Source: Chitinophagaceae bacterium
GTDB taxonomy: Bacteria > Bacteroidota > Bacteroidia > Chitinophagales > Chitinophagaceae
Direction of reading: 5' to 3'
Assembly (NCBI GenBank): GCA_019752295.1
Contig: JAIEMK010000012.1
Coordinates: 1 to 64,000 of the forward strand
Length of the DNA: 64,000 nt
Shown one piece after another: positions 1-64,000 of this stretch. The position numbers were made by a program, and so were the translations under genes. The notes under the pieces are model-generated. The model ran no database searches. It was not told where the DNA came from and worked only from the letters and a program-made list of their open reading frames with translations. How positions within the stretch are numbered: the first letter of the stretch is position 1; the number at the start of each line of letters is the position of its first letter.

Positions 1-1
1 T

Positions 2-289
2 CAGCAATTGACAGTCGACCCAATGTCGCGCTGGCAAGCATACGGGGCACAGGCTGCTGAGGCAATTGAGAATGCTAAAAAAGCAGATCCCAATAATCCC
101 AGAATTTATTTAGTGGAAGGGCAATATAAAATGAATGTACCTGAAGCATTCGGAGGTGGCAAGGAAGTTGGGAAAGCGATATTTACAAAATCAGTGGAAT
201 TGTTTAAGACCTTTAAGCCGGTTTCGGAATTGCATCCTAGCTGGGGTAAGGAGCAAGCTGATTCGCTTTTAGCCCTCTGCAACAAATAA
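2..289 (+). CDS. C-terminal part of a TPR-like protein (5' truncated)
   Basis: The reading frame is open from the first bases of the window, so the gene begins upstream. The visible 95 or so residues include a segment resembling the second helix of a tetratricopeptide-like repeat (AEAIENAKKADPNNPRIYLVEG) and a Gly-rich turn followed by AIFTKSVELFKTF. This resembles small Bacteroidota periplasmic proteins with TPR-like helices, but the N-terminus, where a signal peptide would be, is missing. The function is unknown. A strong stem-loop follows the stop codon. Confidence 0.6.
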   Translation, partial: QQLTVDPMSRWQAYGAQAAEAIENAKKADPNNPRIYLVEGQYKMNVPEAFGGGKEVGKAIFTKSVELFKTFKPVSELHPSWGKEQADSLLALCNK

Positions 290-292
290 ACT

Positions 293-333
293 AATAGTTC
301 ATCCGTAGTGATAGCCACTGCGGATGAACTATT
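293..333 (+). terminator. stem-loop after the TPR-like gene
   Basis: The arms at 293-310 and 316-333 pair over 18 bp with one G.U pair around a 5-nt loop. The hairpin starts 4 nt after the stop codon of the preceding gene. The T tract after it is short (TTTCG), so termination may be partly factor-dependent. Confidence 0.7.
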
Positions 334-436
334 TCGAAATATAGTAAAGTGCAAAGTCTGTGTAAAAAATAGTAGACTAAAACAAGCAGAACGGTTGTAC
401 TCTAAGCAAATTTGCAACATTACCCATCTGAAACAT

Positions 437-1030
437 ATGGAAAACAAAAAAGAATTTTCGCCGCAGGAAAGTCTGGAACTGATCCAATCCATGATCGACA
501 AAACAAAAGGTCATGTTGCGAATAATAGTTTTTACTTTTTGCTCTGGGGATGGCTTGTTTTTATTTGCAGTATTGCAGAATACCTGCTGAAAGTGGTTTT
601 CCAGGAAACGCATCATTACTGGGTTTGGTGGCTGATGCCTCTTGGCTTTGTTTTCTCCATAGGGTATGGTATACGCAATTCAAAAAAAGTGAAAGTGCGA
701 ACCTTTGTTGAAGACGCGCTGGATTATTTATGGATCGGGCTCGCCTTGGCTTTTATTACGATGATATTCATCAATACAGGCTACCCCAATAGCTGGCAAA
801 TTCCTTTTACCTATTATATTTTGCTTTATGCGATCGGCACTTTTGTGAGCGGTAAACTAATGCAGTTTCGTCCGCTAGTAATTGGAGGAGGGTTTAATTT
901 TATTTTATCGGCCATTTCGGTTCGTTTCAATTTCGATTATCAATTATTAATTGGCGCATTAGCCATACTTACGAGTTATATTATTCCAGGTCATTTATTG
1001 CGTGTACGCTTTCAAAAGAAAAATTCTTAA
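437..1030 (+). CDS. multi-pass membrane protein of unknown function
   Basis: This is a 197-aa protein. The start at 437 gives MENKKEFSPQESLELIQSMI, a soluble amphipathic N-terminus; an upstream in-frame ATG at 308 lies inside the terminator hairpin and is unlikely. Five or six hydrophobic segments follow (about residues 29-50, 62-80, 98-116, 126-145, 148-165 and 170-188), ending in a basic tail. It is followed 42 nt later by a small winged-helix regulator, a common Bacteroidota pairing of membrane protein and transcription factor. No specific family was recognised; it is probably an inner-membrane protein cotranscribed with that regulator. Confidence 0.75.
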   Translation: MENKKEFSPQESLELIQSMIDKTKGHVANNSFYFLLWGWLVFICSIAEYLLKVVFQETHHYWVWWLMPLGFVFSIGYGIRNSKKVKVRTFVEDALDYLWIGLALAFITMIFINTGYPNSWQIPFTYYILLYAIGTFVSGKLMQFRPLVIGGGFNFILSAISVRFNFDYQLLIGALAILTSYIIPGHLLRVRFQKKNS

Positions 1031-1072
1031 CCATGCCCGAAGAAAAAACATTAACCGAACAAGAAAGAGCGA

Positions 1073-1357
1073 ATGTTTAAAGAGCTGGATCCGATATTGC
1101 ATGCACAATTGAGACTTGCGGTAATGAGCTTGCTCATCAGTGTAAAGGAAGCTGAATTTACCTTTATCAGAGAGAAGACAAATGCTACTGCCGGCAACCT
1201 TAGTGTACAACTGCAAAAACTCAAGGAAGCAGGTTATATTGATGTGGTAAAGCAGTTTAAAGACAACTATCCACAAACGTCTTGCAAGATTACTCCGAAG
1301 GGTATTGAGGCTTTTGAAAATTATGTAATAGCATTGCAAGCATATCTAAAAGTATAA
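1073..1357 (+). CDS. winged-helix transcriptional regulator
   Basis: This 94-aa protein has the compact winged-helix fold of the HTH_34/MarR-like group: ELDPILHAQLRLAVMSLL, then an N-terminal recognition region (TAGNLSVQLQKLKEAGYIDV) and a wing (KITPKGIEAFENYV). Proteins of this type usually repress a neighbouring membrane-protein operon. The start at 1073 fits the length of homologues. Another ATG at 1033, directly after the upstream gene, opens a 15-codon frame (MPEEKTLTEQERANV) whose stop overlaps the regulator start, which suggests translational coupling. Confidence 0.85.
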   Translation: MFKELDPILHAQLRLAVMSLLISVKEAEFTFIREKTNATAGNLSVQLQKLKEAGYIDVVKQFKDNYPQTSCKITPKGIEAFENYVIALQAYLKV

Positions 1358-1817
1358 GAAAGCACCAATGAAAAAAAATAGCTTGCATTTTTTAATGATC
1401 CTTGATTTAGTTATTCGGAAAGAGAGCAATTCAAATTTTCGCATTCAAAAAAGCATTATATAGGAAACTCAAATGGATAAGCATTAACCCCAGCTTTTAA
1501 GCTGGGGATCCTCTGAAACCAATGATAACACTGGGCTTTAGCCCATATGCTGTGATAACTTCTAAGTGATAATGGAGTTCTAATTGGATGCGTGGAGCGT
1601 TGGGGTTAATGTATCTAAGAGACGAATTTTATACAAAAGAATTAACCCGCGAAAGTTCGAGTTGCACCCCCTTGGGAAAAACCATTATAGTACTTTCTCT
1701 GTTGAAATAAAATTGTTAAAATTGACAAATGAAATTCTTATTCGTAATCAAATAATTTGGATAATTAAGCCCTAGAAACAGGACATAGCGGCGCATTTTC
1801 TTTCCTTGAAATTTATT
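1358..1817. other. gene-poor gap with a REP/MITE-like element
   Basis: No convincing gene was seen. A 31-codon frame at 1368-1463 (MKKNSLHFLMILDLVIRKES...) begins 10 nt after the regulator stop and may be a peptide or a remnant. The hairpin-rich element at 1482-1611 occupies the centre. A 63-codon frame at 1584-1775 starts inside that element and has no recognisable features, so it is not called. Confidence 0.6.
1482..1611. repeat. REP/MITE-like palindromic element
   Basis: A 10-bp terminal inverted repeat (CATTAACCCC at 1482-1491, GGGGTTAATG at 1602-1611) encloses two perfect hairpins: 9-bp arms at 1488-1496 and 1499-1507, and 6-bp arms at 1532-1537 and 1540-1545, each with a TT loop. Paired small hairpins in a gap are typical of REP sequences moved by RAYT (IS200-like) transposases. 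No transposase gene is nearby, so the element would be non-autonomous. Confidence 0.6.
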
Positions 1818-2603
1818 TTAATATCCAACTTGAAACGTGATATTTTGCTTGTGATTATACGGAACAGGCTTCCCTTTAATGGTTGAAGGTATCCACTTAG
1901 GGCTGATTTTTAAAATTCTGATTACTTCCATATCTGCTGACCATTCGCAGGAGTTAATTATGAAAATATTGCACACTTCTCCAATAGGATTAATTCTAAA
2001 TGAAACCGTTACAGTTTGATGAGAATTAGGTCCAGAAATACTCATAAATCTTTTCGGGGTAATTAGATTTTTCTCCAAAAATTTGCCCCATTTTTTAACC
2101 CCTCCAGTAAATTCTGCTGGATGTTGATCAGTTGTATCAATTATTTCGTTGGTTAATTGCTCCCAATCTCCTCCTGACTTTAATACTAATTTAGAAGTGT
2201 GGTTGATGGTTTTTTGAAGAACCCCTTCTTCATAGATTTTTGTAATAATGGCTTCACCACTATCAGAAAATCCATAAGTCCATTCACCATCTTTCTTACC
2301 ATTATGCACTTGACCTAAACTATCTAATTTACCTTTTTTGTCATACCATGCAAATAGTCCATTTGGTTTTTCTAAAGCAGAATCTTTATATGACTCCCAT
2401 AAAATCATTGGCCCACGCATATTATAATAACGGCATGCATAGAGCGTGTCGTTTTCTTTTTCTGCAGTCATGAAATAGGTAGCCACTTCCATGCTTTTAG
2501 CTGGAGTCCAGTCAGAATTAAATGTATATAATCTAGCAGTTTCCTGAGCATTTATTAACGAGAAAAGCCCAAGGGTAAAGCATAAACAAAAAAACAATTT
2601 CAT
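1818..2603 (-). CDS. secreted TonB C-terminal domain protein
   Basis: This is a 261-aa protein with a signal peptide (MKLFFCLCFTLGLFSLINAQ). The middle has a MORN-like segment (DGEWTYGFSDSGE...EEGVL). The last 90 residues match a TonB C-terminal-like domain: PAEFTGGVKKWGKFLEKNL, then VTVSFRINPIGEV, and a final beta strand after KWIPSTIKGKPV. There is no N-terminal transmembrane anchor and no Pro-rich spacer, so it is not a classical TonB. Such proteins are common and uncharacterised in Bacteroidota. It sits downstream of the double-glycine peptide cluster, but a gap of about 100 nt separates it from the two small genes before it. Confidence 0.8.
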   Translation of the reverse strand: MKLFFCLCFTLGLFSLINAQETARLYTFNSDWTPAKSMEVATYFMTAEKENDTLYACRYYNMRGPMILWESYKDSALEKPNGLFAWYDKKGKLDSLGQVHNGKKDGEWTYGFSDSGEAIITKIYEEGVLQKTINHTSKLVLKSGGDWEQLTNEIIDTTDQHPAEFTGGVKKWGKFLEKNLITPKRFMSISGPNSHQTVTVSFRINPIGEVCNIFIINSCEWSADMEVIRILKISPKWIPSTIKGKPVPYNHKQNITFQVGY

Positions 2604-2703
2604 ATCATTTAATTATAGGGCAATTTAATTTTGTGATTTCTAATTTTTTAATTTTTCTTTCCTTATCATTAAATACAAGAGTGAAAGGCAATAAAACATA
2701 CAA

Positions 2704-2898
2704 CTAGGCAGTGCCCTCTATTTTAAGACCATATTTATTCAAATAATCAATAAATCTTAGATCCTCATTTCCTATAAATTCTACGATGCGTTTTTTTTTG
2801 TTTTCCAATATGAGTTTTACATGTGGGAATCCTTGAAAGGTGTAAAACGTATTAGTGATGTAGCGCTCAATTCCTAGACCTTGTGATAAACAATACAT
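2704..2898 (-). CDS. small hypothetical protein
   Basis: A 64-codon frame overlapping the 3' end of the gene before it by 32 nt. The C-terminal half (RIVEFIGNEDLRFIDYLNKYGLKIEG) has a protein-like composition with alternating hydrophobic residues. No family was recognised. An in-frame stop lies one codon upstream of the ATG, so this cannot be a simple extension of a longer frame. It may be translated by coupling, or it may be the second half of a gene split by a frameshift. Confidence 0.4.
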   Translation of the reverse strand: MYCLSQGLGIERYITNTFYTFQGFPHVKLILENKKKRIVEFIGNEDLRFIDYLNKYGLKIEGTA

Positions 2899-3136
2899 AA
2901 GCTAGGTAACCGTGCATTAGTGGTTTAACAAAAAGGGCAAATAGAAAACCAAACCTATAAGCTTCTGATCTACCAGTTAAATCAGCGAACTGGTAGATGT
3001 GTGCAATGTCTGCCAACGCCAGAACACATAAAAGAGTAATCAGTAAATATCTCCATCTAGGAGAAAGCTGAATAGAAAATTTTGAGGGGCTCATAAATTT
3101 GTTGAAGTTGATGAATTGTTGTTTCATGATTGACAT
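2867..3136 (-). CDS. small membrane protein
   Basis: An 89-aa protein with two hydrophobic segments (about residues 29-46 and 62-84) separated by a charged loop. The N-terminus is basic and cytosolic in type. No family was recognised. An alternative in-frame ATG lies three codons downstream. It begins 57 nt after the DUF6263 gene on the same strand and might be read from the same transcript. Confidence 0.5.
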   Translation of the reverse strand: MSIMKQQFINFNKFMSPSKFSIQLSPRWRYLLITLLCVLALADIAHIYQFADLTGRSEAYRFGFLFALFVKPLMHGYLAYVLFITRSRN

Positions 3137-3193
3137 TTTTGTGTTTATCGTATTGTTAATTTACTGCCCATGATGGCGATAAACGGTAAGTGT

Positions 3194-4018
3194 TTATTTA
3201 TTATTTGTTACTACAGTTTGTTTTAAACTAAATGGAATAGATTGGCCCATCACTTCAGTGGTTCCCTTAGCTTCAATAGTTGATTTCTTTTCTTTGATTA
3301 ACCCAGATTTTGTGTCTACTATTACTGTTCCTGAAGAAGTGGAAGTGGATGTAACAACAGCTTCCATGTTTTGCATACTTTTAGTCTTTTTAGAAGTTTC
3401 GCTCCCTTTAAATGTTAAGACAGCATCGTTGCCAGTGATTGATTCAACCGAATAGGTAATAGTTTTACTATTGTCCTTATCTGTAATATCGCCAACTACC
3501 ACTAAACTATCCCCAACTTTTATAGACGCAGGAATAGCTAAAAAACTCTCTTTAGCAACGTCATCTATATTGCCTCCTAATATATTCGATGCCGCTTCTT
3601 TTTCTGATTTGTCTTTATCTGATTTAAAAACAATTCCATCTACCGACATGCTTACCTCAAATGGCTTACCAATCACACCCTTTAACATTTGCCCTATTTG
3701 ACCATCTTTGTCTTCTTGTTTATCAGAGTCAAAATCGGTGCTGTTACCCATCGCCTCAGTATGTAATTGAAGACGTGTAACGGTATTGCTTAGTTCAATA
3801 TTGGGACTACTCTTTTTTACTTCCAAATCAACAGCTAGTTTTACATTGGATGTAATTTCCATCTCATTTCCCTGTACTGTTTGAACAATGGTGCTATTTT
3901 GGTTGGTTGTCTGCTGTATTTTTTGCCCGGCGGTAACAGAAATTCTATTCTGGCAATGCCCTATTGCTCCAATGAATAAGAATCCTGCCAACCCGATAAT
4001 AACTGATAAATGTTTCAT
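3194..4018 (-). CDS. DUF6263 family exported protein
   Basis: This is a 274-aa protein with a signal peptide (MKHLSVIIGLAGFLFIGAIGHCQ), followed by a long beta-rich domain that matches what I know of DUF6263: repeated Thr/Ser/Val strands and late motifs such as VDTKSGLIKEKKSTIEAKG. A Cys near the cleavage site is preceded by His, so a lipobox is unlikely. The start at 4018 lies 11 nt after the exporter stop; an upstream in-frame ATG at 4057 overlaps the exporter. The tight spacing suggests it is the last gene of the peptide-export operon. A role as immunity or export accessory is possible but unproven. Confidence 0.7.
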   Translation of the reverse strand: MKHLSVIIGLAGFLFIGAIGHCQNRISVTAGQKIQQTTNQNSTIVQTVQGNEMEITSNVKLAVDLEVKKSSPNIELSNTVTRLQLHTEAMGNSTDFDSDKQEDKDGQIGQMLKGVIGKPFEVSMSVDGIVFKSDKDKSEKEAASNILGGNIDDVAKESFLAIPASIKVGDSLVVVGDITDKDNSKTITYSVESITGNDAVLTFKGSETSKKTKSMQNMEAVVTSTSTSSGTVIVDTKSGLIKEKKSTIEAKGTTEVMGQSIPFSLKQTVVTNNK

Positions 4019-4029
4019 AGTATTTGTTT

Positions 4030-6198
4030 TTAAGCATGTAGAATTAAATCTTTCCAATAATCACTGTAAAGATTTTTACTTGTTAATAATGTTTGATGGT
4101 TTCCGGAAACAACAATTTGCTTATTTTCCAAAATGTAGATTCGATCGCAAAAAGTTCTAAGTACATGCAAACGGTGCGTTATAAATAGGATAGCCATTTT
4201 TTGTTTTAAACTAGCTAGAAGACGTAGAACAAAAAGTTCCGACTCCCTATCCATTGCTGCCGTAGCTTCATCTAAAATCAACAGCTCTGGTTTGTGATAT
4301 AGTGCCCTTGCTAGTGCAATCATTTGCTTTTGCCCCCCCGACAAATTAATACCTTCCTCACCAACTAATGTCATAACAGATTGAGGTAGGCTATCCATAA
4401 AAACATCGAAACCATATTCCTTTAAAAAATTCAATACTTCTTGTGGTTTTATTGCTGCATCATCAAATGCTATATTTTCTAGAACAGTGGCATTGAAAAT
4501 ATGAATCTGTTGAGGTACTACACTAACTATTTTCCGCCAACTATTAATTGAGATGTCTTTTAAAGAATTGCCTTGATTAACTATAATTTCTCCACTTTCG
4601 CATTCATAATGCTTTTGAATTATTTGTGAGATGGTACTTTTACCGCAGCCATTTTCTCCCATAATGGCAATTATTTCTCCTTTGCTTACCTTAAAAGAAA
4701 CATCTTTAAAAAGCGGACTCCTTCCGGCAAAACGAAATAAAACATGAGCAGCTTCTAACGACTGAAATGTTGCTATTTCTGTAGAATGATTATTTGCTTC
4801 AGGTTCAATACTAGTAAACTCAAACATCCTATCAAAAGCAATTTTGGCTTCATTAATGGGAATAGAAATTAAAGCTAGGTTTGCAATACTTGGTAATAAT
4901 GTGGAGCACATACCTAAAATTGCCATCAATTCCCCGGTTTTTAAATTACCGTATAGAACCTGATAGCTACTGTATAATAAAACGGCTAATAAAAAAAAGA
5001 TGCCAAAACCGTTTGCTATAAAACCAAGTCTGATCTGTATCTTACCAAGAGAAAAAATAGTATCCTGATATTTGCTGTATATTATATTATTGGTGCTGGC
5101 AAACAAATCTTGTTTACTGTAGTTTTTAATGGGCTCAATTCCTTGTAAGGTGGAAATGTAATTGGCTTCGCTCATAGCATAACTACTCATGATATTTCGC
5201 TGACCATCAATGATGCTTTTATTATGCTTATAAATAAGTATAAAGTAAACTGGTAATGCCAGCAGTGAGATTATTGCTATTTTCCAGGAATAAAAGAATA
5301 GAAAAACAAATACTACTAACGTAACCAGGGTATCAATTACTACATTCCCCGCTAACTGGCTGATGACTCTCTGTATTCTTGAGGTATCTGTTAACCTTGC
5401 GGTCAATTCTCCAATTTTACGGGTATCAAAAAAAGGCTTAGGCAATTGTAATAATTGAGAATAAAAACTACCAATAATTCTTGTATTAAAGTCTTTGGAT
5501 TGCCGCAGTAAAAAATACTGCCTCAATGCTGTTAAGCCTTCTTTGGCAACTAATAAGAAAAACACCAAAGCAATCCCTAGATTTAATTTACCAAAGTTTT
5601 TCTTTGGCAATATATCATCAATTAAACGTTGCGAGAATAAGCTCATTACAATACCAAGTACTGCAATTCCCACACCAATTGCTGCTGCAATAGATAATAG
5701 TGGAAGATCTTCTTTAATTAATTGCTTGATCCACTGTTTTTTTTGAATGGTAGTATCTTCTGCCTTTTTAAAATCTTTACTGGGTTCTAATGTTAGGCAG
5801 GTTTTAGATTGCCAAATAGCCGCTAATTCCTCACAAGATAAATAGATGATTCCTTTAGCTGGATCACCTATAATAAACTTAATTTCTCCATTCATCTCTG
5901 TTGTTCCAAAACAAACAACATAATGCTGCAATTGCATATCCATTATCACATGCAATATCACAGGGCTAGGGTGTTTAATTAGAGCTGCGATATCAGCCTC
6001 GCAACCCTCAGCAGTGAACCCAATTTGATTAGCTGCCTGATATAAACCTAACAATGTAGTACCTGTAATGTTTGTGCCGCTTAGCTTGCGAAGATTTTCT
6101 AAAGTATTATAACCACCATAGTATTTTATGACTGATATCAAACATGCCACGCCGCAATCAGATTCTCCTTGTTGTAATATAATTTCAGGACAGACCAT
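4030..6198 (-). CDS. peptidase-containing ABC exporter (C39, double-glycine peptides)
   Basis: A 722-aa protein with three parts. Residues 1-130 form a C39 cysteine peptidase with catalytic Cys15 (ESDCGVACL), His92 (QHYVVCFG) and Asp112 (GDPAKG). Residues 160-450 form a six-helix ABC transmembrane domain. Residues 480-722 form the ATPase, with Walker A GENGCGKST at 514-522, signature NLSGGQKQ, Walker B LLILDEATAAMD and H-loop ITHR. C39-ABC exporters cut substrates after GG in the leader and secrete the core. The two peptides encoded at 9526-9937 have exactly such leaders. The gene starts 1 nt after the thioredoxin-like gene and is clearly in its operon. Confidence 0.93.
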   Translation of the reverse strand: MVCPEIILQQGESDCGVACLISVIKYYGGYNTLENLRKLSGTNITGTTLLGLYQAANQIGFTAEGCEADIAALIKHPSPVILHVIMDMQLQHYVVCFGTTEMNGEIKFIIGDPAKGIIYLSCEELAAIWQSKTCLTLEPSKDFKKAEDTTIQKKQWIKQLIKEDLPLLSIAAAIGVGIAVLGIVMSLFSQRLIDDILPKKNFGKLNLGIALVFFLLVAKEGLTALRQYFLLRQSKDFNTRIIGSFYSQLLQLPKPFFDTRKIGELTARLTDTSRIQRVISQLAGNVVIDTLVTLVVFVFLFFYSWKIAIISLLALPVYFILIYKHNKSIIDGQRNIMSSYAMSEANYISTLQGIEPIKNYSKQDLFASTNNIIYSKYQDTIFSLGKIQIRLGFIANGFGIFFLLAVLLYSSYQVLYGNLKTGELMAILGMCSTLLPSIANLALISIPINEAKIAFDRMFEFTSIEPEANNHSTEIATFQSLEAAHVLFRFAGRSPLFKDVSFKVSKGEIIAIMGENGCGKSTISQIIQKHYECESGEIIVNQGNSLKDISINSWRKIVSVVPQQIHIFNATVLENIAFDDAAIKPQEVLNFLKEYGFDVFMDSLPQSVMTLVGEEGINLSGGQKQMIALARALYHKPELLILDEATAAMDRESELFVLRLLASLKQKMAILFITHRLHVLRTFCDRIYILENKQIVVSGNHQTLLTSKNLYSDYWKDLILHA

Positions 6199-6199
6199 T

Positions 6200-6697
6200 T
6201 TACTTTATATTGTCTAAAATTGTTTTTATTAATATTTCACCAGAATATTTATTAGTCAGAGTATCATTTTTATAAATATAAAAGGATGGAATAACACTAC
6301 TGCCAAACGTTTTTTGAAAATCAAAGGATGTGTCTATCATAATATTAAGGAATGGCATTCCTTTCAACCTGTAAGTTTCTGCAAAATCTATTACACTTTC
6401 CTTATCATCATTAGTAATCATATAGATTGTTGAATTAGAAAAGGCTTTTTTATTATTAATAATTTCAGAAGTCATGTATTTACAGTGGTCACAAAAAGGG
6501 GAAAAGAAATAAATAATTTTGTGTGCAGTTGTTTTTGAAGAGGAGTACTGGAAATATGAAAAAGGCAACTTAGGTAATATTTGTATTTCCTTTTGTATTG
6601 TATTTTTTTGTAAAATTTTTAAGTAAATAAGCACACTTAGTAATAAAAATGATATAGCAATTATTCCTCTTACAAAGCGAATTGATTTTTTTTTCAT
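6200..6697 (-). CDS. membrane-anchored thioredoxin-fold protein (CxxC)
   Basis: A 165-aa protein starting at the ATG at 6697, 1 nt past the upstream stop codon; the alternative at 6706 is TTG. One N-terminal transmembrane segment (about residues 7-28) places the rest outside the membrane. The body has the thioredoxin redox motif SPFCDHCKYM (Cys69, Cys72) and a cis-Pro loop SSVIPSFYIY (Pro137). It most resembles TlpA/AhpC-like periplasmic thiol-disulfide proteins. Its place next to a double-glycine peptide exporter, and the two Cys in each peptide core, suggest that it makes or isomerises disulfides in the exported peptides (inference). Confidence 0.8.
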   Translation of the reverse strand: MKKKSIRFVRGIIAISFLLLSVLIYLKILQKNTIQKEIQILPKLPFSYFQYSSSKTTAHKIIYFFSPFCDHCKYMTSEIINNKKAFSNSTIYMITNDDKESVIDFAETYRLKGMPFLNIMIDTSFDFQKTFGSSVIPSFYIYKNDTLTNKYSGEILIKTILDNIK

Positions 6698-6698
6698 C

Positions 6699-7337
6699 CT
6701 AAACAATTTGAATTAACAAAAAAGTTATCACTAACATCCACAATATCATTCCAATACCATAAGACTTCAAAACAAAAATGACACCATTAATATAGTTATT
6801 GGAAGTCTCCTTACTAATCAGTCGTGCGACTAGAAGGATATATATTAATTCATAAACATTTACAGTTAAAAATAAATAATTAAAAAACTGAGGAACACCT
6901 GATGAAAAAAAATATTTTAATGACATTGCAGTGTAGCCACTTATATCATCTAATTTTTCTGGCACAACAAATGTAAAATATATAACTTTCATAAACATTT
7001 GTATTACAAAGACAATTTCGCCGACTAATGCGATTTGTACTGCATTACGCCAGGTTAGTTTTGCATCAATAAAATATCCATAAGTAAAAAAACAAAAGGA
7101 TGAGAAAACTATTTTAATAAATAAATAAACAAGGAAAAATATATATTGCAAATAGCGCATTTTCTTTTGATGCTCTAATAATTCACTAATTCTTCGTTCA
7201 TTTAAGAATGCGCTATACGAATTGTAGAATAAATTTTCAGTAAAAATGTACTGATTTATATAGAGTAATAACACATAATATGTTGCTAATAGTATAAAAA
7301 ATGTTGTATAATTATTGAACTTTAAATTATTACCCAT
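6699..7337 (-). CDS. multi-pass membrane protein of unknown function
   Basis: A 212-aa, very hydrophobic protein with about five membrane segments (residues 12-30, 64-86, 98-122, 148-170 and 188-208) and few charged residues. Base composition is strongly AT-rich, like its neighbours. It overlaps none of the adjacent genes (gap of 6 nt upstream, 1 nt downstream) and is surely in the same transcript. No family was recognised. Small polytopic proteins next to bacteriocin exporters often act as immunity factors or maturation aids, so it is a candidate for either role. Confidence 0.6.
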   Translation of the reverse strand: MGNNLKFNNYTTFFILLATYYVLLLYINQYIFTENLFYNSYSAFLNERRISELLEHQKKMRYLQYIFFLVYLFIKIVFSSFCFFTYGYFIDAKLTWRNAVQIALVGEIVFVIQMFMKVIYFTFVVPEKLDDISGYTAMSLKYFFSSGVPQFFNYLFLTVNVYELIYILLVARLISKETSNNYINGVIFVLKSYGIGMILWMLVITFLLIQIV

Positions 7338-7343
7338 TAATAA

Positions 7344-8705
7344 TTAGTTTTTAAATTTTTCTAAAATTGAAACTCTATTTCTGGTATAGATTTTACCGGC
7401 TTTTGCAAATAGAAAGAAAGAAAGAATGAATGAAAATATAAAACACGATATTTTATAAATAATAGATTCAAAGTAAAGTTCAGTTGAAATACAAGTAACT
7501 AAGAGAATAGAGATCAAAGATGCCCAAGAGCTGGTTGAATTTTTCGAAAAAAAATTCTCACTTATATTAATAAAAAAATAAAATGAACTTATAAACGCAA
7601 ATGGTATTAAGAGAAGTATAGTTTGCCAATAAACTAAAATTAACCACCCTGTAGAATATTTGGTTATTTCAAATTTTCCAAATGGAAGATTTGAAAAAAT
7701 CAAAAAAAGAAATACGGAAAGCATAAAGTCAAGGAGGCAAATCTTTGATATAAGTAAAATATATTCTCGAAAAAGATTTTTTTTACTCATCCCGCTAATG
7801 TGAATATTTACATAAAGAGTTTGGTTTATTCCTATAAAATTATTAAACAAATAATTAAACCATAAAAGTGGTGAAAGGATTAGTGTCAAAAAAAAACTAT
7901 ACCCAAATATGAATTTATAAAAAATTATGGAAATAAGAGATGCTAAAATTATTTTAGAAACTATGGTAAAAGTAAAAATTGATCTTACACTTGAATTTTT
8001 TAGAAATGGAAAGGACACACGGCTTTTACTTGATTTTTTAGCCTGAATATTTTGCTTATGAAAGGTCTTCCTGAAATTAATTTTGCGAAGTGTTAGAAAA
8101 AAAAATAAAAATATAGCAAATATAAAAGTTGTATACTTAATAATATCTAGATCGCCATGCAAAAGAAAGAAATCTAAGAAAATCATTGTCAGACAAACAA
8201 GATAGGAGAGTTTAATTAAATCATTGTGTTGTATACTAAGTATAACACGTATACAAAAATTGATTGTTAAAATTGAAATTATAAATTGGACAAATATCAA
8301 GAACTCATAACCATTTAAACTGAATACTGCAATAGGTATTATAAATGCTGAAAAAAATAAAAACTTAATTGTTAGCACTTCATTTAAAAAGGTCAAAGTT
8401 ATTTTTTCTATGTTTTTCAGAGGGTAAATATTTATTAAAAGAGCGGTGCCAATTTTTTTAAGTCCAGGAAAAATTCCATGGAAAGAGTATAGAAAGACAG
8501 CTATAATGTATAAAACTTTAGCGGAGATATTTTTTCCGGTTTGTGTACATAAATATTTAAGCATCAAGCCATTGTATACTCCGAAAAGTAGCACAACTAT
8601 TGCCACGCAAATAACTAAGAAGGTATCAATTCTTTTATTGTCCGCAAAAACTCTTTTTCTCAATTTTATTAAAAAAAGGGACTCGTAAATTTTCAAATTA
8701 CTCAT
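7344..8705 (-). CDS. polytopic membrane protein, likely ABC permease
   Basis: A 453-aa, AT-rich and strongly hydrophobic protein with about ten to twelve predicted membrane segments. Its start codon abuts the stop codon of the ABC ATPase with no gap, the classic arrangement of an ATPase and its permease. The N-terminus (MSNLKIYESLFLIKLRKRVF) is short and cytosolic. The family was not recognised with certainty; it may be DUF5687-like, a Bacteroidota group that pairs with ABC ATPases. It probably forms a dedicated exporter or self-protection pump with the ATPase. Confidence 0.65.
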   Translation of the reverse strand: MSNLKIYESLFLIKLRKRVFADNKRIDTFLVICVAIVVLLFGVYNGLMLKYLCTQTGKNISAKVLYIIAVFLYSFHGIFPGLKKIGTALLINIYPLKNIEKITLTFLNEVLTIKFLFFSAFIIPIAVFSLNGYEFLIFVQFIISILTINFCIRVILSIQHNDLIKLSYLVCLTMIFLDFFLLHGDLDIIKYTTFIFAIFLFFFLTLRKINFRKTFHKQNIQAKKSSKSRVSFPFLKNSSVRSIFTFTIVSKIILASLISIIFYKFIFGYSFFLTLILSPLLWFNYLFNNFIGINQTLYVNIHISGMSKKNLFREYILLISKICLLDFMLSVFLFLIFSNLPFGKFEITKYSTGWLILVYWQTILLLIPFAFISSFYFFINISENFFSKNSTSSWASLISILLVTCISTELYFESIIYKISCFIFSFILSFFLFAKAGKIYTRNRVSILEKFKN

Positions 8706-9455
8706 TTAGTTTAACCAATTAATTTCTTCGAGGCTTTTATTTGTTTGTTTTGAATGCTCGATAAATTTTTCAAGTAAAGTCAACTTTTCACCTTTAAAAT
8801 CTTTCAGCAAGCCTGAATATTCAAGATTTTTATTATTTAGTACATGTATGTACTCAGCACATTCATCTACATAATTTATATCGTGTGATGTTAGAATAAT
8901 AATTTTATTTTTTAAGCTATTTAATAGGTTAATTAGTGCCTTTGCCGAAATTGGGTCGAGGCCGGAAAATGGTTCATCTAGAACAATGAGTGAAGGGTTA
9001 TGTGCCAAGGATGAAATTATTTCAACTTTTTTTTGCATTCCTGTAGATAATGAACCAATCGATTTTTGTGATATTCCATAATCATCAAAAAAATACATTA
9101 CTAAAGATTTAATCCTTTTTGTAGAAACCTCTCTTTTTAATTTATATAAATCGGCTAAAAAGTATAAATACTCTTCAATAGTTAGTTCAGGAATCAATTT
9201 ATTAATATCTGTAAACCCGCCGCTTATCAACTTAATCTTTACAGACTCTTCTTCGATTGAATATCTTAGCCCATCAATAAATACCTCCCCTTCAGTTGGC
9301 TCAATTAGATTCAATATTATGTTTAATAAAGTACTTTTCCCTGCTCCATTAATTCCTAAAATGCAATTGATACCTTCTCCAAATTTTAAGTTTATATTTT
9401 TTAAAACTTCTTTGGAATTATAATTCTTTGAAATCGATTTCAACAAAATTTCCAC
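8706..9455 (-). CDS. ABC transporter ATP-binding protein
   Basis: A 249-aa ATPase with Walker A (residues 34-42, GINGAGKST), signature LSTGMQKK, Walker B LIVLDEPFSGLDP and H-loop LTSHD. The start is GTG at 9455. The CcmA/ABC-2 type sequence matches drug or bacteriocin self-protection exporters such as NatA or BcrA. It is the first gene after the peptide genes and the hairpin at 9479-9513, and directly abuts its permease. It probably pumps the peptides, or a toxic product, out of the producer membrane. Confidence 0.9.
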   Translation of the reverse strand: MEILLKSISKNYNSKEVLKNINLKFGEGINCILGINGAGKSTLLNIILNLIEPTEGEVFIDGLRYSIEEESVKIKLISGGFTDINKLIPELTIEEYLYFLADLYKLKREVSTKRIKSLVMYFFDDYGISQKSIGSLSTGMQKKVEIISSLAHNPSLIVLDEPFSGLDPISAKALINLLNSLKNKIIILTSHDINYVDECAEYIHVLNNKNLEYSGLLKDFKGEKLTLLEKFIEHSKQTNKSLEEINWLN

Positions 9456-9478
9456 TATTTGATATTTTCAGATTAATT

Positions 9479-9513
9479 ACTAAAAGCCATTCTGCAATAG
9501 AATGGCTTTTAGT
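9479..9513 (-). terminator. 15-bp hairpin between peptide genes and export genes
   Basis: Perfect inverted arms at 9479-9493 and 9499-9513 enclose a 5-nt loop (GCAAT). On the transcribed strand the right half ends in CTTTTAGT without a long uridine run. Such a structure between precursor and export genes would reduce downstream expression and stabilise the precursor transcript, as in known class II bacteriocin operons. Confidence 0.7.
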
Positions 9514-9525
9514 AAATTGAAATAA

Positions 9526-9720
9526 TTATGCAGTTGCTAGTCCATAGATTGCACAACCAACTAAAGATACAGTTAAAACTGCACCACCAACACCTGTGAA
9601 GGCTGCTGCCCCTTTTAATAGATAGCCTGCAACTCCACCCACACCTAGTACAGCACAAAACCCTCCGAGCCAACTACCACCTTCAATTGTTTCCATTTTT
9701 GTCAATTCAATTTTTTTCAT
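9526..9720 (-). CDS. double-glycine leader bacteriocin-like peptide 1
   Basis: A 64-aa precursor. The leader MKKIELTKMETIEGG ends in Gly14-Gly15, and the predicted 49-aa core starts SWLGGFCAV. The core is very hydrophobic and Gly/Ala-rich, with several GxxxG-like spacings (VGGVAG, GVGGAV), one Lys, no acidic residue, and two Cys at core positions 7 and 41. This fits class IIb (two-peptide) bacteriocins such as the lactobin/cerein 7B group. Its partner lies 25 nt upstream on the same strand. No SD sequence is visible. Which side of the pair is active cannot be told from the sequence. Confidence 0.85.
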   Translation of the reverse strand: MKKIELTKMETIEGGSWLGGFCAVLGVGGVAGYLLKGAAAFTGVGGAVLTVSLVGCAIYGLATA

Positions 9721-9745
9721 CGTAATTCATTTTTATTGTTAAAAT

Positions 9746-9937
9746 TTATTTTATTGCTGCTGCAATGGTTAAGCCAATACAAGTAGGCCCGAAAAGTGCA
9801 GCGGAAACTGCAAATCCAAAAGGCCCAAAAAAGGCCCCTGTAACAGCTGCGGCGCAAGCACCACCAGCTATAGTAGACATTTGAGTCCATGAACCGCCGG
9901 TAATTGATTCAATTTTTTTCTGACTTAATTTTTTCAT
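9746..9937 (-). CDS. double-glycine leader bacteriocin-like peptide 2
   Basis: A 63-aa precursor. The leader MKKLSQKKIESITGG ends in GG, and the 48-aa core starts SWTQMSTIAGG. The core is Ala/Gly/Phe-rich with two Cys at core positions 13 and 38, two Pro in GPFG and FGPT, and a final Lys. Both peptides open their core with Ser-Trp directly after GG and have related leaders, so they are probably ancient duplicates. It is the first gene of the operon, 25 nt before peptide 1. The long leader region between it and the regulator gene presumably holds the promoter. Confidence 0.85.
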   Translation of the reverse strand: MKKLSQKKIESITGGSWTQMSTIAGGACAAAVTGAFFGPFGFAVSAALFGPTCIGLTIAAAIK

Positions 9938-10225
9938 TTTTGGAATATTATGTTTTTCCTCCCCTCTCTAACGCTGTGGAAAGCATGTCTGCGGTTTATT
10001 TACTTGCCGGTCTGCAAGGTTTCCAGTTTATATTTCTATGCGGCTGTGTAATTGCTAAACCCGCAGTAGTATCGTTATCTACCAACGTCCTTTTTTATTT
10101 TCAGCTTATTCGTCAATAAGCTCCGAGTATGGATTCAGGATTAATATCTCGGTTTGCAAATATTTCTAAGTGTGAAAATAGTTATCCGTTTCACAGCAAA
10201 CAACTGCGACTTTACGCAGTTTTAA
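9938..10225 (-). promoter_or_regulatory. upstream region of the peptide operon
   Basis: This 288-base gap separates the peptide genes from the regulator gene. It contains a perfect 8-bp inverted repeat, AGCTTATT (10103-10110) and AATAAGCT (10115-10122), about 170 nt before the first peptide ATG, a possible operator. A 7-bp hairpin at 10202-10221 (AACTGCG, 6-nt loop, CGCAGTT) lies right after the regulator stop and may be a weak terminator. No clear TAnnTTTG box was seen near the peptide start, so the promoter is not placed. Confidence 0.5.
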
Positions 10226-10963
10226 TTATGGAAGAATATGATTATCATAGGCAAAACTGATAAGCTGCGCTAAACTTTTTACTTCAAACCTTTTATAAAG
10301 CGGAAGAATTCTTTTTTCTATCGCCGACTGAGTTACCTTAAACTGATCCGCTATTTCTTTGTAGGAATACCCTTTGCTCACTAATTCCAATGCTTCTTTT
10401 TCCTTGATGGATATGGCACAATACTCAAATAAAACCTTATTTAGTTCTTCCTCAAATTTTGATTTATCGGGGCCATAAGCTGCATAGCGCATTACTTTAC
10501 CAAATTTGATACTTCGATTAATTTGAGAGCGACCAATAATTTCAGTTACCTTCCCATTTTCAGCTTTTAACACCCCGACTCTGGAAATCAAGGGCACTTT
10601 AGTACCATTTTTATGCATTTTTTTTAACTCTATCGTAAAACTATATTTTTCCAAATCTTTTGTTTTAGATTGGATAAATAGCAATGCCTTATCATTCAAT
10701 TCATTTGAAAAAGCAGCATATTTTGGAGTAGTAATATTAGTGATGGTAAGCATATTGATTTCATCATCACGATATCCTAATAATTCTTCCCAATTACTTG
10801 CATAAATCATCTTACCTAATTTAAAAGAATAGATATACACAGCTTCTTCGGGAAATAGGGGGATTGTGTTTTTATAATGCAGCGCTTCCTCGCTGTTCAA
10901 ATCGGCTGGAATACCAGTGATATGAGACTTTGAGTAATCACCATAAGTAGCTTTGGAAATCAT
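10226..10963 (-). CDS. PAS-domain LuxR-type transcriptional regulator
   Basis: A 245-aa protein with an N-terminal PAS-like sensor region (about residues 40-150, with YSFKLGKMIYASNWEELLGY and a later GKVTEIIGRSQ strand) and a C-terminal LuxR/FixJ helix-turn-helix (about residues 185-240: ALELVSKGYSYKEIADQFKV, then a recognition helix TQSAIEKRI). No receiver domain and no acyl-homoserine-lactone domain is seen. It lies just upstream of and parallel to the peptide operon and is probably its local regulator, although this is inferred from position only. The PAS ligand or redox input is unknown. Confidence 0.8.
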   Translation of the reverse strand: MISKATYGDYSKSHITGIPADLNSEEALHYKNTIPLFPEEAVYIYSFKLGKMIYASNWEELLGYRDDEINMLTITNITTPKYAAFSNELNDKALLFIQSKTKDLEKYSFTIELKKMHKNGTKVPLISRVGVLKAENGKVTEIIGRSQINRSIKFGKVMRYAAYGPDKSKFEEELNKVLFEYCAISIKEKEALELVSKGYSYKEIADQFKVTQSAIEKRILPLYKRFEVKSLAQLISFAYDNHILP

Positions 10964-10984
10964 AATTGGATTGTTTGGATGGTA

Positions 10985-11007
10985 ATATAATTAATATTTA
11001 ATTATAT
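10985..11007. promoter_or_regulatory. AT-only 23-bp palindrome in the divergent region
   Basis: Perfect 10-bp arms (10985-10994 and 10998-11007) around TAT lie 22-44 nt upstream of the PAS-LuxR gene start, in the divergent region before the ABC operon. It could be an operator for the regulator, but AT-only palindromes arise easily by chance. Confidence 0.35.
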
Positions 11008-11044
11008 ATGAATTTTCATGTGGAATGATAAGTTTTTATAACAA

Positions 11045-11077
11045 TTTGCTTTCTTAAGCACCACTTCTTTACTTTTG
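11045..11077 (+). promoter_or_regulatory. -33/-7 promoter of the ABC exporter operon
   Basis: TTTG at 11045-11048 and TACTTTTG at 11070-11077, separated by 21 nt, match the Bacteroidota consensus TTTG and TAnnTTTG (normal spacing about 19, range 17-23). Transcription should start near 11084, giving a leader of only about 9 nt before the ATG at 11093. Confidence 0.7.
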
Positions 11078-11092
11078 TGGTTATACAGTAAA

Positions 11093-12028
11093 ATGCAACA
11101 AATCGTTCAGGTAACTGGCCTCACTAAACAGTTCAAAAATCTTACAGCAGTTAATGACCTGTCTTTTTCGGTGAATGAAGGAGACGTTTATGGTTTTCTG
11201 GGGCAGAATGGTGCAGGTAAAAGCACCACTATCCGCATGATGCTTAGTTTGATTGAACCCACATTTGGAAACATTCAAATGTTTGGAATGGATCTTGAAA
11301 AACATAGAAGAGAAATTTTAAGAAATGTGGGAGCCGTTATTGAAAAACCCGACGTGTACAAATACCTCTCGGCATACGATAACCTGCAACTATTTGCCCG
11401 CCTGAGCGGAATAAAGCCAACACAGAAATTGATTATGGACCAATTGGAAATGGTTGGTTTAAGAAATAGAGCTGAAGACAAAGTAAAGACATTCTCGCAG
11501 GGAATGAAACAAAGACTGGGTATCGCAATTGCGCTGATACACAATCCACAACTGATTATTTTGGATGAACCCACAAACGGTTTGGATCCGCAGGGAATTG
11601 CAGACATCCGTAATTTAATTTTACAGCTCAGCAGAGAGTTCAAAAAAACGATTATCGTTTCATCTCATTTGCTGAACGAGATTGAACAAATAGCCACTCG
11701 TTTGTTGATCATCGACAAGGGCGAAAAACTGGTGGAAGGAAACGCTACTACATTATTCGATCCTGCCCAAACCATTGTTGAAATACAAACCCTCGATAAT
11801 TTTTATGCACTGATGCAATTGAAAGGCAGTAAATGGGCCGACATGCTGCAGAAAAGCAACAACAATGCCATTCTGCTGAAAGTAGATAGAAAACTCATTC
11901 CAACACTGCATGCCGACCTTGCTGCCATGCGTATTCAGTTAATCTCTTTGCAGCCACGTAATTCTTTGGAAGACTATTTTTTACAAGTAACATCCGGTAA
12001 TCAACATGTGGACACTTATTCAAATTGA
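11093..12028 (+). CDS. ABC-2 type transporter ATP-binding protein
   Basis: A 311-aa ATPase starting at 11093; the upstream ATG at 11075 lies at the promoter -7 box. Walker A GQNGAGKST is at residues 37-45, followed by signature FSQGMKQRLG, Walker B LIILDEPTNGLDP and H-loop VSSHLL. Residues 225-311 form a C-terminal extension typical of the NatA/CcmA ABC-2 group (type DUF4162). It overlaps the permease gene by 23 nt. The exported substrate is unknown. Confidence 0.93.
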   Translation: MQQIVQVTGLTKQFKNLTAVNDLSFSVNEGDVYGFLGQNGAGKSTTIRMMLSLIEPTFGNIQMFGMDLEKHRREILRNVGAVIEKPDVYKYLSAYDNLQLFARLSGIKPTQKLIMDQLEMVGLRNRAEDKVKTFSQGMKQRLGIAIALIHNPQLIILDEPTNGLDPQGIADIRNLILQLSREFKKTIIVSSHLLNEIEQIATRLLIIDKGEKLVEGNATTLFDPAQTIVEIQTLDNFYALMQLKGSKWADMLQKSNNNAILLKVDRKLIPTLHADLAAMRIQLISLQPRNSLEDYFLQVTSGNQHVDTYSN

Positions 12029-12881
12029 GCTCTATAAAATATTCCGAAGGCCAAGAACCTATATTGCTTTTGTTGCCATTGCTGCACTGATAAGCATTAT
12101 ACAGTTCGGATTAAAATTAGACGGTAAAAGCTATGCCGATTTTTTAATGAAGGACATTGGTGGATCGATGGAAATTGATGGCAATATCATTAATGGGTAT
12201 CTGATCTGTTATATTATGCTGCAACTTTTGCTGGTGCATGTTCCCTTGCTGGTTGCACTGATATCGGCGGATATGATTTCGGGAGAAGCCAATATGGGTA
12301 CACTTCGATTGTTATTATCGAAGCCTTATAGCCGAACCGAATTATTGCTGGCCAAATTTTTTGCTTCAACCGTGTATACCATCATGCTATTGGTATGGTT
12401 GGCCATTCTGGCTTTATTTGTAAGCATGTGGATTTTTGGGGTAGGCGATATGTTTTTGATGAAGAGCAGCTATGTAGTTTTGATTAGTCAGAACGATGTA
12501 TTCTGGCGTTATGCAGGAGCATTCCTGTTTGCTACTTTGGCAATGATTACGGTGTCTGCTTTGGGTTTCTTTCTTTCGATCTTTGCAGAGAATAGCATTG
12601 GTCCCATTGTAGCAACCATGAGCATCATTGTATTCTTTACAATCCTAAGTACATTGAATATCCCCATCTTTAATGCACTAAAACCATATTTATTTACAAC
12701 ACACCTGATAAGCTGGAAAGAATTCTTTGATCTGAAAGTAAATGATTCCAATGAAGCGATCATGGGTAGTATTCAAAACCCGCAAAGAATTATCAACTCG
12801 GCATTGGTTTTGATTGTACATATTCTTGCCTTTCTGGGTGCTTCTATCTGGATCTTTAACAAAAAAGATGTGTTGAGTTAG
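12006..12881 (+). CDS. ABC-2 type transporter permease
   Basis: A 291-aa membrane protein whose start overlaps the ATPase gene. It shows the ABC-2 pattern: a short cytosolic amphipathic start (MWTLIQIELYKIFRRPRTYI), a first membrane helix, then MISGEANMGTLRLLLSKPYSRTEL, the typical ABC-2 cytoplasmic loop, followed by five more membrane helices. Together with the upstream ATPase it forms a two-component exporter of the NatAB type. The substrate cannot be told from the sequence. Confidence 0.9.
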   Translation: MWTLIQIELYKIFRRPRTYIAFVAIAALISIIQFGLKLDGKSYADFLMKDIGGSMEIDGNIINGYLICYIMLQLLLVHVPLLVALISADMISGEANMGTLRLLLSKPYSRTELLLAKFFASTVYTIMLLVWLAILALFVSMWIFGVGDMFLMKSSYVVLISQNDVFWRYAGAFLFATLAMITVSALGFFLSIFAENSIGPIVATMSIIVFFTILSTLNIPIFNALKPYLFTTHLISWKEFFDLKVNDSNEAIMGSIQNPQRIINSALVLIVHILAFLGASIWIFNKKDVLS

Positions 12882-12920
12882 AGTTGTTGAGAATTAATTT
12901 GTAGAGCAAAATTTTCGTTC

Positions 12921-13616
12921 ATGAAAAAATTATTGATTTCACTTTTCGTTTTTCATTTTTCACTTTTCACTCATGCTCAGGATATGACAACCCTGATTGC
13001 AAAAGTGAAAGCCAAGCTTGATCTGGTTACCGACTATGAAGCCGTGGGGCATATGAAGACAGACGTAAGTTTTATCAAAGCACCTCTTGGAAAAGTAAAA
13101 GTATATTTTAAAAAGCCCAATAAATTTCGCCTTAAAAAAGAAGGTGGAATTTCCTTATTGCCAAAGGGTGGCGTTTCGGTAAATATGAGCAGCATTATTG
13201 CTACCAATGAATTTGTGGCTTTGGCTGCAGGAGAGTCTGTTATTGGCGGAACAAATACCAGAATCGTAAAACTTTTGCCAACCAACGAAAACAGTGAGAT
13301 TGTGCTGACTACACTTTATATTGATGAAGCCAATTTATTGGTTCGTAAAGCCATTACCACTACCAAAGAAAATGGTACTTATGAAATGGAAATGAACTAC
13401 GGTAACTTTTCAAAATACGGGTTGCCCGATAAAGTAATCTTTAGTTTTAATACCAAGAATTATAAATTACCCAAGGGAATTACACTGGAGTTCGACGACA
13501 GCGAAAAATCTTTATCAGATGCGCAAAAACTAAAAAATAAAAAAGGAAGGGTGGAAATTACCTATTCAAATTATATCGTCAACAAAGGCATTGCAGATGC
13601 CATCTTTGTTAAATAG
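12921..13616 (+). CDS. LolA-like periplasmic protein
   Basis: A 231-aa protein with a signal peptide (MKKLLISLFVFHFSLFTHAQ) and an outer-membrane lipoprotein-sorting-like fold: a helical start (TTLIAKVKAKLDLVTDYEAVGHM), then paired strands such as VKVYFKKPNKFRLKKE and YEMEMNYGNFSKYGLPDKVIF. Bacteroidota often carry several such LolA-like proteins. It follows the ABC exporter with a 39-nt gap and could work with it, but the function is not shown. The stop is 1 nt from the convergent epimerase gene. Confidence 0.75.
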   Translation: MKKLLISLFVFHFSLFTHAQDMTTLIAKVKAKLDLVTDYEAVGHMKTDVSFIKAPLGKVKVYFKKPNKFRLKKEGGISLLPKGGVSVNMSSIIATNEFVALAAGESVIGGTNTRIVKLLPTNENSEIVLTTLYIDEANLLVRKAITTTKENGTYEMEMNYGNFSKYGLPDKVIFSFNTKNYKLPKGITLEFDDSEKSLSDAQKLKNKKGRVEITYSNYIVNKGIADAIFVK

Positions 13617-13617
13617 T

Positions 13618-14487
13618 TTAAAACACTTCAACCGACCAGACCCTTTCGAATAAAGCATTCGGCATAAGTTCATGAATGCCTTCCTTTTTGCTTAGATCGC
13701 CTGTTGCATCCACACTATCGGCAATACCACACCATGGCTCAATACAAACAAAATCGGCATTCTTTGCTGCCCAGATCCCCATATAAGGGAACTCGCTGTA
13801 ATGAAGTTTTAGTCCATGCGCAGACTTGTTGCTAACTATCGCAATCGATTCTGATTGCAGGTGTTTGAAAACTAATGCGTCTTTGTAAAATAGTGATTTT
13901 GTGAGTGGCAATATGTTGGCGTTAACGAGTAAGGGTTCGCTATTTTTTTCAACTAGTCCTTCGGTTGAGAGTGGATAAATACCTGCAGTTTCGTGTTTAC
14001 CGAATAATAAATGATAATCCTCGAAACTTGTTCCATCAATCAGCGGAACTTTAAATGCGGGATGTGCACCCACCGAAAAAAACATATTTGTGTTGCCCAC
14101 ATTTTCAACAATGTATTTTACAAATAACTCATTCCCCCTCAAACTATATTCGATCGAGAAAATAAAATCGAAAGGGTAAATGGATTTTGTTTTTTCGTCG
14201 GATACTAAATTGAAGCGGATGCTCTGTTCAGTTTGATGGCTTGGTTTGAATTCTCGTTCTCTTGCAAATCCGTGGCGACTAAGCGCATATGAATTTCCCT
14301 GATAGCGATATTGATTGTTTTTTAAACCACCTACAATTGGAAATAGTACAGGGCTCTTCTTTCCCCAAAAAGCGGGGTCTCCACTCCACATATATTCCAA
14401 TGCATTTGTTTTGTGATAGATGCTCTGCAACTCTGCTCCCTGTGCACTAATTGTTACAGTAAGTTGGTGGTTAGAAATCTGAAACAT
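13618..14487 (-). CDS. aldose 1-epimerase family protein
   Basis: A 289-aa galactose mutarotase-like protein. The start at 14487 (MFQISNHQLTV) leaves a 10-nt gap to pdxA; an upstream in-frame start would overlap it. Family motifs are GAELQSI near the start, ALSRHGFARER (His and Arg of the active site), VGAHPAFKVP (second His) and a C-terminal CIEPWCGIADS (Glu). It interconverts alpha and beta anomers of hexoses or related sugars. It forms a two-gene unit with pdxA by position only. Confidence 0.88.
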   Translation of the reverse strand: MFQISNHQLTVTISAQGAELQSIYHKTNALEYMWSGDPAFWGKKSPVLFPIVGGLKNNQYRYQGNSYALSRHGFAREREFKPSHQTEQSIRFNLVSDEKTKSIYPFDFIFSIEYSLRGNELFVKYIVENVGNTNMFFSVGAHPAFKVPLIDGTSFEDYHLLFGKHETAGIYPLSTEGLVEKNSEPLLVNANILPLTKSLFYKDALVFKHLQSESIAIVSNKSAHGLKLHYSEFPYMGIWAAKNADFVCIEPWCGIADSVDATGDLSKKEGIHELMPNALFERVWSVEVF

Positions 14488-14497
14488 GTATGTATTT

Positions 14498-15592
14498 TTA
14501 TCCTTCGTTTTCTTCAATGCGTTCGTCTACCGCATTAGCTAACATGCGGGCACTGATTTTTCTGAGTGGATTGATGCGCATTTCTTTGTATCCATTCCTC
14601 ATGCGATAAATATCTACTGCCGCAAACACAGCAACGATAAAGCTATTGGCATCGGCCTTGTCTTGCCCTGCAATATCAAAGGCCGTTCCGTGGTCGGGAC
14701 TGGTGCGTATAACAGGTAAGCCGGCAGTATAATTTACTCCTTCACCAATTGCAAGCGATTTAAAGGGTATCAATCCCTGATCGTGGTACATTGCCAATAC
14801 AGCGTCGAATTTTTCGTATTGCCCTCTTGCAAAAAAAGCATCCGCACTATAGGGCCCGAAAACCAGCATCGAATTTCTGGCTTCCTTGATGGCGGGTTTT
14901 AAGATGGTTTCTTCTTCGTTACCAATCAGCCCTTCATCGCCGGCATGCGGATTCAGACCCAACACAGCAATCTTTGGCTTGTCGATACCAAAATCTTTTT
15001 GAAGACTATTGTGCATGATCTTCAACTTCTGTACCATATTTTCCTTCGTAATATGATTGGCTATTTCTGAAACAGTTACATGTTCTGTTACCAGTCCAAC
15101 ACGCATATTCTCTGCGATCATCAGCATCACTACATCATTCACTCCGAAGAAAGCCTTTAAATAAGGTGTGTGTCCGGTATATGGAAACTTGTCTGAATGA
15201 ATATTCTTTTTGTGGATAGGCGCAGTTACTAGGCCATCAATCAGTCCTTCTTTTAAAGCCTGTGTTGCCTGAATCAGGGATTCAAGTGCGTACTTACCGC
15301 CCGTTTCGTTGAGTTGTCCGGGATTAATATTTACTTCTTCCTCCCAGCAATTAAAAATATTTACCTGCTTGGGATTGAGTCTTTGTAATTCTTTTACGCT
15401 GGAAAAGCTGAAATTAATATCAGCTACTGTTTTTCTATAAAAATTGACACATTTATTGCTGGCAAACACAACAGGTGTGCATACTTCCAGGATACGGTGG
15501 TCTGCCAGTGTTTTTATAATCAGTTCGATGCCTATCCCATTCAGGTCGCCGCAGGTAAATCCTATTACAGGCTTTTGCAATTCATTGCTCAT
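14498..15592 (-). CDS. pdxA: 4-hydroxythreonine-4-phosphate dehydrogenase
   Basis: A 364-aa protein of the PdxA family. It oxidises 4-phosphohydroxy-L-threonine with NAD in the DXP-dependent pyridoxal phosphate pathway. Visible motifs are TCGDLNGIGIELI at the start, FPYTGHTPYL (metal-binding His), GLNPHAGDEG, MYHDQGLIPFK (metal-binding His) and IRTSPDHGTAFDIAG near the end. The size is normal. The C-terminus is followed by the aldose epimerase gene. Confidence 0.95.
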   Translation of the reverse strand: MSNELQKPVIGFTCGDLNGIGIELIIKTLADHRILEVCTPVVFASNKCVNFYRKTVADINFSFSSVKELQRLNPKQVNIFNCWEEEVNINPGQLNETGGKYALESLIQATQALKEGLIDGLVTAPIHKKNIHSDKFPYTGHTPYLKAFFGVNDVVMLMIAENMRVGLVTEHVTVSEIANHITKENMVQKLKIMHNSLQKDFGIDKPKIAVLGLNPHAGDEGLIGNEEETILKPAIKEARNSMLVFGPYSADAFFARGQYEKFDAVLAMYHDQGLIPFKSLAIGEGVNYTAGLPVIRTSPDHGTAFDIAGQDKADANSFIVAVFAAVDIYRMRNGYKEMRINPLRKISARMLANAVDERIEENEG

Positions 15593-15717
15593 TCAAAAAA
15601 TTTATGCTGTAAAAATAAGGATTATTAACGGCAAGTTATCAGAACTAAACGGCGACAGGAGCTTCCTATTCTGTTAACAGCAGAGCCAGCTAGCTTAAAA
15701 AACCTAATTTCGCGGAA

Positions 15718-16473
15718 ATGGAGTATCGATTAAAAAAATCACTTGGTCAGCACTTTCTTAAGGACGAATCAATCTGCCGCAGAATTGTAGCGGCGCTTGA
15801 ATCAAATTCTTTTGAGCAACTCGTAGAAGTAGGACCCGGTGCCGGTGCCCTCACCAAATACCTTTTACCCATTAAAAACATCCACTTCAAAGCAGTGGAA
15901 TTGGATACGGAAAAAGTGGCATACTTAGAACTCACTTATCCGGCAATAAAAGGAAAGATTGTGCACGATGATTTTCTGAATATTGCTCCTCCATTTGAAA
16001 ATGAGTTTACTGTGGTGGGTAATTTTCCATATAATATTTCTACACAAATTGTTTTTAAAGTACTGGAGTGGAAAGAGCAAGTGCCGGCATTAATCGGAAT
16101 GTTTCAAAAAGAAGTGGCACAACGCATTGCATCAAAGCCCAAAACAAAAGTGTATGGAATTATGAGTGTGCTGGTGCAGGCTTTCTACGAAGTGGAATAT
16201 TTGTTTGATGTGCCTCCCGAAAGTTTTAATCCTCCACCTAAAGTAATGAGTGGTGTGATTCGTTTAAAGCGTAAGGACAAAGTAGTGGATATGAAATCGG
16301 AAAAAGCTTTGTTTGTTTTGGTGAAAGCAGCATTTAACCAGCGACGAAAAATGTTGCGCAATGCAGTTCGTGGTTTGTTTGAAGATACTGTTTTAGTGGA
16401 CGAGATCTTTAATAAAAGGGCAGAACAGTTAAGCGTAGAAGACTTTGCTGCATTGACTTTTAGAATGCGATAA
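15718..16473 (+). CDS. rsmA: 16S rRNA dimethyltransferase (KsgA)
   Basis: A 251-aa SAM-dependent methyltransferase that dimethylates two adjacent adenosines near the 3' end of 16S rRNA. Motif I VEVGPGAG lies at residues 36-43, the acidic D/E of the SAM pocket follows, and catalytic motif NFPY is at residues 102-105. The C-terminal helical domain (FNQRRKMLRNAVRGLF) is typical. A near-consensus -7 box (TAATTTCG, 15705-15712) lies 5 nt before the ATG, so the transcript may be leaderless. The next gene starts 21 nt later. Confidence 0.96.
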   Translation: MEYRLKKSLGQHFLKDESICRRIVAALESNSFEQLVEVGPGAGALTKYLLPIKNIHFKAVELDTEKVAYLELTYPAIKGKIVHDDFLNIAPPFENEFTVVGNFPYNISTQIVFKVLEWKEQVPALIGMFQKEVAQRIASKPKTKVYGIMSVLVQAFYEVEYLFDVPPESFNPPPKVMSGVIRLKRKDKVVDMKSEKALFVLVKAAFNQRRKMLRNAVRGLFEDTVLVDEIFNKRAEQLSVEDFAALTFRMR

Positions 16474-16494
16474 TAAATTAAATAAATAATTATA

Positions 16495-17421
16495 GTGGAA
16501 CGAGTTGTATTGATAACGGCCAATGTACATGCTTATCTGAAAGAGAAATTGCAGAGCTATGGATTTAAAATAGTATTTATTCCCGGCATCGGCAACGAAG
16601 CTTTGTTGCATGCAGTTGCGGATATTGAGGGACTGATTGTAACTACCCGCTCAATTACAAAAGAGGTTATTGACCATGCCCCTAAATTAAAGTGGATTGG
16701 AAGATTGGGTAGTGGAATGGAATTGATTGATACTGCATATGCCGAATCGAAAGGGATTGTTTGTGTGAGTAGTCCCGAAGGCAATTGCAATGCGGTAGCC
16801 GAACATGAGTTGGGTATTTTGTTGGGTTTGATGAATAAGATTCATACCAGTGCTTTAGAAATAAAAGAAGGCAAGTGGCTTCGAAGCGAGAATAGGGGCG
16901 AAGAGTTGAGTGGCAAAACAGTAGGCATCATCGGGTATGGAAATACGGGTTCGGCATTTGCCAAAATTCTTGCCGGCTTTAATGTAACGGTGTTGGCTTA
17001 TGATAAATACAAATTCGATTTTGCGAAGGATTATGTTCGCGAGGCGGGGATGGCTCAGTTGGCCAAGTATGCCGATGTAATAAGTATGCACGTGCCCTTG
17101 ACAGAGGAAACGTTTCATATGGCTGATGATCGGTTTTTTGAATCGCTCGAACGCAAACCTTACTTTCTAACTACCTGCAGAGGTAAAGTAACAGATACTA
17201 TGGCAGTGAAGAATGCTTTAAGATCGGGAAAGATCAGGGGAGCAGGGATGGACGTGTTGGAAAACGAAAAACTCGAAACCTATACTCAGGCAGAGAAAGA
17301 AACCCTTAATTGGCTATTATCGCAGTCAAACACATTAATAACCCCCCATATTGCAGGCTATAGTCATGAAGCTTATTATAAAATGGCCAAAATTGTGCTT
17401 GATAAACTGGGTTTTGAATAA
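16495..17421 (+). CDS. D-isomer specific 2-hydroxyacid dehydrogenase
   Basis: A 308-aa NAD-dependent dehydrogenase starting with GTG. It has the family layout: a flavodoxin-like catalytic domain, a Rossmann fold with [12 protein letters not shown] (near residue 144), the catalytic Arg in TTCRGKVTD, Glu in DVLENEKLE and His in ITPHIAGYS. It resembles phosphoglycerate dehydrogenase (SerA) but lacks an ACT domain, so the substrate (3-phosphoglycerate, glyoxylate or another 2-hydroxy acid) is open. It lies 21 nt after rsmA and may be cotranscribed. Confidence 0.88.
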
Positions 17422-17470
17422 GATTGGCGAATTTGAAAACTGTATTTCACTTTTTCTGAGAAAGATTTTC

Positions 17471-17522
17471 TATTTTTGCAGACCTACAACGCTACAATCA
17501 AATGTGGCGTTGTATTTTTTTT
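17471..17522 (+). promoter_or_regulatory. greA promoter -7 box and terminator-like leader hairpin
   Basis: TATTTTTG at 17471-17478 matches the -7 consensus, with a weak -33. An 8-bp hairpin with arms at 17485-17492 and 17507-17514 starts at the expected transcript start and is followed by eight T (17515-17522), which is an intrinsic terminator. It stands 17 nt before the greA ATG. It may end the upstream dehydrogenase transcript, attenuate greA, or both. Confidence 0.65.
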
Positions 17523-17538
17523 ACCGCTTCTAAACAAA

Positions 17539-18012
17539 ATGAGTATGAGCGACTATGTAACACAGGAGACCTTTGATAAGATGCGCGAGGAACTGCACAT
17601 GCTGAAATCTATTGAACGTCCCGCTGCTTCAAAAGCAATTGCTGAAGCCAGAGAAAAGGGTGACTTGAAAGAAAATGCCGAATATGATGCAGCCAAGGAA
17701 GCGCAAGGAATGCTGGAAGCCAAGATAAAGAAACTGGAAGGGGTAATCAGTAATGCCAAGATCGTTGATCCGGGTACCATCGATACCAGTAAGGTTACCA
17801 TCCTCACCAAAGTAACCATCACCAATACTGCTACTAAAAAAACGGTAGAATATCAGATTGTTGGCGAAAAGGAAGCCGATTTAAAATTGGGTAAAATTTC
17901 GGCTAGCTCTCCGATAGGTAAAGGGTTGTTGGGAAAGGTAGTGGGTGAGATTGCAGAAGTGCAGGCACCTAATGGCATTATCAAATTCAAAATCGAAAAT
18001 ATCACCATCTAA
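17539..18012 (+). CDS. greA: transcription elongation factor GreA
   Basis: A 157-aa transcript-cleavage factor that rescues backtracked RNA polymerase. The N-terminal coiled coil (about residues 8-80) has the acidic tip with two acidic residues in the GDLKENAEYDAA segment. The C-terminal FKBP-like domain includes the SSPIGKGLLGK segment. A second in-frame ATG at 17545 is an equally good start (MSDYVTQETF). A terminator-like hairpin precedes the gene, and a strong terminator follows. Confidence 0.96.
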   Translation: MSMSDYVTQETFDKMREELHMLKSIERPAASKAIAEAREKGDLKENAEYDAAKEAQGMLEAKIKKLEGVISNAKIVDPGTIDTSKVTILTKVTITNTATKKTVEYQIVGEKEADLKLGKISASSPIGKGLLGKVVGEIAEVQAPNGIIKFKIENITI

Positions 18013-18030
18013 GGGATACTCTTTTTTAAA

Positions 18031-18067
18031 ATGCCCCGTCATAAAATTCATGATGGGGCATTTTTTT
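18031..18067 (+). terminator. intrinsic terminator of greA
   Basis: A 12-bp stem (18031-18042 with 18050-18061, one G.U pair) is followed by a run of T to 18067, 19 nt after the greA stop. Confidence 0.85.
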
Positions 18068-18097
18068 AGGATATTTGAGTTTCTTAAAACAAACTGT

Positions 18098-18487
18098 ATG
18101 ACTATCTTTTCCAAAATCATCGCCGGAGAAATCCCCTCTTATAAAATTTCTGAGAACGAAAAGTTCTTTGCCCTCCTCGATATTTTTCCATTGGTAAAGG
18201 GTCATGTATTGATAGTGCCAAAAATTGAAACCGATCAGTTCTTTGATTTGTCGGCAGATTATTTATCTGAAATTTTATTATTTGCCCGACCTATCGCAAA
18301 AGCAATTGAAAGAACTTTTGACTGTAATCGTTGTGGCATCAGTGTTGTGGGATTGGAAGTACCACACGCTCATTTGCACTTAGTTCCTATCAATAATGCG
18401 GATGATTTGAATTTTACAAGAGCAAAATTAAAACTAAGCCCTGAAGAATTAAAGGAGATACAAGAACTGATTTTGTATAATCTCTAG
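18098..18487 (+). CDS. HIT family protein
   Basis: A 129-aa histidine triad protein. The motif HAHLHL is at residues 90-95 (with preceding VP), the nucleotide-binding and hydrolysing site of Hint-type nucleoside phosphoramidases or hydrolases. The start MTIFSKIIAGEIPSYKI is typical, and the frame can be extended upstream into the greA terminator but no earlier start fits. The exact substrate is not known. Confidence 0.93.
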   Translation: MTIFSKIIAGEIPSYKISENEKFFALLDIFPLVKGHVLIVPKIETDQFFDLSADYLSEILLFARPIAKAIERTFDCNRCGISVVGLEVPHAHLHLVPINNADDLNFTRAKLKLSPEELKEIQELILYNL

Positions 18488-18490
18488 CAT

Positions 18491-19054
18491 CTATTTTTTT
18501 ACACGGCCGGGATTTTTGGCGATGAATTCATCCCATCCTTTTAATCCTTTTACAGCAGTTCCAAGAACGGAAGATGTTTGATAATGGTGGCAGAGTGCCA
18601 CAGCCAGTGCATCTGTTGCGTCAAAATAAGCAGGCTGTTCATCTATCGATAAAACCCTTTGTAACATTTTCCAAACCTGATCTTTATCGGCATTACCATT
18701 TCCGGTAATCGACTGTTTTACTTTTTTGGGAGAGTATTCTGTTACAGATAATTTTGCCTGCATTGCAGCAGCAATGGCAACTCCCTGAGCTCTACCAAGC
18801 TTTAACATACTTTGTACATTTTTTCCAAAGAATGGCGCTTCGATGGCAAATGTAGAGGGCTGATACAATTTAATAAGCTCCATTACTTTTGTGTGAATCA
18901 TTTCGAGACGGGCATAAATATCTTTTTGATTGGCCAGTTTTAATACATCCATTAATAATACTTGTGGTTGATTGTTCTCAATGCGCAACAATGCATAACC
19001 CATTACAGTAGTTCCAGGATCGATACCTAAAATGATCTGCGATTTTTTGTTCAT
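18491..19054 (-). CDS. ruvC: Holliday junction endodeoxyribonuclease RuvC
   Basis: A 187-aa resolvase cutting Holliday junctions in the RuvABC pathway. The four acidic metal ligands are visible: Asp12 (GIDPGT), Glu72 (AIEAPF), Asp145 and Asp148 (FDATDALA). It ends with a basic C-terminus. It is convergent with the HIT gene (stops 3 nt apart). ruvB is located 21 kb away at 40231. Confidence 0.95.
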   Translation of the reverse strand: MNKKSQIILGIDPGTTVMGYALLRIENNQPQVLLMDVLKLANQKDIYARLEMIHTKVMELIKLYQPSTFAIEAPFFGKNVQSMLKLGRAQGVAIAAAMQAKLSVTEYSPKKVKQSITGNGNADKDQVWKMLQRVLSIDEQPAYFDATDALAVALCHHYQTSSVLGTAVKGLKGWDEFIAKNPGRVKK

Positions 19055-19136
19055 CTCCGTAAAAATAATCTATTCGGTCCAGCTATTTTTCAATCTCGCC
19101 TTGTTAGCCGTTCTTTGCAATGTTTTAATGTAAAAG

Positions 19137-20144
19137 ATGCACTCTCGAAAACTTAAAATATTTCTGAATTATTTTATTGGCCCCATTCTATTTGTATGGC
19201 TCTCTTTTTCTATTTACCACCAGATAAGTACACAGGGTGATGTAAAAGAGTCGTGGCAGTTGATTAAAGCAGCTTTTCAGGGAGAATCCATCTGGAAGCT
19301 AATGGTTGTTGCTATATTGATGCTCCTGAATTGGGGCATTGAAGCCCGCAAATGGCAAATTTTAGTGAGCAGGGTAGAGTTGATTAGCTATGGAGCAGCA
19401 TATCGTGCAATTTTATCGGGTCAGGCATTTGCGCTTAATACCCTTAATGGATCGGGCGACTTTGTAGGCAGAATATTGTACCTGCACGAAGGTAATAGAT
19501 TAAGGGCTGTTGCTTTGTCGTTGGTAGGATCGATGAGTCAAAGTTTGATTACATTGATAATGGGTTTCGTTGCGTTAATAGCGTTTAGGTTTGGCATTTT
19601 AAAAGAGATCCATGCTTTGGAAGGGCTGAATCAGTTTTGGCTGGATGGTTTGTTGATTGCAATGGTAATTGCGATTGTTTTATTCTCGGTATTGTATTTC
19701 AATATAAATTTATTCATAAAATTTATTGAAAGAATTCCCTTTATTGCCAGATTCAAATTTTTTATTGAGAAATTGGAGGCGCTCCACTGGAGAGAATTAA
19801 CAAGAATTTTGCTACTTTCTTTTGTTCGTTATACCGTATTTATTGTCCAGTATATCTTATTATTACAAGTGTTTGGCGTAAAAGCAGGCATACTAAATCT
19901 GGTAATGATGATTGCCGTATTTTTTCTGGTATTAACGATGGTACCTTCCATTACACTGGCTGATCTGGGATTTCGTGGAAAAGTTAGTTTGCAACTCTTT
20001 GGATTGCTGAGTACAAACCATCTTGGAATTATAGCTACTGCTGCTGGTATTTGGATCGTAAATTTGATTATACCCGCAATTGCAGGAAGTGTTTTAATTT
20101 TGGGAGTAAAGTTGTTTAACAATAAACAGATTAAGAAGGAATAA
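19137..20144 (+). CDS. flippase-like integral membrane protein (LPG synthase TM family)
   Basis: A 335-aa protein with about eight membrane helices and the signature of the lysylphosphatidylglycerol synthase transmembrane/AglD family (NTLNGSGDFVGRILYLHEGN near residue 100, then LAxxLxGSMSQSLITL). These proteins move or transfer lipid-linked molecules. No synthase domain is fused. It shares its strand with the DUF3108 gene and may form an envelope unit with it; the substrate is unknown. Confidence 0.85.
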   Translation: MHSRKLKIFLNYFIGPILFVWLSFSIYHQISTQGDVKESWQLIKAAFQGESIWKLMVVAILMLLNWGIEARKWQILVSRVELISYGAAYRAILSGQAFALNTLNGSGDFVGRILYLHEGNRLRAVALSLVGSMSQSLITLIMGFVALIAFRFGILKEIHALEGLNQFWLDGLLIAMVIAIVLFSVLYFNINLFIKFIERIPFIARFKFFIEKLEALHWRELTRILLLSFVRYTVFIVQYILLLQVFGVKAGILNLVMMIAVFFLVLTMVPSITLADLGFRGKVSLQLFGLLSTNHLGIIATAAGIWIVNLIIPAIAGSVLILGVKLFNNKQIKKE

Positions 20145-20202
20145 TTTTTGCATTGTTAGATAATAATTGGTGTTTTAATATTTAATTATTTGAATTTTTA
20201 GT

Positions 20203-20991
20203 GTGAAAAAAATCTTTCTGATCGTTTTATTACTGGTTGTATCGCGACTAACTGCTGGAGACGATTTCTGTGGCATTAGAAATACTTCATTTCAGGAGGG
20301 CGAGAATATATCGTTTGTTGTTTTTTACAACGTCATCGGCATGTATGTGAATGCAGGCGAAGCTAATTTTTCTATTGGGTTGGAGCGCATGAATAACAAG
20401 ACGGTTTATCATGTTGTTGGAATAGGAAACTCAAATCCTAGCTATGATTGGATATTCAAGGTTAGAGACCGGTATGAAACTTTTTTTGATACTTCGAATT
20501 TGCAGCCCTTGAAATTTATTAGAAGTGTAGATGAAGGTGGTTTCAAACACAACGAAAATGTAAGCTTCAATCAACAAACCAATACTGCTGTTACCTCTAA
20601 TGGAAGCTTTAAAGTACCCGGCTGTATCCAGGATGTGTTAAGCGCTATTTATTATGCACGTAATATCGATTATAGCAAGTATAAAGTAGATGACAAGATT
20701 CCTTTCAGCATGTTCCTCGATAATGAAGTACATAACTTATACATCAAATACGAGGGTAAAGAAGTGATCAAAACAAGGTATGGAAAATTTCGCGCTATTC
20801 GCTTCAAGCCTTTACTGGTAAAAGGAACCATGTTTTCGGGAGGCGAAAAAATGACCGTCTGGGTAAGCGATGATGCCAACCATGTACCTCTCAGAATTGA
20901 AAGCCCGATAGTGGTGGGAAGTGTAAAAGTTGACATGATGCGATACCGTAACCTTCGTTACCCATTGAGCTCTAATATTAGCTTTCATTAA
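20203..20991 (+). CDS. DUF3108 family exported protein
   Basis: A 262-aa protein starting with GTG at 20203, with a signal peptide (MKKIFLIVLLLVVSRLTAG) and the DUF3108 beta-rich fold (FQEGENISFVVFYNVIGMYVNAGEANFSIG, then FKVRDRYETFFDTSNLQPL, and late FSGGEKMTVWVSDDANHVPLRIE). DUF3108 proteins are periplasmic or outer-membrane-associated and unknown in function. It lies 58 nt after the flippase-like gene. Confidence 0.9.
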   Translation: MKKIFLIVLLLVVSRLTAGDDFCGIRNTSFQEGENISFVVFYNVIGMYVNAGEANFSIGLERMNNKTVYHVVGIGNSNPSYDWIFKVRDRYETFFDTSNLQPLKFIRSVDEGGFKHNENVSFNQQTNTAVTSNGSFKVPGCIQDVLSAIYYARNIDYSKYKVDDKIPFSMFLDNEVHNLYIKYEGKEVIKTRYGKFRAIRFKPLLVKGTMFSGGEKMTVWVSDDANHVPLRIESPIVVGSVKVDMMRYRNLRYPLSSNISFH

Positions 20992-21001
20992 ACTTTGGCC
21001 A

Positions 21002-21871
21002 CTATAATTCGGATAGTTTAAAACAATTTTTTTGACGAATCCCTTTTTCGGTCTGTTGTAATTCGCAACATTCATTCAAAGCATCGTGCTCAAAATATAA
21101 AATATAATCAGCTTCAACAGCTTCTTTCAAAAACGATTTTTTTTCGTGAATGGTGGTCAGTGGAAACATGTCGTAGCCCATTACCCATGGAATTGGGAGG
21201 TGACTAACCGAAGGTAGCAAGTCGGCCATATAAACGATCTTGTGGCCTTTATACCGTATTTCCGGTAACATCATTTTATCGGTATGCCCGTTTACAAACC
21301 GGATATCGACCGTATCTGTAAATTTTGTGCGGCCTAAAACCCCAGTGGTTTCCAAACCCTCTTTTGGTATTTCAATCATTTTTAATTGCCCACTCTCCAT
21401 GATGGGTAAAATATTCTCTTTTAGAAAAGAGGCTTTTTCTCTGTCGTTAGGTTCTGTGGCCCATTGCCAGTGCTCTTGATTTGACCAATAAACCGCATTC
21501 GGGAAATTTGTTACCAGTTTTCCGCCCTCTCTTTTGATACTTCCTCCGCAGTGGTCGAAATGCAGGTGAGTGAGAAATACATCTGTTATATCAGAACTAT
21601 GAAAGCCATGCACAGCAAGGGCCTTATTGATATCGGTATTACCCGTTAAATAATAGTGCCCAAAAAATTTGGCATCCTGTTTATCCCCAACACCATTGTC
21701 TATCAGGATCAAACGATTACCGTCTTCGATTAATAAACAGCGCAAGGCCCAATTACATAAATTGTTTTCGTTGGGTGGATTTAATTTGCTCCACATTGTT
21801 TTTGGAACAACACCATACATGGCACCGCCATCCAATTTAAAATATCCTGCATCAATTGTGTAGAGTTGCAT
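21002..21871 (-). CDS. MBL-fold metallo-hydrolase
   Basis: A 289-aa metallo-beta-lactamase-fold hydrolase. The zinc motif THLHFDHCGG (His102, His104, Asp106, His107) is complete, and later metal ligands appear as NGHTDKMM (His) and YMADLLPS (Asp), with a final His in YFEHDAL. Its closest family is quorum-quenching lactonase-like/AttM-type hydrolases, but the substrate is unknown and may be any ester. It overlaps nothing and is 3 nt downstream of the MFS gene. Confidence 0.88.
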   Translation of the reverse strand: MQLYTIDAGYFKLDGGAMYGVVPKTMWSKLNPPNENNLCNWALRCLLIEDGNRLILIDNGVGDKQDAKFFGHYYLTGNTDINKALAVHGFHSSDITDVFLTHLHFDHCGGSIKREGGKLVTNFPNAVYWSNQEHWQWATEPNDREKASFLKENILPIMESGQLKMIEIPKEGLETTGVLGRTKFTDTVDIRFVNGHTDKMMLPEIRYKGHKIVYMADLLPSVSHLPIPWVMGYDMFPLTTIHEKKSFLKEAVEADYILYFEHDALNECCELQQTEKGIRQKNCFKLSEL

Positions 21872-21874
21872 AGC

Positions 21875-23185
21875 TTATTGCATTGCTGCTTTTTGTTTTT
21901 TCATTGCCGACCATAACATCAAAAATCCAAATACAAAAAATACAACCAGCACCAAAACCGAATTTCTTTGCGAGCCGGTTAATTCATTGATCAGTCCAAA
22001 ACTAAACATCCCGATTACAATGGCAATTTTTTCTGTTACGTCATAAAAACTAAAGAACGATGTTGTGTCTTTTGTAGTTGGCATTAGTTTAGCATAGGTA
22101 CTGCGACTTAACGATTGAATACCGCCCATTACAAAGCCAACTAATATGGCCAGAACATAAAATTGATTGATACCATTGCGAGGTATCGTATATCCGATAT
22201 AGCAAAGTAGTATCCAAAAAAATATGGTAAACATCAGTGCTTTAAAATTGCCGATTTTTTCGGAAAGCTTTGCAATCAGGTATGCTCCGGGTATTGCTAC
22301 CAACTGAATAATCAGGATTGCAATGATGAGGTTGGTAGTTGGAATATTCAATTCGCTTTTTCCGTATAAAGTTGCTGCCAGCATAACAGTTTGTACCCCC
22401 ATATTGTAAAAGAAAAAGGCACCTAAATATCTTCTTAAAACGGGCATCTCGCTGAGCTGTTTCCAAACCTTATTGAGCTCTTTATACCCACCCGTTAAAA
22501 CACTTACTTTTCCTGGTTTTTCTACAGCAGGTTTTCCCTTTGGTAATTTGCTGAGCGATAATTGACCAAAGCCCCACCACCAGATGCCTACCAATAAAAA
22601 AGATACCTGCGATGCTTTACCTGTATTAATACCAAATTTTTCGGGCATGAGTACAAATACAAAACAAATTACCTGCAAGATCACACTGCCGATATATCCC
22701 ATCGCAAATCCTTTGGCACTTACCCGATCCTGATCTTCGGGAGCGGCAATCTCGGGTAAGTAAGAATTATAAAAAACAAGGCTACTCCAGAAGCCTACAC
22801 ATGCAATGATCATGCAGGCTAAGCCATATGCCAGATTCGTTTTATCGTAGAAATACATGGCACTACAGGCAACACTACCCATGGTGCAGAAAAAAAACAA
22901 AAACTTTTTCTTATTGCCTTTATAATCCGCAATCGAAGAAAGAATGGGCGACATAATTGCAACAATTAAAAAAGCAATTGCCAGTGCATAATTGTACAGA
23001 GAGGTATTCACAAATTCGCGACCAAATAAGCGAACGACATCGTTGCTGCTGGCATCGTTACCATCGCCTGTAACAGCCTCGTAGTATGCCGGAAAAATAG
23101 TGGATGTAATAACTAAGTTATATACGCTATTGGCCCAGTCGTACATTGCCCAACCATTAATTACTTTTTTAGACGCGGTTTGCAT
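21875..23185 (-). CDS. MFS transporter, UMF1 type
   Basis: A 436-aa transporter with twelve membrane helices and the UMF1/Atg22-like N-terminus (INGWAMYDWANSVYNLVITS). The loop before helix 7 is basic and the protein ends in a cytosolic basic tail. Substrates of this group are unclear; distant eukaryotic members are vacuolar effluxers of amino acids. The adjacent MBL-hydrolase gene is 3 nt downstream, so the two are probably cotranscribed. Confidence 0.9.
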   Translation of the reverse strand: MQTASKKVINGWAMYDWANSVYNLVITSTIFPAYYEAVTGDGNDASSNDVVRLFGREFVNTSLYNYALAIAFLIVAIMSPILSSIADYKGNKKKFLFFFCTMGSVACSAMYFYDKTNLAYGLACMIIACVGFWSSLVFYNSYLPEIAAPEDQDRVSAKGFAMGYIGSVILQVICFVFVLMPEKFGINTGKASQVSFLLVGIWWWGFGQLSLSKLPKGKPAVEKPGKVSVLTGGYKELNKVWKQLSEMPVLRRYLGAFFFYNMGVQTVMLAATLYGKSELNIPTTNLIIAILIIQLVAIPGAYLIAKLSEKIGNFKALMFTIFFWILLCYIGYTIPRNGINQFYVLAILVGFVMGGIQSLSRSTYAKLMPTTKDTTSFFSFYDVTEKIAIVIGMFSFGLINELTGSQRNSVLVLVVFFVFGFLMLWSAMKKQKAAMQ

Positions 23186-23263
23186 GCCTTTAGTTTTGGT
23201 ATTTTAAAGATAATGCAAAGAAGGCAGATGATTCAGATATGCGAACCATTGATTAGCCACATA

Positions 23264-24061
23264 TTATTTCAACTGACCGGTATAAATGAGTGTCAGCAGA
23301 ATAATGCCAACAATAATTCGATACCATCCGAATAAACGAAATCCGTGTTTTTGTAAAAAGCCGATAAAAAATTTGATGGCCAGCATGGCAACAATAAAAG
23401 CTACAATATTTCCTACCCCAAGAGCAATTAAATTGTCTTTATTTTTTAAGAGTTCCGGGTTTTCTTTTAAGGCTTTTAATAATTTATAACCGGTAGCGGC
23501 AGCCATTGTTGGTACTGCCAAAAAAAATGAAAATTCTGCGGCCAGATTTCTGGTAAGTTTTTGTTGCATTCCACCGATAATGCTGGCAGCACTTCTACTG
23601 GTGCCCGGAATCATTGCCAAACACTGCCAAACACCAATCGTAAATGCTTTTGCCAAACTGATATTTTCTTCTTTCTCAACAGTAGGTGTCTTAAACAACT
23701 TATCAATGAACAGTAAGATGATGCCGCCCAAGAGCATGGTAACAGAAACGGTTAAGGGACTTTCAAGTAATGCATCAATTTTTTTAGAAAATATAAAACC
23801 CAATACCAGTGCGGGTATTACTGCTACTATTAGTTTAATATAAAAATTCCAACGATTTAGCGGGAAGAACTTTTTCCAGTATAAAACCACAACAGAAAGT
23901 ATCGCGCCAAGTTGAATAGCAATCTCGAATAATTTGGTGAAGTCGTCTTTTGCAATGCCCATGAAAGAACTGGCAATAATCATATGCCCGGTAGAAGAAA
24001 TGGGTAAGAACTCCGTTAGTCCTTCTATTATGGCAATTACAATAGTTTCGAAAATGGTCAT
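23264..24061 (-). CDS. uppP: undecaprenyl-diphosphatase
   Basis: A 265-aa membrane phosphatase that recycles undecaprenyl pyrophosphate to the lipid carrier in peptidoglycan synthesis. Motif 1 [15 protein letters not shown] (residues 13-27) and motif 2 [13 protein letters not shown] (residues 152-164) are intact, and eight membrane segments are seen. Its synonym bacA refers to bacitracin resistance. Order on the minus strand is ftsX, DUF3098, uppP. Confidence 0.96.
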
Positions 24062-24135
24062 GAGTATTATTTTATTCAGTTAGTTATTCAACGATTCTAA
24101 TTCTGTGAAATTAGGGATTCGATGCTAGTAATTCA

Positions 24136-24162
24136 ATAAAAAAGCGGTGATAGCACCGCTTT
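24136..24162 (-). terminator. intrinsic terminator after the DUF3098 gene
   Basis: Arms at 24141-24149 and 24154-24162 (9 bp) enclose an ATAG loop, and the transcribed minus strand ends in a run of six T. It ends the ftsX-DUF3098 transcript before uppP. Confidence 0.8.
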
Positions 24163-24184
24163 AAACATAGATAATAAGAGCTGA

Positions 24185-24430
24185 TTAAGCTTTAGGTTTT
24201 TTGAAAATGGCATAGATCTCTACGATCAAACCCACTATGATTAAAATGGGTGCAATGGTTATCCGAACAGTGCTATACACTTCTTTCGTATCAAATACGC
24301 GCGGATCGGAACTTTTTCCACCACTCATTAATAGAAAACCCAAGGCCACGATTACTGCACCTATCAACATCCAAACGATATTGTCCTTTGCAAATAAAGG
24401 GGCTGCTAATTGTTTTTTTTGTTCGCTCAT
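24185..24430 (-). CDS. DUF3098 family protein
   Basis: An 81-aa protein starting at ATG 24430 (a GTG one codon upstream is also in frame). It has two membrane helices (about residues 18-36 and 57-75) joined by a loop with GGKSSDPRVFDTKEVYS, the DUF3098 pattern. It follows ftsX by 39 nt and is likely cotranscribed. In many Bacteroidota this gene sits between ftsX and uppP, and its function in the division or cell-wall context is unknown. Confidence 0.9.
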   Translation of the reverse strand: MSEQKKQLAAPLFAKDNIVWMLIGAVIVALGFLLMSGGKSSDPRVFDTKEVYSTVRITIAPILIIVGLIVEIYAIFKKPKA

Positions 24431-24469
24431 CACAGAATTTTTAATTGATAATTTAATTAGTTATTTGAA

Positions 24470-25345
24470 TTAATATAATTCGTCCAGTTTCATTTTCAGA
24501 TATTTTAAAACCGAACGATGGGTACTGTACACCGATATACCCACTCCAAGTACAATCATACCGCCGAATAGAATTAAAGTCAACTTAATGTCTCGTATTG
24601 CTTTTAACTGCGGGAACTGATTTTCGGCCCATCCAATTAATGTAAACAAAAGTGCAATTGCGATCAGTGAACTGATCAGCCCGTTAATCACAGCCTGTAT
24701 ATTCATTGGCTTCGATATAAATCCTCTGGTAGCGCCAACCATTTGCATGGTCTTGATCAGAAATCGGTTACTAAACATAGCAAGCCTGATCGTATTATCA
24801 ATACTGAAAATAACAATCACGCAAAGAATGATGGCAACCACTAAAAAGATCAATCCGATTTTTGAAGCGCGTTCATTTAAATTGGTTACTAAACTCTGAG
24901 GATACTGTAGTTCGGTAATCTGATTACCATAAGCAGCCATTAATTCCTGAGATATTTTAGTTAAGCTGTCTTTGTTTACATAATTGGCCTTTGCATAAAA
25001 ATCAATGCTTTCTGGAAGTGGGTTCACATCAAGAATTTTCGCCCAGTCTTCATTGTTCTCCTTATTCCAGATTATTTTTGCATTGTTCTTATCAACATAT
25101 ACCACATCTTTGGCATAGGGTTTAGAAGCAATAAATTGCTGGATCTGGCCAATCGTATCCTTGTTTAAAGTTCTGAGATAGGCACTCAGGCGGATATCTT
25201 CCTTAAATGCATTTCCAACAGAGCTGATATTCAAAAAAAACCAGCCCATAATTCCCAAAATCAATAAAACCAACGCTACACCCACAATACTATAGATATA
25301 ATTGGGTTTACTGCGCTTTAAAGATGATTTTCCAACAACGGCCAT
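24470..25345 (-). CDS. ftsX: cell division protein FtsX
   Basis: A 291-aa membrane protein of the FtsX family. It has an N-terminal cytosolic segment, TM1 (about residues 18-38), a periplasmic domain up to about residue 170, and three further helices ending in VFSIDNTIRLAMFSNRFLIKTMQMVGATRGFI-like FtsX motifs. It forms the FtsEX complex that activates peptidoglycan hydrolases; ftsE is not in this window. The start at 25345 removes a long N-terminal extension that overlaps a 5'-leader hairpin (GTGGGG/CCCCAC, 25364-25382). Confidence 0.93.
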   Translation of the reverse strand: MAVVGKSSLKRSKPNYIYSIVGVALVLLILGIMGWFFLNISSVGNAFKEDIRLSAYLRTLNKDTIGQIQQFIASKPYAKDVVYVDKNNAKIIWNKENNEDWAKILDVNPLPESIDFYAKANYVNKDSLTKISQELMAAYGNQITELQYPQSLVTNLNERASKIGLIFLVVAIILCVIVIFSIDNTIRLAMFSNRFLIKTMQMVGATRGFISKPMNIQAVINGLISSLIAIALLFTLIGWAENQFPQLKAIRDIKLTLILFGGMIVLGVGISVYSTHRSVLKYLKMKLDELY

Positions 25346-25392
25346 AATGATATTTTTTTCCTCGTGGGGTTCTTTGCCCCCACTACTGATAG

Positions 25393-25431
25393 GCAAATGT
25401 AGGCTTTTGCCTGTTAAACACTTACATTTGC
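25393..25431. promoter_or_regulatory. symmetric divergent -7 boxes between ftsX and leuS
   Basis: A 9-bp inverted repeat places the -7-like box TACATTTG once on each strand (minus strand at 25394-25401, plus strand at 25423-25430). The divergent genes are ftsX and leuS. No good -33 box at normal spacing was found, so the boxes are candidates only. Confidence 0.45.
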
Positions 25432-25546
25432 AACCATTCAAAACCCGATTTTACATCTTAAAATAGCGCTTTAAAGCCGTAAATGGGTTAAAGATTTGTT
25501 AGGATTGATTTGGGCGAACTCGAGAAAAATAAGACACTGTATAAAG

Positions 25547-28321
25547 ATGGAATACGATTTTAGGAAAATTGAGAAGGACTGGCAAAAAAAATGGCAGGAA
25601 AATCATGCTTATCGGGTAAGCAATATTAGCGATAAACCTAAGTACTATGTTTTGGATATGTTTCCTTATCCAAGTGGAGCTGGCTTGCATGTGGGGCATC
25701 CTTTGGGCTATATCGCTTCTGATATTTATAGTCGCTTTAAACGCCTAAAAGGATTTAATGTATTGCACCCAATGGGGTATGATGCTTTTGGACTACCCGC
25801 AGAACAATACGCCATTGAGCATGGTGTACACCCTGCAATAAGTACGCATAAAAATATTGATACTTTCAGAAAACAATTGGATAATATCGGCTTTTGCTTT
25901 GACTGGGAAAGAGAAATCAGAACATGCGAGCCGCAATACTATAAATGGACTCAGTGGATATTTTTGCAACTCTATAAAAGTTTTTTTAATCGTGCATTGC
26001 AAAAAGCAGAGCCGATTGAATTGTTGATTGCCTCTTTTGAAAAAGAGGGGAACAGCATTCACCCATTTCCCGCTGCAGTAAATTATCAGCCTGCACATTT
26101 TAGTGCTGATGAATGGAAACTGTTTGGCGAAAAACAACAGCAGGAAATTCTGATGAACTATCGCCTGGCTTTTTGCGGCTATGGAGAAGTAAACTGGTGC
26201 GAAGCCTTGGGTACGGTACTTGCCAACGACGAAGTGGTAAATGGTGTTAGCGAAAGAGGGGGGCATCCGGTAGTAAAAAAGAAATTGCGTCAGTGGTACC
26301 TGCGCATTACAGAATATGCCGACCGTTTGCTGGAAGGCCTTGACAGTGTGGCTTTCAGCGACTCTATGAAAGAGATGCAAACCAACTGGATCGGCAAAAG
26401 CTATGGCGCAGAAATTGATTTTGCAATTAGCAGCTCTAATAGTGCTGAAGCGGCACAACTAAAAGTATACACAACCAGACCCGATACCATTTTTGGAGTA
26501 GACTTTATGGTGATTGCACCCGAACACGAACTCATTGATCAGATTACTACCGTGGAACAGAAAACCGAGGTAGATGAGTATTGCAGTTTTGTAAAAAGCC
26601 GCAGTGAAAGAGAGCGTCAGGCAGAGAAAAAAATCAGTGGTTGTTTTACCGGCGCGTTTGCCATCAACCCTTTCAACGGAAAACAAATTCCTATCTGGAT
26701 CTCAGAATATGTTTTGGCTGGATATGGTACAGGTGCAATCATGGCAGTTCCTTGTGGAGACGACCGCGATTTTAAATTTGCAAAACATTTTAATATTCCT
26801 ATCACCAATATTCTGGGCGATGCATTTAATGGCGAAGAAGCAAATGCAACCAAAGATGCAAAATTGCAGAATAGCGATTTCCTGAATGGCATTGTTATGC
26901 GCGAAGCAATAGCAATCGTAAACCAACGCTTGGAAGAAATGGGTATTGGTAAAGCCAAAGTAAACTATCGCATGCGCGATGCGGCATTTAGCAGACAGCG
27001 TTATTGGGGCGAACCATTTCCTGTGAAATGGAAAGAAGGAACTGCTTATCCATTAAGCGAAACTGAATTGCCATTGTTATTACCCGAAGTAGATTCTTAT
27101 TCCCCAGGTCCCGAAGGCGAAGGCCCACTGGCCAATATTCCTGAATGGGTAGCAAAAGAATTAGAAACCAATACCATGCCGGGATACGCAGGTAGTAGCT
27201 GGTACTTTTTACGTTATTTGGATCCGCATAATACCGAATCTTTTTGCGATCGAAAAGTAAGCGATTATTGGAATCAAGTTGATTTATACATTGGTGGAAC
27301 GGAACATGCTGTTGGGCATTTATTGTATAGCCGTTTATGGACGAAAGCCTTGTACGACCTGGGTTATATTGGGTTTGATGAGCCATTTAAAAAATTGTTG
27401 AACCAAGGAATGATTCAGGGTTCATCGAGATTTATATATCGTTTGAAGGGTACGAATCTGTATGTTTCTGTGGGGTTGATTAAAGACTTTGAAACGGTTG
27501 ATAAATTACACGTAGATGTAAATATTGTTGATGGCGTTGAGTTGGATACAACAGCATTTAAAAAATGGAAACCAGATTTTGCTGATGCTGAATTTCAACT
27601 CGAAGATGGTAAATATATCTGCGGAACAGAAGTTGAGAAGATGAGTAAATCGAAGTTCAATACTGTGAACCCCGATGAACTGGTACAGAAGTATGGAGCC
27701 GATACTTTTAGAATGTACGAAATGTTTCTGGGGCCTGTTGAACAGAGTAAACCATGGGACACCAAGGGTATTGAGGGCGTGCACCGTTTTATTAAAAAAC
27801 TCTGGCGCTTATTTTATGATGAGATGAAGGGAAAGGTCTGGAACGAAAACGCCCCAACAGCAGATGAATTAAAAGTATTGCACAGGACCATTAAAAAAAC
27901 AGAAGACGATACGGAACGATTTAGTTTTAATACAGCCGTTAGTGGATTTATGATTTGTGTGAACGAACTCGCTGATCTGAAGTGTAATAAGCGCGCCGTT
28001 CTTGAGCCGCTGCTCATATTATTAACTCCGTATGCTCCCCATGTATGTGAAGCACTATGGGCAGAGTTAGGAAACAATAGTTCCATATTGGATGCAGCCT
28101 ATCCTGTGTTCGAGGCAAAATACACAACTGAATCTTCAAAAGAATATCCGGTAAGCATCAACGGCCGTGTTCGTACCAATATCAATATTGCTCTCGACGC
28201 AACTGCCGATGAGGTAGAAAAAATAACAATGGCCAACGAGCTTGTTCAGAAATGGATGGAGGGTAAGCCCTTGAAGAAATTTATTTTTGTAAAGGGAAAG
28301 ATGATCAATGTAGTAATCTAA
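25547..28321 (+). CDS. leuS: leucyl-tRNA synthetase
   Basis: A 924-aa class I aminoacyl-tRNA synthetase. The catalytic HIGH-type site HVGH is at residues 48-51, and KMSKS is at residues 698-702. An editing (CP1) domain lies between (LKVYTTRPDTIFGVDFMVIAPEHEL and YGTGAIMAVP). An extra segment of about 100 residues before KMSKS is normal in Bacteroidota LeuS. A frame extension of 17 codons upstream is not used. A terminator follows directly. Confidence 0.97.
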   Translation: MEYDFRKIEKDWQKKWQENHAYRVSNISDKPKYYVLDMFPYPSGAGLHVGHPLGYIASDIYSRFKRLKGFNVLHPMGYDAFGLPAEQYAIEHGVHPAISTHKNIDTFRKQLDNIGFCFDWEREIRTCEPQYYKWTQWIFLQLYKSFFNRALQKAEPIELLIASFEKEGNSIHPFPAAVNYQPAHFSADEWKLFGEKQQQEILMNYRLAFCGYGEVNWCEALGTVLANDEVVNGVSERGGHPVVKKKLRQWYLRITEYADRLLEGLDSVAFSDSMKEMQTNWIGKSYGAEIDFAISSSNSAEAAQLKVYTTRPDTIFGVDFMVIAPEHELIDQITTVEQKTEVDEYCSFVKSRSERERQAEKKISGCFTGAFAINPFNGKQIPIWISEYVLAGYGTGAIMAVPCGDDRDFKFAKHFNIPITNILGDAFNGEEANATKDAKLQNSDFLNGIVMREAIAIVNQRLEEMGIGKAKVNYRMRDAAFSRQRYWGEPFPVKWKEGTAYPLSETELPLLLPEVDSYSPGPEGEGPLANIPEWVAKELETNTMPGYAGSSWYFLRYLDPHNTESFCDRKVSDYWNQVDLYIGGTEHAVGHLLYSRLWTKALYDLGYIGFDEPFKKLLNQGMIQGSSRFIYRLKGTNLYVSVGLIKDFETVDKLHVDVNIVDGVELDTTAFKKWKPDFADAEFQLEDGKYICGTEVEKMSKSKFNTVNPDELVQKYGADTFRMYEMFLGPVEQSKPWDTKGIEGVHRFIKKLWRLFYDEMKGKVWNENAPTADELKVLHRTIKKTEDDTERFSFNTAVSGFMICVNELADLKCNKRAVLEPLLILLTPYAPHVCEALWAELGNNSSILDAAYPVFEAKYTTESSKEYPVSINGRVRTNINIALDATADEVEKITMANELVQKWMEGKPLKKFIFVKGKMINVVI

Positions 28322-28341
28322 TAGCTACTCAATTTAGATAT

Positions 28342-28366
28342 AAAACTGCCCTGATGGGGCAGTTTT
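28342..28366 (+). terminator. intrinsic terminator of leuS
   Basis: A 10-bp stem (AAAACTGCCC at 28342-28351 and its complement at 28357-28366) with a 5-nt loop ends in a T-rich tract, 20 nt after the leuS stop. Confidence 0.8.
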
Positions 28367-28431
28367 CGTTTGTGTAAAATTCTGTACAATTCCCCACGCA
28401 TTTATTACATTGCTGTTCCAAAATTGATGCT

Positions 28432-30606
28432 ATGAATTGGAAACATGTATTACTTACTGCTTTTGTTGGCTCGATAGGCCTTGTAGCAGGAGCACAGAAA
28501 ATTAGTTTTAGTCAGGCTGATCTGCTTGCTAATAAAATTCCTAAGAACTTTATGAATAGCCTGCCCCAAACAGTAAAATGGGTTGACGATGAGCACGTAA
28601 TTCTGAATCAGAAAATTCATCCAGATTCGTCTTTCAAAAAATATCTGTTAGATGTAAAAACGGGTAAGTTTACTGAAGCGAATGAAAATGCTTCCGGAGG
28701 ATCTTCATCGTCTTTCGGCACAAAACAAATTATTGTAAAAGACAACGACCTTTTTTATAAAGTAGGAGGTGTTGAAAAAAGACTCACAAATGATAAGGCT
28801 GAAGAAAAGAACCCAACGTTTTCGCCCGACAGTAATTATGTAGCATATACCAAGAATAATAATCTGTACACTTATAATATTGTTGCAGGTAAAGAAAATC
28901 AGTTGACTACAGATGGCACAGCAACTATGTTGAATGGATGGGCTAGTTGGGTGTATTATGAAGAAATTTTTGGTCGCCCTACACACTATCGCGCATTTTG
29001 GTGGAGACCCGATAGCAAGCAACTCGCTTTTATGCATTTCGATGAAAGCATGGTGTCGATGTTCCCTATTTATAATAGTGAGGGCACACATGGTTTTCTG
29101 GAAGAAACACGTTACCCCAAAGCCGGAGATAAAAACCCGGAAGTGAAAATTGGTTTTATTAGTCCCGAAGGAGGCTCTACTGTTTGGGCTGATTTCAACG
29201 ATAAAGAGGATCAGTATTTCGGATGGCCTGTTTGGAAACCGGGCACTACTAATTTATTGGTTTATTGGATGAATCGCGGGCAGGATAATATGAAGATGTA
29301 TGATGTAAATCCTGAAACCGGAAAGAAGAAAGAGATCTACGACGAGAAACAAAAAACATGGATCGATCTCGAAGACCGGGTGAGTGGGAGAGTTAATTTC
29401 ATCAACAACAATACACAGTTCGTTATGCAAAGCGACAGAACTGGTTGGAATCATCTGTACCTGTACAGCAGCGATGGTGTTTTGAAAAACCCAATCACTA
29501 CAGGAAATTTCACAGTTACCGGTATTAAGTATATTGATGAGAAAAACAGTAAGATTTATTTTACTGCAAGAAGTCGTGAAAATACTGCCAGAACTGATTT
29601 CTATAGCGTTAATTTAAATGGATCGGATTTTAAACGCTTAACATTTGGCGAGTACAATCATGCTGCTATCAGTTTATCTCCAACAGGAAAATATTTTATC
29701 ACTACTTATAGCAATACAAACACACCTGCTAAAGTTAGTCTGGTAGATAATAAAGGAAAGATCATCAAAGAACTGGGCGATGCCAAATCAACAGAACTTG
29801 ATAAATATAATCTGGCTAAAACAGAATTGATTCGAATTAAAAGTGCGGATGGATTATTTGAATTGCCTGCACTTGTTACCTGGCCTTTGAATATGGATCC
29901 CAATAAAAAATATCCGATCTTGGTTAGCATCTACGGCGGACCAAACGCGGGCACTGTTATGGACGGCTGGAGTTGGAGTACCAATCGCCAGTTCTATGCT
30001 CAGGAAGGTTTGATACAAGTATCCTTCGATCATCGCGCCAGTGGACATTTTGGTAAAGCCGGAGTAAATTATATGCACCGTAATTTGGGTTATTGGGAAA
30101 TGGAAGATTATAAAACGATGGCCAAATGGTTTATCGCAAATGGTCAGGCTGATTCCACAAAAGTTTGTATCACGGGATTTAGTTATGGTGGCTATATGAG
30201 TTGTTATGCTTTAACCTATGGTGCGGATGTATTTACACATGCGATGGCAGGTGGTAGTGTAGTTGACTGGCATTTATATGATAGTCATTATACTGAAAGA
30301 TTTATGGACACGCCCGAAGAAAATCCGCAGGGATATAAAACAAGTAGTGTATTAACTTATGTTGACAGGTTCAAAGGAGTGCTGCAATTGGTACATGGTA
30401 CAATGGATGATAATGTGCATATGCAAAACAGTATTCAATTGGTAAATGCTTTGGAAGAAAAAGGAAAAGATTTTGAATTCATGTTGTACCCCGGTGGGCG
30501 CCATGGATGGGGAGGTGCAAAAGCATTGCACTTTGCCAATTTAAAAACAAAATTTATTTATAAATATCTTTTGGAAAAACCGATTCCCAAAGGAGCCCTT
30601 AAATAA
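28432..30606 (+). CDS. dipeptidyl-peptidase IV-like S9 peptidase
   Basis: A 724-aa exported serine peptidase with a signal peptide (MNWKHVLLTAFVGSIGLVAG). The N-terminal beta-propeller (DPPIV_N) covers about residues 100-440, and the alpha/beta hydrolase domain follows. Catalytic Ser584 lies in GFSYGGYM, Asp659 or Asp660 in GTMDDNVH, and His691 in GGRHGW. It removes dipeptides, typically X-Pro, from the N-terminus of oligopeptides, probably in the periplasm. Confidence 0.95.
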   Translation: MNWKHVLLTAFVGSIGLVAGAQKISFSQADLLANKIPKNFMNSLPQTVKWVDDEHVILNQKIHPDSSFKKYLLDVKTGKFTEANENASGGSSSSFGTKQIIVKDNDLFYKVGGVEKRLTNDKAEEKNPTFSPDSNYVAYTKNNNLYTYNIVAGKENQLTTDGTATMLNGWASWVYYEEIFGRPTHYRAFWWRPDSKQLAFMHFDESMVSMFPIYNSEGTHGFLEETRYPKAGDKNPEVKIGFISPEGGSTVWADFNDKEDQYFGWPVWKPGTTNLLVYWMNRGQDNMKMYDVNPETGKKKEIYDEKQKTWIDLEDRVSGRVNFINNNTQFVMQSDRTGWNHLYLYSSDGVLKNPITTGNFTVTGIKYIDEKNSKIYFTARSRENTARTDFYSVNLNGSDFKRLTFGEYNHAAISLSPTGKYFITTYSNTNTPAKVSLVDNKGKIIKELGDAKSTELDKYNLAKTELIRIKSADGLFELPALVTWPLNMDPNKKYPILVSIYGGPNAGTVMDGWSWSTNRQFYAQEGLIQVSFDHRASGHFGKAGVNYMHRNLGYWEMEDYKTMAKWFIANGQADSTKVCITGFSYGGYMSCYALTYGADVFTHAMAGGSVVDWHLYDSHYTERFMDTPEENPQGYKTSSVLTYVDRFKGVLQLVHGTMDDNVHMQNSIQLVNALEEKGKDFEFMLYPGGRHGWGGAKALHFANLKTKFIYKYLLEKPIPKGALK

Positions 30607-30627
30607 TTTCTCAAATTCTATTTAATC

Positions 30628-30655
30628 AAAGCCGTTCTTTTAGAGCGGCTTTTTT
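30628..30655 (+). terminator. intrinsic terminator of the DPP IV gene
   Basis: Stem 30628-30638 with 30642-30652 (11 bp with one G.U pair, loop TTT), followed by a T tract, 22 nt after the stop. Confidence 0.85.
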
Positions 30656-30798
30656 GATTGCGAAAAGGGCTAGCCATCATCTGCCTGTAGCTAACTGCTT
30701 TAGTAATAAATTTCTTGTTTAACAGATAATGATAATTTAAGATGACTTTTATTTAGAGGTGATGCCTGAGTCTTAATTTTATTAAAAATATTTATCCT

Positions 30799-31167
30799 AT
30801 GAAAAAATATGTATTTATACTAACATTCTTATTCTTAACCATCTCTTTGTTTTCGTGCACAAAACAAACAGTAAATCCTCAGTCTCAATCAGACGAAGTA
30901 ACAGTTGAACTCCAGAGAGTAATTGCGGCGAATAACATAAAAAGAATTATTGCTTGGGATGATAGAAGTGGTTTCCCCACTAATATTTCAACAACTTTAG
31001 GAACAAGTTGGTCATTTTCAAATGGATTTATTACAATTTCAGGTTATGGAGGGAGTCCCGATAGTTACTCAAGAAACTTACTTTATTTAGATAATTATGA
31101 AATTGGGAATGTTTTGTTAGGAAATGGCACTAACCCCATAGCATTAGTTTTACATTTTAAAAATTAA
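30799..31167 (+). CDS. small putative lipoprotein
   Basis: A 122-aa protein with a lipoprotein-type signal peptide (MKKYVFILTFLFLTISLFSC, lipobox LFSC at residues 17-20). The mature part has a beta-rich C-terminus (WSFSNGFITISGYGGSPDSY) and no family I recognise. It is isolated between two longer gaps and has no clear partner. Confidence 0.6.
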   Translation: MKKYVFILTFLFLTISLFSCTKQTVNPQSQSDEVTVELQRVIAANNIKRIIAWDDRSGFPTNISTTLGTSWSFSNGFITISGYGGSPDSYSRNLLYLDNYEIGNVLLGNGTNPIALVLHFKN

Positions 31168-31335
31168 AAAGAAAAAGTAGGCCGCTGTAATTTCTACAGG
31201 TTTAAGGGGGAGATTGAGCTTTTTGTACTGTAGCTTTATATTTTTTTTGCTTGAAATGCAATGATTTCGGTCATATTATTCCTGCTCTCAATTTTGTTAC
31301 TTAAGTGCTTTATTATAAATCAATAAATGCTGTTT

Positions 31336-32325
31336 ATGAAAAAGCTATCTCTGGCGATATTTTGTTATGCATTAACGGTGCTCGTTTCTTTTGGCCAGAT
31401 TGTAAATATTCCGGATGCCAATTTTAAAGCCGCATTGATTGGGTTGGGCGTTGATAAAAATAAAGATGGGCAAATTCAGTTGAGTGAAGCACAAGCAGTT
31501 GATTCCTTATCAATCGGACGCAGACAAATAAAGGATCTTACCGGAATTGAATCTTTTACCAACATTAAAAAACTGTTATGCGGCAATAATCAACTCACTA
31601 AAATTGACATCAGAAAAAATGGCGCATTGGTTTGGTTGGAATGTCATAAAAATGCAATCACCGAGCTTGATTTGAGTAATAGCATCAACTTAAAAAAACT
31701 GATTTGCTCCTATAATAAAATTGCAACACTTTCTATCAGCAAACTTAAAAACCTGAGGGTACTCGATTGCGGCGCTAACAAGCTAACCTCACTCGACTAT
31801 GGTATGCTGCCCTTACTTGAACAGTTGGCTTGCTTTGATAACCCACTCAAAACAATTAACCTATCAAACAATCTGGCATTAACAACGCTGGGTTGTTCAA
31901 ATACAGGGATTAATAAATTAGACCTGACAAAGATTGAAAAATTAAAAATACTAGACTGCTCACAAAACAAATTGGGTAGTATTGACCTGCATGCCAATAG
32001 TATGTTAACCGAATTGGTATGTACTGAAATTGGGTTATCGAAATTAGATATTAGCCAGAACGATCAATTAATGCAACTGGATTGCTCAAACAATCAACTA
32101 AGCGAATTGAATTTAAGTGGAAATGAATTCCTCGAAGAACTCAGTTGTACTCAAAACTTGCTAGCAAAACTTGATCTTAGAAAGATTGCATATTTAAAAC
32201 AATTTGACTGCACTCTTAATCCCAAACTAAATCAAATTTGCATCACAAAGGAACAGTTAGAAAGTGTAGATGACAATGGTTGGGTAAAAGACAAAACAGC
32301 AAACTGGATTACTGATTGTAAATAA
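31336..32325 (+). CDS. secreted leucine-rich repeat protein
   Basis: A 329-aa protein with a signal peptide (MKKLSLAIFCYALTVLVSFGQ). After a short N-terminal strand (NIPDANFKAALIGLG) and a dockerin-like Ca-binding loop (VDKNKDGQIQLSEAQ), about eleven LRRs follow with the pattern L..LDCS.N.L..LDLS.N. The first start at 31327 adds three residues. The repeats suit protein binding; Bacteroidota secrete many such proteins, and no T9SS tail is seen. Confidence 0.85.
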   Translation: MKKLSLAIFCYALTVLVSFGQIVNIPDANFKAALIGLGVDKNKDGQIQLSEAQAVDSLSIGRRQIKDLTGIESFTNIKKLLCGNNQLTKIDIRKNGALVWLECHKNAITELDLSNSINLKKLICSYNKIATLSISKLKNLRVLDCGANKLTSLDYGMLPLLEQLACFDNPLKTINLSNNLALTTLGCSNTGINKLDLTKIEKLKILDCSQNKLGSIDLHANSMLTELVCTEIGLSKLDISQNDQLMQLDCSNNQLSELNLSGNEFLEELSCTQNLLAKLDLRKIAYLKQFDCTLNPKLNQICITKEQLESVDDNGWVKDKTANWITDCK

Positions 32326-32413
32326 ATTTAGTGGCACCTTCTTGCATTTCTGGAGCTTTAAAATGACTCTTAAAAATGCTATATTTAGGAAGTCAATTTT
32401 TTATTTCAACCAT

Positions 32414-32965
32414 ATGAATCGAAGAACCTATCTCGAACTGATGATGAAGACCGGATTGCTGGCATCATTGCCTTTTGCTAATGCTTTGAAAAGTTATGGC
32501 GCCGGCATAGCGGAAGGATTACCGGAAGTTTTTTTTAGCGAAGAGGATTTTGCATTTCTTGCCATGATATCCGAAACGATTTTACCAAAAACAGATACCA
32601 TTGGCGCTATCGAGGCAGGTGTGCCTCATTTTATTGACCTCTATGTAAAGAATTGTTATACTGAGCTGCGACAGAATAATTACCTCGATCAATTAAGGAA
32701 ATATCGGGAATATCTAAACGCAAAATCAATCAATCTCCTAAAAGTGAATGAGGATTTGACAAATCAATTGATTGCGGATGAACTATGTGACACAGCAGAC
32801 AAAAGGGCCTACTGTGATTTTATTAGACAAACAAAGTTGATGGCATTGAAAGGTTATTTTACGAATCAAAAAGCCGTCATGCAAAATTTGTATTATAAGG
32901 CTGTGCCTGGCACTTATAACGGATGTATTGAACTTTCAACTATTGGTAAATCTTGGATAAATTAA
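32414..32965 (+). CDS. gluconate 2-dehydrogenase subunit 3-like protein
   Basis: A 183-aa protein starting with MNRRTYLELMMKTGLLAS, a Tat-like start (twin Arg), then the Gluc2DH subunit 3 pattern FFSEEDFAFLAMISETILPKTDTIGAIEAGVPHFIDLYV. The small subunit of membrane-bound gluconate-type dehydrogenases pairs with a GMC flavoprotein, and here the next gene is exactly that, 5 nt on. A frame extension upstream to 32342 is not used. Confidence 0.88.
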   Translation: MNRRTYLELMMKTGLLASLPFANALKSYGAGIAEGLPEVFFSEEDFAFLAMISETILPKTDTIGAIEAGVPHFIDLYVKNCYTELRQNNYLDQLRKYREYLNAKSINLLKVNEDLTNQLIADELCDTADKRAYCDFIRQTKLMALKGYFTNQKAVMQNLYYKAVPGTYNGCIELSTIGKSWIN

Positions 32966-32970
32966 ACTGA

Positions 32971-34659
32971 ATGAGTAAGGGTAAAGAACAAAATAGCTAT
33001 GATGCAATTGTAATTGGGTCTGGTATTAGTGGTGGTTGGGCAGCAAAAGAATTTACTGAGCGGGGATTGAAAACCTTGTTATTGGAAAGAGGAAGGAGTA
33101 TGGTTCATCCTCATTATCCTTCATCAACTGCTGCACCCTGGGAATTGGATTATGCAAATGAGTTAACTCTCGAAGAACAAAAAGACTATCCTATACAAAT
33201 TAATGCCTGGGAATTTGGCAGAGACAATCACACATTTTATATCAACGACAATCATGTTCCATATATACAGGAAAAGCCTTTCTATTGGTTTCGTGCAAAT
33301 CAGGTAGGTGGTAAATCTTTGATGTGGAATCGAAACTGTTATAGGTATAGCGATACAGATTTTGAGGCGAATTTAAAAGATGGTCATGGCAATGATTGGC
33401 CCATTAGGTATAAAGATTTAAAGCCTTGGTATGATTATGTTGAAAATTATGTGGGACTCAGTGGAGAGAACTGTGGTTTAGATTCTTTACCAGATCAGAT
33501 TCTCATGCCCCCTTACGAAATGAATTGCGTTGAAAAACATATTCGCAATAGGTTTGATGAATTATACAAGGATAGAAAATATATTAATGCCAGAGCAGCG
33601 GTTTTAACAAAAATGCACAATGGAAGGGGGCCATGTATGTCGAGAAACCAGTGCAGAAGAGGCTGCCCGTTTGGAGCTTATTTCAGCAGTAATTCAGCAA
33701 CAATTCCATCAGCTTTAAAAACGGGAAATCTTACGATCCGTCCATTTTCTGCAGTAGAAAGTATTTTATACAACGATAAAAAAAATAAAGCAACAGGTGT
33801 TCGAATAGTGGATACAGAAACCAAGCAAAGCATTGAATATTTTGCATCTATTATTTCTGTAAATGCATCAGCTATTGGATCAACGGCCATTTTACTGAAT
33901 TCTATTTCCAATAGATTTCCAACCGGATTAGGAAATGATAGCGGTGTATTAGGGCATTATTTGACCGATCATACAGATAGTGTTGGTGCCTGGGCGATGT
34001 GGGAAGGAGATACTGATAAAACTTTTGTTGGTCAGCGGCCTAATCAAATGTATATACCAAGGTTTAGAAATGTAGGGAGCGATAAGCAATCATTTCTTAG
34101 AGGCTATGCTTTTGAATGTTTCTCCACACAGAAATCTTGGGAAAAAGGAAAGCACATGAATGGGGCCGGAGCTGAATTCAAGAAGCGTTTAACACAGCCG
34201 GGTAATTGGGAATCTGTGTTTGCGGCTCTTTGTGAGTCGCTACCAGATAAGCGAAATAATATGACGCTAAGTAAAACCGAGAAAGACATTTATGGAATTC
34301 CGCAAGTAGTGTTAGACGTTCAGTACGATGAGAATATGCGAATCATGCGTGAGGATGCTGCAAAAACCTCAAAAGAAATGCTGGAAGCATGCGGTCTCAA
34401 ACATGTATCCGTTTTTAATTCGCCACCGGTTGCGGGAAGAACGATTCATGAAAGCGGTTCGGCAAGAATGGGAAATGATTTAAAGGAATCTGTTTTAAAT
34501 AAATGGAATCAGGTACATGCATGTAAGAATGTAATTGTTACTGATGGTGCTTGTTTACCTTCTTCTCCTTGTCAGAATCCATCACTAACTTATATGGCGC
34601 TTACTACAAGAGCAGTAGACCATATTTGTAAAGAATTTAAATCAGGAGCACTGAAATAG
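32971..34659 (+). CDS. GMC family FAD oxidoreductase
   Basis: A 562-aa flavoprotein. The FAD motif IGSGISGGW (residues 15-23) and the RANQVGGKSLMWNRNC loop are typical of the gluconate dehydrogenase-type branch of GMC enzymes; the end has HESGSARMG (catalytic His region) and SPCQNPSLTYMAL. The mature substrate is unknown, but a sugar, sugar acid or polyol is likely. With subunit 3 it probably feeds electrons to a cytochrome c or quinone; no cytochrome gene is adjacent. Confidence 0.92.
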   Translation: MSKGKEQNSYDAIVIGSGISGGWAAKEFTERGLKTLLLERGRSMVHPHYPSSTAAPWELDYANELTLEEQKDYPIQINAWEFGRDNHTFYINDNHVPYIQEKPFYWFRANQVGGKSLMWNRNCYRYSDTDFEANLKDGHGNDWPIRYKDLKPWYDYVENYVGLSGENCGLDSLPDQILMPPYEMNCVEKHIRNRFDELYKDRKYINARAAVLTKMHNGRGPCMSRNQCRRGCPFGAYFSSNSATIPSALKTGNLTIRPFSAVESILYNDKKNKATGVRIVDTETKQSIEYFASIISVNASAIGSTAILLNSISNRFPTGLGNDSGVLGHYLTDHTDSVGAWAMWEGDTDKTFVGQRPNQMYIPRFRNVGSDKQSFLRGYAFECFSTQKSWEKGKHMNGAGAEFKKRLTQPGNWESVFAALCESLPDKRNNMTLSKTEKDIYGIPQVVLDVQYDENMRIMREDAAKTSKEMLEACGLKHVSVFNSPPVAGRTIHESGSARMGNDLKESVLNKWNQVHACKNVIVTDGACLPSSPCQNPSLTYMALTTRAVDHICKEFKSGALK

Positions 34660-34692
34660 CATAAATTTTTATCTCTACTTTAACTCATTAAT

Positions 34693-34728
34693 AATAAAAG
34701 AGACAGCTACATAGCCATCTCTTTTATT
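34693..34728. terminator. bidirectional terminator between convergent genes
   Basis: A perfect 11-bp stem (34693-34703 with 34718-34728, T-rich on both strands) lies between the GMC gene and the convergent Tricorn-like protease gene. Confidence 0.8.
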
Positions 34729-34741
34729 AGGTAGAATAAAT

Positions 34742-37700
34742 TTATTTTATGTTCTTCAGCATTTCTTTTACTGCTCTTTCCAGTTGAGCATCTTTTCCAA
34801 ACAATACATCATTGTACAGATTATCTACATCAATGTCGGGATATACTTGTAAGTTTTCAGTAGGTCTGTTTTCCTTTCCAATTGTTGCAATCATTGGTAT
34901 ACCAAATACAATGGTTGGATCTATTTGTGTTTCCCACCATACAGCGGTTCCTGTACCAGGCACAGGTTTTCCAATCAATGGTCCAATACCTATTTGCTTA
35001 TAAGCGTATGGAAAAATGAAGGCGTCGCTATAATTACTTTCACTCATGAGTACACAACTTGGTTTAACCCATTTGTTTTGAGGTTCATTTCCGGTGGCTT
35101 TAAATCCGTAAGGTGCAAAAAATAAGTAAGCTTTCCCATTCAGAAAAGTTACAAGATCATCGTGTAACCATCCACCACCATTGAATCTTGAATCTACAAT
35201 CAGCGACTCTTTATTTACATTTTTACCCATTACTTGTTCATACATTTCTCTGAAACTGCCGTCGTTCATAGCTTGTACGTGTACATAGCCAATTTTTCCC
35301 CCACTCAATTTATCTACCATTGCAGACATTGTAGCTGTCCATCTCTTATACAATAAAGCATTTTCTTGTAAAGGAAGGATAGGTTTTACAGTTTCTTCAA
35401 ATGTGCTTTTGCCATCTGCACTAGCTACTGTTAGTAATACATTTTTACCGGCTTTTCTATTAAGTAATATTGCCCAATCTGATTTTGATGTTACTGGTTC
35501 TCCATCTATTTTTTGAATAATACAACCAGCTTTAATCATGCTCTTGCTTGTATAGAGCGGGCCACCGGCAATTACATCGGTTACTTTCAGACCATCACCT
35601 TCAATGGTCTCATCATAAAATAATCCAAGCGAAGCCGTGAGATCGGCATTTGGATTTACGGGAGAATAACGACCTCCTGTATGAGATGCATTTAATTCAC
35701 CTAATAATTCGCTTAGTAATTCTTGGAAGTCGTAATTGTTATTAATGTGCGGTAAAAAACGCTGGTAATTATTTTTGTACATTTCCCAATCAACGCCATG
35801 CAGTTTAGGATCATAAAATTTCTTTTTAACCTGTCTCCATGCATGTTCCATGATATAAGCTCTTTCGCCTGCTGTATTCAATACCATTTCGCCATTGATA
35901 TTAACTGGGCTTATTTTCCCGCCATCAACTTCTACTTTATTGATACGCCCATCGGCTAAGACAAATAAAATTTTACCATCCTTACTCATCTCAAGATTTG
36001 CACTCATTGCACCCAATTTGGCAATGGATTTCAATTCTCTTGTTCTGGTATCAATCATCCATAAATCGATATTTTGTTCGTACTTAGCCAGATAAAACAA
36101 TTTACTGCCATCGGCAGATAAACTGTAATCACTGATGTTTGCAGAGCCTATCGTTAAACGCAGTTTTCTGTTTTCTAAATCCGTGATATCGGGATTAAAA
36201 TCTTCTTTCTTTTTAGTACTATCTTTTTTCTCTTTATCTTCTTTTTCTTTTAATAAAGCGAAATCGTCTTTGCTCAAACGAAAACGATCATATGCTTCTT
36301 TATCAAAGAATTGAGCATATATATCAGTCTCTTTTGCACCTTGATAAGCTAGAGGACCCTTGCCGTCTTTTGTAGTTTCCCATAATATTGCTTTGCCTCC
36401 TAAAGCCCATTGCACAGCTCCCTCAGCGAAACCACTTTGCGTAAGGTCGAAGCCATTACTATCTGTTCCATCAGCTTTATATAGCATAATTTCACTAGCA
36501 CCATACCTGCCCTTGTTGCTTCTTGCTGCTATCCATTTTCCGTCAGGACTCCAATTGTATTCTTGATCGCCATCACGGTACGAAAAGTTTTGCCCCGCGG
36601 CGATTAGGGTTCTAGAAACCTTTTTCTCTAGGTTAAATACTTTTAACGTATTTCTTTCTTCCAGATATGCAATTTCTTTTCCATCAGGTGAGAGCATTGG
36701 CTGAAATTCTTCTTTTTCGGTTGCAATAACCGGTTCTTCATTTAGTAATGTAGCTGCATAGAAATAGGGCTCATCTTTTCTACTAATACTCGTTTTCATA
36801 ATATCCCAACTCCCATTTCGTTCAGCAGAATAGTAGAGGCTTCTTCCATCCTTACCAAAAGCCAACATTCTTTCTTGTTGGGCTGTATTTGTAATGCGCT
36901 TTGTAATACCCCCTTCAACTGAAGTAACAAATATTTCTCCACGAAAAACAAATGCCACTTCTTTTCCATTGGGGGAAGCAGATATTTCAGTCGCGCCACT
37001 ATTGATTGCCACAATTTTTTCATCATTATTTCTTGCGTCTGCATTAACCTGAATGCTTATTTTTTTGGGCTGACCATTTTCTTTTAAAGTATAGATTTCG
37101 CCATTCTGCGAAAAGCATAATGTGTTGTCTCGAGATCTACTCAAATGCCTTACTGGATTATCCTTAAAGTTTGTGAGTTGCTTTTCATCTTTTTGGGTAA
37201 GCGATAATTTAAATATATTTTGGTTGCCTTTTTTCTCACTCAGATAAAAAATTGATTGGTCGTCTGAAGCGTAAATGGGTTCTCTGTCTTCTCCAATGAA
37301 ATCGCTGATTTTTTTATATTCTTTAGTTTTTATATCATAGGTCCATATATCTCTAGTTACAGAAGAGGTATGGTGTTTGCGCCAAGCGTCTTCAGTTCCT
37401 TTTCTATCTTGGAATACGAGTTGTGTGGCTTTGCTATTGTAATGTACATTTTCGGTACCTGCACTTAATAACATTTTACTTCTACCTCCTGCTACAGGAA
37501 CAGCGTATAATTTTGAAAATAACCTAGCGGCAGGAAAACGAACAGAAGTATTCAGGTCGTTTCTACCACTTCCGAAAATTACTTGTTTGTCATCTAACGA
37601 AAATTCCCAAGGGTAGTCGTTTGCAGAATTAAAAGTAAGTCTGTTTGCAGCTCCTCCCGTGGCAGGCATTACGAAAATATCAAAGTTGCCAAAACGGTCG

Positions 37701-37951
37701 GAGGCGAAAGCGATGGATTTTCCATCGTGGCTCCAAACTGGCATAAAATCGTGTGCTTCATGCATAGTGAGGGGAGTTGCTACTCCGCCAGCAGATGGAA
37801 CAGTAAAAAGGTCGCCCTTATAGCTGAATACAATTATTTGCCCATCGGGCGAAATGGCTGGATATCTTAGCCACAATGCATTTGATTGCGCATCTATTTG
37901 ATTTAGTGAACTCAAACAGAGGATCATAAATAGAAATAGTTTCCTGTTCAT
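34742..37951 (-). CDS. Tricorn-like S41 peptidase
   Basis: A 1069-aa exported protein starting with MNRKLFLFMILCLSSLNQIDAQ (signal peptide). Residues 25-600 carry PD40 beta-propeller repeats (GGAANRLTFNS, DGKEIAYLEERNTLKVF and similar), followed by a PDZ-like region and a C-terminal S41 domain with YVHVQAMNDGSF and a candidate catalytic Ser975 (NYSDAF). Tricorn proteases degrade peptides, and Bacteroidota homologues are exported. The start codon at 37951 is preferred because it begins the signal peptide; upstream starts at 37957 or 37990 are possible. Confidence 0.92.
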   Translation of the reverse strand: MNRKLFLFMILCLSSLNQIDAQSNALWLRYPAISPDGQIIVFSYKGDLFTVPSAGGVATPLTMHEAHDFMPVWSHDGKSIAFASDRFGNFDIFVMPATGGAANRLTFNSANDYPWEFSLDDKQVIFGSGRNDLNTSVRFPAARLFSKLYAVPVAGGRSKMLLSAGTENVHYNSKATQLVFQDRKGTEDAWRKHHTSSVTRDIWTYDIKTKEYKKISDFIGEDREPIYASDDQSIFYLSEKKGNQNIFKLSLTQKDEKQLTNFKDNPVRHLSRSRDNTLCFSQNGEIYTLKENGQPKKISIQVNADARNNDEKIVAINSGATEISASPNGKEVAFVFRGEIFVTSVEGGITKRITNTAQQERMLAFGKDGRSLYYSAERNGSWDIMKTSISRKDEPYFYAATLLNEEPVIATEKEEFQPMLSPDGKEIAYLEERNTLKVFNLEKKVSRTLIAAGQNFSYRDGDQEYNWSPDGKWIAARSNKGRYGASEIMLYKADGTDSNGFDLTQSGFAEGAVQWALGGKAILWETTKDGKGPLAYQGAKETDIYAQFFDKEAYDRFRLSKDDFALLKEKEDKEKKDSTKKKEDFNPDITDLENRKLRLTIGSANISDYSLSADGSKLFYLAKYEQNIDLWMIDTRTRELKSIAKLGAMSANLEMSKDGKILFVLADGRINKVEVDGGKISPVNINGEMVLNTAGERAYIMEHAWRQVKKKFYDPKLHGVDWEMYKNNYQRFLPHINNNYDFQELLSELLGELNASHTGGRYSPVNPNADLTASLGLFYDETIEGDGLKVTDVIAGGPLYTSKSMIKAGCIIQKIDGEPVTSKSDWAILLNRKAGKNVLLTVASADGKSTFEETVKPILPLQENALLYKRWTATMSAMVDKLSGGKIGYVHVQAMNDGSFREMYEQVMGKNVNKESLIVDSRFNGGGWLHDDLVTFLNGKAYLFFAPYGFKATGNEPQNKWVKPSCVLMSESNYSDAFIFPYAYKQIGIGPLIGKPVPGTGTAVWWETQIDPTIVFGIPMIATIGKENRPTENLQVYPDIDVDNLYNDVLFGKDAQLERAVKEMLKNIK

Positions 37952-38051
37952 ATGCATGATTTTAGTTTTGACTTTAAAGATAGGAGGCATTTGGAAATGA
38001 AAACGAAGAAAAGGCTGAATGGCAACGAAATGATGGCGAGTTTATTCCAAT

Positions 38052-38087
38052 CAAAAAGGGCCCCTGATCTGTTTTATTCAGGAGCCC
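38052..38087 (-). terminator. intrinsic terminator of the NmrA-like gene
   Basis: A minus-strand hairpin (arms about 38057-38067 and 38079-38087, imperfect) is followed on that strand by TTTTT, 20 nt after the gene stop. Confidence 0.75.
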
Positions 38088-38108
38088 TCGTTTAGTTAGT
38101 TAGCTTAA

Positions 38109-38996
38109 TTAGCTATTGTATATCAATGCAAAGGTTTTTGCAAAATCTTCCAAATTGGTTTTTCCAAATGCAGGTTTAGCAACTTGATTATATTCTTTAC
38201 CCATTTCTCCGGTTCGCATAGCTGCACCCATTTCGGTGTAGTTTTTTGCAACTTCATCGGGCAACCCTGCCTGTAGCATGCCGCCATAAGTTTGTTCGTC
38301 GGTAAAATTTACCCAAGGCAAAGCGGGGTTTCCGATAGCGGCCCCTAGTATTGAAGCAACTTCGTTGGTTGTTTTTTCGTCACTTATCACGTAGCGAATA
38401 CTATGCCCTTCAAAGGAAAGTGAAAGTAATTCTTCTGCCGCAGCGCTGGCAATATCTGCCGGATTAGCCAGTGGAAGCAAACTGCCTTCTCCATAATTTG
38501 CACCAATGATTTGCATATTTTTGATCATCCCGATATTACCCAAAAAGTTGGTATAAAAAAAGCCAGGGCGCAAATGTTTGACGGCCACATCGCTTAATTC
38601 GTTCAACTCTTTTTCAACAAAAAATAAACCCGACACCGGTCCGCATCCCTCCTGCATATGTGCACCAATACTACTCAGGTTAACTACTTTTTTTACAGCA
38701 CTTGCCTTTATAGCTTTTGCATAGTTTGCACCGATTGTTGCAATAAAAGTTTTCCAGTTTGTTGCATCAAACTTTGGAGGAACCATTGTGTAGATAGCAT
38801 CTGCTCCAGTAAATGTTTTGGTTAAGAAATCAACGTCCTCCACCGAACCAATTGCTGCTATCGCCCCTGCATCAATTAGATCTTTCAGATTTGCTTCCGA
38901 GCGGCCAATAACAGTAACCTGATGATGGGCTGCTAATAATTGAAGAGCTAAAGGTTTTGAAATGTTTCCTGCTCCTCCTGTGATAACGTAATTCAT
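38109..38996 (-). CDS. NmrA-like NAD(P)-binding protein
   Basis: A 295-aa atypical short-chain reductase with the nucleotide motif TGGAGNISKPLALQLL (residues 7-22) and the NmrA/quinone oxidoreductase pattern GRSEANLKDLIDAGAIAAIGSVED. The Tyr-Lys pair of classical SDRs is missing, as is usual for NmrA proteins. These proteins act as NADP-quinone oxidoreductases or redox sensors. A MarR gene lies upstream on the same strand, and both have the same palindromic operator, so it is the probable target of that regulator. Confidence 0.85.
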   Translation of the reverse strand: MNYVITGGAGNISKPLALQLLAAHHQVTVIGRSEANLKDLIDAGAIAAIGSVEDVDFLTKTFTGADAIYTMVPPKFDATNWKTFIATIGANYAKAIKASAVKKVVNLSSIGAHMQEGCGPVSGLFFVEKELNELSDVAVKHLRPGFFYTNFLGNIGMIKNMQIIGANYGEGSLLPLANPADIASAAAEELLSLSFEGHSIRYVISDEKTTNEVASILGAAIGNPALPWVNFTDEQTYGGMLQAGLPDEVAKNYTEMGAAMRTGEMGKEYNQVAKPAFGKTNLEDFAKTFALIYNS

Positions 38997-39019
38997 GTTG
39001 CTTGTTTTATTGTTAATAA

Positions 39020-39031
39020 TTGTATATACAA
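39020..39031 (-). promoter_or_regulatory. MarR operator 1 (NmrA-like gene)
   Basis: The perfect palindrome TTGTATATACAA, within an 18-nt context (ATAATTGTATATACAAAT), lies 24-35 nt before the NmrA-like gene start. It covers the TTTG -33 element. The matching site near 39504 shares 17 of 18 nt, which identifies it as an operator. Confidence 0.7.
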
Positions 39032-39048
39032 ATGTTAAGTAAAAAAAA

Positions 39049-39477
39049 TTAATCTGTTAACTTATCTGATATCCTATTCATGCTCTGAACCAGTTTATTG
39101 CTTTCTTCTGCTCCCAATAATTTGCTGTAAGAATTATAAAAATCACCTACACAAGCTTTTAATTCGGGTAGCATTTCTTTTGCTCTGGGACTGGGGTACA
39201 CATTGGTAATTTTTCCATCTGCAGTTCTAACAACCAATTTCTTTGCTTCCAACTTTTCTATCAAACGTGTAATGGTACTGGGTGTTAACTGCATTTGTGC
39301 CGCAATATTACCCGGTTGCATACCCGGCTCTTCCAATAATAGCATCAACAAATACCCATGACTTGGCGACAAATTTACCCGCTTCCAGCTTTCGATGGCC
39401 AGCTTCTCTATTTTCCGGGCCAACGCATTGCTGGTAAAATAAATGCATTTTGAATATTTGCTATCCGATGTTTTCAT
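39049..39477 (-). CDS. MarR family transcriptional regulator
   Basis: A 142-aa winged-helix regulator with the usual long first helix, LSPSHGYLLMLLLEEPGMQPGNIAAQ, recognition helix LTPSTITRLIEKLEAKKLV and wing DGKITNVYPSPRAKEM. MarR proteins sense oxidants or aromatic compounds and usually repress their own gene plus an adjacent oxidoreductase. Both of these genes have the same palindrome at their -33 region here, so autorepression and control of the NmrA-like gene are likely. No Cys is in the DNA-binding core. Confidence 0.92.
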   Translation of the reverse strand: MKTSDSKYSKCIYFTSNALARKIEKLAIESWKRVNLSPSHGYLLMLLLEEPGMQPGNIAAQMQLTPSTITRLIEKLEAKKLVVRTADGKITNVYPSPRAKEMLPELKACVGDFYNSYSKLLGAEESNKLVQSMNRISDKLTD

Positions 39478-39485
39478 GAACAGGA

Positions 39486-39516
39486 CAAAAATAGTTATAA
39501 TAATTGTATGTACAAA
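39486..39516 (-). promoter_or_regulatory. MarR promoter overlapped by operator 2
   Basis: A perfect -33/-7 promoter on the minus strand: TTTG (plus-strand 39513-39516), 19 nt, and TATTTTTG (39486-39493), 8 nt before the ATG. The near-palindrome TTGTATGTACAA (39504-39515) covers the -33 TTTG, so a bound MarR protein would block polymerase directly. Confidence 0.8.
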
Positions 39517-39524
39517 TAAATTTT

Positions 39525-40178
39525 TTATTCAAAATCTTTAATGCGATCAGAACTAATGATGATTTTACCAAAAACAGAATGATTGCCGGCAAACGAAAGC
39601 ATGGATTTAGCGATGGCCAATGCTGATACGGACTGGTATTTTCGGAGTGGCCCTACCAATACATAATTGAGTATCTCGTTTATAGTAGCGGCTATTTTTT
39701 CGCCCGAACGATGTTCTGTTCTATTACCGGTAATTAATGCGGGCCTGAAAATACATAATACCGGATAGCCGATATTGCTCAAGAGTTTTTCCATTTCGGC
39801 TTTTACCCTACTATAAAAAAACAGAGAATCGGCGGCCGCTCCCATGGCACTCATTACTAAGAAACGTTTGCTTCCGGCCTCGAACTGTAATTTGGCAAAC
39901 TTTACGGGATACTCGAGGTCCACTTTTTTAAAAGCTTCCTGAGTCTTTACTTTCTTAATGGTGGTACCCAAACAGCAAAATACAGTATCTGCTTCAACAG
40001 CGGCTTCATAACTGTCGAAATCTATAATCAGCTCTTTTAATTTGGGGTTTTGTATACCAATTGGCCTTCTGCTATATATGTAAACAGTGTGATAAGCATC
40101 AGATTCCAACAATAGATTCAATAAATGTCCACCAGTTAGGCCGCTGGCACCAAGTAGTAATGCAGATTTTTGTGACAT
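39525..40178 (-). CDS. NAD(P)H-binding oxidoreductase
   Basis: A 217-aa protein starting MSQKSALLLGASGLTGGHLL (Gly-rich nucleotide motif, residues 9-16) with the short NAD(P)H-binding (atypical SDR) pattern: VFCCLGTTIKKVKTQEAFKKVD, LVMSAMGAAADSLFFYSRVKAE and FRPALITGNRTEHR. The YxxxK motif is replaced by YSRVK (Tyr and Lys). The start at 40178 is the first ATG. It is divergent from ruvB, and the exact role is unknown; family members include HTATIP2-like and NADH-sensor proteins. Confidence 0.85.
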   Translation of the reverse strand: MSQKSALLLGASGLTGGHLLNLLLESDAYHTVYIYSRRPIGIQNPKLKELIIDFDSYEAAVEADTVFCCLGTTIKKVKTQEAFKKVDLEYPVKFAKLQFEAGSKRFLVMSAMGAAADSLFFYSRVKAEMEKLLSNIGYPVLCIFRPALITGNRTEHRSGEKIAATINEILNYVLVGPLRKYQSVSALAIAKSMLSFAGNHSVFGKIIISSDRIKDFE

Positions 40179-40216
40179 CAGCTTTTTTAGCAAAGCTATG
40201 GATTAATAGTATTTTG

Positions 40217-40224
40217 TAGTTTTG
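40217..40224 (+). promoter_or_regulatory. -7 box of ruvB
   Basis: TAGTTTTG matches TAnnTTTG and ends 6 nt before the ruvB ATG, so the predicted transcript would start near the start codon. No -33 box at the expected spacing is seen. Confidence 0.45.
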
Positions 40225-40230
40225 AACAGT

Positions 40231-41262
40231 ATGGCCAACGATAATCTTAATAATTCTCCAGAAAATTTAAACCCGGCAGATAAGGAGTTCGAAAATACGA
40301 TCAGGCCAAAAGAGATCGATGATTTTTCTGGACAACCCCAACTGATTGAAAACCTTACCATCTTCATCAAAGCAGCCAAACTGCGTGGTGAAGCTTTGGA
40401 TCATGTATTGTTTCACGGTCCACCCGGTTTAGGAAAAACCACATTAAGCAGAATTGTTGCAAACGAACTGGGCGTTAATATTAAAGAAACTTCAGGGCCC
40501 GTTATTGAAAAGCCTGGTGATCTGGCAGGCCTACTTACAAACTTGCAGCCCAATGATGTTTTATTTATTGATGAAATTCATCGACTGAGTACAGTGGTGG
40601 AAGAATATCTGTATGCAGCAATGGAAGATTTTAGAATCGATATCATGATCGATACGGGGCCCAATGCAAGAAGCATCCAGATCAATTTAAATCCTTTTAC
40701 TTTAGTTGGCGCAACTACTCGAAGCGGATTATTAACTGCACCGCTACTTTCGCGTTTTGGCATAAAGAGTCGCCTGGAATACTACAATGCAGAAACATTA
40801 AAGAAGATCATTGAAAGAAGTGCAGCCATTTTGAATACAGAGATTAGTTCTGAAGCCGCCGGTGAAATATCTCGAAGAAGCAGGGGAACGCCGCGTATTG
40901 CTAACGGACTATTAAGAAGGGTGCGCGATTTTGCACAAGTGTTGAACGATGGTACAATTGATATTGGTATCACACAACACGCGTTAAAAGCTTTGAATGT
41001 GGATGAGCACGGACTAGATGAGATGGATAACAGAATTCTGGCAGCCATCATCGATAAATTTAAAGGAGGCCCGGTAGGACTTACCACTATTGCTACCGCT
41101 GTTGGTGAGGAATCCGGAACGATTGAAGAAGTTTACGAACCTTTTCTGATACAGGAAGGATTTTTGCAAAGAACACCCCGGGGCAGGGAAGCTACTTTAA
41201 AAGCCTATAACCATTTGGGCAGAGAACCCAATCAACGCAACGACCCAACCTTATTTACATAA
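40231..41262 (+). CDS. ruvB: Holliday junction helicase subunit RuvB
   Basis: A 343-aa AAA+ motor of the RuvAB branch-migration complex. Walker A GPPGLGKT is at residues 63-70, Walker B FIDEIH has Asp114-Glu115, and sensor motif [17 protein letters not shown] is present, as is the C-terminal winged helix ([12 protein letters not shown]). The start is the ATG at 40231; an upstream TTG at 40222 is in frame. A terminator follows 4 nt after the stop. ruvC lies at 18491-19054. Confidence 0.97.
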
Positions 41263-41266
41263 AATA

Positions 41267-41297
41267 AAAAACCTTCCCGAATAGCAGGAAGGTTTTT
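41267..41297. terminator. bidirectional terminator between ruvB and response regulator
   Basis: An 11-bp stem (AAAAACCTTCC 41267-41277 with its complement 41287-41297), flanked by A/T tracts on both sides, separates convergent genes. Confidence 0.85.
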
Positions 41298-41316
41298 ATT
41301 TTATAAAAAGATTTTT

Positions 41317-42012
41317 CTAAGGAGCCACTAGTCTGAAACCGTTTCCGTGAATATTTACGATTTCGATATCGGTATCTTCTTTCAGGTATTTACGCAATTT
41401 AGCAATATACACATCCATACTTCTACCGTTAAAATAGGTATCGCTGCCCCATATTTTTTTCAATGCTCTTTCGCGGGGAAGCAGATCATTCTTGTGTTCT
41501 GCCAACATTTTCAAAAGTTCATTTTCTTTAGGAGAAAGTGTTTGAGTGTTGTCGCCTCTTTTTAGTTCACGCAATTTAGGATTGAAATGATATTTTCCCA
41601 GATCGAATTCGATATTGTCGCTGATACGATTATCCTCTTCGTTACGTTTTAAAATGGCTTTGATTTTGAGTAACAATACTTCACTATCAAAAGGTTTGGT
41701 GATATAATCATCAGCTCCTAATTTATATCCCTGAATAATATCATCCTTCATGGTCTTTGCACTCAGGAAAAACAGGGGGATATCCAAATCCACATCACGG
41801 ATTTCTTCAGCAAGTTTAAATCCATCCATATTTGGCATCATCACATCCAGTAAACAGATATCAAATTTCTCACGCTGAAATGCAGCCAACCCCAGGCGAC
41901 CATCTCTTTCAAGCGTAACATCATAATCGTTTAGCTCCAGGTAATTCTTCAATACCATACCCAAATTGGTATCATCTTCACACAAGAGTATTTTGCTTCT
42001 TTTATCTTCCAT
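41317..42012 (-). CDS. OmpR-type response regulator (RprY-like)
   Basis: A 231-aa response regulator with an N-terminal receiver (phosphoacceptor Asp56 in LLDVMMP, acidic pocket EDD near residues 12-14, conserved Lys in ITKPFD) and a C-terminal OmpR-type winged helix (residues 130-231, RSMDVYIAKLRKYLKED). The overall sequence matches RprY of Bacteroidota. No histidine kinase gene is next to it in this window, so it is orphan-like here. No target sites could be placed. Confidence 0.92.
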   Translation of the reverse strand: MEDKRSKILLCEDDTNLGMVLKNYLELNDYDVTLERDGRLGLAAFQREKFDICLLDVMMPNMDGFKLAEEIRDVDLDIPLFFLSAKTMKDDIIQGYKLGADDYITKPFDSEVLLLKIKAILKRNEEDNRISDNIEFDLGKYHFNPKLRELKRGDNTQTLSPKENELLKMLAEHKNDLLPRERALKKIWGSDTYFNGRSMDVYIAKLRKYLKEDTDIEIVNIHGNGFRLVAP

Positions 42013-42191
42013 AACGTCTTATTTATTAATCAAATAAAGATAAAACATATCCATTTTAATGCCGAACCCGCTCAATCTTTTGTTAAAAAGCAAGAATGGC
42101 ATTTATGAATCGTTCGTTTCACAACGTAAGTTCCGCTAATTTTTTGGCTTTAATTGATATTTTTGAACTACAAAGCAAAAATAAATTAGTA

Positions 42192-44096
42192 TCAGCAAAG
42201 CCTTATTTCCCCGGTTTCAGCAATTGCGATCCTATTTTCTGATTCCATAAACGCCAGCACTTTTTGCAATTCCTCAACGCTAAATTGTGGGGATTCCTTT
42301 ATCAGTTCGTTTACCGAGATCCCTTTTGCAATGAGCTGCATAATTGATTTTTCGATTTCCGAAAACCTGTCAGCACTAAGTGTTTTTTTCTTTGCATCCA
42401 AACAGTTGTCGCAAATACCACATGCTGCAACATTTTTTTCTCCAAAATAATTGCTGATAGCATTACTTCTGCAAGCCTTCCTGAGTTGTACAAAATGTAT
42501 AAACGCATCCAGTCTGTTTTGATAAAGCTTTTTTCTTTTCAGATATAGATCCTGATCAATATGAAGGTATTCGGCTGGGGCTCGATTCAAAACAAAATAA
42601 ATCTGCGGGGTTTCTTTCTGCGGAGCATATTCAATGATACCAAACCGATGTAAATTTTGCAGTTTCTGAACTACTTCGTCTAAGGGTTCGCGCAATATCC
42701 TTGAAATTTGTTTTTCAAATATCGAAACCTTATTATCAAAGATTCCTTCATAAGTTCTCAAAAGTGTTTTAATCATTTCTTCGAGATCGGGATAGTTTTC
42801 TTCAAATAAATAAAGGCTGTCCTTATTAGTTGTAAACTGAATTTTTGCAGGTAAAAAAATATTTTCAGAAAGCATGCAATGGCCTTCCTGCTCCAGTATC
42901 TTTAAAACGTTGGTTACCTGATAAAGATCCAGTTTAAAATTTTTCACAAATTCCGACAAGTCAAAATCGAAGTACTGAGCTTCACCGGCACCAACGGGTA
43001 GTTGTAGAAAATCGGCAACACACTGATAGATTTTTTTGATGATTGGAATGGGCGGATAGCGCTTATCGGGCATAGTTTCCAATGCTTCGATATCGGCTTG
43101 TTGATACAATAATACAGCATAAGATTTTTTTAAATCCCTTCCGGCCCGCCCCGCTTCCTGGTAATAATTTTCCAAACATTCAGGGGCATCGTAGTGTATT
43201 ACGGTTCTTACATCGGGCTTGTCGATTCCCAAGCCAAAGGCATTGGTGCAGGCAATTACACGCGTTTTATTATTGATCCATGATTCCTGACGCGCTGTTC
43301 TTTCTTCCGAACTTAAGCCGGCATGATAAAAATCTGCGCTAATATTTTGAAGTTGTAATAATTCAGAAAGGTCTTTACATTGCCTTCGATTATTGCAATA
43401 AATGATGCTGCTTCCAGGAACTGATTCCAAAATAGCTATCAGTTTATTGACCTTGCTATCTACTTTGAAAACGCTGTAGGAGAGGTTTGGTTTTTCGAAC
43501 GACTGTTTAAAGATGGCAACATTTTTCAGTTCCAGTTTTGCTACTATATCGTTCTGTACATCCTTTGTTGCAGAAGCCGTAAGTGCAATCATGGGCACAT
43601 TATCTAAATGCGCTCTGATATTTGCAATGCGTAAATAGGGTGGCCTAAAATCGTAGCCCCATTGCGAAACACAATGTGCTTCATCTACTACAATTAAACT
43701 GATATCTAAATGTGGTAAATATTCTTTAAAAGCCTTTGTTTCTAGTCTTTCGGGCGACAGATACAAAAACTTGTAGTGGCCTTCGGCAGCATTCTTTAAA
43801 ATTGTATTTACTTCATAATACGAAAGTCCGCTGTGTATGCTGGCTACAGCGATATCTTTTTTTTGAAGATTCTCTGTCTGGTCCTTCATGAGGGCGATGA
43901 GCGGACTAATCACTAAACAAACCCCCTCCAATATCAATCCCGGAACCTGAAAGCAAATCGATTTTCCTCCACCGGTTGGCAATAGCGCCATGGTATCTCT
44001 TCCCGACAGTACAGACAGAATAATTTCTTCCTGCATCGGTCGAAAAGAATCATACCCCCAGTACTGAGCTAATATTTTTTTTGGACTATCCGGCAT
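42192..44096 (-). CDS. recQ: RecQ family ATP-dependent DNA helicase
   Basis: A 634-aa superfamily II helicase. Walker A TGGGKS is at residues 41-46, the DEAH box (DEAHCVSQWGYDF) at 138-141, and the Helicase C domain ends near residue 345 (AGRAGRDL). An RQC-like region and a Zn-binding Cys cluster (KACRSNAIS...CGICDNC) follow. The extreme C-terminus has no clear HRDC domain, so it is a shorter RecQ. It unwinds 3'-5' in recombination and repair. It follows copA in the minus direction. Confidence 0.92.
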   Translation of the reverse strand: MPDSPKKILAQYWGYDSFRPMQEEIILSVLSGRDTMALLPTGGGKSICFQVPGLILEGVCLVISPLIALMKDQTENLQKKDIAVASIHSGLSYYEVNTILKNAAEGHYKFLYLSPERLETKAFKEYLPHLDISLIVVDEAHCVSQWGYDFRPPYLRIANIRAHLDNVPMIALTASATKDVQNDIVAKLELKNVAIFKQSFEKPNLSYSVFKVDSKVNKLIAILESVPGSSIIYCNNRRQCKDLSELLQLQNISADFYHAGLSSEERTARQESWINNKTRVIACTNAFGLGIDKPDVRTVIHYDAPECLENYYQEAGRAGRDLKKSYAVLLYQQADIEALETMPDKRYPPIPIIKKIYQCVADFLQLPVGAGEAQYFDFDLSEFVKNFKLDLYQVTNVLKILEQEGHCMLSENIFLPAKIQFTTNKDSLYLFEENYPDLEEMIKTLLRTYEGIFDNKVSIFEKQISRILREPLDEVVQKLQNLHRFGIIEYAPQKETPQIYFVLNRAPAEYLHIDQDLYLKRKKLYQNRLDAFIHFVQLRKACRSNAISNYFGEKNVAACGICDNCLDAKKKTLSADRFSEIEKSIMQLIAKGISVNELIKESPQFSVEELQKVLAFMESENRIAIAETGEIRLC

Positions 44097-44178
44097 TTTG
44101 CAAAATGCAATAATTGATTTGAAAACAACTAAGCTAGTATATCGTAGCGGAGGATGCTCAAATCATCATAAAAATATT

Positions 44179-46302
44179 TTAGATCACTTTTTTAAAGTTT
44201 AAGCGAACCGAATTAATCGCCAGAACTACATCGCTCATTGCCATTGTGAGTGCGCTAAAAGTGGGACTCAAAAATCCAAATGCAGCAACGGGGATTGCAA
44301 CAATATTATAAAGGAATGCCCAGAAAAGATTCTCTTTGATGGTAATATATGTGTGCTTGCCAAGTCCGAGTGCCAGAGGTAAATGTTTTATTCCATAATT
44401 CATTAGCACTACCTGAGCGCTTTGCATGGCGATATGCGATGCATCACTTAACGAAATTCCAACAGTGGCTTTGGCCAAAGCAGGTGCATCGTTAATGCCA
44501 TCACCGATCATGGCGGTGGGCTCTTTTGAATTATAAGCAGCAATTGCTTCAAGTTTTTGTTCAGGAGTTTGTTCTGCAAGCCATTCATCAATATGCAAAA
44601 GGCGAGCAACTTGTTCGCATTTTTCTTTTTTATCGCCGCTTAACAAAATGGTTCTAATCCCTTTTGAGCGAAGCATATCAATTACCTCTTCTGCTTCAGG
44701 CCTGATTTCATCTGCTACATCAATCCACCCTAGGAGTTCATTGTTATAAATGATATATACATTATGCGAAAGCTCATGAGTAAATTTTTGAGCTCCCTTA
44801 AAAGATACTGCTGCGTATTGGTTACCTGCTTTATCGGAAGCAAACATACCCAACCCTTTTTGTTCATCCATTTTTGCCCAACGGATATCATCTTTCGTTT
44901 TCCATTCCCTGCTCACACATTTTGCAATGGGATGCGTAGAATATTTTTCCAACGAAAAAGCAATCCGTTTAAATTGATTAATACTATCGGCATTTGATTC
45001 GCCAACGAGTTTAAAATCACGGATCGCAAATTTGCCGGTAGTTAGTGTTCCGGTTTTATCGAAAACCACTTGTTTAATATCTTTAAAAACTTCCAAACTT
45101 TTTGCATTCTTAAAGAGAACCCCGTTTCTGGCAGCCCGTCCCAGTCCAACTGCAATGGCAGCAGGTGTTGCAAGTCCCATAGCACAAGGACAGGAGATGA
45201 CCAGCACGGCAATACCGCGCAATAAACTTTCACTGAAACTATGGTCTCCGATAAAATAGTTGGCGAGTAATGTAATTACAGCAATACTTACAACTACAGG
45301 AACAAATATTGCGCTGATCTTATCGGCCAATTGTTGAACAGGCGGTTTTTCTGTTTGAGCAGCTTTAACCAATTTTAAAATATTCGATAAAACTGTATCC
45401 TCACCAACAGCAGTGATATATGCTTTGATAGAGCCATTTTCTACTGTGCTCCCACCAATCAATAAGTCGTTCATTTTCTTTTCAACCGGAATACTTTCAC
45501 CGGTAATAATCGATTCGTTTACACTGGCCTCTCCCCATAAAACTTTACAGTCCATTGGTACAGGCTCCCCTGTATTGATCAACACAAGATCACCCACTTT
45601 CAAATTTTTACTTTCAACTGGGAAAATATGTTCCTGATGCTCATCATCGTATGCAATCATATTGGCCATCACTTTTTGTGATACTGCCAATTTTTTCAAA
45701 GCAGCCTGAGTGGTTTCTACCGACTTGTCTTCGAGCCAGTTACCCAGAAATACCAGCGTAATGATTGTAGCTGCAGTTTCATAAAATAAATAATGTGCAG
45801 CGTCGCCAATTAGCGTACCATATAAACTATAACCAAAAGCAGCAACAGAACCCAATGCAATTAGCACATTCATATTGGGAATGCCTTTTAAAAGGCTATG
45901 GATGGCGCTACGTCCAAAAAAATCCATCCCTACAATAAAAACGGGTATTGTTAAAACAAGCTGCACATATGGATCCATTAAGAAATGGATATGCACAATC
46001 ATATGCAGCATCAGGGGTGCAGTAAAAACAATACAGAATAAAAACCTTTGCAAATGATTTTTGAATAATTTTTTAGGCTTTTTTTCGTCGGATAACTCAC
46101 CAGTATTTACATGATAACCCAATCCTTCAATACCCTTTGCCAGCTCGTTTTTTGGAATATCTGCTGCCAGTTCAAAACTAACATCACCACCCATAAAGTT
46201 TACTTTCACATCCTGCATGCCTTTGCCGGTAAGATATTTATTTACTGTGAGGGCACAATTCGTACAACTCATTCCTTCTACTTTCCAATTCACTTTCTCC
46301 AT
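44179..46302 (-). CDS. copA: copper-translocating P-type ATPase
   Basis: A 707-aa P1B-type ATPase exporting Cu(I) or related metals. One N-terminal metal-binding domain has GMSCTNC (Cys13, Cys16), the ion-channel motif is SCPCAMG (CPC), the phosphorylation site is Asp415 in DKTGTLTTG, and hinge motifs TGES and GDGINDAPAL are seen. A -7 box TACCTTTG (minus strand, 46345-46352) is 43 nt before the ATG. No copper regulator gene is in the window. Confidence 0.92.
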   Translation of the reverse strand: MEKVNWKVEGMSCTNCALTVNKYLTGKGMQDVKVNFMGGDVSFELAADIPKNELAKGIEGLGYHVNTGELSDEKKPKKLFKNHLQRFLFCIVFTAPLMLHMIVHIHFLMDPYVQLVLTIPVFIVGMDFFGRSAIHSLLKGIPNMNVLIALGSVAAFGYSLYGTLIGDAAHYLFYETAATIITLVFLGNWLEDKSVETTQAALKKLAVSQKVMANMIAYDDEHQEHIFPVESKNLKVGDLVLINTGEPVPMDCKVLWGEASVNESIITGESIPVEKKMNDLLIGGSTVENGSIKAYITAVGEDTVLSNILKLVKAAQTEKPPVQQLADKISAIFVPVVVSIAVITLLANYFIGDHSFSESLLRGIAVLVISCPCAMGLATPAAIAVGLGRAARNGVLFKNAKSLEVFKDIKQVVFDKTGTLTTGKFAIRDFKLVGESNADSINQFKRIAFSLEKYSTHPIAKCVSREWKTKDDIRWAKMDEQKGLGMFASDKAGNQYAAVSFKGAQKFTHELSHNVYIIYNNELLGWIDVADEIRPEAEEVIDMLRSKGIRTILLSGDKKEKCEQVARLLHIDEWLAEQTPEQKLEAIAAYNSKEPTAMIGDGINDAPALAKATVGISLSDASHIAMQSAQVVLMNYGIKHLPLALGLGKHTYITIKENLFWAFLYNIVAIPVAAFGFLSPTFSALTMAMSDVVLAINSVRLNFKKVI

Positions 46303-46455
46303 GGGGGAATATTTTTAAATGCTTTTTAGTGCACTTGCTTGCAACAAAGGTACTATAACCCCCATTCCTCGACTTTCGAAAAGGGGATAATATTTTTACA
46401 TCATGGTGTCAAAAATTGCAGAAATCAAGGCGGGACTGCATTTCGCAGGGTTCTT

Positions 46456-46463
46456 TATCTTTG
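46456..46463 (+). promoter_or_regulatory. -7 box of tsaE
   Basis: TATCTTTG matches TAnnTTTG and ends 4 nt before the tsaE ATG. The transcript would therefore start at the ATG, a leaderless arrangement. No -33 box was found. Confidence 0.45.
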
Positions 46464-46467
46464 TTGG

Positions 46468-46896
46468 ATGGACGCAATATTTGAACTGGCACAGATAAAT
46501 GCGGTTGCTCAGGCAATCTGGAAAGAAGGTAAGCTCAAAAAAGTATGGGTTTTTCATGCAGCCATGGGTACTGGCAAAACCAGTTTCATTCATGCTTTGT
46601 GCGAATTGCTTGGGGTAAAAGATACTGTGAGTAGCCCCAGTTTTGCCATTATTAATGAATACCAAAGTGAGGAGGTAGGAAGCATCTATCATATGGACTG
46701 GTATCGCCTGCGCGATGAAGAAGAAGCGATTCAGGCCGGAATAGAAGATGCATTAAACTCCGGCAACTTGTGTTTTGTTGAATGGCCAGAGAAAGCCGCG
46801 GCTTTATTACCCAACAACTGCTTTGAAGTATTTATGGAAATACTGGACGAGAAAATGCGAAGGATTTATACGAGCAAGGAAGAGCCTGAAAATTAA
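46468..46896 (+). CDS. tsaE: tRNA threonylcarbamoyladenosine biosynthesis ATPase TsaE
   Basis: A 142-aa P-loop protein that helps TsaBD make t6A at position 37 of ANN-decoding tRNAs. The P-loop AAMGTGKT (residues 31-38) lacks the usual first Gly. Further motifs are SSPSFAIINEY, YHMDWYRL and LCFVEWPEKA. The start is the ATG at 46468; an upstream extension of 43 codons looks unlike TsaE. It is divergent from copA. Confidence 0.9.
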   Translation: MDAIFELAQINAVAQAIWKEGKLKKVWVFHAAMGTGKTSFIHALCELLGVKDTVSSPSFAIINEYQSEEVGSIYHMDWYRLRDEEEAIQAGIEDALNSGNLCFVEWPEKAAALLPNNCFEVFMEILDEKMRRIYTSKEEPEN

Positions 46897-46997
46897 AAAA
46901 GAGGTAACTTCATTATATCAGAGAAGTTGATAATCTTGCTTTAAATCGTTTAATTTTAAACTAGTGATTTACTATTTCAATTTCAATCAATTAAACA

Positions 46998-48212
46998 ATG
47001 GCTACTTCTAAACCTTCTATCAGTGCTTCTTTCGTGTACGAGACCATGGAAGAGACATTGGATATTAAACCTCAAGGCGAAAAACTTTTTATTGGCATTC
47101 CCCGAGAAATTGCTTTTCAAGAAAATAGGATTGCTTTAACGCCCGATGCTGTTGGTGTATTGGTTGCAAATGGAAATCACGTTTCAGTAGAACACAAAGC
47201 GGGAGAGGGTAGTAATTACACAGATCAGGACTATGCTGAAGCGGGAGCGAAAATTGTTTATGAGAAAGCTGAAATTTATAAAGCTCCGGTATTGGTAAAA
47301 AGTGCGCCTCCTGTTGAAGAAGATTTGCCTTTTTTGCAAATGAACCAAACCATTATTTCGCCCATACATTTATCGGCTCTCAAAAAACATCATATCGAAA
47401 CCATGATGGCTAAAAGGATTACCGCCCTAAGTTTCGAAAATTTTAAAGACGACAGCGGAACATATCCTATAGTACGAAGCATGAGCGAAATTGCGGGAAG
47501 TGCGGTGATGCTGATTGCCGGCCAATATCTAAGCAGCTTTAATAAAGGCAAGGGTGTTTTGTTAGGAGGCATCAGCGGTATTCCTCCAACTAAAGTGGTG
47601 ATTGTAGGAGCCGGTATTGTTGGTGAATTTGCAACAAGAAATGCACTGGCATTAGGAGCTTCTGTAAAAGTGTTCGATAACAATGTAACAAGATTAAAAC
47701 AATTACAAAATAATTTGGGTCAGCGTATCTGGACTTCTGTTTTAGAGCCCCGCATATTAGCAAAACAATTAAAAACATGCGAAGTAGCCGTTGGCGCATT
47801 GAGTAATGAGTTTGGCAGGGCCCCGGTTGTGGTTTCTGAAGAAATGGTTGCTGCAATGCGACCTGGAAGTATCATTATTGATGTGGCCATTGATCGTGGG
47901 GGCTGTTTTGAAACGAGTGAACTAACAAGTCATGAAAACCCTACTTTCCTAAAGCATGGCGTGATTCATTATTGTGTACCAAATATTCCAAGCGGTTTTG
48001 CAAGAACTGCAAGTCAGGCTATCAGTAATATTTTAATGCCTTTAATTTTGGAAGTTAGCGATGAAGGTGGTCTGGAAGAAATGGTATGGCACAATTTTAA
48101 TTTGCGTGAAGGAATTTATTTGTTCAAAGGCGCATTAACCGATATCTATATCAGCCAGAAATTTGATTTGAAATTTACAGATCTTAATTTGCTAATTGCA
48201 AGCAGGAGATAA
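46998..48212 (+). CDS. ald: alanine dehydrogenase
   Basis: A 404-aa NAD-dependent enzyme of the AlaDH/PNT family. It has the substrate motif GIPREIAFQENRIALTP (Arg and Lys ligands), a nucleotide motif VGAGIVGEFA (GAGIVG at residues 204-209) and the sequence DVAIDRGGCFETS. It interconverts alanine and pyruvate with ammonia. It may instead be a transhydrogenase alpha-like protein, but the length and the absence of a membrane part favour AlaDH. A hypothetical membrane-anchored protein gene follows 21 nt on. Confidence 0.9.
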   Translation: MATSKPSISASFVYETMEETLDIKPQGEKLFIGIPREIAFQENRIALTPDAVGVLVANGNHVSVEHKAGEGSNYTDQDYAEAGAKIVYEKAEIYKAPVLVKSAPPVEEDLPFLQMNQTIISPIHLSALKKHHIETMMAKRITALSFENFKDDSGTYPIVRSMSEIAGSAVMLIAGQYLSSFNKGKGVLLGGISGIPPTKVVIVGAGIVGEFATRNALALGASVKVFDNNVTRLKQLQNNLGQRIWTSVLEPRILAKQLKTCEVAVGALSNEFGRAPVVVSEEMVAAMRPGSIIIDVAIDRGGCFETSELTSHENPTFLKHGVIHYCVPNIPSGFARTASQAISNILMPLILEVSDEGGLEEMVWHNFNLREGIYLFKGALTDIYISQKFDLKFTDLNLLIASRR

Positions 48213-48233
48213 TGATAAAATAATTTTGAAACG

Positions 48234-48626
48234 ATGGATGTTTATTCAGCAATAAATAATTTTTTAAATAGCCAAAACTTACTTGGAGCGCTGGTAATAT
48301 TCTTATCCTTCGCTTATTTTTTTTACAGAAAGAGTAAGATCCATTATCGCATTAAGATGCATCGAAATAAAGAAGGCGTTGTGGTGTATAAGGCAGAACA
48401 TAAGGTTTGGTTATTCGGGAAATGGAATTCGGATTATTTGGGAATACACTCTGTTGAACAAAGAGATAAAGTGAGGGCTCAATATATTCTGATGGGATGG
48501 AAGAAACGAGAAGATCAACCTGTATTGGAAGACAAGGAAGGCGGAAGTTTTACTTACGAATATTATACTGGCGCTAAAGTGAAAGAACTAGAGAAACATG
48601 TTCTGAAGAGAATTGATGACGTGTAG
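48234..48626 (+). CDS. hypothetical membrane-anchored protein
   Basis: A 130-aa protein with one N-terminal membrane helix (about residues 15-32) and a basic cytosolic region. A C-terminal part is rich in Lys and Glu (KVKELEKHVLKRID). It follows alanine dehydrogenase by 21 nt and is probably cotranscribed. No family is recognised. Confidence 0.65.
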   Translation: MDVYSAINNFLNSQNLLGALVIFLSFAYFFYRKSKIHYRIKMHRNKEGVVVYKAEHKVWLFGKWNSDYLGIHSVEQRDKVRAQYILMGWKKREDQPVLEDKEGGSFTYEYYTGAKVKELEKHVLKRIDDV

Positions 48627-48727
48627 AAGTAAAAAGTCAAAATTCAAAAGTAAAAAGTCAAAAAGGAAAGTCAAAATTCAAAAGTAAAAAAATACGCTTT
48701 TGAATTTTGACTTTTTACTTTTGAATT
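48627..48727. repeat. AT-rich direct and inverted repeat between convergent genes
   Basis: The unit AAGTMAAAATTCAAAAGT recurs with variations between 48627 and 48690 and in inverse at 48697-48727. An 18-bp perfect hairpin pairs 48667-48684 with 48697-48714 (12-nt loop). It fills the space between the hypothetical gene and the convergent Gfo/Idh gene and probably works as a bidirectional terminator. Confidence 0.6.
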
Positions 48728-50054
48728 AAACATATTTCGTAACACCTGGAACAGCTATCGGATAATATCCGTCGGCATCGGGAACAACTGGTGGAGTTGC
48801 ATCCCAGGCATAGAGTTTTGGATGAATATCGATGCCCGAATTGATGGCTTTATCCCAATCAATTATCTGACCACTATATGTTGCCAACCTTCCGAGTATG
48901 GAAGTCATGGTACTCGCTGCGCCGTTTTCTGCATCCGAAAATTTGTATTCACCTTTTGCGATGGCAGCAAATAATTCATCGTGTTCTGTTTGATAAGGAT
49001 TGTTTTCGCTCTTCAAATCGTACTGGTAAAGTGGATTCCCTTTTAAGTCTACAATTTTTGCAGCACCACAAAAAATCTTTCCTTTTGTACCTACTAATAA
49101 TTCATCCACTTTACTGGAAGTGCCTGGAATATGACGGCATTGACTATTTAAGATAGAACCGTCGGCATAATGAAATTCAACATAATGGTGATCGAAAATT
49201 TCACCATTCTCTTTTCCTTTGCGCACCTGCCGTCCGCCCATACCCTGTGCTTTTACAGGATGACCGCCTTTGAACCAGTTGATGACATCGATATTATGAA
49301 TATGTTGCTCGGTGATATGATCGCCGCAAAGCCAGTTAAAATAATACCAGTTACGCATTTGATATTCCATTTCTGTTTGTCCGGCTCTTCTTGGGCGAAC
49401 CCATACTCCATCGTTATTCCACCATGCTTGCGCTGATGTGATATCGCCAATCGTTTCTTTACGTTTATACAATTCGCGATAAGAATTTTGATAGTGACGT
49501 TGTAAACCTACTACCACGTTTAATTTTTTCTGTTTGGCAATCAAAGCCGTTGCCAATACTTTCTGAATACCTGCAGGATCAGTAGCCACAGGCTTCTCCA
49601 TAAATACGTGTTTATTCTGCAGAATGGCTTCTTCAAAATGTATTGGTCTGAATCCGGGAGGAGTTGTAAGAATTACTACATCTGCCAGAGCAATTGCCTT
49701 TTTATAAGCATCAAATCCGGTAAATTTTCTTTCTTCCGGAACATCGATCTTTTTCTCCAATCCCTTGCCATCGTTTTTAGCTTCTTCAATCAATGATTTG
49801 AGGCAATTGTCGAGGTTGTCGCGAAAAGCATCGGCCATCGCAACCAGTTTTACATTTTGCTTGCTCATCAAAGCTTGCATGGCAGCACCTGTTCCTCGGC
49901 CACCACAACCTACCAATACAATTTTAATTTCATCATTAGAACCCGAAAAAAAATTGGCACGCGATATAAAAGGGGCTGCCATCAGGCCACCTGCAATGAG
50001 GGTGGAGTTTTTTACAAAATCTCTACGTGAATTGTTCAGCGAATCGTTAGACAT
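48726..50054 (-). CDS. Gfo/Idh/MocA family oxidoreductase
   Basis: A 442-aa exported dehydrogenase. A Tat-like start (NSRRDFVKNSTLIAGGLMAAPF) is followed by the nucleotide motif VGCGGRGTGAAMQAL and the catalytic Lys motif MEKPVATDP near residue 155. The enzymes act on sugars or inositol with NAD(P). It lies 19 nt after an FGE-like gene and is probably cotranscribed, suggesting an exported polysaccharide- or sulfate-related pathway (inference). Confidence 0.9.
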   Translation of the reverse strand: MSNDSLNNSRRDFVKNSTLIAGGLMAAPFISRANFFSGSNDEIKIVLVGCGGRGTGAAMQALMSKQNVKLVAMADAFRDNLDNCLKSLIEEAKNDGKGLEKKIDVPEERKFTGFDAYKKAIALADVVILTTPPGFRPIHFEEAILQNKHVFMEKPVATDPAGIQKVLATALIAKQKKLNVVVGLQRHYQNSYRELYKRKETIGDITSAQAWWNNDGVWVRPRRAGQTEMEYQMRNWYYFNWLCGDHITEQHIHNIDVINWFKGGHPVKAQGMGGRQVRKGKENGEIFDHHYVEFHYADGSILNSQCRHIPGTSSKVDELLVGTKGKIFCGAAKIVDLKGNPLYQYDLKSENNPYQTEHDELFAAIAKGEYKFSDAENGAASTMTSILGRLATYSGQIIDWDKAINSGIDIHPKLYAWDATPPVVPDADGYYPIAVPGVTKYV

Positions 50055-50073
50055 AATGGTTTATTTTAAAAGT

Positions 50074-51033
50074 TTATAGGCCAAGGTATTTTTGAAAAAA
50101 AAGATTGATTGTTTCTGCTGATGGTTGTTCAAATGGACGCACTAATCTAAAGCCCACATTTTTGGCTTCGGTTAACCACCACTTGCTTTTAGGAATTTGT
50201 GGATCCCTTCTATTCCAACTGGGATCTGATTTAAATCGTTTTGCACTCCTGAAATCTGTGCCGCTCTCCATAAAACTACCGCCACGCAAAGCTTTTGGAT
50301 ATTTTGATAAGTTTGCTTCTACCATTGGATCTTTTGCATTATCTGCAATTGTTTCATATCTGTTTGGTTCGTAATGATCCAATGTCCATTCCAACACATT
50401 TCCCAGTATATCATAGAGCCCCCAGGGATTAGGTTTTTTTTGCGCTACTTTTTCATATTTATCATCACCACTTTCTCTGTCCCATGCATATTCCTTCAGC
50501 ATTTTCACATCGTCTCCAAAAAAGTACTTAGTGGTTGTACCGGCCCTGCATGCATATTCCCATTCGGCTTCGGTAGGTAATCTATAAAATATCCCCGTTC
50601 TTTTATAAAGCCATCTGCAATACATGATCGCGGCTCTCTGACTCATACTGTTTGCAGGATATCCGCCCTCTTTGCCCATTCCCCAAGTAAGATCAACATA
50701 CTGCGGACTGGGTCTTGTAATAGCGTCTACGTCTGAGTTCTGGCTGGTCTGATCGTCTTTCAGAAAAACATCAAAAGCGTCTCTTGTTACTTCTGTTTCG
50801 CCCATCCAGAATGCAGAAAGAAAGATTTTTTTCTGTGGTCCTTCGTCTGCATTCCTTTTTAATTCTGTTGCGGAACTGCCAATTATAAAACTTCCGGCAG
50901 GTATGGGCACCATTTTAAAATTCTGAGAACTACCTGTAATTGGTTGTAAATAAGGTTTAAAATCAGTACTATTGGATTGCGCAAATATTGCCGTACTGTA
51001 GAGTAAGAATGCAAAGCAAGAAAATCGTATCAC
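50074..51033 (-). CDS. formylglycine-generating enzyme-like protein (SUMF1)
   Basis: A 319-aa exported protein with a signal peptide (MIRFSCFAFLLYSTAIFAQ) and FGE-sulfatase motifs: MVPIPAGSFIIGS, WMGETEVTRDAF, YRLPTEAEWEYACRAG, GNVLEWTLDHY, LRGGSF and VGFRLVRP. The formylglycine-generating function needs a pair of Cys that I do not see at the usual site, so it may be non-catalytic or a GldK/J-like structural relative. It precedes the Gfo/Idh gene. Confidence 0.85.
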   Translation of the reverse strand: MIRFSCFAFLLYSTAIFAQSNSTDFKPYLQPITGSSQNFKMVPIPAGSFIIGSSATELKRNADEGPQKKIFLSAFWMGETEVTRDAFDVFLKDDQTSQNSDVDAITRPSPQYVDLTWGMGKEGGYPANSMSQRAAIMYCRWLYKRTGIFYRLPTEAEWEYACRAGTTTKYFFGDDVKMLKEYAWDRESGDDKYEKVAQKKPNPWGLYDILGNVLEWTLDHYEPNRYETIADNAKDPMVEANLSKYPKALRGGSFMESGTDFRSAKRFKSDPSWNRRDPQIPKSKWWLTEAKNVGFRLVRPFEQPSAETINLFFQKYLGL

Positions 51034-51110
51034 CTGTAATTTTTTAATTGGTTAAGGTATGAAATAATAAGATTGATAACTACCTGTTTTGATAAACATT
51101 CAAATTGCAA

Positions 51111-51135
51111 CTCTGTGTTTCTGTGCCTCTGTGGC
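51111..51135. repeat. short CTCTGTG-type intergenic repeat
   Basis: CTCTGTG occurs at 51111-51117 and 51127-51133 with an internal CTGTG, giving a 25-base quasi-tandem pattern. Similar sequences (CTCTGTG..CTCTGTGG) are frequent in intergenic regions of Bacteroidota. The function is unknown. Confidence 0.4.
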
Positions 51136-51161
51136 AAATATGGTTTGATGATTTGGCGTAA

Positions 51162-52163
51162 TCATTTTTTCCAAAATTGATCAAACCCCCTGCTTGTATA
51201 AGTCTTTATCTTCCCATTTTCAATGGTACTGATAAACAAATAAGCGTTTTGTTTACGGGCTATTTTTTTTGCATCCCTAACAGATAAGATACTGCAAGCA
51301 GTTGCAAGCCAATCGGCCGTAGTACCATCTTTTGCGATTACCGTAACATTTCTTTGGAAGGTTACACCGTATCCTGTTCGGGGATCAACAATATGCGAAT
51401 ATTTTTTACCATCATGTTCAACATATCTATAAACATCTCCCGATGTAGCAACAGCCATATTGTTCAATAGTAATCTTGACCTGATCAGATCGTCGGTCGT
51501 CTCGGGAATATTCACACCTACTGTCCATCCCTCTGTATCGGGAGGAGCATCGCCCATTGCCAGATCTCCTCCTGCATCAACAAGCGAAGAAGAAATGCCT
51601 TCTTTCTTAAGATAATTAACTACCTGCTGGGCAATATATCCCTTTGCAATTCCGCCCAGATCCAAACGCATTCCTTTTTGCAAAAGTGTGGCAGTAATGT
51701 TGATTGTATCTAGTAACATTTTATTTAAGCCAACAAATAGCAGAACAGAATCGATCTGTTTGGGATCGGGGAATATTTTTTCTTTTCTGCTCTTACGCCA
51801 AATCCAACTTAAGGGGCCTACGCTAATATCAAAACTTTTCTGACTGTTTTTATATGCATAGTCAGATTGAACGAGCATATCCCATAGCGCGGGAGATGGT
51901 TTTTGAGGCCCATTACCTGCCTGACTACTAAGCTTGCTCAATTCACTATTGACGTCATAGTCGCTGTAGATCTGTGCGAAAGAGTCGACAAGTGCAAAAC
52001 AGTTGACGGCAATTTTTGAAGCCATTGCGGAATCAGATGCTACTAATATCAGACTGAAATTAGAACCCATCTTATTTTGGTTAAAGTTGAATTTTCTTTT
52101 TTGACTAAACGATGCAATAGCAATGCAAAGCGCAGAGATCGTTAAAATATAATTGCGGTACAA
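51162..52163 (-). CDS. apbE: FAD:protein FMN transferase (ApbE family)
   Basis: A 333-aa exported flavinyltransferase starting at TTG 52163, needed because the next ATG would remove the signal peptide (MYRNYILTISALCIAIASFSQ). Motifs: DISVGPLSWIW, MRLDLGGIAKGYIAQQV, VDAGGDLAMGD and KYSHIVDPRTGYG; the Mg-binding site lies in the final part (TTADWLATACSIL). It covalently attaches FMN to a Thr of partner proteins such as Nqr or Rnf subunits, none of which is in this window. Confidence 0.9.
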   Translation of the reverse strand: MYRNYILTISALCIAIASFSQKRKFNFNQNKMGSNFSLILVASDSAMASKIAVNCFALVDSFAQIYSDYDVNSELSKLSSQAGNGPQKPSPALWDMLVQSDYAYKNSQKSFDISVGPLSWIWRKSRKEKIFPDPKQIDSVLLFVGLNKMLLDTINITATLLQKGMRLDLGGIAKGYIAQQVVNYLKKEGISSSLVDAGGDLAMGDAPPDTEGWTVGVNIPETTDDLIRSRLLLNNMAVATSGDVYRYVEHDGKKYSHIVDPRTGYGVTFQRNVTVIAKDGTTADWLATACSILSVRDAKKIARKQNAYLFISTIENGKIKTYTSRGFDQFWKK

Positions 52164-52213
52164 GCGGTTGATTTAAATTGTTCTTGTTAAATTTAGTAAC
52201 TAATAATTAAATC

Positions 52214-53140
52214 ATGCAACGCAGAAAATTCGTGCAACAAAGCCTGTTAGCAGGCGGAGCAATCATAGCAGCGTCAAACGCAAAGGCAGCAGGTAAAAAA
52301 CAGGATCATTGGGATGATAATACACCGTTTAAATGCAACTATGGCATTCATGATGGAATGTTCAATAACCTTTCGGGAAAAGATTTTATCGATCAAATAA
52401 AGTTTGCGCACAGTGTGGGCTTTAGAGCGATGGAAGACAATGGCATGATGGATCGTAGTCCCGAAGAGCAACAGAAGATTGGCGATGCGATGGCAAAGCT
52501 GGGCATGGAGATGGGTGTATTTGTAATTAATTTTGATAATTGGCCCTTGCACGTTTCAATGACCAGTGGCAATAAAGAGTGGAAAGAAAAATTTGTATCG
52601 CACTGTAAAAAAGCGGTTGAAGTTGCAAAGCGTTGTAATGCAAAATATATGACAGTTGTGCCAGGCAATTATGATCATAGCATTTCGCTGGACTTTCAAT
52701 TGGCAAATGTGATCGATACCTTGCGGAGGGGAACTGAAATTCTTGAAAAAAATAAACTGGTGATGGTTTTAGAGCCCCTGAGCGACACGCCCGAATTATT
52801 CCTTCGAAAATCAGATCAAACTTATGCTTTGTGCAAATCGATTAATAGTCCAGCTTGTAAAATACTTTTCGATATGTATCATATGCAACGCAATCAGGGA
52901 GATATGATACCGAATATTAACAGGGCCTGGGACGAGATCGGGTATTTTCAGATAGGAGATAATCCGGGAAGAAACGAACCGGGTACTGGAGAAATGAATT
53001 ACAAAAACATTTTCAAACACATACACAGCAAAGGGTACAAGGGTGTGCTGGGAATGGAACATGGAATAGCTTTACCTGGAAAAGAGGGCGAAATAGCATT
53101 GATCAAAGCTTATCGCGAAGCGGATTCCTTTACAATATAA
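52214..53140 (+). CDS. exported TIM-barrel sugar isomerase-like protein
   Basis: A 308-aa protein with a Tat-type signal (MQRRKFVQQSLLAGGAIIAASNAKA, Arg3-Arg4) and a hydroxypyruvate isomerase-like TIM barrel: GFRAMEDNGMMDRSPEEQQ, VMVLEPLSDTPELFL, CKILFDMYHMQRNQGD (metal ligands), and the terminal FQIGDNPGRNEPGTGEMNY. The substrate is unknown. It is divergent from apbE. Confidence 0.85.
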   Translation: MQRRKFVQQSLLAGGAIIAASNAKAAGKKQDHWDDNTPFKCNYGIHDGMFNNLSGKDFIDQIKFAHSVGFRAMEDNGMMDRSPEEQQKIGDAMAKLGMEMGVFVINFDNWPLHVSMTSGNKEWKEKFVSHCKKAVEVAKRCNAKYMTVVPGNYDHSISLDFQLANVIDTLRRGTEILEKNKLVMVLEPLSDTPELFLRKSDQTYALCKSINSPACKILFDMYHMQRNQGDMIPNINRAWDEIGYFQIGDNPGRNEPGTGEMNYKNIFKHIHSKGYKGVLGMEHGIALPGKEGEIALIKAYREADSFTI

Positions 53141-53171
53141 AAAGAAGCGCTCTGTATTGGGTGCTTCTTTT
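53140..53171. terminator. bidirectional terminator
   Basis: Arms of 9 bp (AAAAGAAGC 53140-53148 and GCTTCTTTT 53163-53171) separate the TIM-barrel gene from the convergent lpxD-like gene. Confidence 0.75.
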
Positions 53172-53176
53172 ACCAC

Positions 53177-54172
53177 TTATTTTTTTGCGGAAGCATTTTT
53201 TAAATAGGCCCATTGTCTTAAACAATCTCTTGCTTCCACTGCAGGGAATCCCAAAACTTTTTTACCATCGGGAACATCGTTCATCACACCGGCCATGCCT
53301 CCAATCAAAACTCCGTTGCCTACTGTAACATGATCGCTTACACAAGTACCTCCGCCAATAATTACGCCATCGCCCAAAGTTACTGAGCCGGCTAATCCGC
53401 TACTTCCTGCCATCAAACAACATCTACCGGTTTTACTATTATGTCCAATTTGAACAAGGTTATCCAGTTTAGTGCCATCGCCAATAATGGTAGAACTAAA
53501 TTTTGCGCGATCAATACAAGTGCAAGATCCCACTTCAACATAATTACCAAGCACCACATTTCCAATATGTGGAATCTTTACCAAACCTCGGCCATCATCA
53601 CTTGGTCTGAATCCAAACCCATCAGCACCGATAGAAGCATTTGGATGAATTGTACAATGATGCCCTACAATGCATCGCTCACGAATAACGGCGCCTGACC
53701 AGATAATGGTATGATCTCCTATTTTACAATCATCTAAAACAGTTGAATTCGGATAAAGTATCACATTATTCCCTATCACGGTATTTGCACCTACATAAGC
53801 CCCCGCACCAATGCGCGAGTTTAGCCCGATAGTAGCCGTAGGGTGGATACTTGCATTAGGATGAATATCCTGATCAAAGCGAGGAGCCTCAGGAACAAAC
53901 ATTTCTAATAACTGTGCCATCGCCAGATCGGCATTTTTTACTTTTATCAATACCCTGTTTTCGCCGGGTTCCAGTTCAAAGTCCTGATTGATAATTGCAG
54001 CACAAGCTTTTGAACTTTCCCAAAATTTCAGGTATTTTTTGCTTCCGATAAAACTGATATGTGAACTGCCTGCCATTTCCAATTGCTCAGGCCCTGTAAT
54101 TTTTGTGGTAGTATTTCCAACTAATGTTCCTTGTAAAACCTGATTGATTGCTTCAACTGTAAACGATTTCAT
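53177..54172 (-). CDS. lpxD: LpxD-like acyltransferase (second copy)
   Basis: A 331-aa left-handed beta-helix acyltransferase with an N-terminal LpxD-type uridine-binding domain (about residues 1-95, FIGSKKYLKFWESSKACA) and hexapeptide repeats in the middle (IGANAVIGNNVILYPNSTVLDDCKIGDHT, then HPNASIGADGFGFRP, CIDRAKFSSTIIGDG). It adds a 3-hydroxyacyl chain to UDP-3-O-acyl-glucosamine. A second copy at 61560-62618 is inside the lipid A cluster, so this one may act on another acyl chain or in another pathway. It overlaps nothing. Confidence 0.85.
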   Translation of the reverse strand: MKSFTVEAINQVLQGTLVGNTTTKITGPEQLEMAGSSHISFIGSKKYLKFWESSKACAAIINQDFELEPGENRVLIKVKNADLAMAQLLEMFVPEAPRFDQDIHPNASIHPTATIGLNSRIGAGAYVGANTVIGNNVILYPNSTVLDDCKIGDHTIIWSGAVIRERCIVGHHCTIHPNASIGADGFGFRPSDDGRGLVKIPHIGNVVLGNYVEVGSCTCIDRAKFSSTIIGDGTKLDNLVQIGHNSKTGRCCLMAGSSGLAGSVTLGDGVIIGGGTCVSDHVTVGNGVLIGGMAGVMNDVPDGKKVLGFPAVEARDCLRQWAYLKNASAKK

Positions 54173-54303
54173 GACGCGCATCTTTAGGGTTTTGAAAGTA
54201 CAATATTATTTTCATTCTAAACTTAACCTTCGTCAGATCGCATGTATGATTGGTTGTTATATGTAATAGTTTACATGTTATTAAATCTGAATGTTAACCG
54301 AGG

Positions 54304-54759
54304 TTATTGTGCTGATTGATCCAGCAACCTTCGGTGGTAATTGATCTGCCCCATATGATAAGTTAAATGGGTAGTCAGGTGCAGCAGTAAATATTCAGTA
54401 GAAGTTTTACTTTCAAAAACCAAAATGGGATATTCTTTGCCCAGATCTTCTTCAGTAAGGTTATCCAGACTTGTAACAACAACCTTTATTGTTTCTTCGA
54501 TTTTTTGAACAAGTTCTTTCTTTGAAACACCCTTCGATGAAAACTCCAAAGCCCGGTTTCTGATATAGCCAGTCTTACCGATTTCTGCGCCAATAAAAGT
54601 GTTTAAGTTTCCGATTAAATGAAGGCAAAGGTTCCCTGCAGAATTTAAAATGTTTTTCTCTATATGCCAGATAGCATCTTCATTTTGATATGATTCGATC
54701 TCGGTTTTTAAACGAGTCAGGTCTCTCTGAAATATAAGTTTTAAGGTTTCTATGATCAT
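54304..54759 (-). CDS. DinB-like / DUF1572 family protein
   Basis: A 151-aa helical protein of the DinB superfamily, with metal-ligand-like His at LHLIGNLNTF (His42-44 region), and HLTTHLTYHMGQINYHRRLL near the C-terminus. Four-helix bundle DinB proteins are thought to be metal-dependent thiol transferases or hydrolases, with few known functions. It lies before two other small unknown genes on the same strand. Confidence 0.8.
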   Translation of the reverse strand: MIIETLKLIFQRDLTRLKTEIESYQNEDAIWHIEKNILNSAGNLCLHLIGNLNTFIGAEIGKTGYIRNRALEFSSKGVSKKELVQKIEETIKVVVTSLDNLTEEDLGKEYPILVFESKTSTEYLLLHLTTHLTYHMGQINYHRRLLDQSAQ

Positions 54760-54772
54760 TGTTTTATTTTTT

Positions 54773-54985
54773 TTAACAACATGTTTTTCCTGTTTGCATG
54801 GGCGGGCATTTTACAGAACCATAGCTGCAAAACACACAGCAGTCGCCCTCTTTGGGTTGCAGCCTGCTTCCACAATTGGTACACTCATAAAAATACATAC
54901 ATGCATCTGTTGGCATGCTTTCTTCTTTTTGAGCAGAACAAAGAGGGCATGTTATGATTGACTGAAGAATAATACTTTTTTCCAT
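54773..54985 (-). CDS. GDCCVxC domain small Cys-rich protein
   Basis: A 70-aa protein with two Cys pairs (Cys13/Cys16 and Cys35/Cys38), the motif GDCCVFC at residues 47-53, a Cys60, and a final CC pair. This is the GDCCVxC family, some members of which are selenoproteins; here a Cys is in the key position. The pattern fits a metal-binding (zinc or copper/mercury) protein. It is close to the DinB-like and DUF1569 genes. Confidence 0.75.
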   Translation of the reverse strand: MEKSIILQSIITCPLCSAQKEESMPTDACMYFYECTNCGSRLQPKEGDCCVFCSYGSVKCPPMQTGKTCC

Positions 54986-55003
54986 GAATGAGGATTATAA
55001 AAA

Positions 55004-55453
55004 TTAGGCTCCAAATTGACGAAGATGATGATCAATGTGTTTATACGTGCCAATGCCCCATTCCTCAGTAGTTATTTTTCCGAAAAAAGGATGGGGATGG
55101 GTTGTACATTTTTCAGCACCGGAATTAGTAAATTCTTGGAGTATTTTTTTTAGATTTTCTTTTTCCATTTCAAAGTCATTCGCTTCCAATTTCATCAGAC
55201 TTTTATCGGTAGGTGAATTTTTCACAAAAGGTTTTTCGCTAGAGTAGACGGGTCTTGCCAGCTTGCCCAATAACTTTCCAATAAACGCTCTTGCCGGATT
55301 ATTACGCCCTGCCGCCATATCTATCCCGGCAGCACAGTGCGCCAGCATCTGACATACATTCATTTTACCCCAAAGATTTTTACTATCCTGACTTAATGAA
55401 TCAATACGATTTAAAAGTTCTGTCGTATCTGGTTGATTAAAAAGTGTCTTCAT
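55004..55453 (-). CDS. DUF1569 family protein
   Basis: A 149-aa protein of the DUF1569 / DinB-like helical bundle type, starting at the ATG at 55453 (MKTLFNQPDTTELLNRIDSL). The conserved KMNVCQMLAHCAAGIDMAAG and the terminal YKHIDHHLRQFGA contain the metal-type His residues. Function is unknown. The longer upstream extension to 55546 overlaps the alpha/beta hydrolase gene and is not used. Confidence 0.8.
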   Translation of the reverse strand: MKTLFNQPDTTELLNRIDSLSQDSKNLWGKMNVCQMLAHCAAGIDMAAGRNNPARAFIGKLLGKLARPVYSSEKPFVKNSPTDKSLMKLEANDFEMEKENLKKILQEFTNSGAEKCTTHPHPFFGKITTEEWGIGTYKHIDHHLRQFGA

Positions 55454-55520
55454 TGTTTGATGTTGTGAGTGATCGTATTCGTAGGTTTCTAAAGTTTTCA
55501 AAACTATTGTTTCTTTTGCT

Positions 55521-56540
55521 TTAAAAACCACCTGAATCAACATCATTTATAAATTTAATAACACCTGTCATAAATACTTTTTGGTCGTCCCACATGGATA
55601 AATGACTTCCATTGGGGCAGTAGAGGTACCTGCCTTTTTGCACCAGTTTACTTTGTTCTTCCATAGCTTTCGGATCCATCGTATCGTGTTTAGCACCAAT
55701 CATCAGTGTAGCTACTTTAATTTCTTTGAGCCTGTTTTTGATATCCCAATTTGCGAGTCTTCCACTAATGCCAAATTCACTAGGACCCTGCATCATGGTA
55801 TAAATTTCGCCATTAGCATGTTTCATAGAGCGGTTAAATCCATCGGGCCATTCTTGTAAACGGCATAAGTGTTCGTGATAAAAATTGGGGATGAGTAATT
55901 CCATATAACGCGGATTCGTAAAATCCTTTTTTGCCTCGAGTGCTCTTATTTCTGCAAGCACTTCTGGCTTCATTTGTTTGGCAAGTACTTCATCTGCATA
56001 TTTAGCATATTCAGTGGCACTTGCTACCATATTGGCTACTAGTAAACCTTTTAAATTTTTCTGATATTTTAATGCGTATTCCATCGCCAAAATGCCACCC
56101 CATGAATTTCCCAATACATAAAAATTACTGCTATCGGCCCCAATGGATTGACGCACTTGCTCTACTTCTTCAACAAACCTTTCAGTTGTCCAGAGACTGC
56201 TGTCTTTTGGTTGATCGCTGTAATAAGAGCCCAACTGATCGTATTCATAAAACTCAAAACCCTCTCTCTGAAAAAAAGTTTCAAAGCATTCCATATACTC
56301 ATGCGTCATCGCAGGCCCGCCGTGTAATAACAGAATTTTTATTTTAGGATTTTTACCAAAACGTTTGGTCCATACTTTGAACTCACCAACAGGTGTCTTG
56401 ATGGGAATCATTTTTACTCCCCCCGATTCAATTGAATCGCCATAACTAAAATAGTTATTGATCTTATTATCTGAATTTGATGTTGGTTGTTTGCAAGAAA
56501 ATGCAAAACAAATAATGAGCGCAATGCTAAATAATCGCAT
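55521..56540 (-). CDS. alpha/beta hydrolase lipoprotein, proline iminopeptidase-like
   Basis: A 339-aa hydrolase with a lipoprotein-type signal peptide (MRLFSIALIICFAFSC, Cys16). Motifs are LLLHGGPAMTHEYM, GNSWGG (nucleophile Ser), AKHDTMDP (Asp) and NGSHLSMWDD (His). Proline iminopeptidases remove N-terminal proline. A longer frame upstream to 56720 runs into the dipeptidase gene and is not used. Confidence 0.85.
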   Translation of the reverse strand: MRLFSIALIICFAFSCKQPTSNSDNKINNYFSYGDSIESGGVKMIPIKTPVGEFKVWTKRFGKNPKIKILLLHGGPAMTHEYMECFETFFQREGFEFYEYDQLGSYYSDQPKDSSLWTTERFVEEVEQVRQSIGADSSNFYVLGNSWGGILAMEYALKYQKNLKGLLVANMVASATEYAKYADEVLAKQMKPEVLAEIRALEAKKDFTNPRYMELLIPNFYHEHLCRLQEWPDGFNRSMKHANGEIYTMMQGPSEFGISGRLANWDIKNRLKEIKVATLMIGAKHDTMDPKAMEEQSKLVQKGRYLYCPNGSHLSMWDDQKVFMTGVIKFINDVDSGGF

Positions 56541-56646
56541 ATGGTAAATATTTATGAATTTGTTTTTGAGAAAAGATTGTTTTTGATGCTGTAATATAAA
56601 TAAATTAAAATCATCCATCGTGTTCAGGTCATCAGAACTAATCTTC

Positions 56647-57729
56647 TCATAAGCCGCTTCTTTTCTTTTTAAATATTTTAGCCAATACAACTTTGGCATT
56701 TTCTCCCATAATTTTTCCAACTTCTGTTTTAGAAAGTCCTTTAGTTTGCAGGATCTCAGCTAATTTGGGGTACTGTGTATAGTTGGATAAAACGGGCTTG
56801 AAATTAGCATCCATGTCTGTGCCAATACCTACATGATCAATTCCGGCAACATCTACCAACCTTTTGATATTGTCTGCAAATTCATCAAAGCTTTTATTAA
56901 AGGCCGATGGCCATGCGCCGATAATACCTCCTGTATCAACAACTATTTTCGCATGATCTTTTGAAATGGCGCGTTTCGCAATCGGGCGATCCGGATCCAT
57001 TTCCAGGATGCTGTGCGACAAAATGATTGGCGCATTAGTAATGCCAGCAACATCTTTTGTAGTTTGATAAGATGCGTGGGCCACATCAATGGCCATTCCA
57101 AACTCGTTCATTTTTTTTACCAAATCCTTACCGAAAGAGGAAAGTCCGTTGAAATTATTATCGGCGGTTTGCAGATCGCCCACTTCGTTTGGTGCGTAAT
57201 GAACCAGTTGTATAGATCGAACTCCATCCTGATAAGCTTGTTCCACTCTTGCAATCTGGCCTTCTAAAAAATCACCACCTTCTACAGCAATAAAGCCAAT
57301 TGTATTTTTGTTTCGTGAATTTAAATTATGCAGGTCTGTTGAAAGGCTTACCGGTAAATCCTGAAATGTTTCTTTGAGTTGATTGAGCTGCCGTTTATAT
57401 TCTTTCCATCCTTCCTCGGCCGCATATTTTCCAGTGACACTAATTCCCGTGGGGCCAGGTTTGAGTAATCCTGCATCAGCCACCAAAGAAAAAAAAGCCC
57501 CACTAAGATGCCCTTCCTGCATTTCATTTACTGTTTTGCTCAACATGGTATTGGCATCATTTGCAAAATTTCTTTTTGCAAACGACCAGCCCGGATGGCA
57601 ATGCCAATCGAAGTAAACGAACTCTTTTTTAGCTTCCCCGCCAAAGCATTCCAGCCCCTTTAACGATAAGAATGGGGAAGCGGCAGTAACTGTTAAAGTT
57701 GTTTTTAAAAATTCTTTTCTTGATAGCAT
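56647..57729 (-). CDS. M19 membrane dipeptidase-like protein
   Basis: A 360-aa exported metallopeptidase with a Tat-like start (MLSRKEFLKTTLTVTAASPF). Metal ligands are seen as FDWHCHPGW (His43 and His45), AVEGGDFLEG (Glu), DVAHASY (His) and LSHSILE (His). In the classical family the first pair is His-x-Asp, here His-x-His. It hydrolyses dipeptides, perhaps D-amino acid-containing ones, in the periplasm. Confidence 0.88.
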   Translation of the reverse strand: MLSRKEFLKTTLTVTAASPFLSLKGLECFGGEAKKEFVYFDWHCHPGWSFAKRNFANDANTMLSKTVNEMQEGHLSGAFFSLVADAGLLKPGPTGISVTGKYAAEEGWKEYKRQLNQLKETFQDLPVSLSTDLHNLNSRNKNTIGFIAVEGGDFLEGQIARVEQAYQDGVRSIQLVHYAPNEVGDLQTADNNFNGLSSFGKDLVKKMNEFGMAIDVAHASYQTTKDVAGITNAPIILSHSILEMDPDRPIAKRAISKDHAKIVVDTGGIIGAWPSAFNKSFDEFADNIKRLVDVAGIDHVGIGTDMDANFKPVLSNYTQYPKLAEILQTKGLSKTEVGKIMGENAKVVLAKIFKKKRSGL

Positions 57730-57788
57730 AATGTGGATGAATACTTTATAGAAATGAATTCTAATTTACTCAAAAAAGTATCAATATA

Positions 57789-58331
57789 CTAGCAGGGCTT
57801 ATTTATTTGCAAATGAGTTTGCAGTAAATTTAGTAGCTCATTGAAATCGCATTGCAAAGTGTTTGCGGTTATACTGATGGGAGAGCCATAAGTATTAAAA
57901 TTTATTTCCATCATCTTACGCTTAAAGATACCGGGTTCTCTGGCAATATAATCATTCGGATTCTGAACGAAAATCATGATAAAGGTTTGATTATACACTT
58001 GTGTGGTCTTAATTTCCTGAATGTCGCTCCATGGTATAAGCCCCGCAGAAACACCAGATGATTGATCCAATATTCCGTTTTTGTCGATGATCAATCCCGG
58101 TCTCTTATCCAATAATTTTTTTGCGGTAACGAAACCGAAAATTGAAAAAAGAACGATTGATGCTACCCCTGTTGCAAATATGAATAAAGGGTTCCCGAAT
58201 AAACCATTTTCAATCTTTGGGGGACTTACCACAAACCAGAGACCGAGTGCAATAAAAACGAGCGATCCTGAAAACAGCCACGTTATTTTTCTTTTACTCA
58301 ATGCAATCTGAATAGGTTCGTTTGAGATCAT
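57789..58331 (-). CDS. STM3941 family membrane protein
   Basis: A 180-aa protein with two membrane helices (about residues 15-36 and 46-68), then a soluble part with LIIDKNGILDQSSGVSAGLIPWSDIQEIKTTQ. The STM3941-type family has no known function. It is separated from neighbours by 60 and 55 nt. Confidence 0.75.
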   Translation of the reverse strand: MISNEPIQIALSKRKITWLFSGSLVFIALGLWFVVSPPKIENGLFGNPLFIFATGVASIVLFSIFGFVTAKKLLDKRPGLIIDKNGILDQSSGVSAGLIPWSDIQEIKTTQVYNQTFIMIFVQNPNDYIAREPGIFKRKMMEINFNTYGSPISITANTLQCDFNELLNLLQTHLQINKPC

Positions 58332-58385
58332 ATTTTTAGTTTGAAGGATTTACAGTGTGAAGTTTATTTTCAATCTAAAGTAGTA

Positions 58386-59054
58386 CTATTTATAATCCAC
58401 AATTTTCAATACTTCTTCACAGAAATCAAATTCTTGCTTGTCGTTACTGCTTACAACAATCAACTTATTACTACAATAGTTTTCGATGAGTTGATGATAG
58501 AGTGCATAGCCCGTTGCATCAAGGTTGGTGCAAGGCTCGTCTAATAATAAAATGGGAACGTCTGAGAAAATGGCCTGTGCCAGTTTCACCCTTTGCTTCA
58601 TACCACTGCTGAAATACCGGATTTGCTTGTTTGCAGTTTTATCAAGCCCAATGATTGATAAGATTTCATCGATCGAAATGTCGGCAACCAGTGGTTTAAA
58701 CTGACTATGAAATTCCAAAAATTCTTTGGCACTCATCTCTTCTACTAGTTCCAGATAAGGTGCAGTAATTGCGAGCTGCTTATAAATCTGTTCGGGTTCG
58801 ATGGAGCCGTTTTTATTATTCCATACAATCGCTCCCTCGCTCAATTGCATACTGCCCGCAATGGCTTGTAATAAAGTACTCTTACCACTCCCGTTGGGTC
58901 CGGTAATGGCATAAGTTTTACCCTGCTCAAATTGATAATTGCAATGCCTGTAAATCCACTCCCGATTAAAACGTTTGCCGGCATCAGTTAATATAATATT
59001 ATCCAATTTGGTTTGGGTTGCGATTTGTATGGTTGTAGTGACTGTGGTTGGCAT
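58386..59054 (-). CDS. lone ABC transporter ATP-binding protein
   Basis: A 222-aa ATPase with Walker A GPNGSGKST (about residue 54), signature FSSGMKQRVK, Walker B ILLLDEPCTNLD and a degenerate H-loop (VSSNDKQE, Asn in place of the usual His). A start at 59054 (ATG) is better than the TTG at 59063. It is the last gene of the lipid A region but lies after a terminator, and no permease is next to it. CcmA-like enzymes in such settings often have unknown function. Confidence 0.85.
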   Translation of the reverse strand: MPTTVTTTIQIATQTKLDNIILTDAGKRFNREWIYRHCNYQFEQGKTYAITGPNGSGKSTLLQAIAGSMQLSEGAIVWNNKNGSIEPEQIYKQLAITAPYLELVEEMSAKEFLEFHSQFKPLVADISIDEILSIIGLDKTANKQIRYFSSGMKQRVKLAQAIFSDVPILLLDEPCTNLDATGYALYHQLIENYCSNKLIVVSSNDKQEFDFCEEVLKIVDYK

Positions 59055-59070
59055 GGTGGACAAAGAAACT

Positions 59071-59094
59071 AAAAAACCCCGGTAGATTCCGGGG
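59071..59094 (-). terminator. intrinsic terminator of lpxA
   Basis: A minus-strand hairpin with 6-bp G/C arms (59077-59082 and 59089-59094) is followed on that strand by six T (plus-strand A at 59071-59076). Confidence 0.85.
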
Positions 59095-59122
59095 TGGTGG
59101 GTTTAAATATTTTGTGTCACAA

Positions 59123-59920
59123 TTAATCTTCGTCGTTTGCGCCCTTTACAAAACGTTTAATGATACCTCTGCCACTATCGCGGATAAAAGTTACGATCTC
59201 GTCGCGTTCGTCGGTTGCGGGTAATTCTTCCTCGATATATTCCAGTGCCTGAGATGTGTTGAAGCCTTTGTTATAAATTGTTCTATACACATCAAGTATA
59301 TGATTGATCTGCTGTAAAGGAAATCCACGGCGCTTTAAACCGATGCTGTTAACTCCGCCATAGCTTAATGGATTACGAACTGCTTTGATATAAGGTGGTA
59401 CATCTTTACTTACCAAACTACCTCCGGCAACAAATGCATGCTGCCCGATCTGTACAAACTGGTGTACGGCACTTACACCTCCTACAACGGCCCAATCGCC
59501 CATGGTTACATGCCCTGCAACTTGTACACTATTGGCCAGAATGCAATGATCGCCAATGATACAATCGTGCGCCAAATGCGTATAAGCCATGATCAAACAG
59601 TTACTGCCAACCTTGGTTTTGCCGCGATCTTCGGTACCCCTGTTGATGGTAACAAATTCACGAATAGTAGTATTATCTCCAACTTCCACCGTTGTTTTTT
59701 CGCCGCTGAATTTTAAATCCTGCGGGATGGCACCAATTACGGCACCGGGAAATATGCGGCAATTTTTTCCAATACGGGTTCCATCCATGATGGTAACATT
59801 ACTGCCTATCCAAGTGCCTTCGCCTATCTTCACATCTCCATGGATCACGGTAAAGGGGTCGATCTTAACATTCGGAGCAATCCTTGCATTGGGATCGATG
59901 TAAGTGTAGGGATGCGTCAT
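59123..59920 (-). CDS. lpxA: UDP-N-acetylglucosamine acyltransferase
   Basis: A 265-aa acyltransferase that starts lipid A synthesis with transfer of a 3-hydroxyacyl chain to UDP-GlcNAc. It shows the left-handed beta-helix hexapeptide repeats (IAPNVKIDPFTVIHGDVKIGEGTWIGSNV, then the MAYTHLAHDCIIGDHCILANSVQVAG His motif). The start at 59920 (MTHPYTYID) is preferred to 59956, which adds twelve residues. It is the third gene of the lpxD, lpxC-fabZ, lpxA cluster. Confidence 0.95.
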   Translation of the reverse strand: MTHPYTYIDPNARIAPNVKIDPFTVIHGDVKIGEGTWIGSNVTIMDGTRIGKNCRIFPGAVIGAIPQDLKFSGEKTTVEVGDNTTIREFVTINRGTEDRGKTKVGSNCLIMAYTHLAHDCIIGDHCILANSVQVAGHVTMGDWAVVGGVSAVHQFVQIGQHAFVAGGSLVSKDVPPYIKAVRNPLSYGGVNSIGLKRRGFPLQQINHILDVYRTIYNKGFNTSQALEYIEEELPATDERDEIVTFIRDSGRGIIKRFVKGANDED

Positions 59921-60034
59921 CCTTGCTTTTGGTTTTGGTGTTATTAGTGCGTCCATAAGCGCATAGACTCTAAAAAAGATGCCAAAGTTATAATGGACTT
60001 TACAAATTTATGTTTATTGGCATTTCGTTAAGAT

Positions 60035-61441
60035 TTAAGTTCGTTTTACCACTTGTGCTACCAGATCTGCTTCGGTGGCAACTTTACCTCCCACATACAC
60101 CGTTCCCCTCATTTCGCAAATACCTCTTCTAATAGGAGATAGCAGCTCCATTTTCAGAATCATGGTATCGCCGGGTACCACTTTCATCTTAAACTTACAA
60201 TTGTCGATCTTTAAGAAATAAGTATCATAATTTCCTTCTGGCATCGAATTGATACAAAGAATACCACCCGTTTGTGCCAACGCCTCGATCTGTAGAACGC
60301 CCGGCATCACCGGGTTTCCCGGAAAATGTCCCTGAAAGAAGTATTCACTGAATGTTACATTCTTGATACCTACAATATAAGTGTCGGTAAGTTCAATGAT
60401 CTTGTCAACAAATAAAAAAGGATGGCGATGCGGTAGCGTCTTTTCGATTTTTTCTAAAGTAAAAACCGGAGGAATGGTAGGATCGTAGATCGGTACATTC
60501 TTCACGTGCTTATTCCGCTTAATATATTGCTTGATTTTTTTTGCAAAGTCCACATTGGTGCTATGCCCCGGACGGTTAGCAATGATCCTCGCTTTAATAG
60601 GATAACCAATCAACGCTAGGTCTCCAACCACATCCAGCAGTTTATGTCGTGCCGGCTCGTTCGGGAATCGCAGTTCCAAGTTGTTCAAATAACCCTCGCT
60701 TTTTACTTCTATTTTTTCTCTCTTGAACACTTTTGCCAGACGGCTCATCTCTTCGTCGGTAACGGCTTTGTCCACAACAACTATCGCGTTATTGATATCC
60801 CCACCTTTAATCAGATCATGATCCAGTAGGGCTTCCAATTCGTGCAGGAAACAAAAAGTGCGACAAGGAGCGATCTCGGCCTTGAAATCACGAATGGTTT
60901 TTAAACCTGCGTGTTGGGTGCCTAAAACCGGACTATTAAAATCGATTAGTGTGGTAATCTGATAATCCATTGCGGGAAGTGCTACCATTTCAACGCGCTT
61001 CTGCTCGTCGTAATGGAAAATATTTTCGTCGATGCTATACCATGCTTTTGCAGCTTCCTGCTCCAGCACACCAATATCTTCGATGAGTTCAATAAAAGGA
61101 GTGGAGCTGCCATCCATGATCGGAATCTCGGGGCCATTCAGTTCAATCAGTACATTGTCTACACCCATGCCCACCAGTGCAGCCAGAACGTGCTCAACTG
61201 TGCTTACTTTGGCTTCATCAACCTGCAATGTGGTACCGCGACTAGTATCTGTAACCAGGTCGCAATCGGCCTTGATAACGGGTTGGTTAGGCAGATCGAT
61301 GCGTTGAAACTGAATACCAAACCCGGGATTAGCGGGTCGCATGGTCATATCCACCAATACACCTGTATGCAAGCCGGTACCACTAATACTAATGGCTCCA
61401 TTCAGTGTATGTTGTTTGTCGGGATTGAAATTGCTATCCAT
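60035..61441 (-). CDS. lpxC-fabZ: bifunctional LpxC deacetylase / FabZ dehydratase
   Basis: A 468-aa fusion typical of Bacteroidota. The N-terminal LpxC domain (about 1-305) removes the acetyl group from UDP-3-O-acyl-GlcNAc and has the Zn motif SNVEHVLAAL-type (STVEHVLAALVGMGVDN), and HKLLDVVGDLALIGYPIKA. The C-terminal FabZ domain (about 318-466) is a 3-hydroxyacyl-ACP dehydratase with GHFPGNPVMPG (His372) and LPHRHPFLFVDKI. The start at 61441 fits the family; a longer frame upstream to 61507 is not used. It joins lipid A and fatty acid synthesis in one protein. Confidence 0.96.
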   Translation of the reverse strand: MDSNFNPDKQHTLNGAISISGTGLHTGVLVDMTMRPANPGFGIQFQRIDLPNQPVIKADCDLVTDTSRGTTLQVDEAKVSTVEHVLAALVGMGVDNVLIELNGPEIPIMDGSSTPFIELIEDIGVLEQEAAKAWYSIDENIFHYDEQKRVEMVALPAMDYQITTLIDFNSPVLGTQHAGLKTIRDFKAEIAPCRTFCFLHELEALLDHDLIKGGDINNAIVVVDKAVTDEEMSRLAKVFKREKIEVKSEGYLNNLELRFPNEPARHKLLDVVGDLALIGYPIKARIIANRPGHSTNVDFAKKIKQYIKRNKHVKNVPIYDPTIPPVFTLEKIEKTLPHRHPFLFVDKIIELTDTYIVGIKNVTFSEYFFQGHFPGNPVMPGVLQIEALAQTGGILCINSMPEGNYDTYFLKIDNCKFKMKVVPGDTMILKMELLSPIRRGICEMRGTVYVGGKVATEADLVAQVVKRT

Positions 61442-61559
61442 ATATTTAATAATGTGTTTTTGTAGCCGGCAGTAGAAACATTGGGGAGCTTCACTTGCGT
61501 CGCACACTGGAACTTTCTAATAAAACTGAGCGCAAAAGTACAATTAAAACTGCTTACCC

Positions 61560-62618
61560 TTATGCATTGGATTGCTGCTTTTCGCTAAGCAATTGCTGAA
61601 TGTTCTTTTCTAACTCTTTGATTCGCTTTTCCATTTCGGGCAGATTCCTTGTCAGTGCTTGAATCCGTAAGGAACTGGAAAAGTCGAAGGCCGGGGTACC
61701 ATTATGAGAACGATTGGGAATTTTTATGCTTTTTGTAACACCTGCCTGACCGGCGATCTTGCTTCCATCGGCGATAACAATATGTCCGGCCGTACCTACC
61801 TGTCCACCAATCATCACCCCATTACCCACTTTTGCACTGCCACTGATGCCGGCTTGTGCTGCAATTACAGTATTCGATCCAATTTCAACATTGTGCGCAA
61901 TCTGTATCAGATTATCAAGCTTTGAGCCCTTATGAATTATGGTTGAGCCCATTGTAGCCCTGTCGATTGTAGTATTTGAACCAATCTCTACATCGTCTTC
62001 AATAATCACATTACCAATTTGCGGAATTTTTTGATAACTACCATCGGCCTGCGGTGCAAACCCAAAGCCATCTCCACCAATTACTGTACCGGCATGAATA
62101 ATAATCCGGCTACCGAGAATACAGTTATGATAAATTTTTACTCCGGCATGCAAAATACAGCCATCTCCAATTATCGAACCATCTCCAATAACCACACCCG
62201 GATATAGTTTTACACGATTGCCGATTTTTACGTTTTCGCCGATATGGCAAAATGCTGCTACAAAAATATCCTCACCCAGTTTCGCCGTTTTAGCAATATA
62301 ACTTGGCTCTTGTATGCCTACCAATTGCTGTGTCATGATCTCCTGATACTTTGAAAGCAATGTGGCAAAAGCCGAATAAGCATCCGCAACACGGATCAAA
62401 GTAGAACTTACGGGCTGTTTTAACTCCTGCGTTTCATTTATTATAATTATTGAAGCTCCGGTTTGATAAAGCCATTCTTCGTACTTGGGATTTGATAAAA
62501 AAGACAACTGACCTGCGGTAGCTTCTTCTATCTTTCCAAATGCAGCAACGGCCGCAGAAGGGTTTCCCTCTACTTTGCCATTAATCATCAAAGCTATCTG
62601 TGCGGCTGTAAATTGCAT
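61560..62618 (-). CDS. lpxD: UDP-3-O-acylglucosamine N-acyltransferase
   Basis: A 352-aa acyltransferase for the second N-acylation of lipid A precursor. It has an N-terminal substrate-binding domain ([23 protein letters not shown]), the hexapeptide repeats ([37 protein letters not shown]) and a C-terminal coiled segment ([22 protein letters not shown]). It is the upstream member of the cluster. The copy at 53177 is only partly similar. Confidence 0.95.
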
Positions 62619-62711
62619 ACTGCTGTTTTATTGTAAGGGTCTTTTTAAGCAAAAAACAATCCCATCAAAGCAATTCCCTGCTTTTTGAATTGTTTTCAAC
62701 AGCCTAAAAAC

Positions 62712-63926
62712 TTAAGACAATAAGCAAATGTAAAATTTTTTGACTGGCGCGGAAAGGTTTTGCTGGATTAATGCATTATCAATCATCGAAATGTCTTTTA
62801 CCATGCCGTCTTTGAACAGAATATTGATTCTTTCGTCGAGGGTTTGGTAAAGGGTGTTACTTGCTTCTCCTGTGAAACATAAATACCTTACATCGTCGGG
62901 ACTGATCTTAAAATCGCGAACTGCTTCTTTTTGTTTTTCCTGAATAAAGAGTTCTTCAAATTCTTCAGACTGTATTCTGGATCGATACAATTTACGATTA
63001 AGGAGCCTGTTGCATAAAATCTGTAGAATCCTGTCGGGATGTCGGCTCCAGACCTTCACGGCGTGCATTACATCGTGGTCGTCGAGGGAACAAAATTTCT
63101 TTAATGCGTCGGTATTCATCTCCCCATCAAAATCGCCCAGAAAAAAATCAAGTGATGTGTGGGTTTGTATGAAGGGATCGGTTTTTTTATAGATTTCACG
63201 AACTCTTTCCAGAATTTTTACCAGCATTTTTTCTGCGGCTAATACTGTTTTGTGGAGGTAAACCTGCCAATACATTTGGCGTCGGGCTACTAAAAATTTT
63301 TCTACGCTGTAAATGCCTTTTTCTTCCACCATCAATTGTCCGCGGTGTACTACCAGCATTTTAAGAATCCGGTCGTAACCAATTACTCCTTCACTCACTC
63401 CCGAAAAAAAACTGTCGCGACTCAGGTAATCCATCCGGTCCATGTCGAGTTGACCGCTGATCAACTGGTGCAGAAAGGGTTTGGGGTATTGATTGGTAAA
63501 TATCTGAATGGCCAAATCCAGATCCCCTTTCAGATCGCCATTCATTTCCTGCATAATCTGATTCGAGAGTTGTTCGTGGTGAACTCCCTGTACCAAAACC
63601 TGCTCCAATGCGTGTGAATAGGGTCCGTGTCCGATATCGTGCAATAAGATTGCGGCTTTCACAGCAACTGCTTCCTCATCTGTAATTTCTACCCCTTTTG
63701 CGCGAAGCTCCATCACTGCATTGCACATTAAATGATAGGCGCCCAACGAATGCAACAGTCTGGTATGCACAGCTCCGGGATATACCAATTGCGCCAAAGC
63801 CATTTGGTGTATGCGTCGAAGACGCTGGTAATAAGGGTGTGCAAGTATGGCAAAAATTAACGGATGATCGATGGTGATAAAGCCATATACCGGGTCGTTA
63901 ATGATTTTTCTTTTAGTCTGATTCAT
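62712..63926 (-). CDS. HD-domain phosphohydrolase (dGTPase-like)
   Basis: A 404-aa protein starting at the ATG at 63926 (MNQTKRKIINDPVYGFI). HD residues are visible as HTRLLHSLG (His54), HDIGHGPYSH (His96, Asp97, His100) and a later MDYLSRDSF (Asp). The family includes SAMHD1-like dNTP triphosphohydrolases, and the Bacteroidota homologue always lies before lpxD. It may regulate nucleotide pools or have a different substrate. Confidence 0.9.
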   Translation of the reverse strand: MNQTKRKIINDPVYGFITIDHPLIFAILAHPYYQRLRRIHQMALAQLVYPGAVHTRLLHSLGAYHLMCNAVMELRAKGVEITDEEAVAVKAAILLHDIGHGPYSHALEQVLVQGVHHEQLSNQIMQEMNGDLKGDLDLAIQIFTNQYPKPFLHQLISGQLDMDRMDYLSRDSFFSGVSEGVIGYDRILKMLVVHRGQLMVEEKGIYSVEKFLVARRQMYWQVYLHKTVLAAEKMLVKILERVREIYKKTDPFIQTHTSLDFFLGDFDGEMNTDALKKFCSLDDHDVMHAVKVWSRHPDRILQILCNRLLNRKLYRSRIQSEEFEELFIQEKQKEAVRDFKISPDDVRYLCFTGEASNTLYQTLDERINILFKDGMVKDISMIDNALIQQNLSAPVKKFYICLLS

Positions 63927-64000
63927 GCTGGTGCTGAATTGGATAATCAACTGTTTGGAATTCACGAAAATACAAATACCAAAACGATTCAACAGGTTCA

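Follow-up and report, generated by a model that had tools for sequence, protein, structure and literature searches.

What is made, and how it is folded, exported and tolerated, by an operon in which two small double-glycine precursors stand before a peptide exporter? The question arose from positions 9937-3194 of the window, the 64,000-nucleotide stretch of Chitinophagaceae bacterium contig JAIEMK010000012.1 analysed here. A sequence-only reading had described a complete two-peptide, double-glycine secretion locus, and every gene it named was found where it had been placed, on the minus strand. It had counted seven genes on one strand with gaps of 0-70 nt; the single strand and the 70-nt maximum (between pepB and the ATPase gene) stand, but there are eight genes, and spacing begins with an 8-nt overlap of M212 and TRX. 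Our analyses suggest that the locus is probably a bacteriocin operon of the bacteroidetocin type (class IIf), with a disulfide-closed two-peptide cargo and an ABC pair as probable immunity.

A two-peptide operon and its leader peptides

The genes run 5' to 3' as pepA, pepB, ABC ATPase, permease, M212, TRX, C39 exporter and DUF6263 gene, with a regulatory gene immediately upstream; the features, all on the minus strand, are as follows.

10226..10963, minus: PAS and LuxR-type HTH regulator, immediately upstream of the operon
9746..9937, minus: pepA, alpha-type precursor, 15-aa GG leader and 48-aa hydrophobic Gly/Ala-rich core with two Cys (TIGR03949 match, homologues)
9526..9720, minus: pepB, beta-type precursor, 15-aa GG leader and 49-aa core with two Cys (homologues, profile)
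9477..9515, minus: 17-bp stem-loop at the boundary of peptide and machinery genes (folding energy)
8706..9455, minus: ABC ATPase, DrrA/LanF-like, probable immunity exporter subunit (domain matches)
7344..8705, minus: polytopic permease M453, partner of the ATPase (weak homologues at the same position in L031 and L032)
6699..7337, minus: M212, 5-TM protein, YknW/Yip1-related, homologous to the TM gene of bacteroidetocin-type loci (profiles, model)
6200..6706, minus: TRX, N-terminal membrane anchor and thioredoxin fold with CDHC and a cis-Pro loop (IPSF), ResA/TlpA-like
4030..6198, minus: C39 peptidase/ABC exporter (domain matches, tree)
3194..4018, minus: DUF6263 secreted protein, accessory, likely ATG start at 4018 (domain match)

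The leaders of pepA (MKKLSQKKIESITGG) and pepB (MKKIELTKMETIEGG) are each 15 aa long and end in GG. The predicted mature cores, of 48 aa and 49 aa respectively, both begin with Ser-Trp, are hydrophobic and Gly/Ala-rich (GRAVY 1.2-1.5) and hold exactly two Cys each, at core positions 13 and 38 in pepA and 7 and 41 in pepB. The pepA precursor passes NCBIfam TIGR03949 (23.1 bits, cut-off 21.5); pepB has no match to that family, and its structure model is weak (pLDDT 63). Because pepA passes this model and homologues of both peptides stand in unchanged order beside the same machine elsewhere, they are more than chance ORFs, a candidate ruled out by conservation of the pair in other genomes.

Paired cysteines recur across this cargo, a pattern that looks new: 68 of the 77 peptides with 15-aa leaders have exactly two, and the pair encloses approximately 78% of the core, against 28% at random. 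At HlyD-type C39 exporters of the operon's own genus, Sediminibacterium, nine of ten peptides are Cys-free and leaders are mostly 25-28 aa. The paired Cys of each core had not featured in the sequence-only reading, nor had the missing HlyD gene or the hairpin after pepB.

With a folding energy of -23.6 kcal/mol (z -7.4), that hairpin (9477-9515) is strong, and it looks new. Of 17 other loci checked, 10 have an unrelated hairpin of -17 kcal/mol or stronger behind their last peptide gene, as does L032. We infer that the stem-loop is an attenuator or RNA-stability element, which would hold peptide mRNA above machinery mRNA.

Recurrence of the alpha/beta pair

The two peptides are members of a recurring alpha/beta pair in fixed order, and the pair looks new; a recurring two-peptide form of the bacteroidetocin-type locus was not found in the literature searched. 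The best match of both pepA and pepB is one Flavobacterium segetis locus of identical order. The sequence-only reading had named conservation of the peptides beside C39 genes as one test of its case, and both types do occur in that setting (L102, L109, L094, L068, L057, L125, L071, L201 and L032). In profile searches of 151 relatives, G046 and G013 each yielded alpha and beta genes side by side, and L032, from G046, retains the whole series of alpha, beta, hairpin, ATPase, permease, M212, TRX and C39. Tandem pairing is commoner among beta-type peptides (8/12) than among the rest (6/46; p 5e-4). Similarity among alpha-type peptides is weak beyond the closest members, and an iterated alpha-type profile run across all peptides began to collect unlike sequences, for which reason its E-values were discarded.

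Two independent one-peptide bacteroidetocin-like bacteriocins might instead share one export machine, having become adjacent by duplication and stacking of cargo. Most M212-TRX-C39 loci do carry a single peptide and some carry three (L066), and Coyne et al. reported 36 peptides in 35 regions, including tandems for which no pair was claimed (PMC6671954). Against this, order and type of the pair are kept in Sediminibacterium, Flavobacterium and others, and the two partners are unlike each other; we regard independent peptides as unlikely, and retain the two-peptide cargo as our explanation.

An adaptor-less exporter with proposed folding partners

Of 80 related C39 loci from across Bacteroidota, 69 have M212, TRX and C39 together. 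The C39 exporters found in M212/TRX context group in one clade of 80 (support 0.985), which takes in those of L217 and L218 and is separate from HlyD-type C39s. In the exporter of the operon, Cys15, His92 and Asp112 are conserved and the Walker A, LSGGQ and Walker B motifs are intact. No HlyD gene lies within 4 kb at 78 of the 80 loci, and none is encoded at the pepA/pepB locus; that HlyD was overlooked through a weak search is ruled out, since the same profile detects it at 20 control C39 loci. Three loci whose 4-Cys KFWG cores lie immediately behind the TM gene (L216-L218) match the M212 and C39 profiles, and the TRX profile matches L217, the one of these scored, at 67 bits.

Relatives of M212 match NCBIfam YknW in 22 of 72 cases and Pfam Yip1 in 6 of 72. 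The M212 model is of high confidence (pLDDT 93.9); its fold has no match of weight in the PDB, which says nothing on homology. M212 as a DsbB/VKOR-like redox partner was ruled out, since it contains a single Cys and lacks any Cys column close to invariance. TRX is nearest in sequence to ResA-type thiol-disulfide oxidoreductases. DsbB is absent from the genome and the sole VKOR belongs to another C39 cluster, and hence an oxidising TRX would have no obvious partner.

This bears on a further alternative, compatible with our explanation, in which TRX serves as a reductase or an isomerase to undo wrong or intermolecular disulfides, while the bond itself forms through air or another oxidant. The closest solved relatives of TRX include ResA, and the reductants DsbD/CcdA are present where DsbB is lacking; set against this are the strong association of the TRX gene with cores of even Cys number and the inference by Coyne et al. 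that the thiol oxidoreductase forms bonds. We regard such a role as unlikely.

The block upstream of C39 is a mosaic, which looks new. The correlation of peptide similarity with M212/TRX identity showed no useful difference from that with C39 identity. A search for copies on plasmids or viral contigs gave two remote Flammeovirga plasmid matches (~35% identity) and no viral matches. The ABC ATPase-permease pair, a probable immunity system and putative self-protection pump, is found at only about one in eight of the 80 loci; M453 has no Pfam match. The DUF6263 gene occurs in the window and at 3 of the 80 loci.

In the explanation we favour, the C39 domain would cleave the 15-residue leaders behind Gly-Gly as the ABC exporter carries the peptides over the inner membrane, the locus itself encoding no HlyD adaptor. 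TRX, a membrane-anchored CxxC protein, would then work with M212 in the periplasm to form one intramolecular disulfide per peptide (Cys13-Cys38 in pepA, Cys7-Cys41 in pepB), turning the hydrophobic cores into stapled helical hairpins. Presumably after crossing the outer membrane, pepA and pepB may jointly attack the envelope of competing Bacteroidota, and the ABC ATPase and permease may shield the producer by pumping peptides out.

Counting against this explanation are a published module that lacks an immunity gene, the rarity of the ABC pair, the likeness of TRX to ResA and its want of an obvious oxidising partner, the preponderance of single-peptide loci, the weak pepB model and the weak similarity among more distant alpha-type peptides.

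A broader proposal is possible, and we advance it tentatively: that these are obligate alpha/beta heteropairs, each peptide having one N-to-C disulfide that makes a stapled hydrophobic hairpin; that an exchangeable block of peptide, immunity, M212 and TRX genes precedes a conserved adaptor-less C39; that M212 and TRX are folding partners matched to the cargo; that the ABC pair is the first immunity for bacteroidetocin-type peptides; and that the whole is a distinct branch of Bacteroidota bacteriocins.

Comparison with known systems

The sequence-only reading had held that a double-glycine locus of Bacteroidota with a thioredoxin-like protein of its own was undescribed. This was mistaken: such a locus is the bacteroidetocin module of Coyne et al. 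(2019, PMC6671954), a series of TM protein, peptide, thiol oxidoreductase, which most of the regions described possess, and C39 exporter. Full toxin activity requires all of the first three genes, and in E. coli the four suffice; bond formation was attributed to the oxidoreductase because Bacteroides lack a general oxidising system (PMC6671954). Bacteroidetocins, described from 19 peptides, are best studied in Bacteroidales. Both pepA and pepB share with them leaders of 15-16 aa to GG and cores that fall within 42-53 aa and have two Cys or more, and the loci share a single module of 5-TM protein, thiol oxidoreductase and C39 exporter, the published four-gene set likewise being without HlyD. 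The M212 and C39 profile matches link the operon to L216-L218, which are loci of the published type, the bacteroidetocin A/B loci themselves lying outside the comparison.

There are also differences. Bacteroidetocins A and B have Lys after GG and four Cys, whereas the cores of pepA and pepB start with SW and have two; wider membership is still allowed, since the published family already includes weakly similar two-Cys cores (PMC6671954). Two dissimilar Gly/Ala-rich cores replace one 4-Cys core, the peptides stand first in the operon rather than between TM and TRX, and an ABC exporter pair and DUF6263 gene are added to a module for which no immunity gene was reported (PMC6671954).

Gram-positive class IIb bacteriocins (lactobin A/cerein 7B, TIGR03949) resemble the operon in having two adjacent, dissimilar GG-leader precursors as a conserved pair with hydrophobic helical cores. 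Unlike class IIb, the host is Gram-negative, both peptides have paired Cys, leaders are 15 aa and there are dedicated TRX and M212 proteins. GxxxG, looked at as a class IIb signature, occurs in 56 of 77 peptides against a shuffle mean of 53, no excess beyond composition.

Caulobacter Cdz, which its authors compare with class IIb (PMC5380434), also comprises two glycine-rich hydrophobic small proteins in a Gram-negative. This precedent, the two small proteins per locus and the hydrophobic Gly/Ala-rich cores would suit peptides that are surface-held aggregates or signals rather than freely diffusing toxins, with TRX and M212 folding them for display. Cdz, however, uses RTX-like signals and canonical type I secretion with an adaptor, has no thioredoxin, and Cys was excluded from its zipper searches, whereas the operon has C39-type GG leaders, paired Cys and no HlyD. 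Moreover, glycine zippers (48; shuffle mean 35, highest shuffle 49) are in modest excess and GxxxG in none, and we consider such aggregates or signals very improbable.

Through M212, whose relatives match YknW and Yip1, our preferred bacteriocin operon also recalls the Bacillus YknWXYZ efflux of SDP (PMC4887032). YknWXYZ exports toxin for self-protection, whereas production depends on the TM gene at bacteroidetocin loci, which conferred no protection when this was tested in the published work.

Scores of loci in Flavobacteriaceae, Chitinophagaceae and other Bacteroidota are now seen to have the bacteroidetocin-type machine, and their cargo includes a large group of hydrophobic cores with two Cys as well as a recurring pair. 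They offer candidate two-peptide toxins, a candidate dedicated disulfide step in the export of peptides and a candidate for the immunity function missing from the bacteroidetocin class. The export machine was already known from gut bacteroidetocins; the two-peptide cargo and the likely self-protection pump appear new.

The operon and its conserved export module

The eight genes lie at the positions given by the sequence-only reading, all on the minus strand of the window, in the following order (domain-search matches in brackets).

Operon, 9937-3194, minus strand
pepA: alpha-type GG-leader precursor, 15-aa leader, 48-aa core, two cysteines
pepB: beta-type GG-leader precursor, 15-aa leader, 49-aa core, two cysteines
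ABC ATPase (ABC_tran)
M453: polytopic permease (no match)
M212: polytopic five-TM protein (no match)
TRX: thioredoxin-fold protein (Thioredoxin)
C39: peptidase/ABC exporter (Peptidase_C39, ABC_membrane, ABC_tran)
DUF6263 protein (DUF6263)

Near the operon, but outside it, the plus strand carries another ABC ATPase with an ABC-2 type permease (11075-12881).

A search for the C39 peptidase domain in approximately 85,000 species genomes yielded 230 related stretches; we retained the 80 best. Profiles for M212, TRX and C39 all match at 69 of these, and several of the remaining 11 are broken by contig ends or frameshifts. DUF6263 is found in the window and at three of the 80. At 78 of the 80 no HlyD-type adaptor occurs within 4 kb, and the adaptor at L124 is that of a second C39 exporter. 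In a class-wide sample, 20 of 395 genomes have an M212 relative; of the 20 regions retrieved around these relatives, eight also contain a full C39 exporter. Three of the eight (L216, L217 and L218) carry a four-cysteine, KFWG-type peptide directly 3' of the TM gene, with a TRX match scored at L217 only. At L206 and L207 the M212 relative adjoins a protein of 453-479 aa whose N-terminal half is of C39 type, and a two-cysteine GG peptide there ends in GPSCLGWW; this is possibly another peptide-export arrangement employing the M212 family.

A two-peptide cargo with cysteine pairs

pepA scores above the cut-off of TIGR03949, the lactobin A/cerein 7B family of class IIb bacteriocins. When cores were compared with all other cores, with shuffle correction, pepA and pepB had one clear match each, with z 10.1 and 43% full-length identity for pepA and z 6.8 and 47% for pepB. 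The two matches are neighbours in Flavobacterium segetis (L102). pepB falls in a wider beta type, GFC...WNPxG...C, and a second cysteine-containing GG-type peptide starts approximately 160-240 nt upstream of beta at L057, L125, L068, L094, L109, L201, L071 and L102. Tandem peptides occur at 8/12 beta loci against 6/46 others (Fisher p 5e-4), a test that leans, the beta set having been seeded from a pair. Among 151 relatives, five other genomes were matched by both alpha and beta profiles. In three (G010, G037, G065) both match one and the same peptide, and shared leaders may carry these double scores; in G046 and G013 they match two adjacent genes. L032 (G046) repeats the window layout (alpha, beta, hairpin, ATPase, permease, M212, TRX, C39) with M212 broken by a stop. 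In G013, alpha is retained, beta contains stops and a remnant of M212 is left.

At loci combining M212, TRX and C39, a leader score blind to cysteine gave 77 different peptides whose leaders are 15 aa long: 68 have exactly two cysteines, five have four, one has three and three have none. The stretch enclosed by the two cysteines makes up a median of 78% of the core; random placement gives 28%. Within the genus, C39 exporters linked to HlyD, two in this genome among them, lack TRX and M212, and 9/10 nearby peptides are cysteine-free, with leaders mostly of 25-28 aa. This contrast, from a small control set, ties TRX to the cysteine pairs. A low-confidence pepB model has two helices (16-36 and 44-63); that it puts Cys22 and Cys56 (precursor numbering) at about the same level in a hairpin is suggestive only.

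Other cargoes were also seen. Besides the exporter of the VKOR cluster described below, contigs C86 and C34 of this genome (L042, L043) hold two HlyD-type C39 exporters with cysteine-free, long-leader peptides. In Aquimarina (L088, L092) runs of some ten GG-type precursors stand upstream of the module; several have 23-aa leaders resembling KKLNLKKMNIAQLDSLKGG and represent another family of precursors, mixed with two-cysteine peptides. L203 (G217) has a row of five small precursors 5' of M212-TRX-C39; four of the five contain four cysteines, and two have very similar short cores, LPEE.G.IICLPFICPPGQ.

Accessory genes, redox partners and a probable mosaic origin

A 17-bp hairpin (-23.6 kcal/mol, z -7.4) separates pepB from the ATPase gene. 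By energies taken without shuffle control, 10 of 17 other loci have a hairpin of at least -17 kcal/mol strength, unrelated in sequence, 3' of the last peptide gene, and L125, L109, L057, L104, L047, L119 and L099 have weaker ones. Since an ABC ATPase gene stands upstream of M212 at only about one-eighth of the best 80 loci, the ATPase fits better as an accessory linked to the cargo, for instance in immunity, than as part of core export, and the ABC pair is a probable immunity pair.

The M212 model (mean pLDDT 93.9, about five membrane helices) has no strong match in the PDB; 22/72 family members match YknW and 6/72 Yip1. TRX is membrane-anchored, with invariant CxxC and cis-Pro and relatives of ResA type. 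DsbB is absent from the genome, two DsbD/CcdA proteins are present and the one VKOR is sited in another C39 cluster, so TRX has no obvious reoxidant. In that second redox-linked cluster (G000:C39:741-6344; L045, L175) a 553-aa VKOR-domain protein adjoins an HlyD-type adaptor and C39 exporter.

When the window is compared with L047, L048, L049 and L035, which are genus-mates or near relatives, C39 is 77-85% identical, against 19-34% for TRX and 17-23% for M212; across the 85 pairs in which C39 identity is 75-95%, TRX and M212 both average 57%. G+C is 25-28% from TRX through the ATPase gene and 34-36% in C39 and DUF6263. A locally raised rate might also produce the TRX and M212 divergence; exchange of a block 5' of a resident C39 best explains both that divergence and the G+C contrast.

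Relation to the bacteroidetocins

The thioredoxin-containing locus had been taken as undescribed, a claim that does not survive comparison with the literature: the machinery is already known as the bacteroidetocin gene set, in which a five-TM protein without known function and a small GG peptide are encoded together with a thiol oxidoreductase and a C39 exporter (PMC6671954). Deleting the TM, oxidoreductase or peptide gene lowers toxin activity, the four genes are enough in E. coli, and the study identified no immunity gene for bacteroidetocins (PMC6671954). Our comparison used L216-L218, loci of the published type, in place of the bacteroidetocin A/B loci; the peptides at L216-L218 share with the founding bacteroidetocins Lys after GG and four cysteines (PMC6671954). 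In the C39 tree the window exporter groups with those of L217 and L218 in a clade of 80 (support 0.985), outside which the HlyD-type exporters fall; the exact position of L217 is uncertain, since its branch is long and its identity to the window protein is only about 31%. Judged by the papers searched, which took in few subscription articles or preprints, the recurring two-peptide cargo, of a putative disulfide type, together with its probable ABC immunity pair makes a new variant, served by the known bacteroidetocin machinery.
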